64,000 nucleotides of DNA from Bacillus rhizoplanae. GTDB lineage: Bacteria > Bacillota > Bacilli > Bacillales > Bacillaceae_G. A program made the translations under genes and the position numbers. Under the pieces are notes generated by a model. That model was not told the DNA's origin. It saw only the letters and a list, made by a program, of their open reading frames with translations, and searched no databases. Of the stretch, positions 1 to 64,000 are shown in pieces. The DNA lies in contig NZ_CAKJTI010000008.1 of assembly GCF_917563915.1 (NCBI RefSeq), positions 62,001-126,000 on the forward strand, read 5' to 3'. The stretch's first letter is position 1. The number at the start of each line of letters is the position of its first letter.

Positions 1-664
1 ATACTTGTCCACGCACAATACGTGACATTCCGATCCATCCTGTAAGAGCCATTGCAAATGTAATCGATAAAATACCAGGATCCATTATAATTACCATTAA
101 AATTACGATAATTAAGTACGGAATACCATTTAATATTTCAACAAAACGTTGCATTAAGTTATCAACGCGGCCCCCGTAGAATGCGGAAATACCGCCATAT
201 GCAACCCCGATGACTAAATCAATTGCCGCTGCTAATAATGCGATATATAAAGATACTCGTGTTCCTTCCCACGTTCTTGTCCAAATGTCGCGGCCAAGAT
301 CATCTGTACCAAACCAGAAATATTCTTTAATATCTCGTTTTTCATATTGGTTTACACCGTATTGATCCACACCATCAAACGGCAGCCAATGAATATTCTC
401 TAACACCGGTATTCTCGGTGGCATTTTCGCACGGTTTAAATCTTGATCTTTATAAGAATATTTACTCATCATCGGACCAAAAATCGCTAATAGAGTAATT
501 AGAACTAGAATAACTATCCCCAAAACTGCACCTTTATGTTGAAATAGACGTCTTCTTACATCTTCCCAAAATTTTATACTCGGTCGGGCAATGACTTCAT
601 TATCAGTATTGCTGCGATTTGCTGGCTGAAATAAATCTGGCGATATTTTTTGGATATCTTTCAT
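1..664 (-). CDS. oppC: Oligopeptide ABC transporter permease OppC (partial, C-terminus outside window)
   Basis: Membrane permease subunit of a peptide-import ABC transporter. About 221 residues are visible, beginning MKDIQKISPDLF and reading to the window edge. A cytoplasmic N-terminal extension is followed by a first membrane segment near residues 44-64, an extracytoplasmic loop containing FGTDDLGRDIW, and the start of the binding-protein-dependent transport domain. That loop motif is typical of the OppC/DppC/AppC group. The ATG overlaps the stop of the upstream oppB gene by one base (TAATG), so the two are translationally coupled. The operon runs leftward. OppC versus AppC/DppC is decided only by the neighbouring trpS synteny. 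Confidence 0.9.
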   Translation of the reverse strand, partial: MKDIQKISPDLFQPANRSNTDNEVIARPSIKFWEDVRRRLFQHKGAVLGIVILVLITLLAIFGPMMSKYSYKDQDLNRAKMPPRIPVLENIHWLPFDGVDQYGVNQYEKRDIKEYFWFGTDDLGRDIWTRTWEGTRVSLYIALLAAAIDLVIGVAYGGISAFYGGRVDNLMQRFVEILNGIPYLIIVILMVIIMDPGILSITFAMALTGWIGMSRIVRGQV

Positions 665-1593
665 TATTTTTTCCCTCCCGTTAAACGAATACGAGGATCA
701 ACTACACCATATAGTATATCGACAATAAATATAACAAAAATGAAAATTGCACTATAGAAAAGGGTTGTACCCATAATAACTGTGTAGTCGTTCAATTGAA
801 TAGACTTAACGAACTGTTCCCCTAAACCTGGTATAGCAAATACTTGCTCAATAACAAGTGTTCCTGTCATCAAGTTAGCAACCATTGGACCTAAAATTGT
901 AATAATCGGAATAAGAGCATTTCGTAACGCATGTTTTACAATGATTACACCTTTACTAAGCCCTTTTGCTTTTGCTGTTAAAATATAATCAGCCTGCATA
1001 ACCTCAATTAATTCTGTACGTGCAAAACGAGCAATTGTAGCTGTTACACCTACAGATAACGCAATCGTCGGTAGAATTGTGTATTCAAATCCTTTCCAAA
1101 ATGCTACCGGCAGCCATTCCGCTTGTACTGCTACATAATATTGTAATAATGCGGCAAAAACGAATCCTGGTACAGACATTCCGAGTACCGAAATGAATGT
1201 TGCCCCGTAATCAGCCCACGTATTCGTACGAAGAGCTGCAACAATGCCCAGTAATAATCCAACAAGAGTTCCTAACACAATCGCTTGAAAACCTAATTGT
1301 GCTGATGGACCAATACGACCAACAATCATATCTGTTACTGGACGGTTATCGTACTGGAATGATACCCCTAAATCTCCTTTAACTAAATTCTCCATGTAAC
1401 GTGCATATTGCACTGGTAGAGGATCATTTAAACCATACTTTTCTAAAATGATTTCCCTTTGTGCTGGCGATAATTTCTCTTGGTTTTTAAGCGGAGAACC
1501 CGGCAATAATTTCATTAAAAAGAATGTTAATGTTGTGATTAAAAATAATGTAATAACCATGTACGCGAAACGTTGCAATGTATAACGTCCCAT
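664..1593 (-). CDS. oppB: Oligopeptide ABC transporter permease OppB
   Basis: Membrane permease of the oligopeptide importer, 309 residues, a normal OppB length, partner of OppC. It has an N-terminal membrane segment, then the permease domain with the cytoplasmic EAA-type loop (ADYILTAKAKGLSKG...) that docks the ATPase, and a C-terminal VDPRIRL tail. I start at the ATG at 1593, which lies eight bases after GGGGAGG. An in-frame GTG at 1602 overlaps that ribosome site and is less likely. The oppA copy upstream is destroyed, so this permease would need a binding protein encoded elsewhere. Confidence 0.93.
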   Translation of the reverse strand: MGRYTLQRFAYMVITLFLITTLTFFLMKLLPGSPLKNQEKLSPAQREIILEKYGLNDPLPVQYARYMENLVKGDLGVSFQYDNRPVTDMIVGRIGPSAQLGFQAIVLGTLVGLLLGIVAALRTNTWADYGATFISVLGMSVPGFVFAALLQYYVAVQAEWLPVAFWKGFEYTILPTIALSVGVTATIARFARTELIEVMQADYILTAKAKGLSKGVIIVKHALRNALIPIITILGPMVANLMTGTLVIEQVFAIPGLGEQFVKSIQLNDYTVIMGTTLFYSAIFIFVIFIVDILYGVVDPRIRLTGGKK

Positions 1594-1671
1594 AACTAGC
1601 ACCTCCCCATTTTCTCAAAAGCAATAAGATAGTTTGAAATATTCTTACTATTATTTATTTAAAATAAGAGC

Positions 1672-1692
1672 ATATGCCCATCATAGGCATAT
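1672..1692 (-). terminator. Hairpin between oppA remnant and oppB
   Basis: A seven-base-pair stem (ATATGCC/GGCATAT, seven-base loop) lies between the oppA remnant and oppB. On the minus strand it is followed by CTCTTATTTTAAA, a poor T-run. Opp operons often carry such a hairpin after the highly expressed oppA, allowing partial termination or mRNA end protection. Confidence 0.5.
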
Positions 1693-1721
1693 ACCCGTTG
1701 TAACCGATGGAATAAAGTATA

Positions 1722-2112
1722 TTATTGTTGGACAGAAGCCCACTTGTAAAAAAACTTGTCGCCATAATTATGTTTGACAACATCTTTTACAGCGCCTTTT
1801 TGCATATATGATGTTCCCTTTTGGAACACAGGAGCAATAACTGCATCCTCTTGAATTAAAACTTTCTCAAGTTCATTCCAACTCGGTATAGCTCTTCCAT
1901 CGTATCGTCTAATACGTTGGAAGATTCAGAATATTATATCGAAAACACATCCATTGTCGGAATTTCAGATACTTCTGTTAAACTCAGCTCTTGCTTCCCA
2001 TTGTTATTACTTGTTGCTTTCCCTTCGCTTGCTTATTCTCTTTTTGTCCGCAAGCGCCTAGCATGCTAACTATTAATGTCGATGCAAGTAATAATAGCAG
2101 CTTCTTCATCAT
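1722..2112 (-). pseudogene. oppA: oppA remnant (oligopeptide-binding lipoprotein, internal deletion plus frameshifts)
   Basis: The N-terminus is a good lipoprotein signal (MMKKLLLLLASTLIVSMLGAC) behind a GGGGAGG ribosome site. The frame then breaks after about 43 codons. In the next frame one reads NGKQELSLTEVSEIPTMDVF, the standard start of mature OppA, followed by a stop and ESSNVLDDTMEELYR in a further frame. The text then jumps to the OppA C-terminus (SWNELEKVLIQEDAVIAPVF ... FYKWASVQQ). Roughly 450 of about 550 residues are missing. It lies exactly where oppA belongs, directly upstream of oppB. Confidence 0.88.
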
Positions 2113-2145
2113 GTTGTATTGCCTCCCCTAAGTGCACCCCCTATG

Positions 2146-2175
2146 CCCTCACTATGTAAACCCTCACTATGTAAA
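2146..2175. repeat. Perfect 15-bp tandem duplication in opp leader
   Basis: CCCTCACTATGTAAA occurs twice back to back between the opp promoter and the oppA remnant start. It would lie in the transcribed leader. Confidence 0.85.
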
Positions 2176-2218
2176 AATACAGAATTGAGAGAATAATCTC
2201 CAAGTTTCTACAATTTTC

Positions 2219-2246
2219 ATTATACATATAATAAGGCGATTGTGAA
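2219..2246 (-). promoter_or_regulatory. Predicted SigA promoter for the opp operon
   Basis: On the minus strand, TTCACA (2246-2241) and a perfect TATAAT (2224-2219) are separated by 16 bases, about 100 bases upstream of the oppA remnant start. Confidence 0.55.
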
Positions 2247-2447
2247 TATAGTTTTTTATTTTTTTGTTAAAATTTTTAAACTAAAATGTTTTTTTTGTAT
2301 CTTTTGTAAAGACAGAACTTAACATTGTAGTTATCTAATTGCAACAAAATACGCAATTATGTATATTTTTCTAAAAATTCTTTATAGTACTCATTATAAC
2401 TTTTATAGTATAATAATTCTAGTAATTTTTTTGTGGAGGTGCAGCAT

Positions 2448-2825
2448 TTGAATACGCTTTTTTCACGCATTAGTATACTAACAGGCATCACAATCACGAT
2501 TTCTTGTGCATGTGCTTTTATTCCTTCTACTTCCTTTTTGTTGAATTTTGTCAATATTATGTTTTATATCGCTTTAATCTTTATTATTATCGGAGGATTT
2601 TTATTTCTATTTCAACGTGGTTTTTTCAATGTAACAATGTATGCTTTTAAAAAATTAGGTCGATCAAATAAAAAAATTGAATCTTTAATTGAAGGCGAAG
2701 AAAAGCGCGATCCGAAAGAAGTATTGTACCGCACATATTCTTTTGCATGGACATATCCTATCGTTATTACCGGTATCATATTAGGAGCACTGTCAACAAT
2801 CATTAGCTTCACTGTTCTTATATAG
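2448..2825 (+). CDS. DUF3899 family small membrane protein
   Basis: Hydrophobic protein of about 125 residues with three membrane segments: two near the N-terminus and one at the extreme C-terminus (PIVITGIILGALSTIISFTV). A charged central stretch (KKLGRSNKKIESLIEGEEKRD) lies between them. I recognise the DUF3899 pattern; its function is unknown. GTGGAGG at 2433-2439 is the ribosome site, so I choose the TTG at 2448 eight bases later rather than the GTG inside it. The gene sits alone between opp and trpS, as in other B. cereus-group genomes I recall. Confidence 0.75.
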   Translation: MNTLFSRISILTGITITISCACAFIPSTSFLLNFVNIMFYIALIFIIIGGFLFLFQRGFFNVTMYAFKKLGRSNKKIESLIEGEEKRDPKEVLYRTYSFAWTYPIVITGIILGALSTIISFTVLI

Positions 2826-2887
2826 TTTGCAAACTACTCATTGTGTGTTATAATAGTGCAAAAATATTTGCTTACAAATTTATATGC

Positions 2888-3124
2888 ATGCGATGAGAAA
2901 GAAGAGTACATATTGAAGCAATTTCAGAGAGCTTGTGGTCGGTGAAAACAAGTAATTGTACAGTATGGAATGGGCTTTTGAGCACCAAACCGAAACGCTT
3001 TAGGAGTAGGCTTTGGCGTTACATCCAACGTTACAATGGATAAAGAGATTTTGCGTTAGCAAAATAATTAGGGTGGTACCGCGGTCCATTCGTCCCTATT
3101 TTTAGGGATGAATGGGCTTTTTTG
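2888..3124 (+). promoter_or_regulatory. T-box riboswitch leader of trpS (tRNA-Trp sensing)
   Basis: The leader contains the hallmark T-box sequence AGGGTGGTACCGCG (3070-3083), which pairs with the uncharged tRNA acceptor end. The antiterminator region runs directly into a strong terminator hairpin (arms GTCCATTCGTCCCT and AGGGATGAATGGGC, followed by a T-run ending near 3124). The specifier is probably TGG at 2966-2968, in the sequence CAGTATGGAATGGGC on the 3' side of Stem I. That matches tryptophan and the trpS gene downstream. Confidence 0.93.
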
Positions 3125-3129
3125 TGTGA

Positions 3130-3235
3130 GAAAAGCGAAGGCGCGAAGCCACCGACCATTCTAGCCGCTGGAGCTAGACATCGAGAAAAGCGGAAGCGGC
3201 TCGTTCAAAATTACAAGGCATTGGAACTGTAGGCC
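3130..3235. repeat. Interspersed repeat, tail-head junction copy
   Basis: It contains ATTCTAGCCGCTGGAGCTAG followed by GAAAAGCGGAAGCGGCTCGT. The same two blocks occur in the opposite order around 4285-4410. It separates the T-box terminator from the trpS ribosome site. I do not know the family name. Confidence 0.6.
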
Positions 3236-3245
3236 GAAATATTGA

Positions 3246-4274
<1,029 letters not shown>

Positions 4275-4284
4275 AGAAGAAATG

Positions 4285-4410
4285 CGGAGGCGGCTTGTTC
4301 AGAATCGCAGGACGTTGGAGCCCCCGACCAAGAAGTGTTCTTTACTTCGACCGAGGGGGCGAAACGACCGGAGATTCTAGCCGCTGGAGCTAGACATCTA
4401 GAAAAATTGT
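4285..4410. repeat. Interspersed repeat, head-tail copy
   Basis: Same family as the copy at 3130-3235. A head block (GCGGAGGCGGCTTGTTCAGA) is followed by a hairpin with six-base GCCCCC/GGGGGC outer arms, then the ATTCTAGCCGCTGGAGCTAG tail. Confidence 0.6.
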
Positions 4411-4436
4411 CGAGAGGTCTTTATATTCTGTCGAAG

Positions 4437-4504
4437 CGCCGATATATCACAAATAACACCGATAAATGTGTCACTTTCGCCGATATATCGCGAATAACGC
4501 CGAT
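4437..4504. repeat. Two near-identical direct repeats after trpS
   Basis: Units CGCCGATATATCACAAATAA at 4437 and CGCCGATATATCGCGAATAA at 4478 are each followed by CRCCGAT. There is no coding potential, and no function is evident. Confidence 0.6.
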
Positions 4505-4523
4505 ATCTTTGTGAACACACAAA

Positions 4524-4577
4524 AAAGGGAATGATCCGAAAAGGCACCTTACGTGCCTTTTGGATCATTCCCTTTAA
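4524..4577. terminator. Bidirectional terminator between trpS and yjbA
   Basis: A 24-bp near-perfect stem (outer arms AAAGGGAATGATCC / GGATCATTCCCTTT, inner GGCAC/GTGCC, five-base loop) has A-runs and T-runs on the flanks. The yjbA stop lies inside its right arm. Confidence 0.85.
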
Positions 4578-5320
4578 TTTACCTTTTGCTCATTTTCCAT
4601 TTCCCACAGCTTTTCAAAGAACGGTTGTCCTCTCACAAGTCGTTCACAAAGCTGTTCATGTTTATCTGACCAGCCATACTTTGCTTCTTCATATAAACGG
4701 TTCCATACTTCTTCAAATGTCAGGTGTTGCACAGATGGATATGCTGCTGGATCCCATTCTGTATACCAATAGCGAATCTCCGCTGGGTTCTTCGTTGTAT
4801 GTAGTTGATCTAGCGTCATAAAGAGCAGTTGTTTTAATTGTCTTTCTTTCCGTGTTAGCCCATTCATCATATGCGGGGAAGGTGATAAAATATGATGTTC
4901 CTTTTGTGATGCCTCCACTTCAAAATCATATGTTTCTGCCTGTACGTTTTCTACCATTTCATACACCATTTGCTCTTGTCTTGGAATCAGTCGGCTTTTG
5001 CGTATTGGAATATTGTATCCAATTGTATCAATTGCAATAATTCCTTTTCCATCTGATACAACAAAACAATACTCTTGCTGCAGTCGTTCATGGTTTTTTC
5101 GAATATACGCCTTATGATGTACGTCTTCCAATAGTTTTGGCGGAAGCTCTAGCAATTCGTTCTCGATGTAATGATATAATGCGGAATCTACTTTTAATAA
5201 TGGTACTTGATCTAACAATTCGATCGTATCATCCTTCCGCCATTCATAGAAATGACAGACGTTATACCCGTTTTCTTCACCTTCAAACCAATTTACCCAT
5301 ACATCATGCAGATATAACAT
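4574..5320 (-). CDS. yjbA: YjbA family protein (DUF3603), function unknown
   Basis: Soluble 248-residue protein starting [20 protein letters not shown], matching the B. subtilis YjbA family as I remember it. It has no signal peptide or membrane segment. It is rich in aromatic and acidic residues, with a charged C-terminal half ([20 protein letters not shown]). It has the conserved position next to trpS, as in B. subtilis (yjbA-trpS-opp). It is convergent with trpS and shares a terminator. No catalytic motif is visible and I assign no function. Confidence 0.85.
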
Positions 5321-5506
5321 TGCTTACCCCTCACTTCACAACTGTTTGTAGCTCTCATTATGGTCATCTTTCGTAAAATTTATTCCAATGGAGGAAATAT
5401 ATTCTTATTATTAATTTCTTCATTGTCTCTCATCTTTCATTCTCATAAGGTAAAACTTTCATCGGTAAATATCTCTCCCACTAATAATTAGTAAAAACAT
5501 TAATAC

Positions 5507-5570
5507 CATCCCACCTATCTTCCTCGTTTCTCTTTGAATCTTGAGGTGGGTCCGCGAATAGCGAGACAAA
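5507..5570 (+). repeat. Degenerate bcr1-like element (3' half)
   Basis: Aligns with the CCCACCTATCTTC ... TTGAGGTGGG ... GCGAATAGCG part of the repeat. It lies in the 290-base gap between yjbA and yjaZ. I see nothing else in that gap apart from the yjaZ terminator. Confidence 0.65.
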
Positions 5571-5578
5571 ATAAAAAA

Positions 5579-5596
5579 ACTTAGCCACAGCTAAGT
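5579..5596 (-). terminator. Terminator after yjaZ
   Basis: Stem ACTTAGC/GCTAAGT with a four-base loop, followed on the minus strand by seven Ts. Confidence 0.85.
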
Positions 5597-5609
5597 CCAT
5601 ACATCATTC

Positions 5610-6398
5610 TTATGATTCAAAAGAAACTGCTTCTTTTAAGATCGTTTTAGCATCCATTTCTAGTAAAGCATTTGAATTACATTTCGTATGTTCTACACAA
5701 TCTTTTACAATATGAAACCCGACAGCGTACCCAAGCATCTTTGGATATAATCTCCATCCATGTAACAATACATCGTGCTCCCGCATCCCACGTTTCACAT
5801 CACACTTATCTTGTATAAACCGATTCCAAAATCTAATCGCTTCTTCTTTACTATAATAAGAAACCCAAGGAGCATAGTAACGATCCCCATGCCTTTCATA
5901 CACAGCTTGCTCTGCTAATCCTTCCATAACCATCGTATCCAAAATAGTATACTGTTCTTCTATCGCCTTACTTTCATGTATACGACATATGTGGTGATAT
6001 TCATGGGTAAGCAATGCCTTTAACTCGGCAATCGAATTTTGTGAACTCACAAACAAAAACAAAGCATTTCGCATTGCTAATCCTGCTTTTCCGTTATATT
6101 CTCGCTGAACAGTGCGATTATACGGATCTGATAACAAAATAAATACCGGTATATTAGGTCCTTTCAACCATTGCTGCAATTCTTTATATTCTACCGCTAA
6201 TTGCTCCCATACTCGTTCTTTTTGTAATATGTCAATTTCTTCCTCTCCATCTACTACCGGGCGAAACATTCCTTTTGAAACAAGAAAGCGATACAAAGAT
6301 TCTTTTTGGAGCGGAATATATTTTGTAAACTTCTCACAAATTTTTGCTGGTTGCCAGTAATACTCGCGCATCCATTCTGCCGTTTTAATCACTCCCAT
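5610..6398 (-). CDS. yjaZ: YjaZ-like DUF2268 putative zinc protease
   Basis: A 262-residue predicted metallopeptidase. It has a gluzincin-type HEYHH motif at residues 132-136 (HExxH) and a downstream MEGLAE glutamate around 159-163 that could be the third zinc ligand. This is the pattern of the DUF2268 'putative Zn-dependent protease' family. There is no signal peptide, so it probably acts in the cytoplasm. Its substrate is unknown. The position next to fabHF matches B. subtilis yjaZ. The ATG follows a GGGGGGAGAG ribosome site. It has its own terminator and is separated from fabF by another. Confidence 0.85.
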   Translation of the reverse strand: MGVIKTAEWMREYYWQPAKICEKFTKYIPLQKESLYRFLVSKGMFRPVVDGEEEIDILQKERVWEQLAVEYKELQQWLKGPNIPVFILLSDPYNRTVQREYNGKAGLAMRNALFLFVSSQNSIAELKALLTHEYHHICRIHESKAIEEQYTILDTMVMEGLAEQAVYERHGDRYYAPWVSYYSKEEAIRFWNRFIQDKCDVKRGMREHDVLLHGWRLYPKMLGYAVGFHIVKDCVEHTKCNSNALLEMDAKTILKEAVSFES

Positions 6399-6450
6399 CT
6401 CTCTCCCCCCTTTGTTTCATACATATGCATCTATGCGAAAGAAAGCAAAA

Positions 6451-6480
6451 AAAAGTGCAGATTTTCATCTGCACTTTTTT
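6451..6480. terminator. Terminator between fabF and yjaZ
   Basis: Perfect 12-bp stem AAAAGTGCAGAT / ATCTGCACTTTT with loop TTTC, flanked by A- and T-runs. It ends the fabHF transcript. Confidence 0.9.
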
Positions 6481-6489
6481 CTTTTTTTA

Positions 6490-7728
6490 TTATTTATATG
6501 CTTTAAATACTAATGCTGCGTTATGGCCACCGAAACCTAATGAGTTACTTAATACAGCACGTACCTCTTGTTGTCTTGCTTTATTTGGCACACAATCTAA
6601 GTCACACTCTGGATCTGGTGTTTCATAGTTAATTGTTGGCGGAACAATACCATCTGTAATTGTTTTAACAGATATAATCGCTTCTACTGCACCAGCTGCA
6701 CCTAGTAAATGTCCTGTCATTGATTTTGTTGAGCTTACTGCTACTTTATATGCATGCTCACCAAACACTTCTTTAATTGCCATCGTTTCATACTTTTCAT
6801 TTGCTTCTGTACTTGTACCGTGCGCATTAATATAATCGATGTCTTCCGGCTGCAATCCAGCGTCAGCTAATGCCTGACGCATTGCACGAACACCGCCTTC
6901 ACCGCCAGGAGCTGGAAGTGTAATATGGAATGCATCACCTGTTGCACCATAACCAGCAATTTCTGCGTAAATATGAGCACCGCGTGCTAGTGCATGCTCT
7001 AACTCTTCTAATATAAGGATACCAGCACCTTCGCCCATAACAAAACCGCTGCGATTTTTATCAAACGGACGACAAGCCGTTGCCGGATCTTCATTAAATG
7101 TTAATGCTTTAGCAGAACTAAACCCTGCAAATGCTATATTTGTTAACGGTGCTTCTGCTCCGCCTGTAATCATTGCATCCGCGTCACCGCGCTGAATTAC
7201 TTTAAATGCATCACCGATTGAATTTGCTCCTGATGCACAAGCTGTTACTGAACAAGTATTGATTCCTTTAGCACCTGTGGCAATCGATACTTGACCAGCT
7301 GCCATATCTGGAATCATCATCGGTACGAAAAATGGACTCACGCGGCGTGCACCCTTTTCCATATATACTTTAAATTGTTCTTCATATGTTTCCATACCGC
7401 CAATACCAGATCCAACCCACACTCCAATACGCGGAGCATTCTCTTCTGTAATCTCTAATTTCGCATCTTCTACAGCCATTTTTGCAGCTGCAACAGCATA
7501 TTGTGTAAAGCGGTCCATACGACGCGCTTCTTTCTTATCGATATATTTCTCGACTTCAAAGTCGTTAACTTCCGCTGCTACTTTTGCCGGAAATTGCTCT
7601 GCATCTAAGCGTGTAATACGTCCAATTCCAGATACACCTTGCTTAATGTTGTTCCATGCAGTTTCTACATCATTCCCTACAGGAGTAACTGCTCCTAATC
7701 CTGTAATTACAACACGCTTTTTTTCCAT
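6490..7728 (-). CDS. fabF: 3-oxoacyl-ACP synthase II (FabF)
   Basis: Elongating condensing enzyme of type II fatty-acid synthesis: condenses malonyl-ACP with acyl-ACP. The 412-residue length is typical. The active-site cysteine is at about residue 164 in TACASGANS. The two catalytic histidines lie in [12 protein letters not shown] and [13 protein letters not shown], giving the complete Cys-His-His set. It is the second gene of the fabH-fabF operon, 28 bases after fabH, and ends at a strong terminator. Repression by FapR is expected through the operator upstream of fabH. Confidence 0.97.
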
Positions 7729-7756
7729 ACAAAATACACTCCTTTTCTCTCAGTCC

Positions 7757-8689
7757 TTATTTACCCCAACGAAGAGCAACCGCTCCCCAGGTTAATCCGC
7801 CGCCAAAGCCAACTAATATGATAAGATCACCATCTTGAATGCGTCCATTTTGTAATTCTTCTACCATAGCAATTGGAATCGAAGAAGCTGACGTATTTCC
7901 AAATTTAGAAATTGTCGTACTCATCTTCTCCTGAGGTAAATTTAATCGCTCTCTCGCTGATTCCATAATACGAATATTTGCTTGGTGAGGCACTAAAAAG
8001 TTCACATCTTCTTTCGTAAGGTCTGCCTTTTCTAAAACACGAAGACAAGAATCACCAAGTTGACGAACAGCAAATTTAAAGACTTCTCTGCCATTCATCA
8101 TAACATATTCATCTTGATAAAGGTGCTTACCACCGCTTCCATCCGCTCCTAATTCAAACGAAAGAATACCTTTTCCTTCTGGAACAGCACCCATAACGAC
8201 AGCACCTGCTCCGTCGCCAAATAAAACCGCCGTATTTCGGTCATTCCAATCTACAATTTTAGATAATTTATCGCTACCAATTACTAATATATTTTTATAA
8301 GTTCCAGTTTGAATAAATTGTTGTGCTGTAACCATTCCGTACATAAAACCAGCACAAGCTGCACCTAAATCCATAGCTGCTGCATGCTTTGCTCCAATTT
8401 GTTCTTGAACTACGCAAGCAACCGCCGGAAACGAACGATCTGGTGTTACTGTTGCAACTAAAATAAGATCAATTTCTTCCCCGCTAATCCCTGCATCTTC
8501 AAGTGCTTTTTTTGCAGCTTCCACAGCCATATATGAAGTATCTATTGTATCATCAGCAATTCGTCTTTCTTCAATTCCTGTTCTTGTACGAATCCACTCA
8601 TCAGATGTATCCATCATTTTCTCTAAGTCGTGATTTGTTACAACTTTTTCCGGCACATATCTCCCGATCCCTAAAATGCCTACATTCAC
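7757..8689 (-). CDS. fabH: 3-oxoacyl-ACP synthase III (FabH)
   Basis: Initiates fatty-acid synthesis by condensing acyl-CoA primers with malonyl-ACP. In Bacillus it prefers branched primers. It has 310 residues from the GTG at 8689. The ATG at 8704 overlaps the GGAGGG ribosome site and is rejected. The catalytic Cys is near residue 112 ([10 protein letters not shown]), with the His in PHQANIRI and the Asn in GNTSASS. It is first in the operon with fabF. A promoter overlapping a FapR box lies just upstream. Confidence 0.96.
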
Positions 8690-8717
8690 ATTACAACCCT
8701 CCATTTTATATCAATTC

Positions 8718-8762
8718 TTATGACTTGGTACTAATTTTAAATGATAAACTCCCTTTTGTCTA
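8718..8762 (-). promoter_or_regulatory. fabHF promoter with FapR operator
   Basis: On the minus strand, TAGACA (8762-8757) and TAAAAT (8739-8734) are 17 bases apart. They are followed immediately by TTAGTACCAAGTCATAA (8734-8718). The last closely matches the FapR box family (TTAGTACC-like left half, imperfect inverted right half). Its position over the transcription start fits repression relieved by malonyl-CoA. Confidence 0.8.
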
Positions 8763-8769
8763 TATAATA

Positions 8770-9642
8770 TTAATTTGTTATTTTATAATACGCTGCAAGC
8801 CTTTCCCGGAAATCACGCAATTCTGGATACGACTTTAAGTTGGACAACATGCCTTGAATAACTGGAACTCGCGGATGCTTCATTTTAATTTCTGACTCTA
8901 GCACATCTAGTGTAACTAGTAATTCATCATTTCCGAATTGGTCTACTAACGTACGTTTTAACGTAATAATTTCATTTACAAATAATTCTTCCTTATGCCC
9001 CTTGATTACATTCGCATCGCACAAAAAATAATTGAGTTCTCGTTCTCCGATCACTGGTTCGTCATTTGAACGTTGTAATCCCGCTACGATATCATCCATT
9101 CTTTTTAATATAAATCTTACTATATATGGTATATCTACATTTACGACATTAAAGATAACCGACTCCAAATATTTATGCGATATTCCTTCTAGCATAATAA
9201 TTACATCAATAAGATAAGGAGCAATCTCTTCCCCGTAAATAGAAAGTAAACCATTTCGGTGAAAAGCATGTGATTCTAATTTCATTCTCGTCATAAATGT
9301 TTCTACTTCTTCATTAAAAGGAATCGCATTTTCCCTCATACACATAATAATGAATTCTTTTTTTTGTTGTAATTCGTAAAACTGACAATATAATTGTTTT
9401 TCGAATTTCTCACGCGGAGGTAATGATTCTTTTTCAATATCCATCATTTTATTTTGAATCCGATCGTAGTAATACTCCAACGTTGCCAATACTAAAGTGT
9501 CTTTCGATTTAAAATACAAATAAAATGCGCCTTTGGAAATGCCGCATTCTGTTGCAATTTCTTGAATAGACGTCGCACTAACACCCTTCATTGCAAATAA
9601 TTTAATTGCTGTTTCAATAACTAACCGTTCTTTTTCCTTCAT
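8770..9642 (-). CDS. TetR/AcrR family transcriptional regulator
   Basis: A 290-residue repressor-type protein. The N-terminal TetR helix-turn-helix spans about residues 10-55 (TSIQEIATECGISKGAFYLYFKSKDTL). A long C-terminal ligand domain follows, with no recognised specificity. The ATG at 9642 follows AGGAGAG by six bases; the longer reading from 9687 has no better site. It is divergent from the RND pump gene, and the space between holds three copies of a 14-bp palindrome. It most probably represses both the pump and itself. Confidence 0.88.
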   Translation of the reverse strand: MKEKERLVIETAIKLFAMKGVSATSIQEIATECGISKGAFYLYFKSKDTLVLATLEYYYDRIQNKMMDIEKESLPPREKFEKQLYCQFYELQQKKEFIIMCMRENAIPFNEEVETFMTRMKLESHAFHRNGLLSIYGEEIAPYLIDVIIMLEGISHKYLESVIFNVVNVDIPYIVRFILKRMDDIVAGLQRSNDEPVIGERELNYFLCDANVIKGHKEELFVNEIITLKRTLVDQFGNDELLVTLDVLESEIKMKHPRVPVIQGMLSNLKSYPELRDFRERLAAYYKITN

Positions 9643-9679
9643 CTTTTTCTCTCCTAAAAAAACACTCTTATTCGCATTA

Positions 9680-9693
9680 TGACTCATCAGTCA
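9680..9693. promoter_or_regulatory. Predicted TetR operator 1
   Basis: TGACTCATCAGTCA, one of three TGACYSATYAGTCA palindromes in this divergent region. It lies just upstream of the regulator's start, suiting autoregulation. Confidence 0.65.
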
Positions 9694-9717
9694 AAAATTG
9701 CAAGTATTTCTCAACAT

Positions 9718-9779
9718 TTTATCCCGCTATTCGCGGGCAGTAAGACCCCAGGTGGGGGATGAAAAAAACCTCCACTGAT
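9718..9779 (-). repeat. bcr1-like element, deleted and joined to operator region
   Basis: Begins TTTTATCCCGC, carries the CCCGC/GCGGG hairpin and the CCCAGGTGGGGG piece, then CCTCCACTGAT. The expected TTCACTTTAT end is replaced by the operator palindrome. Confidence 0.75.
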
Positions 9780-9820
9780 TGGTCAACAGTCATTTCAGTT
9801 GACTGTTGACCAATCAGTCA
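9777..9820. promoter_or_regulatory. 39-bp palindrome plus TetR operator 2
   Basis: Two perfect 16-base arms (GATTGGTCAACAGTCA at 9777-9792 and TGACTGTTGACCAATC at 9800-9815) flank a seven-base spacer. The right arm runs into TGACCAATCAGTCA (9807-9820), the second copy of the 14-bp operator motif. Confidence 0.7.
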
Positions 9821-9838
9821 GTTATACTTTGTTCGTTA

Positions 9839-9852
9839 TGACCGATTAGTCA
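9839..9852. promoter_or_regulatory. Predicted TetR operator 3
   Basis: TGACCGATTAGTCA ends 24 bases before the pump's ATG, where a bound repressor would block transcription initiation or elongation. Confidence 0.65.
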
Positions 9853-9876
9853 GTTGCAATAAAAAGGAGTGTACAG

Positions 9877-12800
9877 ATGAAGAAGATTATTAACTTTTCG
9901 TTAAATAACAAGTTCGCAGTCTGGTTATTAACGATTATTATTACGATTGCAGGAATCTATTCTGGTCTTCGCATGAAGCTAGAAACAATCCCGGATATTA
10001 CCACACCACTTGTAACAGTAACAACTGTTTATCCTGGTGCTACTCCAGCTGAAGTAGCAGAAAAGATTTCGAAACCAATCGAACAACGACTGCAAAACTT
10101 AAATGGGGTAAACGTTGTAAGTTCCTCTTCTTTTCAAAACGCATCTTCTATTCAAGTAGAATATGATTTTGATAAAAATATGGAAAAAGCAGAAACAGAA
10201 GTTAAAGAGGCACTCGCTGACTTACCTTTACCAGAAGGCGTAAAAGAACCGAAAGTTTCTCGCCTTAGCATCAACGCTTTTCCTGTTATGTCATTAAGTG
10301 TGACAAGTAAGAATGAGTCTCTTGCACAGCTGACAAAACGAGTGGAAAAAGATATTGTTCCAGGCTTAGAAGGACTAGACGGCGTTGCATCTGTTCAAAT
10401 TTCAGGTCAACAAGTTGAAGAAGTACAGCTTGTCTTCAACGAAGAGAAAATGAAAGAATTAGGGCTAAGCGAAGATACAGTTAAGAACATGATTAAAGGC
10501 TCTAATGTTTCTATGCCGCTAGGACTGTATACATTTAAAGATAAAGAAAAATCAGTTGTTGTAGATGGCAACATTACAACATTAAGCGCTTTAAAAGAAA
10601 TGAAAATCCCGCTGATTCCTTCTACAAACCAAGGAAGTTCACAGGGGCCAACTCAGGCGCAGCAGCCTAATATGAATTCCGCTGCAATGGGACAAGGATT
10701 AGCAATTCCAACTGTAGAATTGCAAGATATTGCCGACATTAAACAAGTTGGGAAAGCAGAGTCCATCTCGCGTACAAACGGAAAAGATGCAATCAGCCTT
10801 CAAATTGTCAAAGCTGCTGATGCAAATACCGTTGACGTTGTAAATGCCGTAAAAGATAAAGCACATGACTTCGAAAAGAAATTTGATGACATCGAAATCA
10901 TTTCAACATTTGACCAAGGTGCACCAATTGAAAAATCAGTAAGCACAATGTTAAGTAAAGCTATTTTTGGTGCTATTTTCGCTGTTATTATCATCATGTT
11001 GTTCTTACGTAACATTCGAACAACGCTTATTTCCGTTGTTTCAATTCCACTTTCTTTATTAATTGCAATTTTACTGTTAAAAGAAATGGATATTACATTA
11101 AATGTTATGACGCTTGGGGCAATGACCGTCGCTATCGGCCGCGTTGTCGATGACTCAATCGTTGTTATTGAAAACATTTACCGGCGCATGGCTTTATCCA
11201 ACGAAAAATTAAAAGGAAAAGACTTAATTCGCGAGGCAACGAAAGAAATGTTCGTTCCGATTATGTCATCTACAATCGTAACCATCGCGGTCTTCTTACC
11301 ACTTGGTCTTGTTAAAGGAATGATCGGTGAACTATTCTTACCGTTTGCTTTGACAATTGTTTTCGCCTTATTAGCTTCGCTTCTTGTAGCTATTACAATC
11401 GTTCCGATGATGGCGCATTCTTTATTTAAAAAAGAAAGTACGAAAGAAAAACAGCAGCATACTCACGAAGAGCAGCCAAGTAAACTTGCTAATGGATATA
11501 AACGCCTTCTAGAATGGGTATTAAACCATAAAATTATTACATCTAGCATCGCGGTTTTATTATTAGTAGGAAGCATTGCTCTTATCCCAATTGTAGGCGT
11601 AAGTTTCTTACCATCTGAAGAAGAGAAAACAGTAATTGCATCTTATAATCCAGCACCTGGACAAACATTACAAGATGTCGAAAGCGTTGCAACAAAAGCA
11701 GAAGATTACTTTAAGAAAAAGAAAGATGTAAAAACGATTCAATTCTCACTTGGCGGAGAAAACCCGATGAGTCCAGGTAACTCAAACCAAGCATTATTCT
11801 TTGTTCAATATAAAAACGATACAAAGAACTTTGAGAAGGAAAAAGAAAACGTTGTTAAAGACCTGCAAAAGATGACAGACAAAGGAGAATGGAAAAACCA
11901 AGACTTCTCATCTAGCGGAAGCAGTAATGAAATTAAGTTATATGTATACGGCGACACCTTACAAGAGATTGAACCTGTCGTAAAAGACATTAAAAATATC
12001 ATGAAAAAAGATAAAACGTTAAAAGATATCGACTCCAGCCTTGCAAAAACATACGATGAATACACATTAGTCGCAGATCAAGAGAAATTAAGTAAGCTTG
12101 GGCTAACTGCTGCACAGGTAGGCATGGGACTTTCTGACTCTCACGAACGCCCTGTCTTAACAACAGTAAAAGAAGATAACAAAGAGATGAACGTGTATGT
12201 TGAAGTTAACAAACAAAATTACGAAAACATCGATGATTTAACAAATCGAAAAATACAAACACCGCTTGGCACAGAAGTGGCTGTAAAAGATGTTATGACT
12301 GTAAAAGAAGGAGAAACGTCTAATACAATAACAAGACGTGATGGCCGCGTATATGCGGAAGTAACTGCAAAACCAACAACAGATGATGTAGCAAAAGCTT
12401 CTAGAAACATTCAAGAAGAAGTAAATAAGATGGACTTACCATCTGGCATTGATGTTTCGATGGGCGGCGTATCTAAAGATATTCAAGAATCCTTTACACA
12501 ACTTGGCTTAGCGATGTTAGCTGCAATTGCGATTGTATACTTCGTTCTCGTTATAACATTCGGCGGAGCACTTGCACCATTAGCGATTTTATTCTCGCTT
12601 CCATTTACAATAATCGGTGCCGTTGTTGCCTTATTAATTTCCGGTGAAACATTAAGCATCTCTGCAATGATTGGTGCCCTCATGTTAATCGGGATCGTCG
12701 TCACAAACGCCATCGTATTCATTGATCGTGTCATTCATAAAGAACGCGAAGGGTTTACAACACGCGAAGCATTACTAGAAGCTGGTGCAACAAGATTACG

Positions 12801-13005
12801 CCCAATCTTAATGACCGCTATCGCAACGATTGGTGCCTTACTTCCACTTGCATTAGGCTTTGAAGGAAGCGGCCTTATTTCCAAAGGTCTTGGCGTAACA
12901 GTAATCGGCGGATTAACAAGTTCTACGCTATTAACATTATTAATTGTACCGATTGTATATGAAGTATTAAGCAAGTTGAAACAAAAAAATAAAGTGGCTG
13001 AATAA
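9877..13005 (+). CDS. RND-family efflux pump (AcrB/SwrC-like)
   Basis: Inner-membrane proton-driven efflux transporter of 1042 residues, the usual size. TM1 is near residues 12-30. A large extracytoplasmic loop contains PGATPAEVAEKI, followed by membrane blocks with the acidic proton-relay motif in TM4 (AIGRVVDDSIVVIENI) and the second half ending LLIVPIVYEVLSKLK. The first loop has a Gln-rich insert (SSQGPTQAQQPNMNS). The closest B. subtilis type is SwrC/YerP, a surfactin-tolerance pump. AAAGGAGTG precedes the ATG. It is divergent from the TetR gene with shared operators. No membrane-fusion gene is adjacent. Confidence 0.92.
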   Translation: MKKIINFSLNNKFAVWLLTIIITIAGIYSGLRMKLETIPDITTPLVTVTTVYPGATPAEVAEKISKPIEQRLQNLNGVNVVSSSSFQNASSIQVEYDFDKNMEKAETEVKEALADLPLPEGVKEPKVSRLSINAFPVMSLSVTSKNESLAQLTKRVEKDIVPGLEGLDGVASVQISGQQVEEVQLVFNEEKMKELGLSEDTVKNMIKGSNVSMPLGLYTFKDKEKSVVVDGNITTLSALKEMKIPLIPSTNQGSSQGPTQAQQPNMNSAAMGQGLAIPTVELQDIADIKQVGKAESISRTNGKDAISLQIVKAADANTVDVVNAVKDKAHDFEKKFDDIEIISTFDQGAPIEKSVSTMLSKAIFGAIFAVIIIMLFLRNIRTTLISVVSIPLSLLIAILLLKEMDITLNVMTLGAMTVAIGRVVDDSIVVIENIYRRMALSNEKLKGKDLIREATKEMFVPIMSSTIVTIAVFLPLGLVKGMIGELFLPFALTIVFALLASLLVAITIVPMMAHSLFKKESTKEKQQHTHEEQPSKLANGYKRLLEWVLNHKIITSSIAVLLLVGSIALIPIVGVSFLPSEEEKTVIASYNPAPGQTLQDVESVATKAEDYFKKKKDVKTIQFSLGGENPMSPGNSNQALFFVQYKNDTKNFEKEKENVVKDLQKMTDKGEWKNQDFSSSGSSNEIKLYVYGDTLQEIEPVVKDIKNIMKKDKTLKDIDSSLAKTYDEYTLVADQEKLSKLGLTAAQVGMGLSDSHERPVLTTVKEDNKEMNVYVEVNKQNYENIDDLTNRKIQTPLGTEVAVKDVMTVKEGETSNTITRRDGRVYAEVTAKPTTDDVAKASRNIQEEVNKMDLPSGIDVSMGGVSKDIQESFTQLGLAMLAAIAIVYFVLVITFGGALAPLAILFSLPFTIIGAVVALLISGETLSISAMIGALMLIGIVVTNAIVFIDRVIHKEREGFTTREALLEAGATRLRPILMTAIATIGALLPLALGFEGSGLISKGLGVTVIGGLTSSTLLTLLIVPIVYEVLSKLKQKNKVAE

Positions 13006-13079
13006 AAAAAGCGAGACCTTTCTGTAGCCCTGAAATAAAGTTTGATTAAATTAACTCTGTAAACCTTAATAAAAAAGGA

Positions 13080-13120
13080 AAAAGCGTGTTTTGAAAAAAG
13101 AATGATCAATACACGCTTTT
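13080..13120. terminator. Terminator after RND pump
   Basis: Ten-base arms AAAAGCGTGT (13080-13089) and ACACGCTTTT (13111-13120), then TTCT. The loop is 21 bases. It ends the pump transcript. Confidence 0.75.
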
Positions 13121-13352
13121 TTCTATTCAATTGAATAATTATTTTATAAAAAAATTTGATTATTTCTGAGATCCTTACTCCATTAAAGCGCCCAATACAC
13201 GAAAAGAGACGCGTTCCTAAATAAACGCGTCCTTTTCATGAATAAGCTACTTCATATTATTGGCGTACTATGCACTACACCCATTTCAAGTTCAATTTAA
13301 GTGCTTGATAAAAACACCTATAATCCATGCAATGAAGTGAAAGTCAGGAGAT

Positions 13353-13437
13353 CTAGTGACCATCTGGGACACAACGGGTTACTAGACCCCATGATTGGAT
13401 CGCTATTTGCTAATGACTCCGGCAACTGAGCGGGGTC
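13353..13437. other. Unexplained double-hairpin segment
   Basis: CTAGTGACC (13353-13361) pairs with GGTTACTAG (13377-13385). Immediately after, GACCCC (13385-13390) pairs with GGGGTC (13432-13437). The segment is more GC-rich than its surroundings and has no usable reading frame. It lies in the ~470-base gap between the pump and the permease fragment, which also holds a GACGCGTT/AACGCGTC hairpin near 13208-13231. Confidence 0.4.
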
Positions 13438-13481
13438 CGATTAAGCATAACTTATTTTATCAATAAAGGGCCGCTACTTAG

Positions 13482-14016
13482 TCAAGAACTGATTTCTGTT
13501 TTGACCGGTCGATTAGGTAATCTTTTTTTTGATCTCTTGCTTTTAATAAGCGGAATGAAACTAATCAGGGTAACAATAAGCGAACGGGTAATCATACTGC
13601 TAAAATAAGTGATAATATCCGAATGAGTTGGCTGTCCGTTAATAATAGGAAAAACCTGATCAAGCAAAAAGGTTGTCAAACCTGCCAATAAAAAGGAAAC
13701 AATCGTAGCAAGAAAAACAAAAAGTGAGATAAACAGCACTTTTGCTGTAAACAACTTTTTTCGGCTAATTGGGTATCCAAAAGAAAGTGAGATCGTTTTA
13801 TTTTTATACTCTTCAATGAAAACCTGATTGATAAGGGATCCTCCAAACAAGGTGAATCCCAATTGTATATACAAATTAAGTTCAATGGCTGTAGCATAGC
13901 TCTGACCAAAAACAGGCATTACCATTTTTATAAAAAACACAGGCATAAACATAAGAATAAACCAGTAAATGATTACTTCACCAATAACAGATTGATGCTT
14001 TAATTTTTTCCATAAT

Positions 14017-14018
<2 letters not shown>
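13482..14018 (-). pseudogene. Truncated ABC-2 type permease fragment
   Basis: The open frame encodes 156 residues from 13952. Sequence continuing in frame to about 14018 ([20 protein letters not shown]) is also permease-like, so no natural start exists. The fragment has membrane segments, FGGSLINQVFIEEYKNKTISLSFGYPISRKKLFTAK (a loop typical of bacitracin/lantibiotic-export permeases) and another hydrophobic stretch. It then ends in a charged tail (KSKRSKKRLPNRPVKTEISS) that looks out of frame. The N-terminus has been replaced by guaC DNA. No ATPase partner is adjacent. Confidence 0.7.
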
Positions 14019-14429
<411 letters not shown>

Positions 14430-14761
14430 AAAAAGATTGATTAAAATGGAGTTACTCTTTTTAGCTATATATGAGATTTTTATAAAAAAGTTTGATTAAT
14501 TTAATGTTCCTTATTCCACTAACGCACCATCTCAAATTGCTATTTTTTCCACAATTAGTTATTCAAGAATATGTCCCGATACATAAAGAATGAGCACAAT
14601 TCTTGCTACAGAATTGCGCCCGAGTGCGGAAGTTACTTTTTTTAGGAGGAATTGTTTAACCCCTTAAGCTCATCGAAATCTGCCGGTCTACAAACCCAAA
14701 TTCTAAATATAATTTCCAATCACACCTCATGAACTGACCTAGGTTCATCAGCTAGTTTTCT
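14430..14761. other. Intergenic, no gene seen
   Basis: AT-rich. It contains a small imperfect hairpin (GCACAATTC/GAATTGCGC, 14592-14617) and a TTTGATTAATTTAATG stretch resembling one at 13150. No reading frame with a ribosome site. Confidence 0.5.
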
Positions 14762-15655
14762 TTACCTGCTTGGTGAAAGCCGCTCTCCAGGAATCTCCTG
14801 TAATTTTTCAGTATGAACGAACATATTCGCTGCTGGCATTTGTACTTGATTCTCATGGAATATAGACATTAGTTCAAACCTTACTTGCCTGGAAGTTTCA
14901 AAATACTCCTCAGGTTTAACCAAACCTACAATACAAAATTCGTACCCAACATACTTAAGATTTGGATTTAAGTCTGTAACACCAATATATTGAAATGATT
15001 GAACAGCCTCGTCCTCTATCCTATATAGGCTTTGATCCAATTTTTCATTGCAGATAACACATACTTTTTCTAACAATTCCTTTATTCTTGTAGGATCTTC
15101 CTGATAACTTACCGTAATCCGTTCAATAACCCGCATCCAGCCTTTATTAAAATTTTGTATCGTTCTAATCTCTCCATGTGGGATGGTAAGAAGTTTTCCC
15201 GACCATTCACGAATTTGCATAAAGCGAATACCGATTTCCTCAATGGTACCTGAACTTGTTCCGTTAAAAGTAACAAAATCGCCGACACGAAACTCTTTGT
15301 CCGTTAATCTTGCGAACCCTAATATAACATCTTTTAGCATCTGTTGTGCAGCAAAACCGACGACAACTCCGGCAATCCCTGCACCTGCAAGAATACCTTT
15401 TATATCTACAAATTGACTAATTAGATAAAAAACAAGACTGATTAAAATTCCATACCTAATAATTGATCGAATTACACTTTGAATCGTCTGTTCTACTTCT
15501 TCATCAAAAAAGCTTGACTTCCTAAAGAACCAATCAATCATACGGTTTATGACAAAGGAAAAAGTCATGAGGACCAAAGCAAATAGTGTAAATCTTAAAA
15601 GTAAAAACTCCCTTACATAATTAAAAAATTCCTCAGTAACAGTTAATAAATTCAT
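14762..15655 (-). CDS. Mechanosensitive ion channel, MscS family
   Basis: Membrane channel that opens under hypo-osmotic stress. It has 297 residues. Hydrophobic segments lie near residues 17-40 and 66-87, followed by the pore helix (GILAGAGIAGVVVGFAAQQM, about 90-109) with the Ala/Gly pattern of MscS TM3. The beta domain follows (RVGDFVTFNGTSSGTIEEIG ... LTIPHGEI). B. subtilis YhdY/YfkC are similar in type. It is a lone gene between the scarred segment and the DUF188 gene, reading leftward. The start codon choice (ATG at 15655) is supported by GGAAGTGG about seven bases upstream. Confidence 0.92.
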   Translation of the reverse strand: MNLLTVTEEFFNYVREFLLLRFTLFALVLMTFSFVINRMIDWFFRKSSFFDEEVEQTIQSVIRSIIRYGILISLVFYLISQFVDIKGILAGAGIAGVVVGFAAQQMLKDVILGFARLTDKEFRVGDFVTFNGTSSGTIEEIGIRFMQIREWSGKLLTIPHGEIRTIQNFNKGWMRVIERITVSYQEDPTRIKELLEKVCVICNEKLDQSLYRIEDEAVQSFQYIGVTDLNPNLKYVGYEFCIVGLVKPEEYFETSRQVRFELMSIFHENQVQMPAANMFVHTEKLQEIPGERLSPSR

Positions 15656-16011
15656 CCATCCACTTCCTTAACTATGTATTTTTATTTTTATTCCCAGTTC
15701 AACTTCAACAATATGACCCTTTAACGAAACAACTTATTGTCACTCAAAATCAAATGTTCTTTTCCTTTTCGCTATAAAAACATCCCTTTAGATTACCATA
15801 TCCAAAGGGGTAGAGCATCGCAACTTTATTTTAAATCCACAGTATCGTCAGGAAAATGCCGATTTACAACGTTAAGGAAATTTCAATATTAAAAAGCCCT
15901 TTAATAGAACAACTGTTTTTTAATGATTTTAGGTAAACCATCTTTATCGTTTGACAAAGGCTAAATTTGCCATTATCATCAACTCAAACTTATTTACGGG
16001 GAGAGGTTAAG
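15656..16011. other. Intergenic, mscS / DUF188 divergent region
   Basis: About 350 bases without a gene. It has a weak CCCTTT/AAAGGG hairpin near 15782-15810. No confident promoter pair was picked out. Confidence 0.4.
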
Positions 16012-16452
16012 ATGAAAATTTATGTTGATGCAGATGCTTGTCCGGTAAAAGATATCATTATCTCTGAAGGTACGAATGCTGAAATTCCTGTTATCCTTGT
16101 TACTAGTTTTTCTCATTTTTCTAATGCGGAACAACCATCAGGAGTGGAAACCATTTATGTTGATTCTGGAGCAGATGCTGCGGATTATCGGATTATGAAG
16201 TTAGCAGAAAAAGGAGATATAATCGTTACGCAAGATTATGGTCTTGCTTCGCTAGGTTTAGCAAAAGGGTGTGCAGTACTTCACCATAATGGATCTAGCT
16301 ATACAAATGAAAACATTGACCAATTATTACAAACACGTTATTTGAGTGCAATGGCTCGAAAAAGCGGAAAGCGTACAAAGGGGCCAAAACCATTTACATC
16401 AGAAGATAGGGAGAAATTTAAGGGGCTTTTTAAAAGAGCGATTTCACATTAA
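16012..16452 (+). CDS. YaiI/YqxD family protein (DUF188)
   Basis: Soluble 146-residue protein. It starts [14 protein letters not shown], the signature of the DUF188/YaiI-YqxD family of PIN-like fold with acidic residues ([30 protein letters not shown]). The function is not established, and nuclease activity is only inferred from the fold. GGGGAGAGG precedes the ATG at 16012; the longer frame from 15967 has no ribosome site. The lysine-rich C-terminus ([13 protein letters not shown]) is usual for the family. The gene stands alone. Confidence 0.88.
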
Positions 16453-16652
16453 AAAAGAACCGTTCATTTTTAAGAAAAACCTAGAAAAAAATTGTGACAA
16501 AACTTAAACTAACCTTGCCACGTTAGTTTAAGTGAAACACTTCACAAATAATGATCTTTTTATCAGTATTCTTATTCTTCCTGTTTCCTCCACAATCTGG
16601 CCCTTTAATGGAATAACTCTATTATCACTTAACAGGTTCTTAATCCACAAAA

Positions 16653-16692
16653 AACCGAAATCCCTTCTTTATTGAGATAGGAGATTTCGGTT
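16653..16692. terminator. Terminator between DUF188 gene and comZ
   Basis: Arms AACCGAAATC (16653-16662) and GATTTCGGTT (16683-16692) with a T-run on either side, so it can serve both converging transcripts. The remainder of 16453-16857 shows no gene. Confidence 0.75.
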
Positions 16693-16857
16693 CATCTTTT
16701 TTATCAACGGTGCGACTTTTTTCAAAACTGTTCAACTTTATTTTAAAGCAACACTTTCCATCAGTGAATCCTCACCGATGGAAAGGTCTCATTATTAAAG
16801 CTTCATCATTTACAGAAAAAGCATTAACCTAGTAGTTATAAGGATTTCGCAGACATA

Positions 16858-17037
16858 TTACTCTCTTGCATCCTCTTTCCCAAGTTCATAAGCTTCACTC
16901 ATAACCTTCATTAATAATTCCAATACAGGCTGTGCTTTGGCCATATCCAATGCAATACCGTTATCATCTAAAATTGCCTTTGCTTCCGGCAAATGTTTCA
17001 TTGCGATTTGTAAAAACTGCATGTTTTTTTCGTTCAT
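16858..17037 (-). CDS. comZ: ComZ, competence regulator (late competence repressor family)
   Basis: A 59-residue protein MNEKNMQFLQIAMKHLPEAK ... MKVMSEAYELGKEDARE. The FLQIAMK-LPEAK and MAEAYELGK-like blocks match B. subtilis ComZ, which represses the comG operon. AAAGGATG precedes the ATG. In B. subtilis comZ follows med; here the gene 40 bases upstream is an epimerase-like gene and no med is present in between. fabHF, normally next to comZ, is 8 kb away, with the pump and scar region inserted. Confidence 0.85.
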   Translation of the reverse strand: MNEKNMQFLQIAMKHLPEAKAILDDNGIALDMAKAQPVLELLMKVMSEAYELGKEDARE

Positions 17038-17077
17038 ATTTTCTCATCCTTTCAACATCAAAGCTTTCTTCTCTAGT

Positions 17078-17938
17078 TTACCATGTGCTGCTGTCCTCAT
17101 ATAACTCCTTATATTGTTTTATATGAGAAATTTGACGTTGTAATCCGTCTTCTAATGCCATCTGATTTATAACAATCTTCTCTGTTTCCTCACCGTTTGA
17201 GCACTCTTTATGATGTATTTGAATTTCACCTGTTTCCTGTAATAGTTCAATACCCTTTTGCCACTGATTTTCTTCCCCGCTGCAAAGAGAATATATTTTG
17301 ATCCCCGTCCCTTTTCGACCAAATTCATATAAACATCTAGCAACATCTTCAACATACAATAGGTCATATGCACATTCTTCTACGGGAACAGAAATAGTCT
17401 GTTGCTTTATCTGCGAAAGAATTAAATGCTGGTATGTCATAAACAACGGTTGCCACGGTCCATATACTGTCGGGACACGTAGTATGCAATAATCTGCATC
17501 ACCCTTTTTTACTTCTCTCTCAATTTTTGAAAAATGCATACTATTCTCATCATTGCTGCAAGCATGATTCGATTCTATAGAAGATAAAACGATTAATTTT
17601 ATTTCTTTTCTTCTGCAAAAACTCTCAAATCGCTTTACATATTGCAATATAGTACGTTCGTTTCGAAAATCCTTTTGCTGATTTGGCTCACATAAGCAAA
17701 AATACGCAGCATTAATATCCGCTTCCTCCAACATTGCCCATCCTTCATCACCCCGCAACGAAAAATACGTAAATAACGCATTACGGCCAATTAAACATAA
17801 TTTTTCTTCATTCATCTTAGACATACTGTTCATATTATCAAAATCAAATGCATATACTTCAACTTCTTCTTCAAGAAACTTCTGCACAAGATGATAGCCT
17901 ATAAATGTTAACGCCCCAACAACAATTACTCGTTTCAT
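17078..17938 (-). CDS. NAD-dependent epimerase/dehydratase-like protein (extended SDR)
   Basis: A 286-residue Rossmann protein starting MKRVIVVGALTFIGYHLVQK. The dinucleotide motif is GALTFIG rather than GATGFIG, so the middle glycine is Thr. The first acidic residue after beta-2 (AFDFDN) would favour NAD. VLSSIE and VPTVYGPW correspond to the Ser and Tyr-containing SDR blocks. The Lys expected four residues after Tyr is not present, so catalysis is doubtful. GAGGAGGAAG precedes the ATG. It lies between the YjaU-like gene and comZ on one strand, probably one operon. Confidence 0.75.
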   Translation of the reverse strand: MKRVIVVGALTFIGYHLVQKFLEEEVEVYAFDFDNMNSMSKMNEEKLCLIGRNALFTYFSLRGDEGWAMLEEADINAAYFCLCEPNQQKDFRNERTILQYVKRFESFCRRKEIKLIVLSSIESNHACSNDENSMHFSKIEREVKKGDADYCILRVPTVYGPWQPLFMTYQHLILSQIKQQTISVPVEECAYDLLYVEDVARCLYEFGRKGTGIKIYSLCSGEENQWQKGIELLQETGEIQIHHKECSNGEETEKIVINQMALEDGLQRQISHIKQYKELYEDSSTW

Positions 17939-17986
17939 TTTCTCTTCCTCCTCAAATGCATGAAAAGCTCCTTATGTATAGGAGCT

Positions 17987-18718
17987 TTATAAATCTTCAT
18001 ACCACTTAAAAAACTGACACGCATTTTGCGCTATTTTATATTTTATATCTTGTAGATGAAAGGATAATAAAGTCGGGCAACTCTCTTGCAAACGTTTCTT
18101 TTCATATTCCCTAAGTAACTGTTTTCGTTCTTTTTTTTCTTGAATAGAGACAAATATTTTTACCGGAATAGATGATGCTAAATACGGAAATGCTTTCTTT
18201 TCAATTTTCTGTTCTAGTTCTGATTCTGTCGCATCATATGCTTGCATCAATTCACGAATTAACCGCTTATAAAAAAATTTGTGCTCTTTTTCAAGTTCAA
18301 CATGTGCCGGTAAATGAATACATGGATTAAACATGAGAACAGATCGAACACACTCTGGATATTGTTTCATCATTTGCAGAGCAACAAGCGCTCCCATCCC
18401 TTCTGCTATGATATGAATCTTTTCGTTCAAAATCTCCTTCTTCATGACAACATGATACAATCGCTTCGCCAAACGAACTGCCTGTTCATTCCCCCAATGT
18501 CTCCCAAATAAATTAGAAGAAAAAATCGTATAACCTTCCTTCCGCAATTCATTTAACAAGTGTACCCGACCTGCATGCTGAAGCCATAAACTTGTACCAT
18601 TCTCAATAAAATAATTGTAATCGCCTAGTAGCAATATACCGAATCCATTCGGCTTTTCCGGCAAGTGAATCACACATGGCTCTTGTTCTAAAAAGAAAAA
18701 ACGTTCCGTAATACTCAT
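17987..18718 (-). CDS. Alpha/beta-hydrolase fold protein, YjaU-like
   Basis: A 243-residue protein with an alpha/beta-hydrolase layout: ILLLGDYNYF after strand 3, a nucleophile-elbow region IIAEGMGALVALQMM near residues 104-118, and FNPCIHLPAHVEL after the next strand. The elbow has Gly where the serine nucleophile of GxSxG is expected (A-E-G-M-G), so it is probably not a serine hydrolase. Synteny (yjzD, this gene, comZ) matches B. subtilis yjaU. It has no signal peptide. It is 48 bases upstream of the epimerase-like gene and probably cotranscribed. Confidence 0.72.
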   Translation of the reverse strand: MSITERFFFLEQEPCVIHLPEKPNGFGILLLGDYNYFIENGTSLWLQHAGRVHLLNELRKEGYTIFSSNLFGRHWGNEQAVRLAKRLYHVVMKKEILNEKIHIIAEGMGALVALQMMKQYPECVRSVLMFNPCIHLPAHVELEKEHKFFYKRLIRELMQAYDATESELEQKIEKKAFPYLASSIPVKIFVSIQEKKERKQLLREYEKKRLQESCPTLLSFHLQDIKYKIAQNACQFFKWYEDL

Positions 18719-18873
18719 ACCTCTCCCGCCTTATATGACAACATCAAACTTACTCTTTTATAATGTATGATGGTAATAACAATTTGCTTTGCAAAAACAG
18801 CAAATATTTTTTTATATTCTTTTTAGAGTTATGTTACAATAAAGACAAATTGAACGAATAGAGGTGTGAAAAG

Positions 18874-19059
18874 ATGCGTGTAATTTGGGCCTTTATCTGG
18901 TCGTTCCTGCTTGTGCAAATGATGAGCTACGTACTAAGCTCTATGACGCCAGGCGTTACATACGATTTCCAACAAGCGTCTATTTTTTCTGTAATTCTTA
19001 CTGTACTTATAGTCGCACTGGGAGCATTAATCCCAAACGAGCCTGCACAGCAGCATTAA
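18874..19059 (+). CDS. yjzD: YjzD family small membrane protein (DUF2929)
   Basis: A 61-residue protein with two membrane segments (IWAFIWSFLLVQMMSYVL and FSVILTVLIVALGALI), the DUF2929/YjzD pattern. AGAGGTG lies before the ATG. It is divergent from the hydrolase-like gene and convergent with clpB, with a shared terminator. Function unknown. Confidence 0.85.
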   Translation: MRVIWAFIWSFLLVQMMSYVLSSMTPGVTYDFQQASIFSVILTVLIVALGALIPNEPAQQH

Positions 19060-19060
19060 T

Positions 19061-19096
19061 AAAAAAGAGTCCGGGAATGATCCGGACTCTTTTTTT
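19061..19096. terminator. Bidirectional terminator yjzD/clpB
   Basis: Stem AAAAAAGAGTCCGG / CCGGACTCTTTTTT with a seven-base loop. Confidence 0.9.
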
Positions 19097-21701
19097 ATTC
19101 AACTTCTACAATTAACTCGTTATTTAATACATCAATTAATACATGACTATGATCTGTAATTGTACCTGCAATGAGTTCACGCGCTAACTTCGTTTCAATT
19201 TGACGCTGTACGTAGCGCTTTAACGGACGTGCACCGTACATTGGATCGAATCCCGATTCTACAACAAACTCTTTTGCTGCATTTGTTAATTCAACCGTAA
19301 TATGACGGTCTGCTAAACGGCTTTGCAGCTCTTTCACAATTTTATCGACAATACCTTTTATCTCATTTGTTGTGAGTGGTTTAAATAAAATAATTTCGTC
19401 CACGCGATTTAAAAATTCCGGACGGAAATGACCTCGAAGTTGGCTCATTACAAGATTTCTTGCTTCATCTTGAATAGAACCATCTTCCCCTAATCCTTCT
19501 AGTAAATATTGCGATCCGATATTGGACGTCATAATAATTACTGTATTTTTAAAATCAACTGTACGTCCTTGTGAGTCTGTAATACGCCCATCATCTAACA
19601 TTTGCAGTAAAATATTAAACACTTCCGGATGCGCTTTTTCAATTTCATCTAATAAAATAACCGAATATGGTTTACGGCGCACAGCTTCTGTTAATTGTCC
19701 GCCCTCTTCATACCCGACATATCCAGGAGGCGCTCCGATTAAACGTGATACTGCATGTTTTTCCATATACTCAGACATATCGATTCGAATGATTTGTTCT
19801 TCGCTATCAAATAATGACTGCGCCAATGTTTTTGCAAGTTCCGTTTTCCCAACACCTGTTGGTCCTAAGAAAATGAAAGAACCAATCGGACGATTTGGAT
19901 CTTTAATACCAGCACGGGCACGCAACACCGCATCTGCCACAAGACCGACCGCTTCTTCTTGTCCGATAACACGCTCTGATAAAATTTGCTCTAAACGAAG
20001 CAGCTTTTCACGTTCCCCTTCTACGAGTTTTACAACCGGAATACCAGTCCAACGCGATACAATATTTGCAATTTCTTCTTCGCTTACTTCTTCACGAAGA
20101 AGACGGTTATCTTCCTGCTTATTGGCATTTGCTTCTTCCGCTGCTTTTAGCTCTTTTTCTATAGCTGGAATTTTGCCGTGACGAAGCTCTGCTGCCTTAT
20201 TTAAATCGTAATTCCCTTCCGCTTCTTCTAACTCACGGCGCGAACGCTCCAGGCTTTCGCGTAAATCCCGCACTTTATGAATTTCTTCTTTCTCCTTTTG
20301 CCATTGCGCTCGCATTCCGCTCGCTTTTTCTTGTAAATCAGATAACTCACGTTGCAATGTTTGCAAACGCTCCTGACTCCCGCGATCCTTTTCTTTACTA
20401 AGCGCAGCTTCCTCAATTTCTAACTGCATAATACGACGTGTTATTTCATCCAATTCTGTTGGCAACGAATCAATTTCTGTACGAATTGTTGCACATGCTT
20501 CATCAACTAAATCAATCGCTTTATCTGGCAAAAAGCGATCGGAAATATAACGATCTGATAACATCGCTGCGGCTACAAGAGCACGATCATGAATATTAAC
20601 ACTGTGATAAATTTCAAAACGTTCTTTTAAACCGCGCAAAATAGAAATCGTATCTTCAACCGTTGGCTCTTCTGCTAATACTTGTTGGAAACGACGTTCT
20701 AATGCCGGATCTTTCTCAATATATTTCCGATATTCATCAAGTGTCGTCGCTCCGATGCAATGCAGTTCCCCACGCGCTAACATTGGTTTTAACATATTCC
20801 CGGCATCCATTGCTCCCTCTGTTTTCCCAGCTCCCACAATGGTATGAAGCTCGTCGATAAATAATAAAATCTTTCCTTCACTTTTTTTAATTTCATTTAA
20901 GACTGCCTGCAAACGCTCTTCAAATTCACCGCGGAATTTTGCACCCGCAACAAGCGCACTCATATCAAGCGCAAAAATAGTTTTATCCTTTAATCCTTCC
21001 GGTACATCTTTACGGACAATACGCTGTGCCAATCCTTCAACAATTGCTGTTTTCCCAACACCAGGTTCACCAATTAATACAGGATTATTTTTCGTTTTAC
21101 GCGATAAAATGCGAATAACGCGCCGAATTTCACTATCACGTCCAATAACCGGATCAATTTTTCCTTGCCGTACTTCAGCTACTAAATCACGGCCATATTT
21201 TTGCAAAGCTTCATATGTTACTTCTGGATTTTGACTTGTCACTCTTTGATTCCCCCGAACTTCTGTTAATGCTTGTAATAACGCTTCTTTCGTAATACGA
21301 AGCGATGTAAACAACTCACGTATATCATTCGTTTTCTTTTCATCACAAAACGCAAGAAGAATATGTTCTACTGAAATATAATCATCTTGCAGATGCTTCG
21401 CTTCTTCTTCAGCTCTTACAAGCAGTTGCTGAAGTGCACTGGTAACATATACTTTCCCTGCTTCAACGCCGCCCCCTGTAACAGAAGGCTTTCGCTTTAA
21501 CAAGCGCTCTGCTTCTTGCATAAGCTGATCTATATTTACATCCATCTTTTGAAAAATACGGATTGCTAATCCATCTTGCTGTTGAAGAAGCGCAACTAAA
21601 AGATGTACAGTATCAATTTCTTGATGATGATGCTTAGTAGCAATTGATTGTGCACTCATAATCGCTTCTTGAGTTTTTGTCGTCATTCGATTTAAGTCCA
21701 T
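19095..21701 (-). CDS. clpB: Protein disaggregase ClpB
   Basis: Hexameric AAA+ chaperone that extracts proteins from aggregates with DnaK. About 868 residues from the ATG at 21701 ([18 protein letters not shown]). Layout: N-domain (1-150), first ATPase with GEPGVGKT, coiled-coil middle domain (about 410-530, with [15 protein letters not shown]), second ATPase with GPTGVGKT, and the C-terminal domain. A GTG nine bases upstream is too close to AAAGGAG to be the likely start. B. subtilis lacks clpB, but the B. cereus group has it. A CtsR box lies immediately upstream. Confidence 0.97.
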
Positions 21702-21722
21702 TACAGCCACAGCTCCTTTAAC

Positions 21723-21778
21723 TTTGACTTTTTTTGACCTTTGATTTGATTATACGACAAATTACCTATTGTATTCAA
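21723..21778 (-). promoter_or_regulatory. clpB promoter with CtsR operator
   Basis: On the minus strand, GGTCAAAAAAAGTCAAA (21739-21723) matches the CtsR heptad repeat (RGTCAAANANRGTCAAA) exactly. Upstream are TATAAT (21754-21749) and TTGAAT (21778-21773), 18 bases apart. The operator lies just downstream of the start site, next to the ribosome site. Heat-shock derepression is expected. Confidence 0.9.
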
Positions 21779-21828
21779 TGAAGATGACCTTATGACAATC
21801 TTATTTTTTAAATCCATTTTGCCATAAC

Positions 21829-21857
21829 AAATCCCGCAGCTGATAACTGCGGGATTT
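21829..21857 (-). terminator. Terminator after yjzC
   Basis: Stem AAATCCCGCAG / CTGCGGGATTT, seven-base loop, ending at the yjzC stop codon. Confidence 0.85.
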
Positions 21858-21858
21858 A

Positions 21859-22038
21859 TTATGGTCTTCTTTTATATGTCCATTGTCTGTTTTGGTTTGT
21901 AACTCCTGGAAATTTATCTCCAGCAGAGAGCTTTACCATTTTCGGATCCTTAACCATGCTCCCTGTCTCACCAATTTCAACATATATGCCGTCGTTTGGT
22001 GCTTTTTGACCTGCTCGGAATCGATGACTTTGTCCCAT
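21859..22038 (-). CDS. yjzC: YjzC family protein
   Basis: A 59-residue soluble protein MGQSHRFRAGQKAPNDGIYV ... TNQNRQWTYKRRP, clearly the YjzC family, whose function is unknown. I use the second ATG (22038), seven bases after AAGGAG; the first ATG is one base from it. A single-gene unit with its own terminator. Confidence 0.9.
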   Translation of the reverse strand: MGQSHRFRAGQKAPNDGIYVEIGETGSMVKDPKMVKLSAGDKFPGVTNQNRQWTYKRRP

Positions 22039-22177
22039 ATCCATTCTCCTTCCATTCCATCATTACATCTTTAGTATGTCCCATTTTAGAAAACCTTTTC
22101 TGTTATGTTTAGGAAACCATGCTCATATAATGAAATTACATATTTTTAGCAGGAAATAAATCAGTATATGTAGAAAC

Positions 22178-22242
22178 AAAAAAAACTGGCCATAACGACC
22201 AGTATCAAAGGAGAGTCAAACAACTTATTACGAGAAGATTAC
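22178..22242 (-). ncRNA. Predicted small regulatory RNA (~65 nt) with anti-Shine-Dalgarno motif
   Basis: The minus strand of the yjzC-yitU gap carries a complete transcription unit with no reading frame. It has a promoter (TTACAA/TATAAT), then about 65 nt, then a strong intrinsic terminator. The terminator stem is ACTGGTC/GGCCAGT (7 bp with one G-U pair, five-base loop) followed by seven to eight Ts ending at 22178. No minus-strand gene lies upstream for that terminator to serve. The transcript contains CTCTCCTTT (22215-22207), an exact complement of the ribosome site AAAGGAGAG. This is a common mode of Gram-positive sRNAs. Confidence 0.55.
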
Positions 22243-22248
22243 ACTCTC

Positions 22249-22278
22249 ATTATAAACACGATAATCTGTTCATTGTAA
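22249..22278 (-). promoter_or_regulatory. Predicted promoter of the small RNA
   Basis: Minus-strand TTACAA (22278-22273), 18-base spacer, perfect TATAAT (22254-22249). Transcription would start near 22242. Confidence 0.55.
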
Positions 22279-22437
22279 CCCTTTTCACAAATTGTACAAA
22301 ATGAAAGAAACATTATTCTAACTTTCAGAAAACAACTTGACTTTTCCGTTTACCAGTGACAAATAGTGGACAGCACAAGAATGTAGGAATTAAGATGAAT
22401 ATAATACACAAAACTTTTTATAAAAGGTGAGAGACGC

Positions 22438-23247
22438 ATGAAAAAACAACATTTAATTGCATTAGATTTAGATGGTACTTTACTTACAGATCAAAAAATG
22501 ATTTCAGCGCGTACAAAACAAACTATCGCAAAAGCAAAAGAACAAGGTCATATCGTTGTTATTTCAACCGGTCGTCCATTTCGTGCGAGTCATGCATATT
22601 ATAAAGAACTTAGCTTAAACACACCAATCGTCAATTTCAACGGCGCATACGTCCATCACCCACTTGATAGAAATTGGGGAACACATCACTCTCCGCTTGA
22701 ACTTGCTACTGCGCAAGAAATCGTTCGCGCATGTATGGATTTTGGGGTAGAAAATATTTACGCGGAAGTGATTGATGATGTATATGTAAAACAAATTGAT
22801 GCAGATAAAAAACATATTTTCGAATTTGGTTCACCTAAAATTTTCACAGGTGATTTACTCGACATTTTACAAGAACACCCAACTTGTTTATTAATCGATG
22901 CACACGAGTCAAAATCAAATTCTATCCGCCAGCATTTAACGGATATGCATGCAGAGGTAATCGATCACCGAAAATGGGGCGCTCCTTGGCCGATTATTGA
23001 AATTGTAAAAAGCGGGTTAAATAAAGCAATTGGCTTACAAAGAATTTCAAGTTACTACAATATCCCAAAAGAACATATCATCGCATTTGGTGATGAAGAT
23101 AACGATTTTGAAATGATTGAATTTGCCGGGCACGGAATTGCAATGGGGAACGCCATTCCAGAATTAAAATCATTAGCAAATCACGTGACATTATCAAACG
23201 AAGAAGACGGAATTGCTCTTTATTTAGAGGAGGTACTTGGATTGTAA
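22438..23247 (+). CDS. yitU: Cof-type HAD-IIB phosphatase (YitU-like)
   Basis: Cytoplasmic phosphatase of 269 residues, HAD subfamily IIB. Motif I is DLDGT at residues 10-14 (nucleophile Asp10), motif II STGR, motif III the Lys in SGLNKA, and motif IV GDEDNDFEM. All four are intact. The cap is the Cof type. B. subtilis YitU has been linked to flavin-phosphate dephosphorylation, but the substrate here is inferred only. AAAAGGTGAG precedes the ATG. The next genes (DUF3813, yitT) match the B. subtilis yit region. Confidence 0.88.
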   Translation: MKKQHLIALDLDGTLLTDQKMISARTKQTIAKAKEQGHIVVISTGRPFRASHAYYKELSLNTPIVNFNGAYVHHPLDRNWGTHHSPLELATAQEIVRACMDFGVENIYAEVIDDVYVKQIDADKKHIFEFGSPKIFTGDLLDILQEHPTCLLIDAHESKSNSIRQHLTDMHAEVIDHRKWGAPWPIIEIVKSGLNKAIGLQRISSYYNIPKEHIIAFGDEDNDFEMIEFAGHGIAMGNAIPELKSLANHVTLSNEEDGIALYLEEVLGL

Positions 23248-23345
23248 GGCGAAAATTCCCTGCTTATAGTATGACACCAAGCGCACATACTATAGGAGAC
23301 ACAGTAAATGTGTCAATGTTTTTCTGCTAAAAGGGGGAATTACGA

Positions 23346-23486
23346 ATGGGCAAAAAGAATAAGTCAAAACGTTTCGTACAACAAGGGGCAGATTCTGTTA
23401 TGCAGCATGACGCAAGATTCCCATACCGTGGTACACTAGCTGAAGCAGAAAAAGAACGAAATAACTCTTCTCTTGGAGGGTTCTAA
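23346..23486 (+). CDS. Small basic protein, 46 residues, unrecognised
   Basis: Reads MGKKNKSKRFVQQGADSVMQ followed by HDARFPYRGTLAEAEKERNN and SSLGGF. AAGGGGGAA precedes the ATG and its stop overlaps the next gene's start (TAATG), so it is very likely translated. It is hydrophilic, Lys/Arg-rich at the N-terminus and without hydrophobic segments. It resembles small spore-associated proteins in style, but I cannot name a family. Confidence 0.75.
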   Translation: MGKKNKSKRFVQQGADSVMQHDARFPYRGTLAEAEKERNNSSLGGF

Positions 23487-23683
23487 TGGGTAACTTACTG
23501 TTCCAACAAGCACGAGATGCTGTTGCACAAGCTGTATCTTGTTCAAACCATAGCGAACAACAAGCACTTGTTGATAAAGCGAAAAATGCTTTACTGTCCG
23601 CTTATACCAATTCTTCTACTGCCGAAAGAGTACAATTACGCGAAATGCAAGATGAACTTCAAAGCATTTCAGCAACAGAGTAA
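23486..23683 (+). CDS. DUF3813-like small protein
   Basis: A 65-residue helical protein (MGNLLFQQARDAVAQAVSCS ... QDELQSISATE). GGAGGG five bases before the ATG and the four-base overlap with the preceding gene show translational coupling. It resembles the DUF3813 family; function unknown. Its TAA stop is formed at the first bases of a bcr1-like element. Confidence 0.7.
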   Translation: MGNLLFQQARDAVAQAVSCSNHSEQQALVDKAKNALLSAYTNSSTAERVQLREMQDELQSISATE

Positions 23684-23734
23684 AGTGAAACTTCCATAAG
23701 TGGGGATCTTACTGCCCGCGAATAGCAGGATGAA
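23680..23734 (+). repeat. Short bcr1-like element (about 54 bp form)
   Basis: GTAAAGTGAAACTTCCATAA ... TCTTACTGCCCGCGAATAGC. Lacks the middle third of full copies. Starts on the preceding gene's stop codon. Confidence 0.8.
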
Positions 23735-23764
23735 GCTTAGCAAAGCCACTCCGACTAGACGAAT

Positions 23765-23800
23765 GAATAAAAGAGGACCACATACGGTCCTCTTTTATTC
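23765..23800. terminator. Bidirectional terminator, DUF3813 gene / yitT
   Basis: Perfect 15-bp stem GAATAAAAGAGGACC / GGTCCTCTTTTATTC with a six-base loop. Confidence 0.92.
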
Positions 23801-24655
23801 ATCTTTACGGAACAATCCAAACACTCCAACCGTTTGTATAACGTTTGTGAATGCACCTGGATCTACTTTTTTTATAACCCTTTCTAACTCATACAACTCG
23901 TAGCGAGTAATAACAATCATTAACATTTCTTTATTTTCATTCGTAAACGCACCTATCGCTGGAACAGTCGTAATCCCTCGAACCAATCGTTCATGAATTG
24001 CCTTTCGCACTTCCACTCCATTTTTCGTTACAATAAATGCAGTAATTTTCACATGGCGCGTATGTATTGCATCAATAATACGTGAAGATACATATAATGT
24101 CACTAACGTATAAAGCGCCTTTTCCCAGCCATATAAATAGCCGGCCGCTATAATAATGAGCGCATTAAACAAGAAAAAATACGTTCCAACCGGCTTATCT
24201 TTTACTCTGGATAAAATCATCGCAATGATATCTAGACCACCAGTTGAAGCTCCCCACTTCAAAGCAATCCCTACCCCCAACGCAGAAATGATTCCTCCAA
24301 AAATAGCATTTAAAATGATATCGCTAGAGATTGCTTTTACTGGCACTATTTCTAAAAATAGCGTCATAAATACAACGCTTAAAAAACTAAACACAGTAAA
24401 TGACTTCCCTACTTTTTTCCAAGCCAAAATAACAACCGGAATATTGAATAAGGCAAAAAGAAATCCTGTCGAAATATGAATTGACATAAAATCCGCTAAC
24501 ACTTGCGAGAGTAATTGTGACAATCCAGCGAAACCGCTGGCATACACTTTCGCTGGTGTTAAAAATAAGTTCATTCCAATTGCATTCAACAAACCAGCAA
24601 CGATAACAACGACTAACTTTTTCACAAGTTCACTATAGTTCAGCTTTAAGTCCAT
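23795..24655 (-). CDS. yitT: YitT family membrane protein (DUF161/DUF2179)
   Basis: A 286-residue protein with five or six membrane segments in the N-terminal ~200 residues (for example VVVIVAGLLNAIGMNLF). The motif GGIISALGVGIALKWGASTG-GGLDIIA is conserved in the YitT family. A cytoplasmic DUF2179 domain follows (TAFIVTKNGVEVRKAIHERL ... GAFTNVIQ). The transported substrate is not established. The stop codon lies inside the shared terminator. TAGGAG is unusually close (two to three bases) to the ATG. Confidence 0.88.
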   Translation of the reverse strand: MDLKLNYSELVKKLVVVIVAGLLNAIGMNLFLTPAKVYASGFAGLSQLLSQVLADFMSIHISTGFLFALFNIPVVILAWKKVGKSFTVFSFLSVVFMTLFLEIVPVKAISSDIILNAIFGGIISALGVGIALKWGASTGGLDIIAMILSRVKDKPVGTYFFLFNALIIIAAGYLYGWEKALYTLVTLYVSSRIIDAIHTRHVKITAFIVTKNGVEVRKAIHERLVRGITTVPAIGAFTNENKEMLMIVITRYELYELERVIKKVDPGAFTNVIQTVGVFGLFRKDE

Positions 24656-24753
24656 ATCTCCTAGCCCACCTTTATATGAATTGCATTGTATACATAGTCT
24701 TAACGAAAACGGAAATGATAAACGTACAACTGTTATGAAGGGAGTTGAATCCT

Positions 24754-24885
24754 ATGCCTCACACAAGCGACAACGACAAAAAAGCACGTGATAACAACGC
24801 CAAACGCACACAAAAAAATGAAGAACAGCAAAAAAATATACAGCAAGGAAAACGTACTTACTCCAAAAAGACTGATCATCTATGA
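24754..24885 (+). CDS. Small DUF3941-type hydrophilic protein
   Basis: 43 residues, MPHTSDNDKKARDNNAKRTQ ... TYSKKTDHL. Very rich in Lys, Asn and Gln, without hydrophobic residues. This matches the DUF3941 family of the B. cereus group, function unknown. GAAGGGAG lies seven bases ahead of the ATG. A bcr1-like element begins two bases after the stop. Confidence 0.8.
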   Translation: MPHTSDNDKKARDNNAKRTQKNEEQQKNIQQGKRTYSKKTDHL

Positions 24886-24886
24886 A

Positions 24887-24940
24887 ATAAAGTGAAACTT
24901 CCATCAGTAGGCAATTTTCTTACTGACAGTTAGCAGAACT
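24887..24940 (+). repeat. Degenerate short bcr1-like element
   Basis: Begins ATAAAGTGAAACTTCCATCA, then GTAGGC...TCTTACTGACAGTTAGCAG. The 3' hairpin is eroded. Confidence 0.65.
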
Positions 24941-24998
24941 AATTTAGTTCTTATAATTCAGTCTTAAACCCTCTGTTTCATTTAGATAATTCCTCCTC

Positions 24999-25030
24999 GT
25001 ACATCAACATTTTCGTTGATGTACTTTTTT
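24999..25030 (+). terminator. Terminator upstream of prsA
   Basis: Perfect stem GTACATCAAC / GTTGATGTAC, six-base loop, then six Ts. It closes the DUF3941 transcript. Confidence 0.9.
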
Positions 25031-25113
25031 ATGCAAAAAACCACCTCAAATTCACATCATGTTCACTTCCGTTTTCTACAATAGTAATAACGATTTTTTG
25101 ATGAGGTGTTTAC

Positions 25114-25965
25114 ATGAAACGAAGACAATTATTTATCGCTGCAGCGACGCTCGGCACATTAATGTTATCTGCATGCGAACCGAAAGATAGTTCTGATCCA
25201 ATTGCAACTTCAACTGCCGGTACGGTAACAAAAGGAGAATTTGATCAAGCATTAAAAGAACGTTTCGGAAAAGATATGCTCTATGAAATGATGGCACAAG
25301 ATATTATGATTAAAAAATACAAAGTATCCGATGAAGAAGTTGATAAAGAATTTAACAAAGTGAAAGATCAAGCAGGTGATAATTTCAAAACATTTCTTGA
25401 AAGTAATCGGATGAAAGACGAAGAAGACTTAAAAAAACAAATTCGTTCTAGCTTAGCCATCGACAAAGCAGTCAGACAAACAGTGACAGAAAAAGATATA
25501 AAAGCACGGTATAAACCAGACATTAGAGCTAGCCAGATTTTAGTAAATGATGAAGAAACGGCCAATAATATAAAAAGACAACTGAACAGCGGAGCATCAT
25601 TTGAGGAATTAGCAAAAAAATATTCCGAAGATACGGTTTCAAAAAACAACGGCGGAGATTTAGGTTACTTCGGCCCTGGAAAAATGGTACCCGAATTTGA
25701 AGAAGCTGCTTATAAATTAAATGTCGGTGAAATAAGTGAACCTGTAAAATCACCAAAGGGCTATCATATTATTAAATTAACAGATAAAAAAGAATTAAAG
25801 CCATACGATGAAGTAAAAGATTCCATTCGTAAAACGATTGAAGAAGAACGTATTCAAGATAATACGTGGCGCCAAAAAGTATTAACAGACGAATTAAAGA
25901 AAGCAAATATTAAAGTAAAAGATAGTGAATTAAAAGATACATTTACACATGCTTTACAATCATGA
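25114..25965 (+). CDS. prsA: Foldase lipoprotein PrsA (peptidyl-prolyl isomerase)
   Basis: Extracytoplasmic membrane-anchored chaperone/isomerase helping secreted proteins fold. 283 residues. The lipoprotein signal has lipobox LSAC, with the modified Cys at residue 21. An N-terminal chaperone region is followed by a parvulin domain (about residues 134-225: RASQILVNDEETA ... GGDLGYFGPGKMVPEFEEAA ... KGYHIIKL) and a Lys-rich C-terminal arm. The B. cereus group has several prsA paralogues and I cannot say which this is. It is monocistronic, between two strong terminators. Confidence 0.95.
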   Translation: MKRRQLFIAAATLGTLMLSACEPKDSSDPIATSTAGTVTKGEFDQALKERFGKDMLYEMMAQDIMIKKYKVSDEEVDKEFNKVKDQAGDNFKTFLESNRMKDEEDLKKQIRSSLAIDKAVRQTVTEKDIKARYKPDIRASQILVNDEETANNIKRQLNSGASFEELAKKYSEDTVSKNNGGDLGYFGPGKMVPEFEEAAYKLNVGEISEPVKSPKGYHIIKLTDKKELKPYDEVKDSIRKTIEEERIQDNTWRQKVLTDELKKANIKVKDSELKDTFTHALQS

Positions 25966-26000
25966 AAACAGCCGAACAAATTACATTTGTTCGGCTGTTT
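25966..26000 (+). terminator. Terminator after prsA
   Basis: Perfect 15-bp stem AAACAGCCGAACAAA / TTTGTTCGGCTGTTT with a five-base loop, directly after the stop codon. Confidence 0.95.
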
Positions 26001-26004
26001 CCTT

Positions 26005-26159
26005 ATTATCCCGCATTAACGGGCAGTAAAACCCCCACCTCAAGATTCAAAGAAGAACGAAGAAGATAAGTGGGGGATAACTGCCCGTAAAAGCCCGATT
26101 GGTGAGAGCTTTCCATCAGTGGGGATGAAGCCCCTCCACTGATGGAAGTTTCACTTTAT
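26005..26159 (-). repeat. Full-length bcr1-like element (155 bp)
   Basis: Bounded by ATTAT and TTTAT. In its own orientation it has a 5' hairpin (CCATCAGTGG/CCACTGATGG), a middle CCCCCAC-containing section and a 3' CCCGT/GCGGG-type hairpin. Its 5' end overlaps the stop codon of the cvfB-like gene. Confidence 0.88.
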
Positions 26160-27010
26160 TTTTTTAAATATGTCCAACCTTCTTCTTGATAAATCTTTTC
26201 TTCTTTCATCAATTTACCAAGGGCACGTTTGAAGGCTGCTTTACTCATATTAAAGCGCTCTTGAATATCTTCCGGATAACTCTTATCCCAAAATGGCATT
26301 GCACCGCCGCGACTTTCCATATACTCATAAATAACCGCTGCATCATCTTCCATTCCTTCTTGTTTACGAGGAAGAAGAGAAATGTTAATCGTTCCATCTT
26401 CTTTCACTTCAATAATACGGCCTGTTACGTGCTCTCCAATACGCACTTGTTCTTTGCGCTCAGAGTGGTGCAAAAAGGCACGGAAATGTTCATCCGTTAA
26501 TACAAACGATCCTACTTGCAAAGAACGGTACACACGACCGTTTACATTTTTATTGCGCATAGATGGCGTTGCATCAACGATGATTTCTTGCATATCTGAA
26601 TCCCTTGCCGGAAGAGCAATAAGACGACCACGATTCGTTAATTTTAATGTGCAGTATAATTCATCGCCCTCTTCCGGCCAAACCGGCGTATAAATCGGAA
26701 ACTCATCAGCTGGAATTAATATATCTTTTGAAACACCAATATCAACAAACACACCTAGACGAGGTTTTACTTCCACAACTTTAACCCAGTTCCAATCATT
26801 TGTTGTAATAACCGGCGTCTTCATTGTTGCAGCAATTCGTTCTTGGTGATCATGATATAAAAACACATCAATCGTGTCGCCTTCTTCAATCTCTCCAGCT
26901 ACCTCATTTTTATGTAAAAATACTTCATCTTCTTCGTAACCGACCATATACCCAATTTCTGTTTCACGTAAAACCGTTACCTGCTCAATCGCTCCTGGTT
27001 GTAGCTTCAT
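26156..27010 (-). CDS. CvfB/YitL family S1-domain RNA-binding protein
   Basis: A 284-residue cytoplasmic protein with several S1-like OB folds: residues 1-65 (VTVLRETEIGYMVGYEEDEV), 72-130 (KVVEVKPRLGVFVDIGVSKD) and 150-215 (VTGRIIEVKEDGTINISLLP). A C-terminal winged-helix follows (YEYMESRGGAMPFWDKSYPE ... RALGKLMKEEKIYQEEGW). This is the domain order of CvfB (B. subtilis YitL), which affects virulence-factor expression in Staphylococcus. The start ATG at 27010 has a weak site (GGGAATTAAAA). The TAA stop is the end of a bcr1-like repeat. Confidence 0.9.
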   Translation of the reverse strand: MKLQPGAIEQVTVLRETEIGYMVGYEEDEVFLHKNEVAGEIEEGDTIDVFLYHDHQERIAATMKTPVITTNDWNWVKVVEVKPRLGVFVDIGVSKDILIPADEFPIYTPVWPEEGDELYCTLKLTNRGRLIALPARDSDMQEIIVDATPSMRNKNVNGRVYRSLQVGSFVLTDEHFRAFLHHSERKEQVRIGEHVTGRIIEVKEDGTINISLLPRKQEGMEDDAAVIYEYMESRGGAMPFWDKSYPEDIQERFNMSKAAFKRALGKLMKEEKIYQEEGWTYLKK

Positions 27011-27115
27011 ATTTTTAATTCCCTTCTATATATAAAATTTATTTCATTCTAACGGGTGATATCTTTATTGTTTCTTGATGTAAAAACCGTTCATAAAAAC
27101 TAAATTAACAAGGCT

Positions 27116-27160
27116 GACTATCAGTGAAAAAAACACCCACACTGGTAGTCGTTTCATTTT
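27116..27160 (-). repeat. Eroded bcr1-like element end
   Basis: GACTATCAGTG/CACTGGTAGTC hairpin followed by TTTCATTTTAT, matching the hairpin and TTTCACTTTAT end of the minus-oriented repeat. Confidence 0.5.
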
Positions 27161-27271
27161 ATTTTTTATCATTCCAAACAAAGTTTCATTATACACGTTC
27201 TTTCCTTTATTTGTCCAACTCGCCAAAATTAACTATAATAAGAGTTGGAGTTTAATTTGGAGGTGCTTACT

Positions 27272-27763
27272 ATGGCAAAAGATAGTTCTTTTGATATCGT
27301 TTCAAAAGTAGAATTTCCAGAAGTAACAAACGCTATTAACATCGCGTTAAAAGAAATTCAAAATCGTTATGACTTTAAAGGAAGCAAAAGTGATATTAAA
27401 TTAGAAAAAGAAGAAATCGTTTTAACTTCTGATGATGAGTATAAACTTGATCAAGTAAAAGACGTTCTTATTTCAAAATTAATTAAGCGTGAAGTTCCTA
27501 TTAAAAACTTAGATTACGGAAAAGTCGAAAGTGCTTCTGGCGGTACAGTTCGTCAACGTGCAAAGTTACAACAAGGCATTGACAAAGAAAATGCTAAAAA
27601 AATCAATAACATTATTAAAGACTTAAAATTAAAAGTAAAAACACAAGTGCAAGACGATCAAGTTCGCGTAACAGGTAAAAGCCGAGATGACTTACAAGCA
27701 GTTATCACAGCTGTGCGCGGTGCTGATTTATCAATCGATGTTCAATTTATCAACTATCGATAA
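27272..27763 (+). CDS. YajQ family nucleotide-binding protein
   Basis: A 163-residue soluble protein, [20 protein letters not shown] ... [25 protein letters not shown]. Strong YajQ-family signature, with two ferredoxin-like domains ([30 protein letters not shown]). Xanthomonas YajQ binds cyclic di-GMP; whether that holds here is unknown. B. subtilis YitK is the counterpart and lies next to yitL, as here. The ATG at 27272 follows GGAGGTG by seven bases; the upstream frame from 27245 is discarded. Confidence 0.92.
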
Positions 27764-27772
27764 CCGTACATG

Positions 27773-27803
27773 AAAAAATCCTCTATAATTAAGAGGATTT
27801 TTT
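27773..27803. terminator. Bidirectional terminator, yajQ / amylase-like gene
   Basis: Stem AAAAAATCCTCT / AGAGGATTTTTT, seven-base loop. Confidence 0.92.
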
Positions 27804-29117
27804 TCGTTTCTTCACTAATACAATAAAAATCATGAACAACAAATAAACGCAACCTAGCGCCAAAATAAACGACCAGTTCCATCCCGTTTTTTCTGCAAGC
27901 GCATATACGTTAGCCGTTTCTCTTTTCATCACAAGATAATATTCCCCGTTCTCTTCTCGTACCATATCATCTTCTAACAATCCACGCAGCTCACGATTTT
28001 CTCCAACTTCACTTGCAGCAAGCGTTACCTTTTGCGTTTCTGTTGTATTATTAATAGCAATAAACGTTGTTTCATCTTTATACATGCGTTTTATAATACT
28101 CATGCCATCTTTATCATACAATAGTTCAAACGTTCCGTACCGAAGAGATGGTAATGTTTTTCGAAGTTCTCCTAATCTCTCTATATACTGCACAAACTTC
28201 TCATCCGTTTTAAAATCCATTAAACGACGATTATCCGGTGTCTTCCCTCCATCTAGCGCAATTTCAGTACCGTAGTATATAAACGGAACACCCGGTGATG
28301 TATATAAATAGGCAAGTGCTAATTTCAAACGGGCCGGTGGATAATATTTATTTTCTTTTGCGATTCTAACAAAACGCTCCGTTTGACTATTATCTACAAA
28401 CGTCCCTTCCATACGATCGCCGTCCATTTTCGTCACATCATACAATGACTTTACAGAAATATTCGGCTTTGCAAATACCTCCGTAATCCGCTGCTGATAA
28501 GTCTGATTAAATCCTCCTCCACTTTGCGTATCCTCTATTACAAAGAAATTTTGTTTCACACTCTGCGCAGCTGCAATCACTTCATCCAAAAATGACCTCG
28601 TGACATTCTCATTATGTATCAAATGGTAACCGTCTATATCTGTTTCCTTAATCCATTGTTTAGCACCTTCAATCGTGCCCGTTTCATCTTCATTATCCAC
28701 TACAAATTCAAGCATAACTTTCATCTCTCGCTTGTGTGCTTCTTGGACAAGTTGCTGCATGTCCTTCATCGTTCCAAAATGTTCATTCATTTTTGTTAAA
28801 TCAGTAGGATGATAACCGTCATAACTACTACTTTCAGTAGGCGGTGACAACAAAATAGAAGTAAAACCCATCTCTTTTATATAATCAAGTCGTTTTATAA
28901 TCCCTTGTATATCCCCCCCTTGGTATGCTTCTAAATTATTCGTATCAATCCCTTTATCATTTTTAGAATCACCATTATTAAAACGATCGATCATAATAGA
29001 ATACACAATTTCATCTTGCCACTGCCTCGTTTCCTTCGCTGACACATGAATCGGTAATTGAAATAAAAATAATAAACACATGAAACATAGAAAATACTTT
29101 CCAAAATCCCTCTTCAC
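27789..29117 (-). CDS. Membrane-anchored alpha-amylase-like protein, probably inactive
   Basis: A 442-residue GH13-like protein with a signal peptide (residues 1-27, FLFQLPIHVSA), a TIM-barrel region and a C-terminal membrane anchor (about 413-433) followed by KKRKKSS. The fold is recognisable: IVYSIMIDRFNNGD, GGDIQGIIKRLDYIKEMGF, PGVPFIYYGTEIAL. The catalytic blocks are degraded: region II reads IDGYHLIHN (161-169), without the Asp nucleophile; region IV reads FVDNSQ (240-245) instead of FVDNHD; region I reads FVVDNE. Only the acid (E195 in IEDT) may survive. It is probably a surface carbohydrate-binding or structural protein. Divergent from amt. Confidence 0.85.
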   Translation of the reverse strand: MKRDFGKYFLCFMCLLFLFQLPIHVSAKETRQWQDEIVYSIMIDRFNNGDSKNDKGIDTNNLEAYQGGDIQGIIKRLDYIKEMGFTSILLSPPTESSSYDGYHPTDLTKMNEHFGTMKDMQQLVQEAHKREMKVMLEFVVDNEDETGTIEGAKQWIKETDIDGYHLIHNENVTRSFLDEVIAAAQSVKQNFFVIEDTQSGGGFNQTYQQRITEVFAKPNISVKSLYDVTKMDGDRMEGTFVDNSQTERFVRIAKENKYYPPARLKLALAYLYTSPGVPFIYYGTEIALDGGKTPDNRRLMDFKTDEKFVQYIERLGELRKTLPSLRYGTFELLYDKDGMSIIKRMYKDETTFIAINNTTETQKVTLAASEVGENRELRGLLEDDMVREENGEYYLVMKRETANVYALAEKTGWNWSFILALGCVYLLFMIFIVLVKKRKKSS

Positions 29118-29222
29118 ATTACTTCCCCCAATTTTTTTCTAATTATAAGAAAAGTATAACAATTTATCTTTATCTCGTATACTCATGCATTTCGATTACA
29201 CAAAATCAATATTTTTCCTTAC

Positions 29223-29378
29223 CTAAAGTGAAACTTCCATTATTGGGGGGTTCTTCATCCCTCACTGATGGTTAGTTGAACCAATCGGGCGCATGCCAGC
29301 AGTTATCCCCCACCTAACCTCTTCGCTTCTCTCTCAATATTGAGGCGGGGGTCTTACTGCCCATTAATGCGGGATAAA
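29223..29378 (+). repeat. Full-length bcr1-like element (156 bp)
   Basis: CTAAAGTGAAACTTCCATTA ... CACTGATGG ... GCGGGATAAA. It lies between the divergent amylase-like and amt genes, just upstream of the TnrA/GlnR-type box. Confidence 0.85.
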
Positions 29379-29387
29379 GATTTATCA

Positions 29388-29461
29388 TGTTACATTTCCT
29401 TACATAACAAATTAAATTTCCTGAAAAATCTGTTGATTTATTTTTAATTATTGAATATGAT
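29388..29461 (+). promoter_or_regulatory. amt promoter with TnrA/GlnR-type box
   Basis: TGTTACATTTCCTTACA (29388-29404) fits TGTNAN7TNACA perfectly. A SigA-like promoter follows: TTGATT (29433-29438), 17 bases, TATGAT (29456-29461). The box centre is about 70 bases upstream of the predicted start, somewhat further than usual for TnrA activation. It could equally serve the divergent gene. Confidence 0.72.
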
Positions 29462-29513
29462 ACTAAATATAACTTTCAATGTTAATTTTTATAACATTAT
29501 AGGAGGGGAAAAG

Positions 29514-30788
29514 ATGAATATGGACGATACAGTATTTCTTTTTTTATCTACTGTGATGGTGATGATTATGACACCTGGGCTTGCTTTGTTTTACGGAGGA
29601 ATGGTTCGCAGTAAAAACGTACTTAGTACAACGATGCACAGTTATAGTGCAATGGCCATCGTGTCCATTCAATGGATTTTTATCGGTTACTCTTTAGCAT
29701 TCGGACCGGATTGGAATGGACTTATTGGTAATTTCGATTGGTTCGGCCTACAAAATGTTACTTTCACACCAAATGAAGCCTACAGTGCTACAATTCCACA
29801 CAACTTATTCATGATGTTTCAACTCATGTTTGCAATTTTAACTCCCGCTTTAATTTCTGGTGCATTCGCAGAAAGAATGCGATTTTCCGCTTTTCTTATT
29901 TTCATCTTACTTTGGACGACACTTGTATATGATCCCGTTGCTCATTGGGTTTGGGGGCTAGGTGGATGGCTTCGAGAGCTCGGAGCACTCGATTTTGCAG
30001 GAGGAAATGTTGTTCATATTACATCCGGCGTGGCAGGTCTTGTATTGGCCATTTTCCTCGGAAAACGCAAAGATGCCCACGACTCTTCACCCCATCACTT
30101 ACCATTCACAATCTTAGGAGCAGGATTATTATGGTTTGGTTGGTTCGGCTTTAACGTCGGCAGCACATTAACATTAAATGACGTTGCACTCACAGCTTTT
30201 ATTAATACAAATACAGCTGCTGCAGCTGCTGCGCTTACATGGATGCTTGCGGAATGGTTCTTCCAAACAAAACCAACTGTACTAGGTGCTGCTTGCGGAG
30301 CTATTTCTGGTCTCGTCGCAATCACACCAGCTTGTGGTTTTGTGACACCATTATCAGCCCTTATTATAGGTGCAATTGGCGGTGCGCTTTGCTTTGTGGC
30401 AGTCTATTTCTTAAAACATAAGCTCGGTTACGACGATGCACTTGATGCCTTCGGTTGCCACGGTATTGGCGGAACTTGGGGCGGCATTGCAACAGGACTA
30501 TTCGCTACAAAATCCGTTAACAGTGCAGGTGCAGACGGATTATTTTACGGAAATGCAGCACTTCTTTGGAAACAGCTGCTCGCAATTGGAGCAACCTATG
30601 CATTCACAGCCATAGCTACGTATGCAATTATTAAAGGGATTAGTTTATTCCTGCCAGTTCGCGCACATGAACATGAAGAGAAAATGGGGCTCGATCTTTC
30701 CCTTCACGGAGAAAGAGCATATGAACAAGTCGAAACTCCTCTTATTGGAGATATTTTAGACGGAAAGTTAAACCATTCTCCTAAATAG
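29514..30788 (+). CDS. amt: Ammonium transporter Amt (NrgA-like)
   Basis: A membrane channel for ammonium, 424 residues, about eleven helices. Family signatures: FYGGMVRSKN near residue 27, GGNVVHITSGVAGL with the first pore His, and DAFGCHGIGGTWGG with the second. AGGAGGGG precedes the ATG at 29514; the longer frame from 29451 lacks a ribosome site. No glnK/glnB PII gene follows, unlike B. subtilis nrgAB. Nitrogen control is suggested by the upstream TnrA/GlnR-type box. Confidence 0.95.
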   Translation: MNMDDTVFLFLSTVMVMIMTPGLALFYGGMVRSKNVLSTTMHSYSAMAIVSIQWIFIGYSLAFGPDWNGLIGNFDWFGLQNVTFTPNEAYSATIPHNLFMMFQLMFAILTPALISGAFAERMRFSAFLIFILLWTTLVYDPVAHWVWGLGGWLRELGALDFAGGNVVHITSGVAGLVLAIFLGKRKDAHDSSPHHLPFTILGAGLLWFGWFGFNVGSTLTLNDVALTAFINTNTAAAAAALTWMLAEWFFQTKPTVLGAACGAISGLVAITPACGFVTPLSALIIGAIGGALCFVAVYFLKHKLGYDDALDAFGCHGIGGTWGGIATGLFATKSVNSAGADGLFYGNAALLWKQLLAIGATYAFTAIATYAIIKGISLFLPVRAHEHEEKMGLDLSLHGERAYEQVETPLIGDILDGKLNHSPK

Positions 30789-30807
30789 GTCGCCTTTAAA
30801 CGAAATT

Positions 30808-30951
30808 ATAAAGTGAAACTTTCATCAGTGGTCCCCCACGGATGGTTAGTTGAACCAATAGGGCTTTTACGGGCAGTTATTCCCCACCTATCTTCTTCGA
30901 TTCTCTCTCAAGCTTGAGGTGGGGGCTTACTGCCCGTTAATGCGGGATAAA
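30808..30951 (+). repeat. bcr1-like element (144 bp)
   Basis: ATAAAGTGAAACTTTCATCA ... AAGCTTGAGGTGGGGGCTTA ... GCGGGATAAA. It has a small deletion in the 5' hairpin loop. It sits in the amt 3' region, sense orientation. Confidence 0.85.
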
Positions 30952-30981
30952 AAGAGGATTTCATATAACGAAATCCTCTTT
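30951..30981 (+). terminator. Terminator after amt
   Basis: Stem AAAGAGGATTTC / GAAATCCTCTTT, seven-base loop. It abuts the end of the bcr1-like element. Confidence 0.88.
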
Positions 30982-31330
30982 CTTCTATATTAGAGTTAGA
31001 TAGAAAAAATTGACTCATATGACTTAGAATGAAAAATAAACCTTTAATACACCTTTTTCTAAAATTATTAAAAAATATATAATAGTTTACATTTTTTAAT
31101 ATTAATAAATAAATGTATTTTATATTTATAAGGGACCTACTCCATTTAGATTTTGAACAATGTTTTTTAAATTCTTCATTATATACTTCTTCAACTCACA
31201 AAATCTTCATTATCTAAAGTTGATTCATAAAACTACTTAATAGATAATCTACCTAATTTGCTTAAAGATACGCTCTTTCCCTAGATATAGGGCATAACAT
31301 GTAAAAAGAATCCAACTACTATAAAGGAGC
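30982..31330. other. AT-rich intergenic, no gene seen
   Basis: About 350 bases, very AT-rich. No reading frame with a ribosome site and no hairpin of note. Confidence 0.5.
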
Positions 31331-31343
31331 GCTATGAATTATT

Positions 31344-31595
31344 ATGATAAATCCATTCTTTAACAATGCAAGGCAAGTAGGCGTGGGCGCAGGTGTGGGT
31401 GCCGCCGTCACATATGGCGCTGCACAACAGACACTTCATGCAATTCATCAAGCGATGGCAACAGATCCTCTTTTTACACATGTCGTACATCATCATGTTA
31501 TACCCCATCACGTTGCATATCATCATGTTATACATCATGTCATATATCCAACTGATCTCTCGACAATTCCGTTTAGTTCAATATACTATCTCTAA
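31344..31595 (+). CDS. Small His-rich protein, unrecognised
   Basis: 83 residues. An N-terminal Gly/Ala-rich helix-like stretch (RQVGVGAGVGAAVTYGAAQQ) is followed by a histidine-dense tail built from repeats of HHV-x-HHV type (HVVHHHVIPHHVAYHHVIHH), with 14 His in about 35 residues. No signal peptide. AAGGAG at 31324 is 14 bases from this ATG; a closer ATG (31334) gives only nine codons, and an ATT at 31338 is better spaced, so the true start is uncertain. Metal binding is a guess supported by the zinc-transport genes 1 kb downstream; a spore-coat role is also possible. Confidence 0.55.
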   Translation: MINPFFNNARQVGVGAGVGAAVTYGAAQQTLHAIHQAMATDPLFTHVVHHHVIPHHVAYHHVIHHVIYPTDLSTIPFSSIYYL

Positions 31596-31620
31596 GGAAG
31601 GCTTTCGGCTTTCCTTTTTT
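31594..31620 (+). terminator. Terminator after His-rich gene
   Basis: AAGGAAGGC / GGCTTTCCTT imperfect stem with TTTC loop and a T-run, just after the stop codon. Confidence 0.7.
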
Positions 31621-31884
31621 CTTTATACAAATGAACTGGATATCCTATACATCTCATTATCAAAATCAATATGTCTAATACACTATCAAAACTGACACAA
31701 AAGATATTTCATTTATCCATTAGTCGGTTCGCCCTACTTGTCTCATCAGATAGGCTGTTTCCTACAATACGAAAATTCTTCCTTACAATTAGTACAATAT
31801 TTTCATAAGACAGCGTCAGTATATAGTATGTACTTGTGACTATATACTTGCTATAATCTAAATCGAAACAATTTCGTTTTATAC

Positions 31885-32177
31885 AAGCAGAGTATTTTTT
31901 CATTTAAATCTGTTCGTAATGTACTTAAGAATCGAATTACAGGTGCCACTGTAGTCGCACTAAATAAAGTAGGCTTAGTAAATGAAAAGTAATATATCAC
32001 AATGAAATTAAAACTATTACAATCCAGGATATTCCTCCAATATCTAGGGGACAATTTAAAAAATGGTTAACATCTTTACTAGCAGGTATGGTGAAAGGCA
32101 AAGGATATATGGCATTAAAAGATGGAGATATTACTCACATTCAAAATGCCTATATGTCCCAGTTTTCTTTACAATAA
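31885..32177 (+). pseudogene. Decayed coding sequence, possibly CobW-family GTPase remnant
   Basis: Two segments read like protein. The first is FKSVRNVLKNRITGATVVAL NKVGLVNEK ending at a stop (31990-31992). The second is IKTITIQDIPPISRGQFKKW ... MVKGKGYMALKDGDITHIQN ending at 32177. ALNKVGLV resembles the NKxD loop of a P-loop GTPase with Asp changed to Gly. The second segment is reminiscent of CobW C-terminal domains. Zinc-linked CobW proteins often sit beside Zur-regulated genes such as the znu genes here. Identification is tentative; the decay itself is clear. Confidence 0.4.
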
Positions 32178-32207
32178 GTGAATTTTCGGATTGATAAAAG
32201 ATGAAAA

Positions 32208-32283
32208 AAGGAGCCCCCACCTATCTTCTTCGATTCTCTCTCAAGCTTGAGGTGGGGGTCTTACTGCCCTAAAATTGCGGGAG
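32208..32283 (+). repeat. bcr1-like element, 3' half only
   Basis: GCCCCCACCTATCTTCTTCG ... GAGGTGGGGGTCTTACTGCC ... TTGCGGG, lacking the GTGAAAC half. It lies about 20 bases upstream of the Zur box. Confidence 0.8.
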
Positions 32284-32301
32284 TGGTAGTATTCTTTTTG
32301 T

Positions 32302-32322
32302 AAATCGTAATTACTATCATTT
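32302..32322 (+). promoter_or_regulatory. Zur box upstream of znuA
   Basis: AAATCGTAAT (left half, perfect), one base, then ACTATCATTT (right half, 7 of 10 matches to ATTACGATTT). This is the Bacillus Zur operator layout and implies zinc repression of znuACB. Confidence 0.82.
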
Positions 32323-32363
32323 ATATTAAGTTTCGTATTTGTAAAAAGGAGAATGAATACATC

Positions 32364-33314
32364 ATGAAAAAATGGAAATATGGTGCATTAGTAACTGCTT
32401 TGGCCCTTTCGGCCGCTATTGCGGGCTGTTCTAAACAAGATGAGTCAAAAAGCAATACAAAACAAGACAAGTCTCTTAATGTCGTAACAACATTTTACCC
32501 TATGTACGACTTTACAAAAAATGTGGTTGGATCCAATGGAAAAGTAGATGTGTTAATTCCTGCCGGGACAGAACCACACGATTTTGAACCCACTCCAAAA
32601 GATATTGCTAAAATTGAAAATGCCGATGTGTTTGTATACAACAGTGACTCCATGGAAACATGGGTACCTAAAGTATTAAAAAGCCTTGATAATAAAAAAA
32701 TAAAAGTGGTAGATGCAAGTAAGGGTATTTCACTTATGGAAGGAACCGCTGAGGATGAAAAAGATAAGCATACTAATAAGGAACAAGGACATCCGATGGA
32801 TCCTCATGTATGGTTAGATCCGGTGTTAGCCCAAAAAGAAGTAGAAAATATTAAGCAAGCAGTTATAGAAGCAGATCCAACTCATAAACAAGACTATGAA
32901 AAAAACACAGATCAATTTACTGCAAAGCTAAAAGATTTAGATAACCAATTTAGAACAACTCTTGGTAATGCAAAACATAAAGAATTCGTGACACAACATG
33001 CGGCATTTGGGTACTTAGCAAAAGAATATGGTCTTACTCAAATTCCAATTGCTGGTCTTTCTCCTGATCAGGAACCAAGTCCAGCCAAATTAGCGGAACT
33101 TCAAAAGTATGTAAAGGACAACAATATTAAGGTCATTTATTTTGAGGAAGTAACTTCTCCAAAAATAGCAAAAACCCTTGCGGATGAAACGGGAGCAAAA
33201 ACAGTTGTATTAAGTCCAATTGAAGGAATTACAAAAGAAGAACAAGCCAAGGGAAGTGACTATATTAGCTATATGAAAAAGAACTTGGATGCACTAAAAC
33301 AATCTATTATGTAA
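32364..33314 (+). CDS. znuA: Zinc ABC transporter substrate-binding lipoprotein ZnuA/AdcA
   Basis: 316 residues. The lipoprotein signal has lipobox AIAGC (Cys22). It is a cluster A-I metal-binding protein: FYPMYDFTKNVVG, GTEPHDFEPTPKDI (first His ligand), a short acidic/His loop EDEKDKHTNKEQGHPMDPHVW, TQHAAFGYLAKEYG, and GLSPDQEPSPAKLAEL. The His-rich loop points to zinc over manganese, and the Zur box agrees. AAAAGGAG precedes the ATG. A perfect terminator hairpin separates it from znuC. Confidence 0.95.
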   Translation: MKKWKYGALVTALALSAAIAGCSKQDESKSNTKQDKSLNVVTTFYPMYDFTKNVVGSNGKVDVLIPAGTEPHDFEPTPKDIAKIENADVFVYNSDSMETWVPKVLKSLDNKKIKVVDASKGISLMEGTAEDEKDKHTNKEQGHPMDPHVWLDPVLAQKEVENIKQAVIEADPTHKQDYEKNTDQFTAKLKDLDNQFRTTLGNAKHKEFVTQHAAFGYLAKEYGLTQIPIAGLSPDQEPSPAKLAELQKYVKDNNIKVIYFEEVTSPKIAKTLADETGAKTVVLSPIEGITKEEQAKGSDYISYMKKNLDALKQSIM

Positions 33315-33324
33315 TAGCAATAGT

Positions 33325-33358
33325 AGTGCGTTTTACAATCATGTAAAACGCACTTTTT
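33325..33358 (+). terminator. Hairpin terminator between znuA and znuC
   Basis: Perfect 12-bp stem AGTGCGTTTTAC / GTAAAACGCACT, six-base loop, then five Ts. It probably allows more znuA than znuCB to be made. Confidence 0.9.
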
Positions 33359-33393
33359 CTACTTACACCTAAAGAAAGGAAAAGGCGGATTTC

Positions 33394-34101
33394 ATGAAAA
33401 TCATATCTATGAATCAGGTTCAATTTAAGTATGGAAATGAAACCATTTTAGAAGATATTTCTCTCGATATAAATAGCGGTGAGTTTGTTACACTGACTGG
33501 GCCGAACGGAGCGGCAAAATCTACTCTGTTACGAATTATGTTAGGCTTATTAAAACCCTGGAGAGGAACCGTAAACATCAGTAAAAAAAATGAACAAGGA
33601 CAAAAACTTATCATTGGTTACGTCCCTCAACAAGTTTCTTCCTTTAATGTAGGATTTCCAAGTACCGTGTTAGAGCTTGTACAATCTGGTCGTTTTCCTC
33701 GTGGAAAATGGTTTCGTTCACTTTCTAAAGAAGATCACGAGCATGTTAAGCAAGCACTACTTGGAGTCGATATGTGGAAATTTCGTAATAGCAAGATTGG
33801 AGAGCTATCAGGAGGACAAAAGCAACGCATTTGTATCGCTCGTGTCCTAGCTTCTGAACCAGACATTCTAGTTTTAGATGAGCCCACTACCGGCATGGAT
33901 TTTGAAAGCCGCAATCATTTTTATCAATTGATGAGACATCATGTCACAGAACATGGGCGAACAGTCATCATGGTTACACATGACTTGGATGATGTAAAAC
34001 CGTATGCAGATCGAAACATTTATTTAGAAAGAAAGGAGAACACACAATGGAGATGCTTCACTTTGGGTTCATGCAGCGAGCATTTTGGGCAGGCGGATTA
34101 A
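33394..34101 (+). CDS. znuC: Zinc ABC transporter ATPase ZnuC, with altered P-loop
   Basis: A 235-residue ABC ATPase: Walker A at 36-44, signature LSGGQKQR, Walker B ILVLDEPTTGMD, and the H-loop in VTHDLDD. The Walker A reads GPNGAAKST, so the glycine directly before the catalytic Lys42 is Ala (GCA in place of the usual GGA). This residue is almost invariant. The last 18 codons overlap znuB by 55 bases, and the tail (RCFTLGSCSEHFGQAD) is simply the other frame of znuB. It is otherwise intact. Confidence 0.92.
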   Translation: MKIISMNQVQFKYGNETILEDISLDINSGEFVTLTGPNGAAKSTLLRIMLGLLKPWRGTVNISKKNEQGQKLIIGYVPQQVSSFNVGFPSTVLELVQSGRFPRGKWFRSLSKEDHEHVKQALLGVDMWKFRNSKIGELSGGQKQRICIARVLASEPDILVLDEPTTGMDFESRNHFYQLMRHHVTEHGRTVIMVTHDLDDVKPYADRNIYLERKENTQWRCFTLGSCSEHFGQAD

Positions 34102-34871
34102 TTGCCCTCATAGCTCCCATATTAGGAATGTTTTTGATTTTAAGACGTCAGTCTTTAATGGCTGATACCCTTTCTCATATTTCGTTAGCTGGGGTAGCAC
34201 TTGGTCTAACACTTCATTCCAATGTTAATTTAGTTACGATTATCGTTATTATTATTGGTGCATTAGGAATTGAATATATGAGAAATACCTATCGTACGTA
34301 TTCAGAAGTATCCGTAGCTATCCTTATGGCAGCGGGATTATCCTTTGCTCTCGTCCTAATGAGTTTAAATCAGGGCGGTGTTTCAACTAGTGTAGAACAA
34401 TATCTGTTTGGATCTATTATCACGATTAGCAAAGAACAGCTTCGTTTCTTAGTAGTAGTTTGTATCTTGGTGGGAATCTATTATCTAGTGTTTCAACGTC
34501 CTCTGTACGTATTGACGTTCGATGAAGATACAGCCTTTACAAGCGGACTACCTACAAAATGGCTATCCTTGTCCTTTAGCGTATTAACAGGTCTAACCAT
34601 TTCCGTTATGATGCCTATTATAGGTGCATTGCTTGTATCAGCGCTTATGATATTACCAGCAGCTATTGCGATGCGTATGGTAAAAGGATTTAAAGTAGCT
34701 ATTCTATTTAGTATGGCAATAGGCGTCATTAGTATGTTTTTAGGACTCACTTCTTCATATAAATTAGGGACACCGCCTGGGGCAACTATTACACTTGTTC
34801 TTGTATTATTTTTACTTTGCGGCCTGTGCATCCAATGGGTTTGGAAATCTATTCGTTTTAATCGCGCATAA
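34047..34871 (+). CDS. znuB: Zinc ABC transporter permease ZnuB
   Basis: A 274-residue ABC-3 family permease with about eight membrane segments (LIALIAPILGMFLILRRQSL, TISVMMPIIGALLVSALMIL, ATITLVLVLFLLCGLCIQWV). RRQSLMADTLSHISLAGVALG is the family signature. AAAGGAG six bases before the ATG lies inside znuC, giving a 55-base overlap. A strong terminator follows. Confidence 0.94.
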   Translation: MEMLHFGFMQRAFWAGGLIALIAPILGMFLILRRQSLMADTLSHISLAGVALGLTLHSNVNLVTIIVIIIGALGIEYMRNTYRTYSEVSVAILMAAGLSFALVLMSLNQGGVSTSVEQYLFGSIITISKEQLRFLVVVCILVGIYYLVFQRPLYVLTFDEDTAFTSGLPTKWLSLSFSVLTGLTISVMMPIIGALLVSALMILPAAIAMRMVKGFKVAILFSMAIGVISMFLGLTSSYKLGTPPGATITLVLVLFLLCGLCIQWVWKSIRFNRA

Positions 34872-34930
34872 AAAGAATATTGTTCCATGTAATTCGATTC
34901 AGAAGTAACGGATTACAATATACACTTATT

Positions 34931-34972
34931 AAAACTGAGGGTCATAGCTTACACGCTATGACCCTCAGTTTT
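34931..34972. terminator. Bidirectional terminator znuB/asnO
   Basis: Perfect 18-bp stem from AAAACTGAGGGTCATAGC to GCTATGACCCTCAGTTTT with a six-base loop. Confidence 0.95.
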
Positions 34973-36818
34973 ATTCCTTAATATTTATGTTGTACTCCTT
35001 AAACCAAACATGAATTTGCCCTAAATGCGCCAACAGCTGTGGCCCCGTCATCAATTGCCCGAACCATGGCGTTTGAAATGCACTGCCCCCTGATTCAATT
35101 AACCCATGCAGCTGCTCGTTATCAAATAATTCATGAAGAATGGACTGTTTATCCGTTAATAACTCTTGCAACCATGAAGTAACTGCCTTCGTATAATACG
35201 GATTATGCGTTTTCGGGTATGGACTTTTCTTTCTATACAATACGTCATCTGGCAATACACCTTCTAGCGCCTTACGTAATAGACCTTTTTCGCGGTTTTT
35301 ATACATTTTCATTTCCCACGGAATATTCCACGCATATTCGACAAGACGATGATCAGCAAATGGCACACGTACTTCTAAGCTAGCGCCCATACTCATCCGA
35401 TCTTTTCGATCAAGAAGGGTCGTCATAAACCAAATCATATTCAAATAAAATAATTGTCTTCTTTTTACATCAAGTACGCTCTCCCCTTCTAACGCAGGTG
35501 TTTCGCGCACTGATTCTTCATAACGATACTGTACATACTCTTGTAATTTTAGTTTTTTACGCCATTCTTTTTTTAACAATTGTTCACGCGCTTCTGTTGA
35601 TCGCATCCATGGAAATGCACTTGATTGTAAGTCATCTTCGCGGTAAAACCACGGATACCCTCCAAAAATTTCATCGGCACATTCACCTGACAAACTTACG
35701 ACAAAATCTTGTTTAATTTCCCGGCAAAACCAAAGCAGTGAGGAATCAATATCTGCCATTCCCGGCAAGTCGCGGACAAGAACAGCTTCTGTTAAATGTT
35801 CCGCTAAACTTTCGTTAGAAATAACACAACGATGATGAATGGTATTAAATGTATTTGTCATTAACGTAATAAACGGAGCGTCTGAATTCGGCTGAAATGC
35901 ATTCGATTTAAAATATTTTTCATTATCCTCATAATCAATCGAATACGTATGAAGCTTCCCTTTTTCTTCCCGTTCATACGCCATCGCTGCAAATGCAGTA
36001 ATCGCACTAGAATCGACGCCTCCTGATAAAAATGTACATAACGGAACATCTGATACTAACTGCCTTGTAATCGCATCTTGCAATAGAAAACGAACTTGTT
36101 CTACCGTTTCTTCAAAACTATGTGTATGCTCTTCACTCACGACATTCCAATAACGCCAAACTCTTAAACCGTCCTTTGAAAACGTAAGTGCATGACCCGG
36201 ACGCAATTCTTCAATTCCAGCAAATATACCATGCCCAGGAGTTCGGGACGGCCCCAATCCAAGTACTTCCGCTAACCCTTCTGTCGTAACCTCCGTCTTG
36301 ACATCTGGATGAGCTAAAATAGCTTTTAATTCTGAGCCAAACAACAATTTCCCTGCATCGCATTTGTAAAATAATGGTTTTACTCCTAATCGATCGCGCG
36401 CAATAAAAATTTTTTCTTCTTCCTCATCCCATACAGCAAATGCATAAATGCCATTTAAATGCTCAACGCATTGCTCTTTCCACTCTATATAGGCTGTTAA
36501 TAATACTTCTGTATCTGAATGTCCTTGAAACGTGTATCCTCTATTCCGTAATTCTTTCCGAATATCTTCTGTATTATATAACTCTCCATTATAAGAAATT
36601 GTATAGCGTTCTTCTTTTTTCATCCGCGTCATCGGTTGTTTTCCGCCTTCTGGGTCAACAACAATTAACCGTTTATGCCCAAAAGCAACATGATTCATAA
36701 GCCAAACATTCGTATCATCCGGGCCTCTCTTCGCGAGCGTTTCTGCCATCCTCATTATTGTTTCTTTTTCTTGCAATAATACTTTTGTATAATCAACCCA
36801 CCCTGTAATTCCACACAT
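34971..36818 (-). CDS. asnO: Asparagine synthase (glutamine-hydrolysing), AsnO type
   Basis: Makes asparagine from aspartate, glutamine and ATP. 615 residues, starting MCGITGWVDY, so Cys2 becomes the N-terminal glutaminase nucleophile. The start at 36818 is therefore preferred over the ATG three codons upstream. Glutaminase domain 1-190 (RGPDDTNVW, YNGELYN), then the synthetase domain with the PPi loop LSGGVDSSA. The pairing with yisN matches B. subtilis asnO (yisO), which is needed for normal sporulation. It is divergent from yisN. Confidence 0.94.
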   Translation of the reverse strand: MCGITGWVDYTKVLLQEKETIMRMAETLAKRGPDDTNVWLMNHVAFGHKRLIVVDPEGGKQPMTRMKKEERYTISYNGELYNTEDIRKELRNRGYTFQGHSDTEVLLTAYIEWKEQCVEHLNGIYAFAVWDEEEEKIFIARDRLGVKPLFYKCDAGKLLFGSELKAILAHPDVKTEVTTEGLAEVLGLGPSRTPGHGIFAGIEELRPGHALTFSKDGLRVWRYWNVVSEEHTHSFEETVEQVRFLLQDAITRQLVSDVPLCTFLSGGVDSSAITAFAAMAYEREEKGKLHTYSIDYEDNEKYFKSNAFQPNSDAPFITLMTNTFNTIHHRCVISNESLAEHLTEAVLVRDLPGMADIDSSLLWFCREIKQDFVVSLSGECADEIFGGYPWFYREDDLQSSAFPWMRSTEAREQLLKKEWRKKLKLQEYVQYRYEESVRETPALEGESVLDVKRRQLFYLNMIWFMTTLLDRKDRMSMGASLEVRVPFADHRLVEYAWNIPWEMKMYKNREKGLLRKALEGVLPDDVLYRKKSPYPKTHNPYYTKAVTSWLQELLTDKQSILHELFDNEQLHGLIESGGSAFQTPWFGQLMTGPQLLAHLGQIHVWFKEYNINIKE

Positions 36819-36959
36819 CGCAATCACCCTTTCTCATCTCATATCCGCAGTCTGTTTTTATTTTATGCCCAATTTCAATTCTATGTTCCTTAGTTATAAA
36901 GAAAGACCGAACTGTCTATAACAAGAATAAAAACTTCTATAAAAAAGGAGGGCACAGGA

Positions 36960-37511
36960 ATGAAACAACGTAAACATATTTTGTATAACCAACCGCGTGC
37001 TCATACAATCGGAAATGTTGAATATATAAACGAGGAATGGATATTTTTCGATGAAGAAAGCGATGAAGCTTTTTTACTTGAAGATATGATTGAAGATGGA
37101 TTTGAAGTTTTATATAACAATAATTGGTTACCTGCTCGTTTTTATGAGCGTAATATTTTACAAGTAGCAGATGAACATCAGCCGCTGCAAAACGGTGAAA
37201 TAATTCGGATTCGAAAAAAGTTAATGACAAGCTATCATGAGTGGATAGAAGAACTTCCAGATTCCTCATTTTCACTCGTAACCGAAACATTACAATCGTT
37301 AGGCTACTCTTTATACGACTGTATATATTCTCATAATTCTCTATCCTTCCAACCAAAAGACCGGCCATGCGAAGGAGTTAATTTTCTTTTATTGGATAAT
37401 GAAGAAATGATTTGTTCCCTTCATCACCATTATGTCCGTTATTCTACACATAATAAGGATATATTTAAAATTACAAAAGCAGATGGAGATGAATTGCATA
37501 TTAACAATTGA
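36960..37511 (+). CDS. yisN: YisN-like DUF2777 protein
   Basis: 183-residue soluble protein MKQRKHILYNQPRAHTIGNV ... Acidic N-terminal half (EEWIFFDEESDEAFLLEDMI). This matches the DUF2777 family, in the same place as B. subtilis yisN. Function unknown. AAAGGAGGG precedes the ATG. Two tandem bcr1-like elements follow two bases after the stop. Confidence 0.8.
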   Translation: MKQRKHILYNQPRAHTIGNVEYINEEWIFFDEESDEAFLLEDMIEDGFEVLYNNNWLPARFYERNILQVADEHQPLQNGEIIRIRKKLMTSYHEWIEELPDSSFSLVTETLQSLGYSLYDCIYSHNSLSFQPKDRPCEGVNFLLLDNEEMICSLHHHYVRYSTHNKDIFKITKADGDELHINN

Positions 37512-37513
37512 AA

Positions 37514-37567
37514 ATAAAGTGAAACTTTCATCAGTGGGGGTCTTACTATCCGTTAATGCGGGATAAA
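37514..37567 (+). repeat. Short 54-bp bcr1-like element
   Basis: ATAAAGTGAAACTTTCATCA, GTGGGGG, TCTTACTATCCGTTAATGCG, GGATAAA. Shares its right-hand ATAAA with the full element that follows. Confidence 0.88.
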
Positions 37568-37710
37568 GTGAAACTTCCTTCAGTGAGGGGTTTCCACTGA
37601 AGGTTAGTTGAACCAATCGGGCTTTTACAGGCAGTTATCCCCCACCTGTCTTCTTCGCTTTTCTCTCAATCTTGAGGTAGGGGTCTTACTGCCCGTTAAT
37701 GCGGGATAAA
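37563..37710 (+). repeat. Full-length bcr1-like element (148 bp), tandem with the short form
   Basis: ATAAAGTGAAACTTCCTTCA ... hairpin CCTTCAGTG/CACTGAAGG ... CCCCCACCTG ... CTTGAGGTAGGGG ... CCCGTTAATGCGGGATAAA. Confidence 0.9.
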
Positions 37711-37713
37711 AAC

Positions 37714-37766
37714 GAGGATGTCTCAAAAGTAATTAAATACTTACTTTTGAAAACATCCTCATTTTT
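37714..37766 (-). terminator. Terminator between yisN and yisL
   Basis: Arms GAGGATGT/ACATCCTC and CAAAAGTA/TACTTTTG with A/T runs outside. Confidence 0.8.
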
Positions 37767-37769
37767 GTA

Positions 37770-38123
37770 TTAAGCAAATGGTGAAAACCCTAGTGGTAAT
37801 CGTAAACCAAGATATAACACAACTAACAACACAATAACAAATTGAATCCAAAACGCTCTTGTTAATTTCTGCTTGCTTGCTTTCACAAGAATCATTTCCA
37901 TCGCAGCAATTACCCAAATACCTCCGAGCATTTTGATCCCATATAACATAGGCATCCAGTGAACGTCTTTGTAAATTAATAATCCTGATACAATTATCAA
38001 AATATACAGCAAACGAACCACCATGTGCATTGCTTTTGCTTGCTTTCCACTCTTATACATCGAATATGTTACAAAAAACAAAATAATCCCGAGCGACCAT
38101 GCAGTAATATGCATATGTATCAT
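37770..38123 (-). CDS. yisL: YisL family membrane protein (DUF1516)
   Basis: A 117-residue protein with four membrane helices (ITAWSLGIILFFVTYSMY, VVRLLYILIIVSGLLIY, MLGGIWVIAAMEMILVKA, FWIQFVIVLLVVLYLGLRLP), the YisL/DUF1516 pattern; function unknown. GGAGGAGAG precedes the ATG at 38123; the frame from 38150 is extended upstream through the ribosome site. Divergent from rocD. Confidence 0.88.
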   Translation of the reverse strand: MIHMHITAWSLGIILFFVTYSMYKSGKQAKAMHMVVRLLYILIIVSGLLIYKDVHWMPMLYGIKMLGGIWVIAAMEMILVKASKQKLTRAFWIQFVIVLLVVLYLGLRLPLGFSPFA

Positions 38124-38274
38124 ATAAATCTCTCCTCCTCTTTTGCACATTTTTTCACTTTATATGATACCACGTCTATTTCTTTTCAGGAAACATTTAG
38201 CTTTTTTCACGTTTAAATGATATAATATTTAGAGTATTTACAAACTTCTTGTAAAAACAAAAGGGGGAACTAGC

Positions 38275-39465
38275 ATGATTCAAACAAAAGACATTATCGA
38301 ATTAACAGAAACTTACGGAGCAAATAACTATCATCCACTACCGATTGTAATTGCGAAAGCAGAGGGTGTTTGGGTAGAAGACCCAGAAGGCAACCGTTAT
38401 ATGGACATGCTTAGTGCATATTCTGCTGTAAACCAAGGTCATCGTCATCCAAAAATTATTCAAGCGCTTATCGACCAGGCACAACGCGTAACATTAACAT
38501 CACGTGCATTCCACAGTGATCAATTAGGTCCTTGGTATGAAAAAGTAGCGAAATTAACTAATAAAGAAATGGTACTACCAATGAATACAGGTGCTGAAGC
38601 TGTTGAAACCGCTATCAAAACAGCAAGACGCTGGGCATACGATGTGAAAAAAGTTGAAGACAACAAAGCAGAGATTATTGTATGTGTTGATAACTTCCAT
38701 GGCCGTACAATGGGCGCAGTATCTATGTCGTCCAACGAAGAATATAAACGCGGATTCGGGCCAATGCTTCCAGGTATCGTTGTTATTCCTTACGGCGACA
38801 TCGAAGCATTAAAAGGAGCTATCACACCAAATACAGCTGCATTTATTTTAGAGCCAATCCAAGGCGAAGCTGGTATTAACATTCCACCAGCAGGTTACTT
38901 ACAAGAAGCATACAATGTATGTAAAGAAGAAAATGTATTATTTGTTGCAGATGAAATTCAGACAGGCTTAGGCCGTACTGGAAAATTGTTCGCATGCGAT
39001 TGGGACAATGTTATTCCTGATATGTATATCCTTGGAAAAGCATTAGGCGGCGGTGTGTTCCCAATTTCTTGCGTTGCTGCAAGCCGCGAAATTTTAGGTG
39101 TATTTGAGCCAGGTTCTCACGGTTCTACGTTTGGTGGTAACCCACTAGCTTGTGCGGTTTCTCTTGCTTCTCTAGACGTACTATTAGAAGAAAATTTAAC
39201 AGAGCGCTCTTTACAATTAGGAGAAAAGCTGTTAAATCAATTACGTGAAATTGACAATCCAATGATCACAGACGTACGCGGAAGAGGATTGTTTATCGGA
39301 ATCGAATTAAATGAATCAGCACGTCCTTACTGTGAAAAATTAAAAGCATCTGGCTTACTATGTAAAGAAACACATGAAAATGTAATCCGCATCGCTCCGC
39401 CTCTTGTCATTTCTGAAGACGATTTACAATGGGCGTTCGAAAAAATTAAAGCGGTATTGTCTTAA
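38275..39465 (+). CDS. rocD: Ornithine aminotransferase
   Basis: PLP enzyme of arginine catabolism converting ornithine and 2-oxoglutarate to glutamate semialdehyde and glutamate. The 396-residue class III aminotransferase is full length. Visible motifs: [16 protein letters not shown] (phosphate binding), [39 protein letters not shown] and the PLP lysine in [19 protein letters not shown] precedes the ATG. There are no other roc genes nearby. A terminator follows. Confidence 0.95.
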
Positions 39466-39476
39466 TAAAAAAGAAG

Positions 39477-39507
39477 GTTGTGGGAAAAGTCCCCACAGCC
39501 CTTTTTT
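39477..39507 (+). terminator. Terminator after rocD
   Basis: Stem GGTTGTGGG / CCCACAGCC followed by CTTTTTT. Confidence 0.88.
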
Positions 39508-39603
39508 GTTACAGCATATAGATCCGAAACAAGAGTTCAAAAACTATATTTTGTATGTTTTTTGTTTTTTCTCTGAAAAATTTAGGTTTTTCATCACTCT
39601 GAA

Positions 39604-39635
39604 GAAGGTTGTCTCTTAGGAGACAACCTTCTTTT
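39604..39635. terminator. Terminator after the HXXEE gene
   Basis: Perfect 12-bp stem GAAGGTTGTCTC / GAGACAACCTTC, loop TTAG, T-runs outside. Confidence 0.9.
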
Positions 39636-39636
39636 A

Positions 39637-40128
39637 TTATGCAATGATCCTAACTATATACAACAGACCAGCTATAACAGGAAACATTAGTAATATACCG
39701 ATGATACATGATATCCACACATGCTTCCATTTCCACCAACCAATTATCTTTCCTCTCCAAAACAAAAACAATGAAAAAGGAATTATTAAAAAGAAAGCTG
39801 TACCAAGCCCAGGCACATATCCTCTCTTCAAGATTGCCCCCACAAGATGAATAATCCCATTCATAAAAATCATTGACTGTGTGAACAGTACAGCATATAA
39901 CGTCATCTGCGTCAAAAACATACTGTGTATAAACACAATCAAACATACAAAAACAGTTAATATAAGTAATGCTATTAAAAAATGCTTCTGTTGTAATGCA
40001 TTCCCTTCCATCTGAATGGGCTGTAAATACTTTATTTCTGGAAAAAAATAATACTCTTCTGCATTATGCAAAGCGAAAAAAATAGGAATGATCCAGAAAT
40101 AAGAAGAGCGCGGTATATTATTTGACAT
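39637..40128 (-). CDS. HXXEE domain membrane protein
   Basis: About 163 residues with four or five membrane helices and the motif HNAEEYYFFPE (HxxEE) near residue 21, which names the family; function unknown. I place the start at the ATG at 40128, whose first codons overlap the yisK stop by 11 bases (ATGTCAAATAA). This implies translational coupling. The frame from 40155 has no ribosome site. Confidence 0.8.
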   Translation of the reverse strand: MSNNIPRSSYFWIIPIFFALHNAEEYYFFPEIKYLQPIQMEGNALQQKHFLIALLILTVFVCLIVFIHSMFLTQMTLYAVLFTQSMIFMNGIIHLVGAILKRGYVPGLGTAFFLIIPFSLFLFWRGKIIGWWKWKHVWISCIIGILLMFPVIAGLLYIVRIIA

Positions 40129-41017
40129 TATTACGGAGCGTTCCAACATGTTCAACTGTTATAACAACTTCATCACCAGCATGTAAAAAACGAGGTGGTT
40201 TAAATCCCTTTCCAACTCCTGCTGGTGTTCCAGTCGCAATAACATCCCCTGGCTCTAACGTCATTCCTTTACTTACAATTGATATAATTTCTTCAATTGA
40301 AAACATCATGTTTGCCGTTGTAGAAGATTGACGTACTTCTCCGTTCACCTTCGTTTCAATATGAAGCGCATTCGGATTAGCAATCATTGAGCGATGCACA
40401 ATAGCTGGTCCCATTGGACAAAACGTGTCAAAGCTTTTCCCAAGAAAAAATTGCTTATGCTTCTTTTGGATATCCCGAGCTGTAACATCATTTATAACCG
40501 TATAACCAAACACATGATTAAGAGCTTTTTCTTTCGAAATTTCCTTTCCACGCTTTCCAATCACAATGGCGAGCTCCCCTTCATAATCAAGTTCACTCGT
40601 AGCATGCGGATGACTATAAATTTTATCACCATCACCAATTACGGTTGTTGGAGCCTTTGTAAAAATAATGATATTTTCTGGAACTGCTTCCGCTCCGTCC
40701 ATTTCGATTGCATGCTCACGATAATTTTTCCCAACACAAAGAATATTTTTTCTTGGCCTTGGAATAGGAGCCAATAACTTAACTTCCGATAATGGATAAT
40801 AAGCATCTTTGCAATTTTCTTTCGCCCATTCGACAATCTCAATTACTTTTGTAATAAAGGATTCTCCCTGATCGATACACTCTAGCATTGTAATGGGAAT
40901 CGTAACTTTTTCTCCTTTTTTCCTCTGCGCTTCTCTTACATGCAACACTGTTTGTGATGTCTCATCTACAACACCAACAAACACTTTTTCATCTGCTTTT
41001 ACTGTCACAAACCGCAT
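40118..41017 (-). CDS. yisK: Fumarylacetoacetate hydrolase family protein YisK
   Basis: A 299-residue FAH-fold enzyme. The C-terminal domain (from about residue 90, NILCVGKNYREHAIEMDGAE) has the metal-binding acidic residues in ELDYEGELAIVIGK. It is followed by NDVTARDIQKKHKQFFLGKS, GPAIVHRS and GDVIATGTPAGVG. B. subtilis YisK acts on 2-keto-dicarboxylates such as oxaloacetate. I start at ATG 41017 (MRFVTVKADEK) after a GGGGTG site. Synteny yisL/yisK/yisI/gerP matches B. subtilis. Confidence 0.9.
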   Translation of the reverse strand: MRFVTVKADEKVFVGVVDETSQTVLHVREAQRKKGEKVTIPITMLECIDQGESFITKVIEIVEWAKENCKDAYYPLSEVKLLAPIPRPRKNILCVGKNYREHAIEMDGAEAVPENIIIFTKAPTTVIGDGDKIYSHPHATSELDYEGELAIVIGKRGKEISKEKALNHVFGYTVINDVTARDIQKKHKQFFLGKSFDTFCPMGPAIVHRSMIANPNALHIETKVNGEVRQSSTTANMMFSIEEIISIVSKGMTLEPGDVIATGTPAGVGKGFKPPRFLHAGDEVVITVEHVGTLRNNVK

Positions 41018-41258
41018 ATTTCCACACCCCATCTTCAAACTCATACTGTAATTGTATTCGTACCTACTAATGAAAATCCTCCTGGAAATTTTTTAAATTT
41101 ACAATATTCTTTCTATTTTTTATGCAATTAAAATGTTTTTTTGCCAAAATATGTAGAATCCCTTCTTCTTTTAGCGAATGTGTTTCTTTTTTATGGAAAG
41201 TTTGTATAATATGTACTAAAGATACTCTTAAAATCTATAAGGAGACGGAGCCGATTCT

Positions 41259-41438
41259 ATGTTTGAGCAAGCAATTGAAAAAAAACGAGAAAAAATGAAA
41301 TACTTAGCCAAACGTTACGGAATGACATCTCAAAAAACCGTTAGCTGTAGTCAAGAGCTGGACAGGCTCTTAAATGTTATATTACTCATACAAATAGATG
41401 ATGTGTCAACTCAAAATACAGACGTGCACTCCTACTGA
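41259..41438 (+). CDS. yisI: Spo0E-like Spo0A~P phosphatase YisI
   Basis: 59 residues, MFEQAIEKKREKMKYLAKRY ... The signature SQELDRLLN (31-39) marks the Spo0E aspartyl-phosphatase family, which dephosphorylates Spo0A~P and delays sporulation. AAGGAGACGG precedes the ATG. Its position beside gerPA matches B. subtilis yisI. A terminator hairpin overlaps the stop codon. Confidence 0.88.
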   Translation: MFEQAIEKKREKMKYLAKRYGMTSQKTVSCSQELDRLLNVILLIQIDDVSTQNTDVHSY

Positions 41439-41457
41439 GTGTACGTCTTTTATTTTT
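41420..41457 (+). terminator. Terminator at the end of yisI
   Basis: Arms AGACGTGCACTC / GAGTGTACGTCT with a five-base loop, then TTTTATTTTT. It includes the stop codon. Confidence 0.88.
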
Positions 41458-41488
41458 AAAATAACAGACACATATTTGCACAAACGCC

Positions 41489-41497
41489 CATACAATA
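41489..41497 (+). promoter_or_regulatory. Possible SigK -10 element of gerP operon
   Basis: CATACAATA fits CATANNNTA about 80 bases before gerPA. The -35 (AC) is not at ideal spacing. gerP is known to be expressed late in the mother cell. Confidence 0.4.
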
Positions 41498-41576
41498 ATA
41501 GAGTAAAACTCCCATCATAGAAATTCGAATTAAAAAGGGACAAATACAAAAATTTTTAACACGAAAGGTGTTTTCT

Positions 41577-41798
41577 ATGCCTGCAATGGTTGGACACATT
41601 AATATTGTTAATATCGGATCAAGTGGTGTATTGCATATTGGAGATGTATTTGCCATTCGTCCCATTAGTTATTCCCGTGCATTTGCAGGAGCGGGTTCTT
41701 TTAATGTTGGAGAAAATGTATCAGTATATAATTATGAAAGTACGACAAATGTAAATGATAATGATGTTATCGATCAGCCAATAACTGCTACTTATTAA
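41577..41798 (+). CDS. gerPA: Spore germination protein GerPA
   Basis: 73 residues, MPAMVGHINIVNIGSSGVLH IGDVFAI..., the expected GerPA length. GerP proteins are mother-cell proteins that make the coat permeable to small germinants. The start is the ATG at 41577, nine bases in from a GTG that overlaps the AAAGGTG site. First of six genes in one operon. Confidence 0.96.
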   Translation: MPAMVGHINIVNIGSSGVLHIGDVFAIRPISYSRAFAGAGSFNVGENVSVYNYESTTNVNDNDVIDQPITATY

Positions 41799-41814
41799 AG
41801 GAGGGGAATGGAAA

Positions 41815-42018
41815 TTGCAACTGTGTGTACATCAAAGTATTATCATTAACAATTTAAGAGTAGGTAGTATTACAACTTCATCTGTTTTTCAAATTGGAAG
41901 TGCCGGCAGCATTAAAACATTGTCAAAATTTTCTAATACAGGTGGATTTACAGAGCCAACCCGGCCGCTAACAGCAAAAGGGCAAATTATTTCTATTTAT
42001 CCTCCTAGTTCTTCTTAA
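41815..42018 (+). CDS. gerPB: Spore germination protein GerPB
   Basis: 67 residues, MQLCVHQSIIINNLRVGSIT..., with the same beta-rich 'VGSI..SSVFQIGSAG' theme as GerPA/PD/PE. It uses a TTG start seven bases after AGGAGGGG. 16 bases downstream of gerPA. Confidence 0.95.
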   Translation: MQLCVHQSIIINNLRVGSITTSSVFQIGSAGSIKTLSKFSNTGGFTEPTRPLTAKGQIISIYPPSSS

Positions 42019-42079
42019 AGTGCTAATATCATAGACATATACCAATATACCCTCCAGATTGAAAAGGAGGCTTCTAGCA

Positions 42080-42694
42080 GTGAGTCAAGATCTATACACT
42101 TATTTACAACAAATGCAACAAGTGATTCAACAACAACAAGAAAGAATACATGCTTTAGAAACACAACTGGCGCAGCTAACAACACAAGTAGAAGAATTGA
42201 AACAGCGTCCATCCTCTTCGATTGGAAAAGTAGAATATAAATTCGATCAGCTAAAAGTCGAAAATTTAAATGGTACATTAAATATCGGTTTAAATCCTTT
42301 TACAAGCAACGGGGAAATGATTGAAGACTTTAACGTTGATACTGAAACATTAAAAGTAAACCCTGAAACCCAAGTGAATCCTGATTTTTATCAAGACATC
42401 ATTCAAGAAATGCACCGCTATCTTGAAGAAGAAGCATATAGTCGTATTCTTCATTTTGAACAGGAAGAACGAACACCTCTTGACGATATGTACCGTCAAA
42501 TGATGATCGATGACATAAAGCAACAAATGGAACACCGTCTCCCATACTATTTATCTCAAGTACAGCCACATCCAGAAATTACATCTAATCCACAGTATAT
42601 GAAAGAAGTCATTATCCAAGCAATGAAACAAGATATTGATAAAGCGTTCCTTTCCTTTATTCAGCATATACCACATAACTTCCGAAAGGAGTAA
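42080..42694 (+). CDS. gerPC: Spore germination protein GerPC
   Basis: 204 residues from a GTG (MSQDLYTYLQQMQQVIQQQQ), eight bases after AAAGGAGG. The TTG at 42059 lies before the site. An N-terminal Gln-rich coiled coil (about 5-50) is followed by a GerPA-like piece (FDQLKVENLNGTLNIGLNPF) and a helical C-terminus. In B. cereus/B. subtilis work GerPC is the largest member. Confidence 0.95.
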   Translation: MSQDLYTYLQQMQQVIQQQQERIHALETQLAQLTTQVEELKQRPSSSIGKVEYKFDQLKVENLNGTLNIGLNPFTSNGEMIEDFNVDTETLKVNPETQVNPDFYQDIIQEMHRYLEEEAYSRILHFEQEERTPLDDMYRQMMIDDIKQQMEHRLPYYLSQVQPHPEITSNPQYMKEVIIQAMKQDIDKAFLSFIQHIPHNFRKE

Positions 42695-42700
42695 ATGCAT

Positions 42701-42895
42701 ATGAATTTTACTGTTATTAATCATGAAATCAAAGTAGGAACCATTAGAATGTTTGGGTTATCTTCGTCTGCTTTATTCTTAATTGGCGATGCAAACCTTA
42801 TTATTTCATCTTCTATTTTAGACACACCATTTGAATCTGTTACAGGAGGTCCGTTTGTACCACTCGTAACTGCTGTACCTACTACTCCTCGATAA
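42701..42895 (+). CDS. gerPD: Spore germination protein GerPD
   Basis: 64 residues from the second ATG (42701), nine bases after GGAG; the first ATG is only three bases away. MNFTVINHEIKVGTIRMFGL ... SSILDTPFESVT. It follows the gerPC stop almost directly. Confidence 0.95.
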   Translation: MNFTVINHEIKVGTIRMFGLSSSALFLIGDANLIISSSILDTPFESVTGGPFVPLVTAVPTTPR

Positions 42896-42907
42896 GGAGA
42901 AATCGTT

Positions 42908-43291
42908 ATGCGACATATTTCAGTTGTACACCAGCCTTCTGTTGTCTCGCTTGGGCTTGGTGCCGTTATTCAAATTGGCGATACAAATCATGTGGACTTA
43001 AAAAGCAGAGCGATTGTCGTTCAACGCGAAATTCCTTACTTTTTGTCTCAAGAAGGAAATTGGGAAGCATATGAAATATTTGTTGATGACGAAATCACGA
43101 TTCCAACTCGTATAAACGAAGTAAACATGAATGTCATTAATGAAAATCCCTTTATCGAAGTAGGCTGTATTACCATTCAAAGTATGTTAAGCGCGGCTTG
43201 CCTTCATGTCGGATCTATTGATTACGTATTTTCAAACTCACGTATTTTACAAATTCGCCACTTTGTTACAGAAGAACCTTTTAGCAAATAA
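42908..43291 (+). CDS. gerPE: Spore germination protein GerPE
   Basis: 127 residues, MRHISVVHQPSVVSLGLGAV IQIGDT..., with a second copy of the theme near the end (VGCITIQSMLSAACLHVGSI). AAGGAG precedes the ATG; 12 bases after gerPD. Confidence 0.95.
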   Translation: MRHISVVHQPSVVSLGLGAVIQIGDTNHVDLKSRAIVVQREIPYFLSQEGNWEAYEIFVDDEITIPTRINEVNMNVINENPFIEVGCITIQSMLSAACLHVGSIDYVFSNSRILQIRHFVTEEPFSK

Positions 43292-43332
43292 ATCATATAG
43301 TACCATAAAAGCAAAATGAAGTAGGTGAAAAT

Positions 43333-43548
43333 ATGCCGTCTGTTGTCGGGAACTTAGTCGTTCAAAATAGTAACGGCTCTTTCAACTTAGGAGACTTCTA
43401 TAATGTATCTCCAAAAGAAAATACGAAAGCTTATAATGGATCTGGCTCATCAAATGTTGCTTTTGTCCTTAATACATTTAACGGTGTAAGTGGTACAAAT
43501 ACATTTGATTCAGATGTAGCTGATCAAGATCAAATCGGAACAGCATAA
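43333..43548 (+). CDS. gerPF: Spore germination protein GerPF
   Basis: 71 residues, MPSVVGNLVVQNSNGSFNLG ... SDVADQDQIGTA, closely related to GerPA. Last gene of the operon. Its stop codon TAA is part of the ATAAA that begins a bcr1-like element, so the repeat forms the immediate 3' end of the coding region. Confidence 0.96.
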   Translation: MPSVVGNLVVQNSNGSFNLGDFYNVSPKENTKAYNGSGSSNVAFVLNTFNGVSGTNTFDSDVADQDQIGTA

Positions 43549-43693
43549 AGTGAAATTTCCTTCAGTGAGGGGTTTCCACTGAAGGTTAGTTGTACCAATC
43601 GGGCGCATGCCAGCAGTTATCCCCCACCTCCCTTCTTCGCTTCTCTCTGAATCTTGAGGTGGGGGTCTTACTGCCCGCGAATAGCGGGATTGT
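43545..43693 (+). repeat. Full-length bcr1-like element overlapping the gerPF stop codon
   Basis: ATAAAGTGAAATTTCCTTCA, hairpin CCTTCAGTG/CACTGAAGG, CCCCCACCT/GAGGTGGGGG, and a 3' CCCGC/GCGGG hairpin ending GGGATTGTT (right ATAAA eroded). Confidence 0.88.
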
Positions 43694-43879
43694 TGATTGG
43701 CAATAAAGTCGTTTCATTTACAATAAAGTTATTTAAAAATACCCGTTCTGTTATTCTATAAAATGTCCATATTTCCCCAATAAGTATAATTGTTCTAAAA
43801 AGAATGAGTGTAGTGGTATCCACAAATACACCTTTGAAATATATCTTCTTAATTGTTTGAAATTTTAAAAAATAAATGC

Positions 43880-43905
43880 TATTATCATTTTATAAAATGA
43901 TAATA
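43880..43905. promoter_or_regulatory. Perfect 26-bp palindrome, predicted operator of the HTH regulator
   Basis: Two 13-base arms, TATTATCATTTTA and TAAAATGATAATA, with no spacer, ending 18 bases before the regulator's ATG. It overlaps a TATAAA-like -10. It is the natural site for autoregulation of the operon. Confidence 0.75.
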
Positions 43906-43923
43906 ATTGGAGAGGACAATACA

Positions 43924-44466
43924 ATGACAAAAAAAGCTGATTTGCTTCTTCACCCTATTCGAATGCGGATTATACAACAATTGCTGCTAGGTAAACCACT
44001 AACGATTGCACAACTTTTAGATGCACTTGGCGATGTTCCTCAAGCTACTTTATATCGTCATATTAATCTTTTAATTGCGGCAAATTTTATTGAGATCATT
44101 AATACGAAAAAAGTTAAAGGAACGGAAGAACGAGTGTTTGCGGTCAAAAAAGAGAACTTACAGGTTCCTGAAAAAGAAATTGAAACGACTTCACAGGAAG
44201 ACCATATTCGCCATTTTTCAGTATTCCACGGTAATTTGCTTCAGTTAGTGACATCGTATCTGACAGAGACTTCCCCAAAACAGTATAAAGAAGATGGATT
44301 CGCTTATTGGTATACACCTATTCATCTGACGGATGGAGAATTTCAGGAACTCGTCCAGTCTATTAATAAGTCTATTGAAAAAGTGATAAATAACAAGTCG
44401 ACGCCTGAACGAACCACTCGAATTTTTGCAGGCATGTTTATTCCACAAAAATCACAAAAAGAATAA
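43924..44466 (+). CDS. ArsR-like helix-turn-helix transcriptional regulator
   Basis: 180 residues. Winged helix at residues 1-75 (LLLHPIRMRIIQQLLLGKPL, TIAQLLDALGDVPQATLYRH for the recognition helix), then a helical C-terminal domain of about 100 residues with no known ligand motif. GGAGAGG seven bases before the ATG at 43924 sets the start; the longer frame begins inside the operator palindrome. First gene of a four-gene operon with a PLDc_N membrane protein and an ABC transporter. Confidence 0.82.
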   Translation: MTKKADLLLHPIRMRIIQQLLLGKPLTIAQLLDALGDVPQATLYRHINLLIAANFIEIINTKKVKGTEERVFAVKKENLQVPEKEIETTSQEDHIRHFSVFHGNLLQLVTSYLTETSPKQYKEDGFAYWYTPIHLTDGEFQELVQSINKSIEKVINNKSTPERTTRIFAGMFIPQKSQKE

Positions 44467-44479
44467 GGAGGAATCGCAA

Positions 44480-44701
44480 ATGCATTATGGTTATGAAATT
44501 GGGATAGAGGAACTTTGGAATTGGTTGCCACTTCTTCTTCCCCTCCTAATTTTACAATTAATTTTAATTTCTGTAGCATTATGGGATTTGTTAAAAAGGG
44601 ATCCTAGCAATGAATACAAATGGCTTTGGGTCGCAATTATTGTTTTTGTTAGTATTTTCGGTCCGATTTTGTATTTCACCGTAGGAAGGAGAGAACGGTA
44701 A
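44480..44701 (+). CDS. PLDc_N-domain small membrane protein (YxlE-like)
   Basis: 73 residues, two membrane segments (LLLPLLILQLILISVALWDL and WLWVAIIVFVSIFGPILYFT) joined by KRDPSNEYK, ending GRRER. This is the phospholipase-D N-terminal membrane domain alone, as in B. subtilis YxlE. AAGGAGGAA precedes the ATG, and one base separates it from the ABC ATPase gene. Confidence 0.85.
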   Translation: MHYGYEIGIEELWNWLPLLLPLLILQLILISVALWDLLKRDPSNEYKWLWVAIIVFVSIFGPILYFTVGRRER

Positions 44702-44702
44702 T

Positions 44703-45602
44703 ATGGGCATAATCCAGGTGAACCATCTTCAAAAAAATTACGGGAATCGTGAAGTCATTAAAGACATTGATTTTCAAATCGGTGACGGTGAATGTGTCGC
44801 TCTCCTTGGTCCAAACGGAGCTGGTAAAACAACTATTATCAAAATGCTTTTAGATATAACAAAACCTACAAGTGGTCAAATTCTATTCCAAGGGGAGCGT
44901 CATGACCAAATGCGTCAGTTTATTGGATACTTGCCGCAACATCCCACTTTCTATCCGTGGATGACAGGAAAGGAATTGCTCGAATTCATGGGTGGACTTT
45001 CAGGTATAGATAAGGAAAGTTTAAAACAACGAATGCACGAATTACTAGACTTAGTGGGGCTGAGTAAAGAGAAGGATAAGCAAATCGGAACCTATTCTGG
45101 AGGAATGAAGCAAAGGTTGGGCATCGCCCAGGCACTCATCCATCAACCTAAGTTACTGATTATGGATGAACCAGTTTCCGCGCTGGATCCACTAGGACGA
45201 AGAGATATGTTGGAATTGCTTAAAGTAATCAAACAGAAATCGACCATTCTTTTTTCCACTCATATCCTGCACGATGCGGAAGAGCTTTGCGATAAGATAC
45301 TTATCTTAAACCAAGGTAAATTGCTTTTTAACAGCTCTATTAATCAAATAATCAAGCAAAATCAACAACCTGTTTTTATTATTCAAGCGCCTCGAGTTAG
45401 CGAGTGGGCTCCACAACTTGAAAACGAAGATATCGTTGAATCCATTGTACAAACAGGTAGTTCCGCAAAAGTGCGTGTTAAAAACATTGAACAGGGAAGA
45501 ATCTGGCTATTAGACAATATTAATCGTTTACAACTGCCAGTTCAAAAGTTCGAACTAGTACAAGAAAGTCTAGAAGAAATCTTTTTAAGGATGGTGAAGT
45601 AA
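44703..45602 (+). CDS. ABC transporter ATP-binding protein (YxlF-like)
   Basis: 299-residue ATPase: Walker A GPNGAGKTT near residues 35-43, signature YSGGMKQR, Walker B LLIMDEPVSALD, and the His switch in FSTHILHD. A C-terminal ~80-residue extension is typical of drug/bacteriocin export ATPases. Pairs with the permease two bases downstream. The operon order PLDc_N-ATPase-permease matches yxlEFG. Confidence 0.92.
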   Translation: MGIIQVNHLQKNYGNREVIKDIDFQIGDGECVALLGPNGAGKTTIIKMLLDITKPTSGQILFQGERHDQMRQFIGYLPQHPTFYPWMTGKELLEFMGGLSGIDKESLKQRMHELLDLVGLSKEKDKQIGTYSGGMKQRLGIAQALIHQPKLLIMDEPVSALDPLGRRDMLELLKVIKQKSTILFSTHILHDAEELCDKILILNQGKLLFNSSINQIIKQNQQPVFIIQAPRVSEWAPQLENEDIVESIVQTGSSAKVRVKNIEQGRIWLLDNINRLQLPVQKFELVQESLEEIFLRMVK

Positions 45603-45604
45603 AC

Positions 45605-46390
45605 ATGAACCACTTATCTGTTCTATTAAACAAAGAATGGCTTGAAGCTCGAAGAAGTTATAAGTTATTGTGGTTTCCTATAGTATTTATGCTTTTAGGA
45701 ATCATTCAGCCTCTTTCATCCTATTATTTACCTCAAATTTTGCAGGTTGCTGGTGGATTGCCTGAAGGTATGAATATTACATTACCTAAGTTTACTGCAG
45801 AAGATGTATTGGCTTCAACCTTAACCAGTCAATTTGATCAATTGGGCTTAATTGTTCTCGTAATTGGTATGATGGGCATCGTTGTATCGGATAAAAACAG
45901 CGGAATGCTGACGTTTATTTTGACACGCAACACAACACTAGGCGCGTATTTGCTGAGCAAGTGGATTGGGCAGGCCGCTATTGTCGCAGGTGCAGTTACA
46001 ACCGGAATGATCACGGCAATATTTTACACATTCTATTTGTATAACTCTGTACCATTAGCTAGAGTCGCGGCAGGGCTTGGCGTCTATTACATTTGGTGCC
46101 TGTTTATGTTAACACTAGCATTAATGATGGGCGTTTTACTATCTAGATCCTCGGCAGTTGCTGTGTTATCAATCTTTGTTCTGATTCTTTTGAAAGCCGT
46201 AACCGCATTTGGATCTGGATTTCAAGTTTTAAATCCCGCGCATTTGACGAATCATGCAGTCAATATCATGATAACCGGCAATGCTTTACCTCACTTATTA
46301 CCAACATTAGCTGTAACGTTATTACTCATAGCATTTTTCCTGTTTTTATCAAAATTCTATTTATCTCGAAAAGAGTTGCCTTCTATGTAA
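45605..46390 (+). CDS. ABC-2 type transporter permease (YxlG-like)
   Basis: 261 residues with six membrane segments: LLWFPIVFMLLGIIQPLSSY, IVLVIGMMGIVV, AAIVAGAVTTGMITAIFYTF, GVYYIWCLFMLTLALMMGVL, AVAVLSIFVLILLKAVTAF, and LLPTLAVTLLLIAFFLFLSK. The first loop is extracytoplasmic and carries DVLASTLTSQFDQ. Partner of the preceding ATPase; the exported substrate is unknown. Confidence 0.88.
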   Translation: MNHLSVLLNKEWLEARRSYKLLWFPIVFMLLGIIQPLSSYYLPQILQVAGGLPEGMNITLPKFTAEDVLASTLTSQFDQLGLIVLVIGMMGIVVSDKNSGMLTFILTRNTTLGAYLLSKWIGQAAIVAGAVTTGMITAIFYTFYLYNSVPLARVAAGLGVYYIWCLFMLTLALMMGVLLSRSSAVAVLSIFVLILLKAVTAFGSGFQVLNPAHLTNHAVNIMITGNALPHLLPTLAVTLLLIAFFLFLSKFYLSRKELPSM

Positions 46391-46450
46391 CTAAATATAT
46401 ATAACAGTAACCTTGATGGAGCATACGTATGAAGAGAACTTAAAAGATAG

Positions 46451-46504
46451 TAAAGTGAAACTTCCATCAGTGGGAGGCTTACTGTCCGTTACTGCGGGAT
46501 AAAT
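46451..46504 (+). repeat. Short 54-bp bcr1-like element
   Basis: GTAAAGTGAAACTTCCATCA, GTGGGAGG, CTTACTGTCCGTTACTGCGG, GATAAA. Downstream of the ABC operon, sense orientation. Confidence 0.88.
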
Positions 46505-46538
46505 GAGTCGTGACATTATAAAAAGGAGTAGATAAAAG

Positions 46539-46895
46539 ATGAGTGTTCAAATTGTATTAGATGATAGTGATTTAATATTGAATATTTCAGGATGGACAGC
46601 GGTTACTACTTTGAGAAAAATGATAAAAGTTCCTTACACTTCAGTCGAAGAAGTACAAGTGGGAAATTTCAAGTTTCCCTGGACAGCTATTAGAAGAACA
46701 GGCATTGCTACATTTGGTTATAAAGCTGGGCTTTTCATTATTGATGAAGAGAAATATTTCTTATCCTATCATGACGCCAATAAAGTAATCATTCTTAGTT
46801 TGAAAGGATATGAGTTTGACAAAATAGTAATTGAAAGCGAAGCTCCAGAACGACTAGCAAACACTATTTTGATGCGTTGCTCTTCACATAAATAA
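46539..46895 (+). CDS. Bacterial PH-domain-like protein
   Basis: 118-residue soluble protein, MSVQIVLDDSDLILNISGWT, all-beta with a terminal helix. VPYTSVEEVQVGNFKFPWTA and KAGLFIIDEEKYFLSYHD resemble the bacterial PH fold (YdjZ/YozB style). Function unknown. AAAAGGAG precedes the ATG. It stands alone between a short repeat and the addA terminator. Confidence 0.7.
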   Translation: MSVQIVLDDSDLILNISGWTAVTTLRKMIKVPYTSVEEVQVGNFKFPWTAIRRTGIATFGYKAGLFIIDEEKYFLSYHDANKVIILSLKGYEFDKIVIESEAPERLANTILMRCSSHK

Positions 46896-47030
46896 TACTC
46901 TTAGAGGGCTTCATGATCCAGATGTTTGGTCTATCACGAGCAATCCCGCTGATTATTCGCAGGATTGCATAGGTTGTAACAGTCGTTGATAATCCATTGT
47001 TAAATAACTTTATTGTCACTTTACAGGGAT

Positions 47031-47069
47031 AACGAAAAAACGGAGGAAATCCCCCTCCGTTTTTTCGTT
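47031..47069. terminator. Terminator between PH gene and addA
   Basis: Perfect 16-bp stem AACGAAAAAACGGAGG / CCTCCGTTTTTTCGTT, seven-base loop. The 240-base gap holds nothing else I can name. Confidence 0.92.
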
Positions 47070-47136
47070 CTTTGTCCAATCAAACTTTAATCAAGTCCAT
47101 GCTTATCTACTTGCGACACACTTATTGAATTTTACC

Positions 47137-50100
47137 TTATTTTACTTGTAATACGTGGCTGCCATCAAAGAAGTATAAATATGTTTCTTTTACTGGTTGA
47201 TGCAAACTTTTCTCAAGTGCTTTACGATAAAGTTCCAACTGTATTTTGTAGCGTTCTTCTAATGTGGATTTCGCTTGTTCAAACCCACCTGGGAACCGAC
47301 CTTCAATTGTATCTGTTTTAAAATCAATTAAAACGATGCCATCCTCTTCTTCAATCATACAATCAATAACACCTTGAACGAGGATCGATTCATCTTGCTC
47401 ATCTTTCCAATCTTGATATGCTTCCTCTGCTGATAACATCATCGTAAATGGCACTTCGCGCTCTACATTTTCTGCAGCTAATACGCGTTTACCTAATTCT
47501 GTTTCAAAAAACGCAACAATTTTTTCCGGCGCTATTTCTTCTGCTTGTTCAAATGTTAAGAGCTCTTTATTTACCATTTCAGCAATTTGTTCCTGAATGA
47601 TTTCAATTGTTATTGCTTTTGCTAAGTTTACATGCTGCATAACAGTATGAACAGCCGTCCCGCGCTCTGCATACGTCAGCCCTTTTTTCTCCATGAAACG
47701 CGGGCGTGTTTCAATCGGTGCACGAACTCGTTTTATAAACGTTGTATCACTGCCTTCTTCCACTTGATAGTTTCGTTTAATTTCCGTAACAGATTGCTTT
47801 GCTCGGTGCGTTGCTGCATCTTGGAATCCATACTGCCATGTTAATCTTTCATACACTTCGTCTTTTTGTTCACTGCACACAGAAACCGACTTTTGTTCTC
47901 GAAGCGCTTCTAATAGCTCTTGCTTTTCTTCTTTTAGTGGCTCCGGTGCTTGCAATCCCGCTCCGTCAATTGCTTCTACTTTCCAGTTCGCATCATACTC
48001 ATATATATCAGTTGGAATATTTCCTTGTCCCATCTCAAAAAGCATATCACTATCTCTATGTCTGCATAATGACGGTGCAATCCAATCTAAATAACAAGTT
48101 GCTCCGGCACGTACATAATCCGGCAATAACCAGTCGGTATGCTCACGTGCATCGAGCCATTTTTGTATTTCTTTTTCTTTATCTTTTACTGTCCCAATTA
48201 AAATGAGCTTTTCTTTCGCACGTGTTAAAGCTACATATAGCACACGCATTTCCTCTGCAATGAGCTCCATTTTCATTTTCCGCTTAATCGCTAGCTGTGA
48301 TAATGTCGTATATTTAATACGCTTTTTCGGATCAATAAACTGCGAGCCAAATCCAAAATCTTTATGCAGCAAGAAACGCTTCATTAAATCTTGTGTGTTA
48401 AAACGTCTTCCAAGTCCTGCCACAAACACAACCGGAAACTCTAATCCCTTACTTTTATGAATGGTCATAATACGAACAACATCCTCTTGTTCTCCAAGAG
48501 CACGCGCTGTACCCATATCATCACCGCGTTCTAAAATACGTTCAATAAAACGTAAGAAGCGGAATAAACCGCGAAATGAAGTCGCTTCATATTGGCGAGC
48601 GCGATCATATAACACGCGGAGGTTTGCTTGACGCTGCTTACCAGCAGGAAGACCACCCACAAAGTCATAATAGCCTGTTTCCCGGTACACTTTCCAAATT
48701 AAATCAGAGAGCGACTGCTGACGAGCAAATTCACGCCAAACTTGCAAATGTTCGTAAAACCATAACACCTTCTCATGCAATTCTTTCTCTTCTTCTAACG
48801 GTGATCCTTGCAAGAAAGAGCGCATCACTTCATAAAAGGAGCCCTTTTTCCCGTGAGTACGTAACATTGCAAGGTCTTCGTCTGTTAATCCAACTATAGG
48901 TGAACGCAGAACAGCTGCTAACGGAATATCTTGCGCTGGATTATCAATTACGCGAAACAAATTCATCATAATATTCACTTCTGTCGCTTCAAAATAGCCA
49001 GTCGAAAGCTCTGCATAAACCGGAATTCCTTGTTGTTTTAATTCTTCCATAATTTGCGGCGCCCATGGCATAGAGCGCAGTAAAATAACAAAATCACGGT
49101 AAGTAACGGGGCGCATACCATTTGTTTTTCGGTCATACACTTCATAACCAGAATCGACCATTTCCTTTATTCTTTGCGCAATGAGGCGTGCTTCTAATTG
49201 TGCTTTTTCTAATCCCACGCCTTCCTCTTCATCCACTGCTGTGCTGTCTGATTGATGAATAAATAACAGCTCTGCTGATGTATCCGCTCCGTCTGGATAA
49301 CTTGCTCCAAGTTTCAACTCAGCGTCTTCATCATAATCAATCTCCCCGACAGCCTCGCCCATAATTTGTTTAAAAATAAAATTTGTCCCTGCTAGTACTT
49401 CATGACGGCTGCGGAAGTTTTTTGCTAAATCAATTTTCATGCCGCCATCTATACCTTCAGATGTAAAGCGTCTATACTTCCCTAAAAACAATCCTGGTTC
49501 TGCTAAACGAAAACGATATATGGACTGTTTTACATCGCCCACCATAAATAAATTGCCGTCTTGCTCAGAGTCTTTTGTTACTAGTTTAATAATGGATTCT
49601 TGTACAAAGTTTGTATCTTGATATTCATCGACAAGCACTTCTGTAAATTTATTACGATATTGCCACGCAACTGGTGATGGGCGAATGTCTCCCTCGCTCG
49701 AACGTTCACTTAAAATTTGCAAGCAAAAATGCTCTAAATCTGTAAAATCAACTATCCCTTTATCACGCTTAATTACTTGAAACTGTTCGGTAAATATTTT
49801 CACGAGATCAACAAGCTTTTGCAGTACGGGATGCATATCTTGAAAATCACGTAAAAAGCTTTCTGGACTGCGGCTAAATAATTCTTCGTGCAATTTCTTT
49901 ACTACATCCTTCGCTTTATTACGTAAAGAATCAACCTGTTCCACAATCACTTCATTATAATCACTCTTTTTAATGCGCTTTAACGTTTGCCAAGAAGCCG
50001 TTTGCATCGCTTCGTATGTGCTTGTCCAAGATTCATTCGCTGCCCCGGACAAGTTCTGAAGTAACAGGAGATCAGCTTGCAACGTTTCAACGCGCGGTGC

Positions 50101-50862
50101 TGGTCCATCTGGTAACATCGCAAGTTCGATTGCTTTTTCTACATATTGTTTTGCCGTTTGAAGCTGAACCTTTACATCTTCCAATAAATACGAGGCACAT
50201 ATAAGATTTTCAATTGTTTTTCCCTCTACGTCATATGCTTCAACCAATTTATCAAGCCAACCGTTTGGATCTGGATGTGCTCTAGATTCTGTATGGAGTG
50301 CTAAAATCATGCGCTGCAGGTCATCATCACTACGGTCGCTCGTATAACGATCGACAAGTTCAAAAAACAATTCATTCTGCTGCATGCCGTACTCTGCTTC
50401 TAATATGTCATCCAGTACTTCTTCTTTTAATAGTTCATTTTCCGTCTCATTCGCAATGCGAAAACGCGGATCAATATCGAGCATATAATAATACGTACGA
50501 ATCACTTGTAAACAGAAAGAATGGATTGTCGAAATAGATGCCCGGTTAAGCAGACTTAACTGTTTTCGAATGTGCGGTGAGGCTGGATCATCAATTAATA
50601 CTTTTTCTAAAGCCTCACCAATTCGGTTTTTCATCTCTTGCGCCGCTGCATTTGTAAATGTCACAACAAGTAAACGATCGACATCAACTGGATTGTCCTC
50701 CCGAATCATTTTACGGATAATGCGTTCAACAAGTACCGCTGTTTTCCCGGACCCAGCTGCAGCTGCAACTAAAATATCACGGCCATCAGCAACGATCGCT
50801 TTCCACTGATCATCGGTCCACTGACTTCCTTCTGGTTTTGCTGGCCAAGTTTGTATCGTCAT
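47137..50862 (-). CDS. addA: ATP-dependent helicase/nuclease subunit A
   Basis: RecBCD-type end-resection enzyme, 1241 residues. UvrD/SF1 helicase N-terminal half with Walker [12 protein letters not shown] (about residues 34-44), motif [23 protein letters not shown] and [21 protein letters not shown] RecB-type nuclease lies at the C-terminus with [23 protein letters not shown] (metal-binding Asp and catalytic Lys). The ATG overlaps the addB stop by four bases (ATGA). Transcribed after addB. Confidence 0.97.
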
Positions 50863-53800
50863 GACTGGGTCCCCTCTCTCATTTTCTCTAACGCTTCACT
50901 ATCTTTCATATCTTGTAACGCTCTATATTTGTTATCTTCTAGAGACTCATCAAATTGACAAACAGAGCGGAAATTACAAAACGTACATGCCGTTTTGTTC
51001 CCCATTTTATACGGTGCAATATCAATTACACCTTCTGTAATATCTGTCCCAATGTTTTCAAATGTACGATGTACGTATTTTTGCAGTACATCAAATTCTT
51101 GTTCACTTGCAATATCAGAACGTGCGCTAAAGCTGCCATCTTTTTTGAGGCCCGCTGAAATAATATTAGAGCTTCCTGTCGTTAATGTGTTATCCATTAA
51201 CCGAACAACATCAGCATCTCCAAGGACAAGCCCTTTCATTTTAAATTTCTTTAAAATCTCTTGTTCAATTTCAATCTCTGATACGTCACCTTTCATTTCA
51301 ACAATTGGATTATGAATATGGAAATAAAGGACTCCTGCAGGATTTGCAGTTCCGCCTTGTTTCATCCATTTGCTTGCGTTTGTCGTAACAACGTCTAAAT
51401 ACGTCAGCATCTGCAGCGCTAAGCCGTAATATACTTCCGTTAAATCTAGTTTTTTAGCGCTCGATTTATAATCAATAATACGTAAAAACGTTCCCGTTTC
51501 ATCTTCTGCTTTATCAACACGGTCAATTCGGCCGACTACTTCCATTTTCACACCACTTGGTAGTTCAAATTGCATAGCTGGCAATGAATTTGTTCCACCC
51601 ATACCGAATCCTACTTCTAAATCAACAGGTACAAATCCGCTCGACTTTGCATGCTCTCTTAAAACAAGTGAAGTACGGAAAATAATTTGCTGCAATTTAT
51701 GTTTTAAATAATGATGACGATTCGAACTTAATAAAATTTGACGCTGTAAAAGCGGTGCTAATTCCTCAATGACTGTGACAGAAAGATATTCACACTCTTT
51801 TACTGTTAAATCAGCCCAAGTACGCTTTTCTTTCAACAGCTTATCAGCAATCTTTTTCAAAGCTGCATGGAACAGTTCCCCGATATCTGGTGCATCTAAT
51901 TTAAAAATATCACGTTCTTTCAAAGATAATCCATGCTGCGCAAAATGTGCATACGCACAGCGATTAAAGAGTTCCATACGTGATACGCTGCCTTTAATTT
52001 TGTCACCGTATAACTCCTGACTTACAGTGTTACTCAACTTACGAGCCCGGTTTCGATAAAATAAACTTGATAACACACGGCTACTCTTCTGCTTCCATTC
52101 TGGCGACGTAACATAAAAGTTGTATACGTCCCACCAAAAAGAAAGATTCCCTTCAAAACCGTATCGTTTCCAGTTTTGCAGTTGCTGCGTTAAATACGAA
52201 AGTGTCACTTCTGGCGTTGCAACATATGAAATTTGCTCACGAGATGACAAATCATTTACATCATTCGTTAAAAATATTTCGGCTGCAGAAGGAAACATTC
52301 TTTTCATCTTCTTTATGAAACTAGATGCTAGTAATGTTTTCCCTTCTTCGTCTGCGAGCGGGCAAGAAATATATAACTTCTCAGCTGCCCTAGTAACCGC
52401 TTGATAAATGACAAATTGTTCATCTAATAACTTTTGCCGCGCTGTTGGTGCAAGTTCTATTCCCGCTGAAACAAGTACTTCTCGTTCTTCATCAGATAAT
52501 ACACCATCATCTGATGGCGCAGCTGGAATAATCCCTTCGTTTGCTCCAATCACAAATGCTGCCCGAATGTTAGAAAGACGAGAACGGTCAATATTTGCAA
52601 TTAAAACTTGATCTAAAGACGGCGGAATATTAGCAAACTGGAGTGATTCTAATCCTGTCGTCATAACATTTACAAACATAGAAAGAGACATTTTCTCTTC
52701 TCCAAGCATTTCAACGCACGTATCCAGAAGCGTAATCACTTGTTCCCACACTTGGTCATGATCATTCGCAAATAAGAAGTTCCCTTCTTCTTCTGCTCGC
52801 AAGCGTAACTCTTCTAATTTTTTCGGAACGTCTAGCTCTTCTAAAAATAAATAGACCGCTTCACACATGCTCATCGTTGTTGCTGCTCGTTTTAATCGCT
52901 TTTGCAAGCGAATAATAGGTGTGCGAACAATCTCACGAAGGCGGTTAATCTTTTCTTCCATTTCTCGTTCGTTATCTGTTTGGCCGCCATGTACACCATC
53001 TAATGAGCGGTAACGACGATATGTCCATGGTTCTTCTGAAGTCCACCGTTTCCCTTGTACCCCATACGCTAAACAGTAATTTTCAAATTCATCCATTTCA
53101 TCACGTATTCTCGCTTTATTCACATCTAACGGGTACAACAGTTCGGTTTTCGCGCAGCGAAATACCGCATCGTAACGCCAATTCCCACTAATGACTTCTA
53201 AGGCTGAGCGAATTAACTCAATTAATGGATGATGAAGCATCGGACGTTTTTCATCAATAAATAATGGTATATTATAATCAACGAACAACGTCTTGATCAT
53301 ATCGTAATAGCTTTCACCATTGCGAAGAAGAACAGCTATATCACGATAACGACAGCCTTCTTCTGCTACTAACCTACGAATTTCGCGCGCAACACCTTCC
53401 ACCTCTGCCCGCAAATTAGCCGCAGAATATAGTGTAATCTGTGATTCTCCTTGAAATTCTGCATACGGACGAGAATCATAATGCGCCTCTAAATGCGCAA
53501 GTGCTCTTGAAATAAAGCGCGGTTGTTCTCTCATTATAATTGTATCTTCAATAATGATTTTCTCTTCCCTTGCTACTTCCTTTACTTTTTCATATGTTAT
53601 AAGCGTCTGGTAAAATAAATCTAGCTCATTCGCCTTGCTTGATAGCGTTTGTTCAGCGAGCGTTAATGCAATTGTTATTTTTGCCCCGCATCTTAATAGT
53701 TGTCTTACAATTTCTAACTCTTGTGGTGAAAATGTATGAAATCCATCAATATAAATAATGCTATCTTTCACATACTCTGAATGTGGAAGTTTTTCAAATA

Positions 53801-54368
53801 AAAGCTGCATGTAATCTTCCGAATCTAAGTATTTTCCAATTAACGCTCGTTCAAAATCATCATACAGAAGCTGCAAGTCATACATTTTATTTGCCAGCAA
53901 TTTCTGTTCATTTCCACTGCTATGAGCGTCTAACTCTTGCCACATCGCATACACATTTGACGGCGTTAAATTGTAGCGTTTAAATTCAGCAATCATACTG
54001 CCAAGTTGTTCAAAAAATCCGTTTTGCTCCGCTGCTTTTTGGAAGACATATAATTCTTCTTTACGCGCCTCCACAATTTTACGAAGCAACATGTGCACGC
54101 CAGATTCATCAATATGAAGGCGACTTGCTCCGCCCACTTCCTGTAGCACCTTCCACGCTAAACGAGAAAAACTAAATACTTGCGCACGAATCGAGCCGCT
54201 CACATTTCCATTAATTAATGCTTGCTGCGTTTGGAACGTCATCTGCTCTGGCACAAGATATAAAATTGTTTCACCTTTTGGGCGATGCTGCAGTGCTTGT
54301 TGTACTTCTTGCAAACACAATGTACTCTTTCCACTTCCAGCTCGTCCTATAATAAATCGAAGTGACAT
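50859..54368 (-). CDS. addB: ATP-dependent helicase/nuclease subunit B
   Basis: Partner of AddA, 1169 residues. N-terminal [10 protein letters not shown]-loop (about 8-16), a degenerate helicase core, and a C-terminal nuclease with [16 protein letters not shown]. It also has an iron-sulfur staple: Cys in [13 protein letters not shown] plus [10 protein letters not shown] near the end (Cys-x2-Cys-x5-Cys). All expected cysteines are present. AAAGGCGGG precedes the ATG. The order yhjE-sip-addB-addA matches B. subtilis. Confidence 0.97.
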
Positions 54369-54425
54369 GTAAACCCGCCTTTCTATAAATAAACCTCTAT
54401 CAATCAGGATATATCAGAAAAAGAA

Positions 54426-54449
54426 GGTAATTCGAAATTTCGAATTACC
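54426..54449 (-). terminator. Terminator after signal peptidase gene
   Basis: Perfect 24-base palindrome (arm GGTAATTCGAAA) overlapping the stop codon, then CTTCTTTTTC on the minus strand. Confidence 0.85.
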
Positions 54450-55011
54450 CTTTAGAGAAATTTGTTTGTACTTCATTGATTGGCCAATAGCGCAAATCAA
54501 CTTTTCCAACAACTTGTTCTATTTTTACAAATCCGAAGTGACGACTATCCCAACTTCCTAAACGATTATCTCCTATTACAAAGATAAATCCCTGCGGAAC
54601 AACCTTTTCTCCCGTTAACTCTTCTAGAGTAAAATCACCTGTTAGCTGTCGTCCATGAATTTGCTTTTTATATGCATCTAAATATGGTTCTTCAATAAAT
54701 TTTCCGTTAATATATAGTTTATCATGTTTGTATGAAATTTGGTCCCCTGGCAGACCGATAATTCGCTTCACATAATCTTCCTGTTTATTTGCATGAAAGA
54801 CAACAACATCAAAACGGTTTAACTCATCAAGTCGATAACCAACTTTGTTCACGATCAGCATGTTACCATCTTGAAGTGTAGGCATCATCGATTTTCCTTC
54901 CACAACATACGTTGCAAAGAAAAAAGTGCGAAAAAATACAGCTAATAAAACACCTATAAAAATGGTTCTCATCCACTCTACGCTTTCTTTTTTCCACTTT
55001 CGCTTCATCAT
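54445..55011 (-). CDS. Signal peptidase I
   Basis: Membrane-bound leader peptidase, 188 residues. One N-terminal membrane anchor (TIFIGVLLAVFFRTFFFATY), then the catalytic Ser in VEGKSMMPTL and Lys in DYVKRIIGLPGD. The closing box GDNRLGSWDSRHFGFV is also present. It is a P-type (prokaryotic) enzyme with the Ser/Lys dyad. GGGAAGTGG lies before two adjacent ATGs. It corresponds to B. subtilis sipV by position. Confidence 0.95.
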   Translation of the reverse strand: MMKRKWKKESVEWMRTIFIGVLLAVFFRTFFFATYVVEGKSMMPTLQDGNMLIVNKVGYRLDELNRFDVVVFHANKQEDYVKRIIGLPGDQISYKHDKLYINGKFIEEPYLDAYKKQIHGRQLTGDFTLEELTGEKVVPQGFIFVIGDNRLGSWDSRHFGFVKIEQVVGKVDLRYWPINEVQTNFSKG

Positions 55012-55061
55012 GCCACTTCCCTTTCCCTTTTCTATAACAGGGCTGCACTAACTTACGAAGT

Positions 55062-55661
55062 CTAATCTCTACTCAGTTCAAGCTTTACTTCAACTTTCTT
55101 TCCGACATACCATAAAATAAAAATGACACCGAGTACAATAACTGTTTTTACTGGGTTATGCATAAAAGAAGCAAGATCATGCCCAACGTAACTTAGCACG
55201 AAAACCATCACAAGCTTACCGAGAGAGAGAGCTAAAACAAATTGCCGTTTACTAATACGCGATAATCCTGCTACAACATTAATGAGTGCTGATGGTGTAA
55301 ACGGAAAACAAAGTAAAAGAAAGATTGGTGCAAATCCTTTTCGCTCAATCCATGTCATCGCACTGCGTACTTGTGGATGCTTATTTACAAAAGCGAAAAA
55401 ACGACTTCTGCCAAAACGACGAATGATAAAGAATACAAGCAATGCTCCTATACATGATCCGAGCCATGAATAGAAAAAGCCAAGCCATAATCCAAAAGCA
55501 ACCGCATTTGCCATAACAAATAAAAAGAGCGGCAAAGCTGGAATAAACGCTTCGATCATCGGAAGACCCATTCCAATTAACGGGCCAAACGCCTGGTAGC
55601 TTTCTAACACATGTTTCAAATTTTCTATTGTGAAATATTCTTTGATTGTTTGAAAATCCAT
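55062..55661 (-). CDS. yhjE: TVP38/TMEM64 (VTT-domain) membrane protein YhjE-like
   Basis: 199 residues, five to six membrane segments. VTT/DedA-like core: GMGLPMIEAFIPALPLFLFV, FGLWLGFFYSWLGSCIGALL and FLLLCFPFTPSALINVVAGL with the conserved FTPSALIN. It is in the same position as B. subtilis yhjE upstream of the signal peptidase and addBA. Probably a lipid-related transporter by family; no direct evidence here. Confidence 0.88.
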   Translation of the reverse strand: MDFQTIKEYFTIENLKHVLESYQAFGPLIGMGLPMIEAFIPALPLFLFVMANAVAFGLWLGFFYSWLGSCIGALLVFFIIRRFGRSRFFAFVNKHPQVRSAMTWIERKGFAPIFLLLCFPFTPSALINVVAGLSRISKRQFVLALSLGKLVMVFVLSYVGHDLASFMHNPVKTVIVLGVIFILWYVGKKVEVKLELSRD

Positions 55662-55676
55662 TCTACTCTGTACCCC

Positions 55677-55801
55677 TTTACCTTGCTCTAACGGGCAGTA
55701 ACATTTTTTCTAAATGAGGAGGATATTTCGTGTAAGAGCCCGATTGGTGCAAACTTTCCATCAATGAGAAAAACATTTCTCAATAGAAGTTCCATTTTTA
55801 T
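55677..55801 (-). repeat. Eroded bcr1-like element (125 bp)
   Basis: TTTACCTTGCTCTAACGGGC ... AGCCCGATTGGTGCAAACTT ... GAAGTTCCATTTTTAT. It lies upstream of yhjE. Confidence 0.72.
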
Positions 55802-55920
55802 CTTTTCCCGTTATTACTTTACCATTATTGGACAATAAGGGGAAATAACATATATGACAACTAGATATATATTTATTAGTGTTCCATATTTTTAAGAGAA
55901 AATCCTGTTTCAAATAACAA

Positions 55921-55948
55921 AAAAAGGATGGCATTTGCCATCCTTTTT
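55921..55948 (-). terminator. Terminator after the cold-shock gene
   Basis: Stem AAAAAGGATGGCA / TGCCATCCTTTTT, two-base loop as drawn (larger in practice). Confidence 0.9.
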
Positions 55949-55967
55949 CACACTATGATCTATAAGA

Positions 55968-56168
55968 TTATAGTTTTACAACGTTTTTAGCTTGAGGTCC
56001 ACGGTTACCATCTTCTACTTCAAAGCTAACTTTTTCGCCTTCTTCTAAAGATTTGAAACCTTCAGTTGTGATAGCAGAGAAATGTACGAATACATCGTTT
56101 TCGCCTGGAACTTCGATGAAACCGAAACCTTTTTCATTGTTAAACCATTTTACTTGACCTGTTTTCAT
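55968..56168 (-). CDS. Cold-shock protein (Csp family)
   Basis: 66-residue single-stranded nucleic-acid-binding OB-fold protein. RNP1 is KGFGFIEV (about 13-20) and RNP2 VFVHFSAI (26-33). The end is [15 protein letters not shown]. cereus has several csp genes, and I cannot tell which this is. AGGAGGAAG precedes the ATG. A long structured leader lies upstream. Confidence 0.95.
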
Positions 56169-56169
56169 A

Positions 56170-56330
56170 ATAACTTCCTCCTAGAAAATAAATATAATTT
56201 GTAGTTTTCACAACATAAAAAAAGAATCCACACATTATCAAATGCGAAACAGAACACATACATAATTTCCTCGCTAGTTTCACGGCATTTGATAACATAT
56301 GGATTGCTTGATTTAAGTATTCAACTGTAC
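56170..56330 (-). promoter_or_regulatory. Structured 5' leader of the cold-shock gene
   Basis: TTATCAAATGC (56235-56245) pairs with GCATTTGATAA (56285-56295), and the adjoining GAAAC/GTTTC (56246-56250, 56277-56281) extends the stem. Long leaders with temperature-responsive folding are known for cspA-type mRNAs. A thermosensor role here is inferred. Confidence 0.5.
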
Positions 56331-56656
56331 ATTAACTATATCATACTGAAGAAAAAATGTAAAACATAATTTGCGAGAAGAAGAAAATATAGAAAAAAAC
56401 AGATAGAACCTGCACCTAATTCTTTCTATGAAAAAAGTCTCCGACAAGACATATTAGGGACTAAAAAGAGGGTTAACTATATGCGCACATAATAAGATGT
56501 GGGAACTCATCTACATGAAAATCATCTCACATACTCGATTTTCAAAACAGCTAAAAAAAATTCTGTTGATAACGGAAAAACCATTAGTTAACATTCCCTT
56601 TAAGTATGATATACTTATATCTATAAAACTTAATATATCAGAAAAAAGGTGATATT
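56331..56656. other. Intergenic, no gene seen
   Basis: About 325 AT-rich bases upstream of the DUF5065 pseudogene. No reading frame with a ribosome site and no clear hairpin. Confidence 0.5.
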
Positions 56657-57058
56657 ATAAAAAAGTTGATTAAATCAACTTTTTTAGCATTAAGTTTAGT
56701 AATAGGGGCAGGTTCAACTGTTACTTTTGCTGCAGAAACTGAAAATTATGTTCACAAAACACCAACAGTATATGAAAATATAAACACAAGTTCTATTTAT
56801 CTAAAAATACCTGTCGACTCAAGTTTTGGATCTGGTAAAGTAGTTTGGCAAGTACAACAACCAGATGGAACATGAGAAAATGTTGTGTATCCACTTACAA
56901 GAAACCCGCAATATTTTGTAGGTTGTGCGATGTCATTAGGAATTTCAAAACCATCATTATCAATGCCGCAATCTTACAGAGTTAAAATGATTAACTCAAC
57001 GACTAATACAACATTTATTTCTGACCCTGTAAAGATTACTCCATACGCTAAATACTAA
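56657..57058 (+). pseudogene. DUF5065-type secreted protein gene, two inactivating changes
   Basis: The frame reads I-KKLIKSTFLALSLVIG... as a signal peptide ending TFAAET, then YVHKTPTVYENINTSSIYLK ... VVWQVQQPDGT, a TGA stop (56873-56875), ENVVYPLTRNPQYFVG ... SYRVKMINSTTNTTFISDPV KITPYAKY. This matches my recollection of the B. cereus DUF5065 family. The expected ATG is ATA (56657-56659), well placed behind AAGGTG, and there is one internal stop. The rest is intact, so inactivation is recent. Confidence 0.78.
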
Positions 57059-57142
57059 TGAATATTGTCTCGATAATAGCCGCACTGTTAATACGGAATT
57101 AAAACTCTTATTTTGATTAACAAGTTTTCTATGTATGAACGA

Positions 57143-57171
57143 GAAAAAGGAGGAATCTACCTTCCTTTTTC
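57143..57171. terminator. Terminator between DUF5065 pseudogene and comK
   Basis: Stem GAAAAAGGAGG / CTTCCTTTTTC with one mismatch, seven-base loop. Confidence 0.75.
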
Positions 57172-57184
57172 TTGTTCCATATCA

Positions 57185-57763
57185 TCAATCTTCTTTCTTT
57201 AAAAGATACATCTTCTCATATGCTGGTTTTAGCTCTAAAATTTCATTTTGATTAACCATTAAAAACTTGGGCTCTGTTTGTTTTCTTTTTCTATCTTCAA
57301 ATTCTGCACGCAGCTGTGCAGTTCGATTTCTTTGATTTTCAAAGCTGTTTTTAGATACTTCTAGTTTAATTGTCTGACCATTTATGAATTCAATGAGAAT
57401 ATTTCCATGCGGAAGTTTTGTCACACTTTCAATATGAAAATGAGATAACCAGGCACATTCTTTGCGAGAGTAAGAAAATGTGGGGAAAAAATAAATATGA
57501 TCTGTAGGACTGATTGCAATCGGTGCTTTATGCGTAAAACCTGTGTATTCTTTCGTGCCGTCTTTCCGCCCGCCAAAGCTAGCTCCATATTGACGACAGC
57601 TTTGCTCCACAATCTCAAGTGGTTTTTGGTACACAAAAAACTCATCACTTTCTTCAATCACGCGCGTCACAATTCGTTTATCTTTCAAAACAATTGGAAG
57701 TAGAGCAATCGTTTTTGAATTAATAATGTACTGTGGCGTGTATTTTTCAGCTTCACTAGTCAT
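57185..57763 (-). CDS. comK: Competence transcription factor ComK
   Basis: 192 residues from the ATG at 57763, identical in length to B. subtilis ComK. Clear matches to the family: TIALLPIVLKDKRIVTRVIE, KPLEIVEQSCRQYGASFGGR, ISPTDHIYFFPTFSYSRKEC, NGQTIKLEVSKNSFENQRNRT. ComK binds AT-boxes and activates DNA-uptake genes. AAAAAGGAGAG gives the start; the frame from 57784 runs through it. An inverted repeat lies just upstream. The C-terminus (KPAYEKMYLLKKED) differs from B. subtilis. Confidence 0.93.
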   Translation of the reverse strand: MTSEAEKYTPQYIINSKTIALLPIVLKDKRIVTRVIEESDEFFVYQKPLEIVEQSCRQYGASFGGRKDGTKEYTGFTHKAPIAISPTDHIYFFPTFSYSRKECAWLSHFHIESVTKLPHGNILIEFINGQTIKLEVSKNSFENQRNRTAQLRAEFEDRKRKQTEPKFLMVNQNEILELKPAYEKMYLLKKED

Positions 57764-57788
57764 CTTTTTTCTCTCCTTTTTCATTTTT

Positions 57789-57811
57789 AGATAATTTTTA
57801 TGTAATTATCT
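57789..57811 (-). promoter_or_regulatory. Inverted repeat in comK leader
   Basis: AGATAATT (57789-57796) and AATTATCT (57804-57811), seven-base spacer, about 25 bases before the comK start. It could be an AT-rich protein-binding site or a leader hairpin. Confidence 0.45.
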
Positions 57812-58013
57812 ACATGGATAATTGTACCATTTCAATTTAGGAATACTCGTCATTTTCATTTTTTTTACAATTTCTTATTATTAGATTAAAGTTTCCTTTT
57901 ATATATCTTTATAAATACTAAATTTAAATAGCGTATTCTTCCTGTATAAAATAACATTTCCTTATATGAAACTTTATACTCTAACCTTTCGAAATATTTG
58001 TAACAAAAGAAAA

Positions 58014-58033
58014 AGCCAGCTCGAAAGCTGACT
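58014..58033 (-). terminator. Terminator after aceA
   Basis: Stem AGTCAGC / GCTGGCT (one G-U), six-base loop, then TTTTTC on the minus strand. Confidence 0.88.
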
Positions 58034-58043
58034 CTCTCTATTA

Positions 58044-59318
58044 TCATCGCGTAAACTGCTCTTCCTCTGTAGATCCTTTCAATGCTGTTGTCGACGAAGT
58101 TCCGCCCGTAACCACTTGTGCTACTTCATCAAAGTATCCTGTACCTACTTCGCGTTGATGACGCGTTGCAGAATAGCCGTATTGCTCTGCTGCAAATTCA
58201 GCTTGCTGCAGTTCTGAGTAGGCAGCCATACCTCGTTCTTTGTAACCGCGCGCTAATTCAAACATGCCGTAGTTTAAAGCATGGAAACCAGCAAGCGTTA
58301 CAAATTGGAATTTATATCCGTAAGATGCAATTTCTTTTTGGAAGTTTGCAATTGTTTCATCATCTAATTTTTTCTTCCAGTTAAAGGACGGCGAACAGTT
58401 GTAAGCTAATAGTTTACCAGGGAATTTTTCATGAATTGCTTCTGCAAAACGTTTCGCATCTTCTAAATTCGGTTCAGATGTTTCACACCATACAAGATCT
58501 GCATACGGTGCATATGCTAAGCCGCGCGCAATCGCTTGGTCAAGTCCAGCTTTCGTACGGAAGAATCCTTCCGGTGTTCTTTCTCCTGTAATAAACGACT
58601 TATCAACAGGATCAATATCACTTGTAATTAGATCAGCTGCATCTGCATCCGTTCTTGCGATAATGAGCGTTGGTACTCCCATTACATCAGCCGCAAGACG
58701 TGCTGATACTAAATTGCGCACTGCCGTTTGTGTAGGTAGTAATACTTTTCCGCCTAAATGACCACATTTCTTTTCCGAAGAAAGCTGATCTTCAAAGTGA
58801 ACACCAGCCGCTCCTGCTTCAATCATTCCTTTCATGAGTTCAAATACATTAAGCTGTCCGCCAAAGCCAGCTTCTGCATCGGCAACAATTGGTACAAAGT
58901 AATCAATATCACCACTGCCTTCCATATGCTGAATTTGATCAGCACGCTGTAGTGTTTGATTAATACGCTTTACAACTGCCGGCACACTATTTGCTGGGTA
59001 CAAGCTTTGGTCTGGGTACATTTGTCCTGCCAAGTTTGCATCTGCTGCTACTTGCCAGCCGCTTAAATAAATTGCTTGCAAACCTGCCTTTACTTGCTGC
59101 ATTGCTTGATTCCCAGTTAATGCTCCTAATGCATGAATGTAATCTTCACTATGAAGAGAATTCCAAAGCTTTTCCGCGCCGCGGCGTGCTAACGTATATT
59201 CAATATCAATCGATCCGCGCAAACGAATGACATCTTCTGCAGAATATGGACGTGTAACCCCTTTCCAGCGTTTAAGCTCCCAACTCTCTTGTAACTGTTG
59301 TACTCTTTCATTTACCAT
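58044..59318 (-). CDS. aceA: Isocitrate lyase
   Basis: Glyoxylate shunt enzyme splitting isocitrate into succinate and glyoxylate. 424 residues from the ATG at 59318. The active-site motif [11 protein letters not shown] holds the catalytic Cys. [13 protein letters not shown] (metal-binding Asp) and YNCSPSFNW are present. A closer ATG three codons upstream overlaps the AAGGGGATGG site. Downstream partner of aceB, separated by a 54-bp bcr1-like element. Confidence 0.96.
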
Positions 59319-59340
59319 TTCTTCCATCCCCTTTTCTTCA

Positions 59341-59394
59341 TTTATCCCGCTATTTACGGGCAGTAAGACTCCACTGATGGAGACTTCACTTTAT
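59341..59394 (-). repeat. Short 54-bp bcr1-like element inside the aceB-aceA operon
   Basis: TTTATCCCGC ... CAGTAAGACTCCACTGATGG ... CACTTTAT. It starts on the aceB stop codon and ends 23 bases before the aceA start. Confidence 0.9.
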
Positions 59395-60980
59395 AAAATT
59401 TCATACCCTGGTAACGTTAAAAACGACTCAAATTCATCATTCATAACAAGAGTAGTAAATAATTTCGTAGCTTCTATAAATCGTCCTTTTTCAAAACGAT
59501 CCCTACCAATCTCTTGTTCTATTTTTGCTAACTCTTCTGTTTTGAACTGTTCTACCAGCGCAAACGTAATCTTTCTTCCATCCTCTAACTTTCCTTCCTC
59601 GTGACGAATCCATTGCCACACTTGTGCACGTGAAATTTCTGCGGTTGCCGCATCTTCCATTAAATTACAAATCGGTGCTGCGCCTCTGCCGCTTAACCAC
59701 GATGCAATATATTGAATCCCAACGCTAATATTTGTACGAAGGCCGGCTTCTGTAATCGTTCCCACAGGAACTTCTAATAAATCTTGTTCTGTTATACTAA
59801 TTTCTTCTCGTTTTCGATATATTTGATTTGGTGTTTTCATAATGCGATCAAATACTTCCATCGCTACAGGTACAAGTCCCGGGTGGGCAACCCAAGTCCC
59901 ATCATGTCCATCACACGCCTCACGCTCTTTATCGGCACGTACTTTCTCAAATGCAGCTTCATTCGCTACCGAATCGTTCTTAATTGGAATTTGTGCTGCC
60001 ATCCCTCCCATTGCCGGTGCATTGCGGCGATGGCACGTTTGAATCACACGCAAACAATAAGCGCGCATAAACGGAACACTCATCGTCACCTGTGCCCGGT
60101 CCGGAAGTAGAAACTGTTTATGATTGCGGAAAGTTTTTAAGAAGCTAAAAATATAATCCCAACGTCCGCAATTTAACCCTGCTGAATGATCGCGAAGCTC
60201 ATATAAAATTTCATCCATCTCAAATGAAGCGTGAATCGTTTCTAAAAGTGCGGTTGCTTTAATCGTTCCATTTGGAATATCAATATATTTTTGTGCAAAT
60301 ACGAACACATCATTCCATAGTCTCGCTTCTAAGTAACTCTCCATTTTAGGTAAGTAAAAGTATGGACCGCTCCCTTTTTTTATTAACGCTTTTGCATTAT
60401 GAAAAAAGAACAGTCCAAAATCTAATAAACTGCCTGATATTTCTTCACCATCTATTAACACATGCTTTTCTTGTAAATGCCATCCACGTGGACGTACCAT
60501 TAATACAGCTGTTCGTTCATTGAGACAATACTCTTTACCATTTGAATTGTCATATGAAATCGTTCCCTTAACTGCATCTCGTAAGTTTATTTGTCCTTCA
60601 ATTGAATTTTGCCATGTCGGTGCATTAGAATCTTCAAAATCTGCCATAAATATACGTGCTCCTGAATTCAGAGCATTTATAACCATCTTGCGATCAACCG
60701 GACCTGTAATTTCTACGCGGCGGTCTTGTAAATCATCCGGAAGCGGCGCAATGGTCCAATCATCCACTCGAACATGTGCAGTTTCCTCTAAAAAATACAG
60801 CAACTCTCCTGTATCAATTCTCTTTCGTTTTTCTATTCGTTTCTGTAGTAATTCTTTACGGCGCTCGTTAAAATTCTTATGCAGCTCTTTTAAAAACGAG
60901 AGTGCTTCTGGTGTCAAAATCTCCAAATACGCCGGTAATACTTCTCCAACGAGTGTGACCCGTGAAGTTTGTGTCGACAT
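59391..60980 (-). CDS. aceB: Malate synthase A
   Basis: Second shunt enzyme: glyoxylate plus acetyl-CoA to malate. 529 residues, normal for malate synthase A. TGPVDRKMVINALNSGARIF MADFEDSNAPTW, MVRPRGWHLQEKH, GLNCGRWDYIFSF (catalytic Arg/Glu region) and CDGHDGTWVAHPGLVP are all present. AGAAGGAGATG precedes the ATG. First gene of the aceB-aceA operon. The stop TAA coincides with the end of the short repeat. Confidence 0.97.
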   Translation of the reverse strand: MSTQTSRVTLVGEVLPAYLEILTPEALSFLKELHKNFNERRKELLQKRIEKRKRIDTGELLYFLEETAHVRVDDWTIAPLPDDLQDRRVEITGPVDRKMVINALNSGARIFMADFEDSNAPTWQNSIEGQINLRDAVKGTISYDNSNGKEYCLNERTAVLMVRPRGWHLQEKHVLIDGEEISGSLLDFGLFFFHNAKALIKKGSGPYFYLPKMESYLEARLWNDVFVFAQKYIDIPNGTIKATALLETIHASFEMDEILYELRDHSAGLNCGRWDYIFSFLKTFRNHKQFLLPDRAQVTMSVPFMRAYCLRVIQTCHRRNAPAMGGMAAQIPIKNDSVANEAAFEKVRADKEREACDGHDGTWVAHPGLVPVAMEVFDRIMKTPNQIYRKREEISITEQDLLEVPVGTITEAGLRTNISVGIQYIASWLSGRGAAPICNLMEDAATAEISRAQVWQWIRHEEGKLEDGRKITFALVEQFKTEELAKIEQEIGRDRFEKGRFIEATKLFTTLVMNDEFESFLTLPGYEIL

Positions 60981-61024
60981 ATTAGCATCTCCTTCTCTTC
61001 AAACTGTTTTATAACAGATTTGAT

Positions 61025-61291
61025 TTTATGTTTATATTATATAACAAAAAATCAGAAAAGGAATATTTTTTTTGAATATTTTAACAACATTCAAAAATTG
61101 GTTTATCCATACTTATCACATCAATTTTTTAAAAAAACAAAATATATAGGTATTACAATCACAACAACCGAGTTAAGTTGAGGCATATTCAGGCCTAAAT
61201 TACGCAAAAGTAGCTGTAGATGAAAACTCCCACCTTAAAATAGGCTACGCCCCGTACGTTTTGAAGATGAAGTTTCATTTCCAATTTTTAC
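61025..61291. other. Intergenic with a possible coding relic
   Basis: Around 61177-61290 the plus strand reads EAYSGLNYAKVAVDENSHLK IGYAPYVLKM without a stop, ending inside the bcr1-like element. There is no start codon or ribosome site. It may be the eroded tail of a gene I cannot name. Confidence 0.3.
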
Positions 61292-61345
61292 ATAAAGCGA
61301 AACTTCCATCAGTGGGGTTCTTACTGCCCGTTAATACGGGATAAA
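61292..61345 (+). repeat. Short 54-bp bcr1-like element
   Basis: ATAAAGCGAAACTTCCATCA, GTGGGGT, TCTTACTGCCCGTTAATACG, GGATAAA. The 3' hairpin here has a T-A pair where other copies have T-G or C-G. Confidence 0.9.
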
Positions 61346-61379
61346 AAAAGCATAAGGTGTACAACACCCTATGCTTTTT
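61345..61379 (-). terminator. Terminator after rsgI
   Basis: Arms AAAAAGCATAAGGTGT / ACACCCTATGCTTTTT with one mismatch and a three-base loop. Confidence 0.88.
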
Positions 61380-61426
61380 AAATACTCTATAGATTTTTCT
61401 TTCCCCTCATGTTTTGGAGCAGGGAC

Positions 61427-62449
61427 TTATTTGTCTTCTTTTTTATGCTCTTTGTCTTCTTGTTTCTGTTCTTTTTTATACTCTTTATCTTCTTGTTTCT
61501 GTTCTTTTTTATACTCTTTATTTTCTTGTTTCTGCTCTTTATCTTCTTGTTTCTGTTCTCTTTTATACTCTTTATCGTTGTTTCCTTCTTGATGCCCATT
61601 ATTTCTTTTTGGTTGCTGGGGCTGCTGTTCTTGGGATTGCTTTTGTTCTTTTTGCTCTTGCTCCTCATGTCTTTCTTCCTTTACAGAAGACGAATTCGAT
61701 GACGAATTTGATGATGCATCCGGTGGCGACTCTGGTTGCGATTGTACCTCTGGAGGCTGTTGCTCCTGATTAGACGACGGCGGCGGAACAAGCGATTTCT
61801 TCTTCTCATTCTCTTGCTTTATATAAACACCTGTGCCGACTCCTGCTTTTTGGGCATTCTCGCGCACTTGCATAGTACTGTCTTGATATACGACTGCAAC
61901 ATGTTTTGTCTCATACTCTTTCTTTAACCCTTGCATAGCCTTTTGCAACTGCGGTTCTAGCGACTTTTCCTCTGTAACAGATGTTAACATAACTTGCTTG
62001 TCATTCGTTAAGTATCCATCCTCTTGACTTTGCTTTACAATGGTATGTACTACGTCCTGCAAAGATTGATTTTTCCATTGTTTCATTTCTTTTAAAATGC
62101 GCTTTCCATCATCATTACAAGCTCGCAATTCTATAACACGAAGATCCTTTGTTACACTCGCCTCTAAACTTGGATTAATATCAACAGAGACATAAGCGAG
62201 TGCTTTTTCTTCCGGTTGGTTGTAGAAAAACAGAAAAACACATAGAAAACAAGCAACAATTAACGATGCAGGCTTTAAGAAAGAAGGGATTGAAAAACGC
62301 GGTACTCTTTGTTCTTGTTCGTTAAACGAGACTTCCTCTCCAATCATATAAGAGTGCGATTTTCTTTTAAACGTGATAAACTCTCCGTCTGGCGTTAAAA
62401 CAACTACGTGATGTTTTTTAATATCCATCACAATCCCTTTATTCATCAT
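61427..62449 (-). CDS. rsgI: Anti-sigma factor RsgI
   Basis: 340-residue membrane anti-sigma factor for SigI. N-terminal RsgI domain (MDIKKHHVVVLTPDGEFITF KRK, residues about 8-50), one membrane segment (about 59-76, LIVACFLCVFLFFY), then an external domain with AYVSVDINPSLEASVTKDLR VIEL (family hallmark). The long hydrophilic tail is Ser/Pro/Gln-rich, then Lys/Glu/Gln repeats. The last ~60 residues are 11-residue units of KKEQKQEDKEY type. Its start overlaps the sigI stop by 11 bases. Confidence 0.92.
   Translation of the reverse strand: MMNKGIVMDIKKHHVVVLTPDGEFITFKRKSHSYMIGEEVSFNEQEQRVPRFSIPSFLKPASLIVACFLCVFLFFYNQPEEKALAYVSVDINPSLEASVTKDLRVIELRACNDDGKRILKEMKQWKNQSLQDVVHTIVKQSQEDGYLTNDKQVMLTSVTEEKSLEPQLQKAMQGLKKEYETKHVAVVYQDSTMQVRENAQKAGVGTGVYIKQENEKKKSLVPPPSSNQEQQPPEVQSQPESPPDASSNSSSNSSSVKEERHEEQEQKEQKQSQEQQPQQPKRNNGHQEGNNDKEYKREQKQEDKEQKQENKEYKKEQKQEDKEYKKEQKQEDKEHKKEDK
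61430..61580. repeat. 33-bp coding tandem repeats in rsgI
   Basis: Units around TTCTTGTTTCTGTTCTTTTT, each encoding KKEQKQEDKEY or a shortened version (EQKQENKEY). Four to five units, likely variable by slippage. Confidence 0.85.
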
Positions 62450-63161
62450 TCTTCCTCCCTCTTATATAATCAAGAATATATGTATAGTTGTTTACAAAGA
62501 TAATACACATTGCAATAATGTATTTTCTGTGCCGCTCCAACGTTTTCCGACTCGCCCTAACACGCGGTTCAATTTGTTTAAGCGGTAATTTTTTCTTTCG
62601 GAACAGCTCTTCTATCATTTTCTCTTCTTTTATAACAATCTTTGCAATTTCTATTAAGTGCTCACGCGTATCACGATGCTTTGGAGATTCCTTCGCAAGC
62701 TCTGCAAATGTGATTTTAAATTCGTCTAGTACACTTTGAAAATGAAGAATTTCCTCCTTACGGTTACTGTTTTCCATCTCTTTCATATACTCCGTAAGCG
62801 ATGCCTGCATTTCTACCATTTCCTCTTGCTGGTCTTCTTTTAAAAAGACGAGATTATGCCTAGACTCCTTGCGTATATAGTCAATTACATCTCTTTTTAT
62901 AAGAAGCTCAGCAAACGCCAGAAAAGATTTTCCTTTTTTATATGAATATTGTTCAATTGCTTGATTAAACGCAAACAATCCAATGCTATATTCATCATCC
63001 TGCTCCGTAATATACCGGCGACAAACAGACGAGATTGATTTTCGAATAAAAGGCCGATACTGTGCGATAAAAGCTTCCTTATCTCCTTCGTTGTTTTGTA
63101 TGTTAAATACGATATCTTCTATGGCCGGTTTTTTTATGATTTTCATCATTAAACTCAACAC
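62439..63161 (-). CDS. sigI: RNA polymerase sigma factor SigI
   Basis: 240 residues from the GTG at 63161, which lies after GGAGGGGGA; the frame from 63191 runs through this site. Sigma region 2 includes KEAFIAQYRPFIRKSISSVC RRY, DDEYSIGLFAFNQAIEQYSY and SFLAFAELLIKRDVIDYIRK. The C-terminal DNA-binding domain has LPLKQIEPRVRASRKTLERH RKYI. It is a heat/cell-envelope sigma factor in B. subtilis. It forms a translationally coupled pair with rsgI. Confidence 0.94.
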   Translation of the reverse strand: MLSLMMKIIKKPAIEDIVFNIQNNEGDKEAFIAQYRPFIRKSISSVCRRYITEQDDEYSIGLFAFNQAIEQYSYKKGKSFLAFAELLIKRDVIDYIRKESRHNLVFLKEDQQEEMVEMQASLTEYMKEMENSNRKEEILHFQSVLDEFKITFAELAKESPKHRDTREHLIEIAKIVIKEEKMIEELFRKKKLPLKQIEPRVRASRKTLERHRKYIIAMCIIFVNNYTYILDYIRGRKNDE

Positions 63162-63198
63162 TAGTAATCCCCCTCCCCCCTTTTGCTTCAAATAGCAA

Positions 63199-63223
63199 AA
63201 TGGTCACTAAAGAAGTGACCATT
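63199..63223 (-). terminator. Terminator between the DUF5667 gene and sigI
   Basis: Perfect 10-bp stem AATGGTCACT / AGTGACCATT with a five-base loop. Confidence 0.75.
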
Positions 63224-63236
63224 ATACCACAATTTC

Positions 63237-64000
63237 TTACTGCTTTTCTTTGTGCTTTTCTTCTTGCTTGTCGTGACCAACTTTTTTACCGTTGTCTTGA
63301 TGATCATCGTTTCCTTGATGATCATTGTTTCCTTGATGATCATCGTTTTCTGTTTGACCCTTTTGGTTTGATTGCTCATGCTTCTCATGAGAAACAGCCG
63401 GTTTTGCTGGTTGCGCTGGTTGTGCCGGTTTTGCTGGCTGCGCTGGTTGTGCCGGTTTTGCTGGCTGCGCTGGTTGTGCCGGTTGCGCTGGTTGTGCCGG
63501 TTGTGCCGGTTGTGCCGGTTGTGCCGGTTGTGCCGGTTGCGCTGGTTGTGCCGGTTGCGTTACTTGTTCTGGTTGTACTGGTTGTGCCGGTTGTTCTGGA
63601 GTTACTTCTGTATTTTTCTCTGCTTTCTTGCTTTCTTTTGCAATAGCAGCGGCTTGTTTTTCTTGCTCTTTCTCTATTTTAGCTGCAATCTTTGAAAAAC
63701 TCTTCTCTATATTTTTGGTAATTGCAGCTTTTGCTTTCGGATTTTGAACTTTATCAAGTACTTTTGCTAATGCTTCGATGTTGTTTCCGATGTGTACTTT
63801 TACTTTCGCTGCTTCTTTTTCTTCTTTACTAACGGGCTTTTCTGTCTTTGTTTTCTCTTCACCAGCAGGCTTTTCTGTTTCTGTTTTCTCTTCACCAGCA
63901 GGCTTTTCTGTTTCTGTTTTCTCTTCGCCAGCAGGCTTTTCTGTTTCTGTTTTCTCTTCGCCAGCAGGCTTTTCTGTTTCTGTTTTCTCTTCGCCATCAG
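63237..64000 (-). CDS. DUF5667-type repeat-rich protein (partial, N-terminus outside window)
   Basis: 254 codons visible, ending EEKHKEKQ. From the window edge: four or five [11 protein letters not shown] repeats, then a helical domain ([40 protein letters not shown]), a long Pro-Ala-Gln tract of about 17 triplets (63404-63570), and a His/Asp tail ([18 protein letters not shown]). The helical part matches the DUF5667 domain as I remember it. The composition suggests a secreted or wall-associated protein; the signal peptide is out of view. Confidence 0.72.
63404..63570. repeat. 9-bp coding microrepeat (Pro-Ala-Gln)
   Basis: GGTTGTGCC units (CCG GCA CAA on the coding strand) with CAA/AAA and codon-third-base variants. 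Confidence 0.9.
63836..64000. repeat. 33-bp coding tandem repeat ([11 protein letters not shown])
   Basis: Units of 33 bp are nearly identical. The unit nearest 63840 differs at one codon (TKTEK) and two units have a CACCAG/CGCCAG difference. The array continues past the window edge. Confidence 0.9.

Follow-up and report, generated by a model that had tools for sequence, protein, structure and literature searches.

A probable small RNA gene of about 65 nt with invariant C/U-rich segments in Bacillus rhizoplanae and four relatives

The minus strand between yjzC and yitU, in a stretch of 64,000 nucleotides analysed as a whole (the window), very probably carries a genuine small RNA gene, and one that is probably unnamed so far. 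An upstream box, a promoter, an RNA of about 65 nt and an intrinsic terminator recur together in four relatives, and comparison with these relatives makes it likely that this is a dedicated gene for a trans-acting RNA, which would pair through two C/U-rich segments, block translation and be under redox control. The gene names yjzC, yitU, clpB and comK, like the placing of the window in the Bacillus cereus group, are presumptive.

Results

The minus-strand arrangement that the first-pass annotation had reported, TTACAA and TATAAT with an 18-nt spacer, about 65 nt of non-coding sequence and a terminator, is present as described (Table 1), and the relatives make a stronger case for it than had been claimed. 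Its real upstream edge lies at about 22298 and thus further upstream than first described. The minus-strand sequence between TATAAT and the terminator stem reads GTAATCTTCTCGTAATAAGTTGTTTGACTCTCCTTTGAT. Taken from the single genome alone, the case for an RNA unit is thin: a promoter scan did not list the promoter of the RNA, the -35 element of which is poor, and terminator-like sites numbered two in 1801 bases, against 0.9 expected. It is the comparison with relatives, rather than any single-genome scan, that argues for a real unit.

Table 1 Features of the small RNA unit and its neighbouring genes, with positions in the window
Feature	Position	Strand	Remark
Small RNA unit (box, promoter, RNA of about 65 nt, terminator)	22298-22178	minus	
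Small RNA, about 65 nt, GUAAUCUUCUCGUAAUAAGUUGUUUGACUCUCCUUUGAUACUGGUCGUUAUGGCCAGUUUUUUUU	22178..22242	minus	kept in four relatives
Invariant 5' segment GUAAUCUUCUCGU, first 13 nt of the RNA	22230..22242	minus	identical in 5/5 sequences
Invariant anti-SD motif ACUCUCCU	22209..22216	minus	identical in 5/5 sequences
9-mer CTCTCCTTT	22215-22207	minus	read from the sequence
Intrinsic terminator, 7-bp stem and U run	22178..22203	minus	terminator scan and comparison
Terminator hairpin ACTGGTC-GTTAT-GGCCAGT, then T run	22203-22185 (hairpin)	minus	
-10 element TATAAT	22249..22254	minus	identical in 5/5
-35 element TTACAA, weak	22273..22278	minus	18-nt spacer to -10
Box TTTGTGAAAAGGG directly above -35, ResD/Fnr/Rex-like half-site	22279..22291	minus	TTGTGAAA[AG]GG in 5/5
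yjzC, same strand as the RNA	21859..22044	minus	downstream, about 130 nt past the terminator
yitU, divergent neighbour	22438..23247	plus	

With YitU as query, 64 loci were obtained (best identity 74%, none with a cereus-group name), and the unit stands upstream of yitU in three of them, from Bacillus sp. 165 (L002), Ectobacillus antri (L003) and E. funiculus (L004). When five whole genomes were searched by BLAST, these three gave E-values of 1.9e-11, 4.8e-22 and 3.9e-16, and the other two gave only E = 0.05 and 0.43. In the G003 family, four of 19 genomes matched at E <= 0.001, with G006 among them (E = 5.0e-23). The gene order, with clpB, yjzC and the RNA on one strand and yitU divergent, is common to the window, Bacillus sp. 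165, E. antri, E. funiculus and G006. A model of the unit, R1, scored 56-93 bits in the five loci and at most 15.1 bits elsewhere (66 sources searched). The stem of R1 was one column off, which was corrected in models R2 and R3; the scan of 397 sampled Bacillales genomes was made with R1. In that scan 117 genomes reached E <= 0.05, the three known carriers all with E <= 4.1e-20 and the best of the others with 2.9e-5, and strong scores were confined to the three carriers. A strict sequence pattern was found in three of the 397 genomes (G004 lies outside this sample), and with R3, the corrected model built from five sequences, the 19-genome family yielded four hits at E <= 1.5e-16, followed by one at 0.0044.

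The nine next-best loci among the weak R1 hits elsewhere in Bacillales were viewed. Three of these hits (L095, L100 and L101) belong by eye to one protein-coding family, and L096 is a terminator region that is not near yitU. This last region (L096 1501-1569; weak R1 match, 5.0e-5) has a C-rich stretch, lies near a gene that we take to resemble general stress protein 13, and is perhaps another small RNA. Plasmid and phage collections held no match to the RNA, and nine exact-pattern matches in viral contigs resembled, by eye, unrelated sequence. In E. panaciterrae (L001, G001) no match to the RNA was obtained; unrelated sequence occupies the place upstream of yitU where the RNA gene would be, although clpB, yjzC and yitU are kept, and the RNA was therefore lost or never present there.

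Across the intergenic regions of the window and the four carriers, significant alignment spans 22176-22302 at most, and the sole stretch that aligns outside it is a 17-19-nt element near yjzC, found in L004 and L001. In these alignments the unit is a conserved island amid an otherwise largely unalignable intergenic region. The short element itself, TTTCCTAAACATAACAG (minus strand, window 22097-22116), lies above yjzC, with 17-19 nt identical in L001 and L004 and surroundings that cannot be aligned, and is possibly a promoter or operator of yjzC.

Within the unit, the -10 element, TTGTGAAA[AG]GG, GUAAUCUUCUCGU and ACUCUCCU are identical in all five sequences, and the -35 element of the relatives reads TTACAT, TTTCAT or CTACAA, at a spacing of 16-18. 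Comparison thus shows the putative promoter, the start region, the predicted open 5' half and the terminator conserved as one unit. The longer invariant 5' end GUAAUCUUCUCGU and the TTGTGAAA box above the promoter go beyond the first-pass account, which had singled out the 9-mer CTCTCCTTT as the exposed anti-SD motif; its core ACTCTCCT is kept in all five sequences, and the full 9-mer in two. All 35 cells of the terminator helix are paired, and one base pair has changed on both sides. This covariation was equalled by 204 of 500 shuffles and is therefore weak.

Transcription most likely starts at 22242, the G of GUAAUC, which places the inferred start 7-8 nt past the -10 element in all five sequences. 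In folds from this start most of the first 38 nt or so stay unpaired, apart from small weak hairpins in some sequences, which bears out the earlier proposal that the locus is a small RNA gene of its own whose anti-SD motif is exposed. Were transcription in the window to begin 6 nt further upstream, GAGAGU would pair with ACUCUC and mask it. Masking of CUCUCC by an upstream GAGAG was rejected: the GAGAG in question stands ahead of the inferred start, and none of the four relatives has it. The relatives differ by single-base indels within the RNA, which is therefore probably not peptide-coding. As would be expected of a trans-acting small RNA, the candidate has a promoter and terminator of its own, with conserved -10 element and terminator, and appears to be non-coding.

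Anti-SD motifs by nature match many Shine-Dalgarno (SD) sequences. The proposed link to comK, where the first-pass annotation had seen the ribosome site matched by the RNA, did not hold. In the window AAAGGAGAG occurs twice, where 0.68 copies are expected and two are reached by 14 of 100 shuffles, and one of the copies is the complement of the RNA itself; the match lies within chance. It is kept in none of the four carriers, whose comK start regions read GGAGGAGTG, AAGGTGGAG, AGGTGAG and AGGTGAG, and is thus not conserved. Of the first hypothesis, the RNA half survives the comparison and the comK half falls. In four genomes AAGGAGAGT stands before 36, 28, 47 and 35 start codons, against 10, 10, 12 and 12 in a reversed control, an excess that is expected of any SD-like string; the complement of the 5' segment (at most one mismatch) was found 27, 25, 38 and 26 times, against more in the reversed control (77, 48, 64 and 49).

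The names spx, yhgE, oppA, oppD, swrC and carA used below were assigned from the protein sequences and are presumptive. Among the AAGGAGAGT genes (78 coding sequences from four genomes), the sole close ortholog common to three is carA, which was set aside as a target since its AAGGAGAGT site lies inside the preceding reading frame. ABC-type ATPases also cluster there, at 24-42% identity and via internal starts. The best duplex of the 61 called window genes is that of swrC (window 9877; -23.9, z -3.15), which was likewise dropped: its three closest relatives keep at most its SD. Before this RND-type transporter gene at 9877, window 9774-9855 holds an inverted repeat made up of TGACTGTTGACCAATCAG and the complement of this sequence, together with another copy of GATTAGTCAG, resembling a TetR-family operator, and similar motifs precede the three closest relatives of the gene.

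Further candidates were sought in samples of 384-400 kb each from G002, G004 and G006, about a tenth of each genome, together with the window. They yielded 191 ortholog groups in which no genome is represented twice, any group with two genes of one genome having been dropped, and pairing statistics were computed on the 90 groups with at least three members. The seed complement GGAGAGT stands near the called start of 2 of 354 genes in G006, 9 of 345 in G002, 5 of 331 in G004 and 0 of 50 in the window. Only one of the 191 groups keeps it in at least two species, namely spx, a gene outside the window (3/3; the spx of G003 has it also). The pairing energy of spx is ordinary (mean z -0.65, with 24% of the 90 groups lower). 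By pairing energy the best group is a yhgE-like membrane protein gene, with z of -4.4 in G002, -1.2 in E. funiculus (G004), where pairing is weak, and -4.4 in G006. Its mean of -3.3 was reached by the best group of none of 100 column-shuffled RNAs, and the RNA pairs with the SD as well as with the first codons in G002 and G006. Next come oppA, whose group is strong in G006 alone, and oppD. Over the whole set, three genes have z < -3.5 against a shuffle mean of 0.54 (reached by 6 of 100), and 6 of 100 shuffles have an equally low mean z over all groups. No target was kept by both tests, seed complement and pairing energy, in every carrier tested; spx, the yhgE-like gene and the opp genes are candidate leads rather than established targets. 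In three genomes the new RNA, spx and RsaE are grouped within 27-47 kb (G006:C1:3385125-3413594, G002:C12:552502-579242 and G004:C66:50325-97023).

The box above the promoter resembles the half-site of ResD. Its left half TTGTGAAA is invariant in all five sequences, and the right half is not kept in the relatives. TTGTGAAA[AG]GG occurs once in the window against 0.14 expected, and 12 of 100 shuffles have one copy. The box is also similar, as a likeness only, to the Fnr consensus TGTGA-N6-TCACA in the form given in Table 1 of PMC8151001 and to the Rex consensus TTGTGAAW4TTCACAA, which stems from S. aureus (as printed in PMC2883068); the ResD consensus given in PMC8151001 is different and longer. 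At most two mismatches to the Rex palindrome are found at three window sites including the box, against 0.71 expected (three reached by 4 of 100 shuffles), and at most one mismatch to the Fnr pattern at three sites including the box, against 2.26 expected (37 of 100 shuffles). In four of the five RsaE loci looked at, out of six, TTTGTGAAA is placed 76-77 nt upstream of the RsaE marker sequence, and RoxS of B. subtilis is described in PMC5419742 as induced by ResDE and repressed by Rex. The likeness of the box, the presence of TTTGTGAAA above RsaE and the control of RoxS by ResDE and Rex make redox control of the new RNA a reasonable conjecture, not a finding.

Discussion

The conserved parts of the unit suggest how a dedicated small RNA could act. 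Through GUAAUCUUCUCGU at its 5' end and through ACUCUCCU it would pair with first codons and with ribosome binding sites rich in purines, by which the translation of several mRNAs could be blocked, and an oxygen, NO or redox regulator at the TTTGTGAAA box would control its synthesis, as is known for RsaE/RoxS. Perhaps, though this more specific version is doubtful, a family of small RNAs not yet described, shared by the cereus group and Ectobacillus, has its first representative here: a redox-controlled RNA with two separate seeds for SD and first codons, whose targets include the thiol-stress regulator gene spx. If true, this would be a second redox-controlled riboregulator next to RsaE/RoxS. 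In any case an RNA that is conserved on the chromosome and has short invariant segments, and possibly a redox-type promoter, offers a defined object for tests of post-transcriptional control.

As the unit is followed by yjzC on its own strand, both in the window and in all four carriers, it could instead be a leader or attenuator of that gene, with a terminator that stops transcription ahead of yjzC and a regulated read-through. However, terminator and yjzC are separated by approximately 130, 300, 100, 220 and 100 nt, a roughly threefold range without a fixed link to the gene, and the intervening stretch is unalignable save for the 19-nt element common to the window and L004. In addition, the lowest-energy folds of the 63-66-nt RNAs (up to 75 nt) contain the terminator and no strong competing or antiterminator helix within the RNA, and L001, L020, L029 and L063 keep this order of clpB, yjzC and yitU but have no model match. 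The variable spacing and the lack of a strong competing helix in the RNA itself make attenuation of yjzC unlikely. A small RNA that acts by binding protein, for example by titrating Hfq or CsrA, rather than by pairing is also improbable. Its very short length and its single stable hairpin with a U tail would suit such a role, whereas no repeated protein-binding motif (such as GGA in loops) is seen by eye and what is conserved consists of C/U-rich segments that stay mostly unpaired, as pairing seeds do.

The new RNA lies 27-47 kb from RsaE in G002, G004 and G006 and shares the TTTGTGAAA box with it, which would fit a diverged copy of RsaE/RoxS. This origin is largely refuted and must be held very improbable: RF01820 is not listed at the locus at E <= 10, a separate RsaE gene is present in six of six genomes searched, the local alignment score between the two RNAs was reached by 127 of 1000 shuffles, and the new RNA sequences hold CUCC but neither the UCCC seed motif nor the CCCC motif of RsaE. 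A promoter and a terminator that met by chance and have no function would agree with single-genome scans that lie near expectation; since the whole unit is kept in four relatives against largely unalignable flanks, this is hardly credible and is refuted by the conservation unless the alignment is an artefact.

Comparison with known small RNAs

No Rfam family reached threshold at the RNA site, and a lax search (window 22040-22440, E <= 10) returned low-scoring unrelated families only. Elsewhere in the window, positions 2884-3100 hold a T-box leader (RF00230, 145.9 bits), downstream of which stands a gene that we take to resemble trpS. In FsrA and the LhrC-type C/U-rich small RNAs, unpaired C/U-rich motifs act against Shine-Dalgarno sequences, as proposed for the new RNA, whose locus matches none of the Rfam families.

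XrrA, XrrB and XrrC of B. anthracis are small RNAs of the same bacterial group as the source of the window. XrrC has 95 nt and XrrA and XrrB 129-139 nt as first reported, all being plasmid-borne (pXO1) and AtxA-controlled according to the available portions of PMC7843513, PMC8407390 and PMC3987803. The new RNA, in contrast to these pXO1 RNAs, adjoins clpB, yjzC and yitU, and blastn of a plasmid collection gave no match. The RNAs described for this group in the portions available are XrrA, XrrB and XrrC, the antisense RNA YhfH and transcribed repeats (PMC3446304, PMC3425587, PMC8407390, PMC7843513, PMC3987803, PMC9037596, PMC10989752), and the same portions make no mention of this locus. Titles and abstract openings among the matches listed for small RNAs describe no RNA at this place, and no paper of the literature searched, supplementary tables aside, contains any of five short sequences taken from the RNA or from the complementary strand. 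To the extent of these portions, publications on the group deal with plasmid-borne small RNAs and one antisense RNA, and the new RNA is chromosomal.

RsaE/RoxS (RF01820) provides a close parallel. Its model has 112 positions, as opposed to the approximately 65 nt of the new RNA, its members in these genomes have CCCC/UCCC motifs and a GTGAA...TTCAC palindrome near their start, and it is a separate gene without detectable sequence homology to the new RNA. What the two have in common is that of a trans-acting RNA of Firmicutes, as predicted for the new RNA, with C-rich segments, an intrinsic terminator and, in most RsaE loci looked at, the same TTTGTGAAA upstream.
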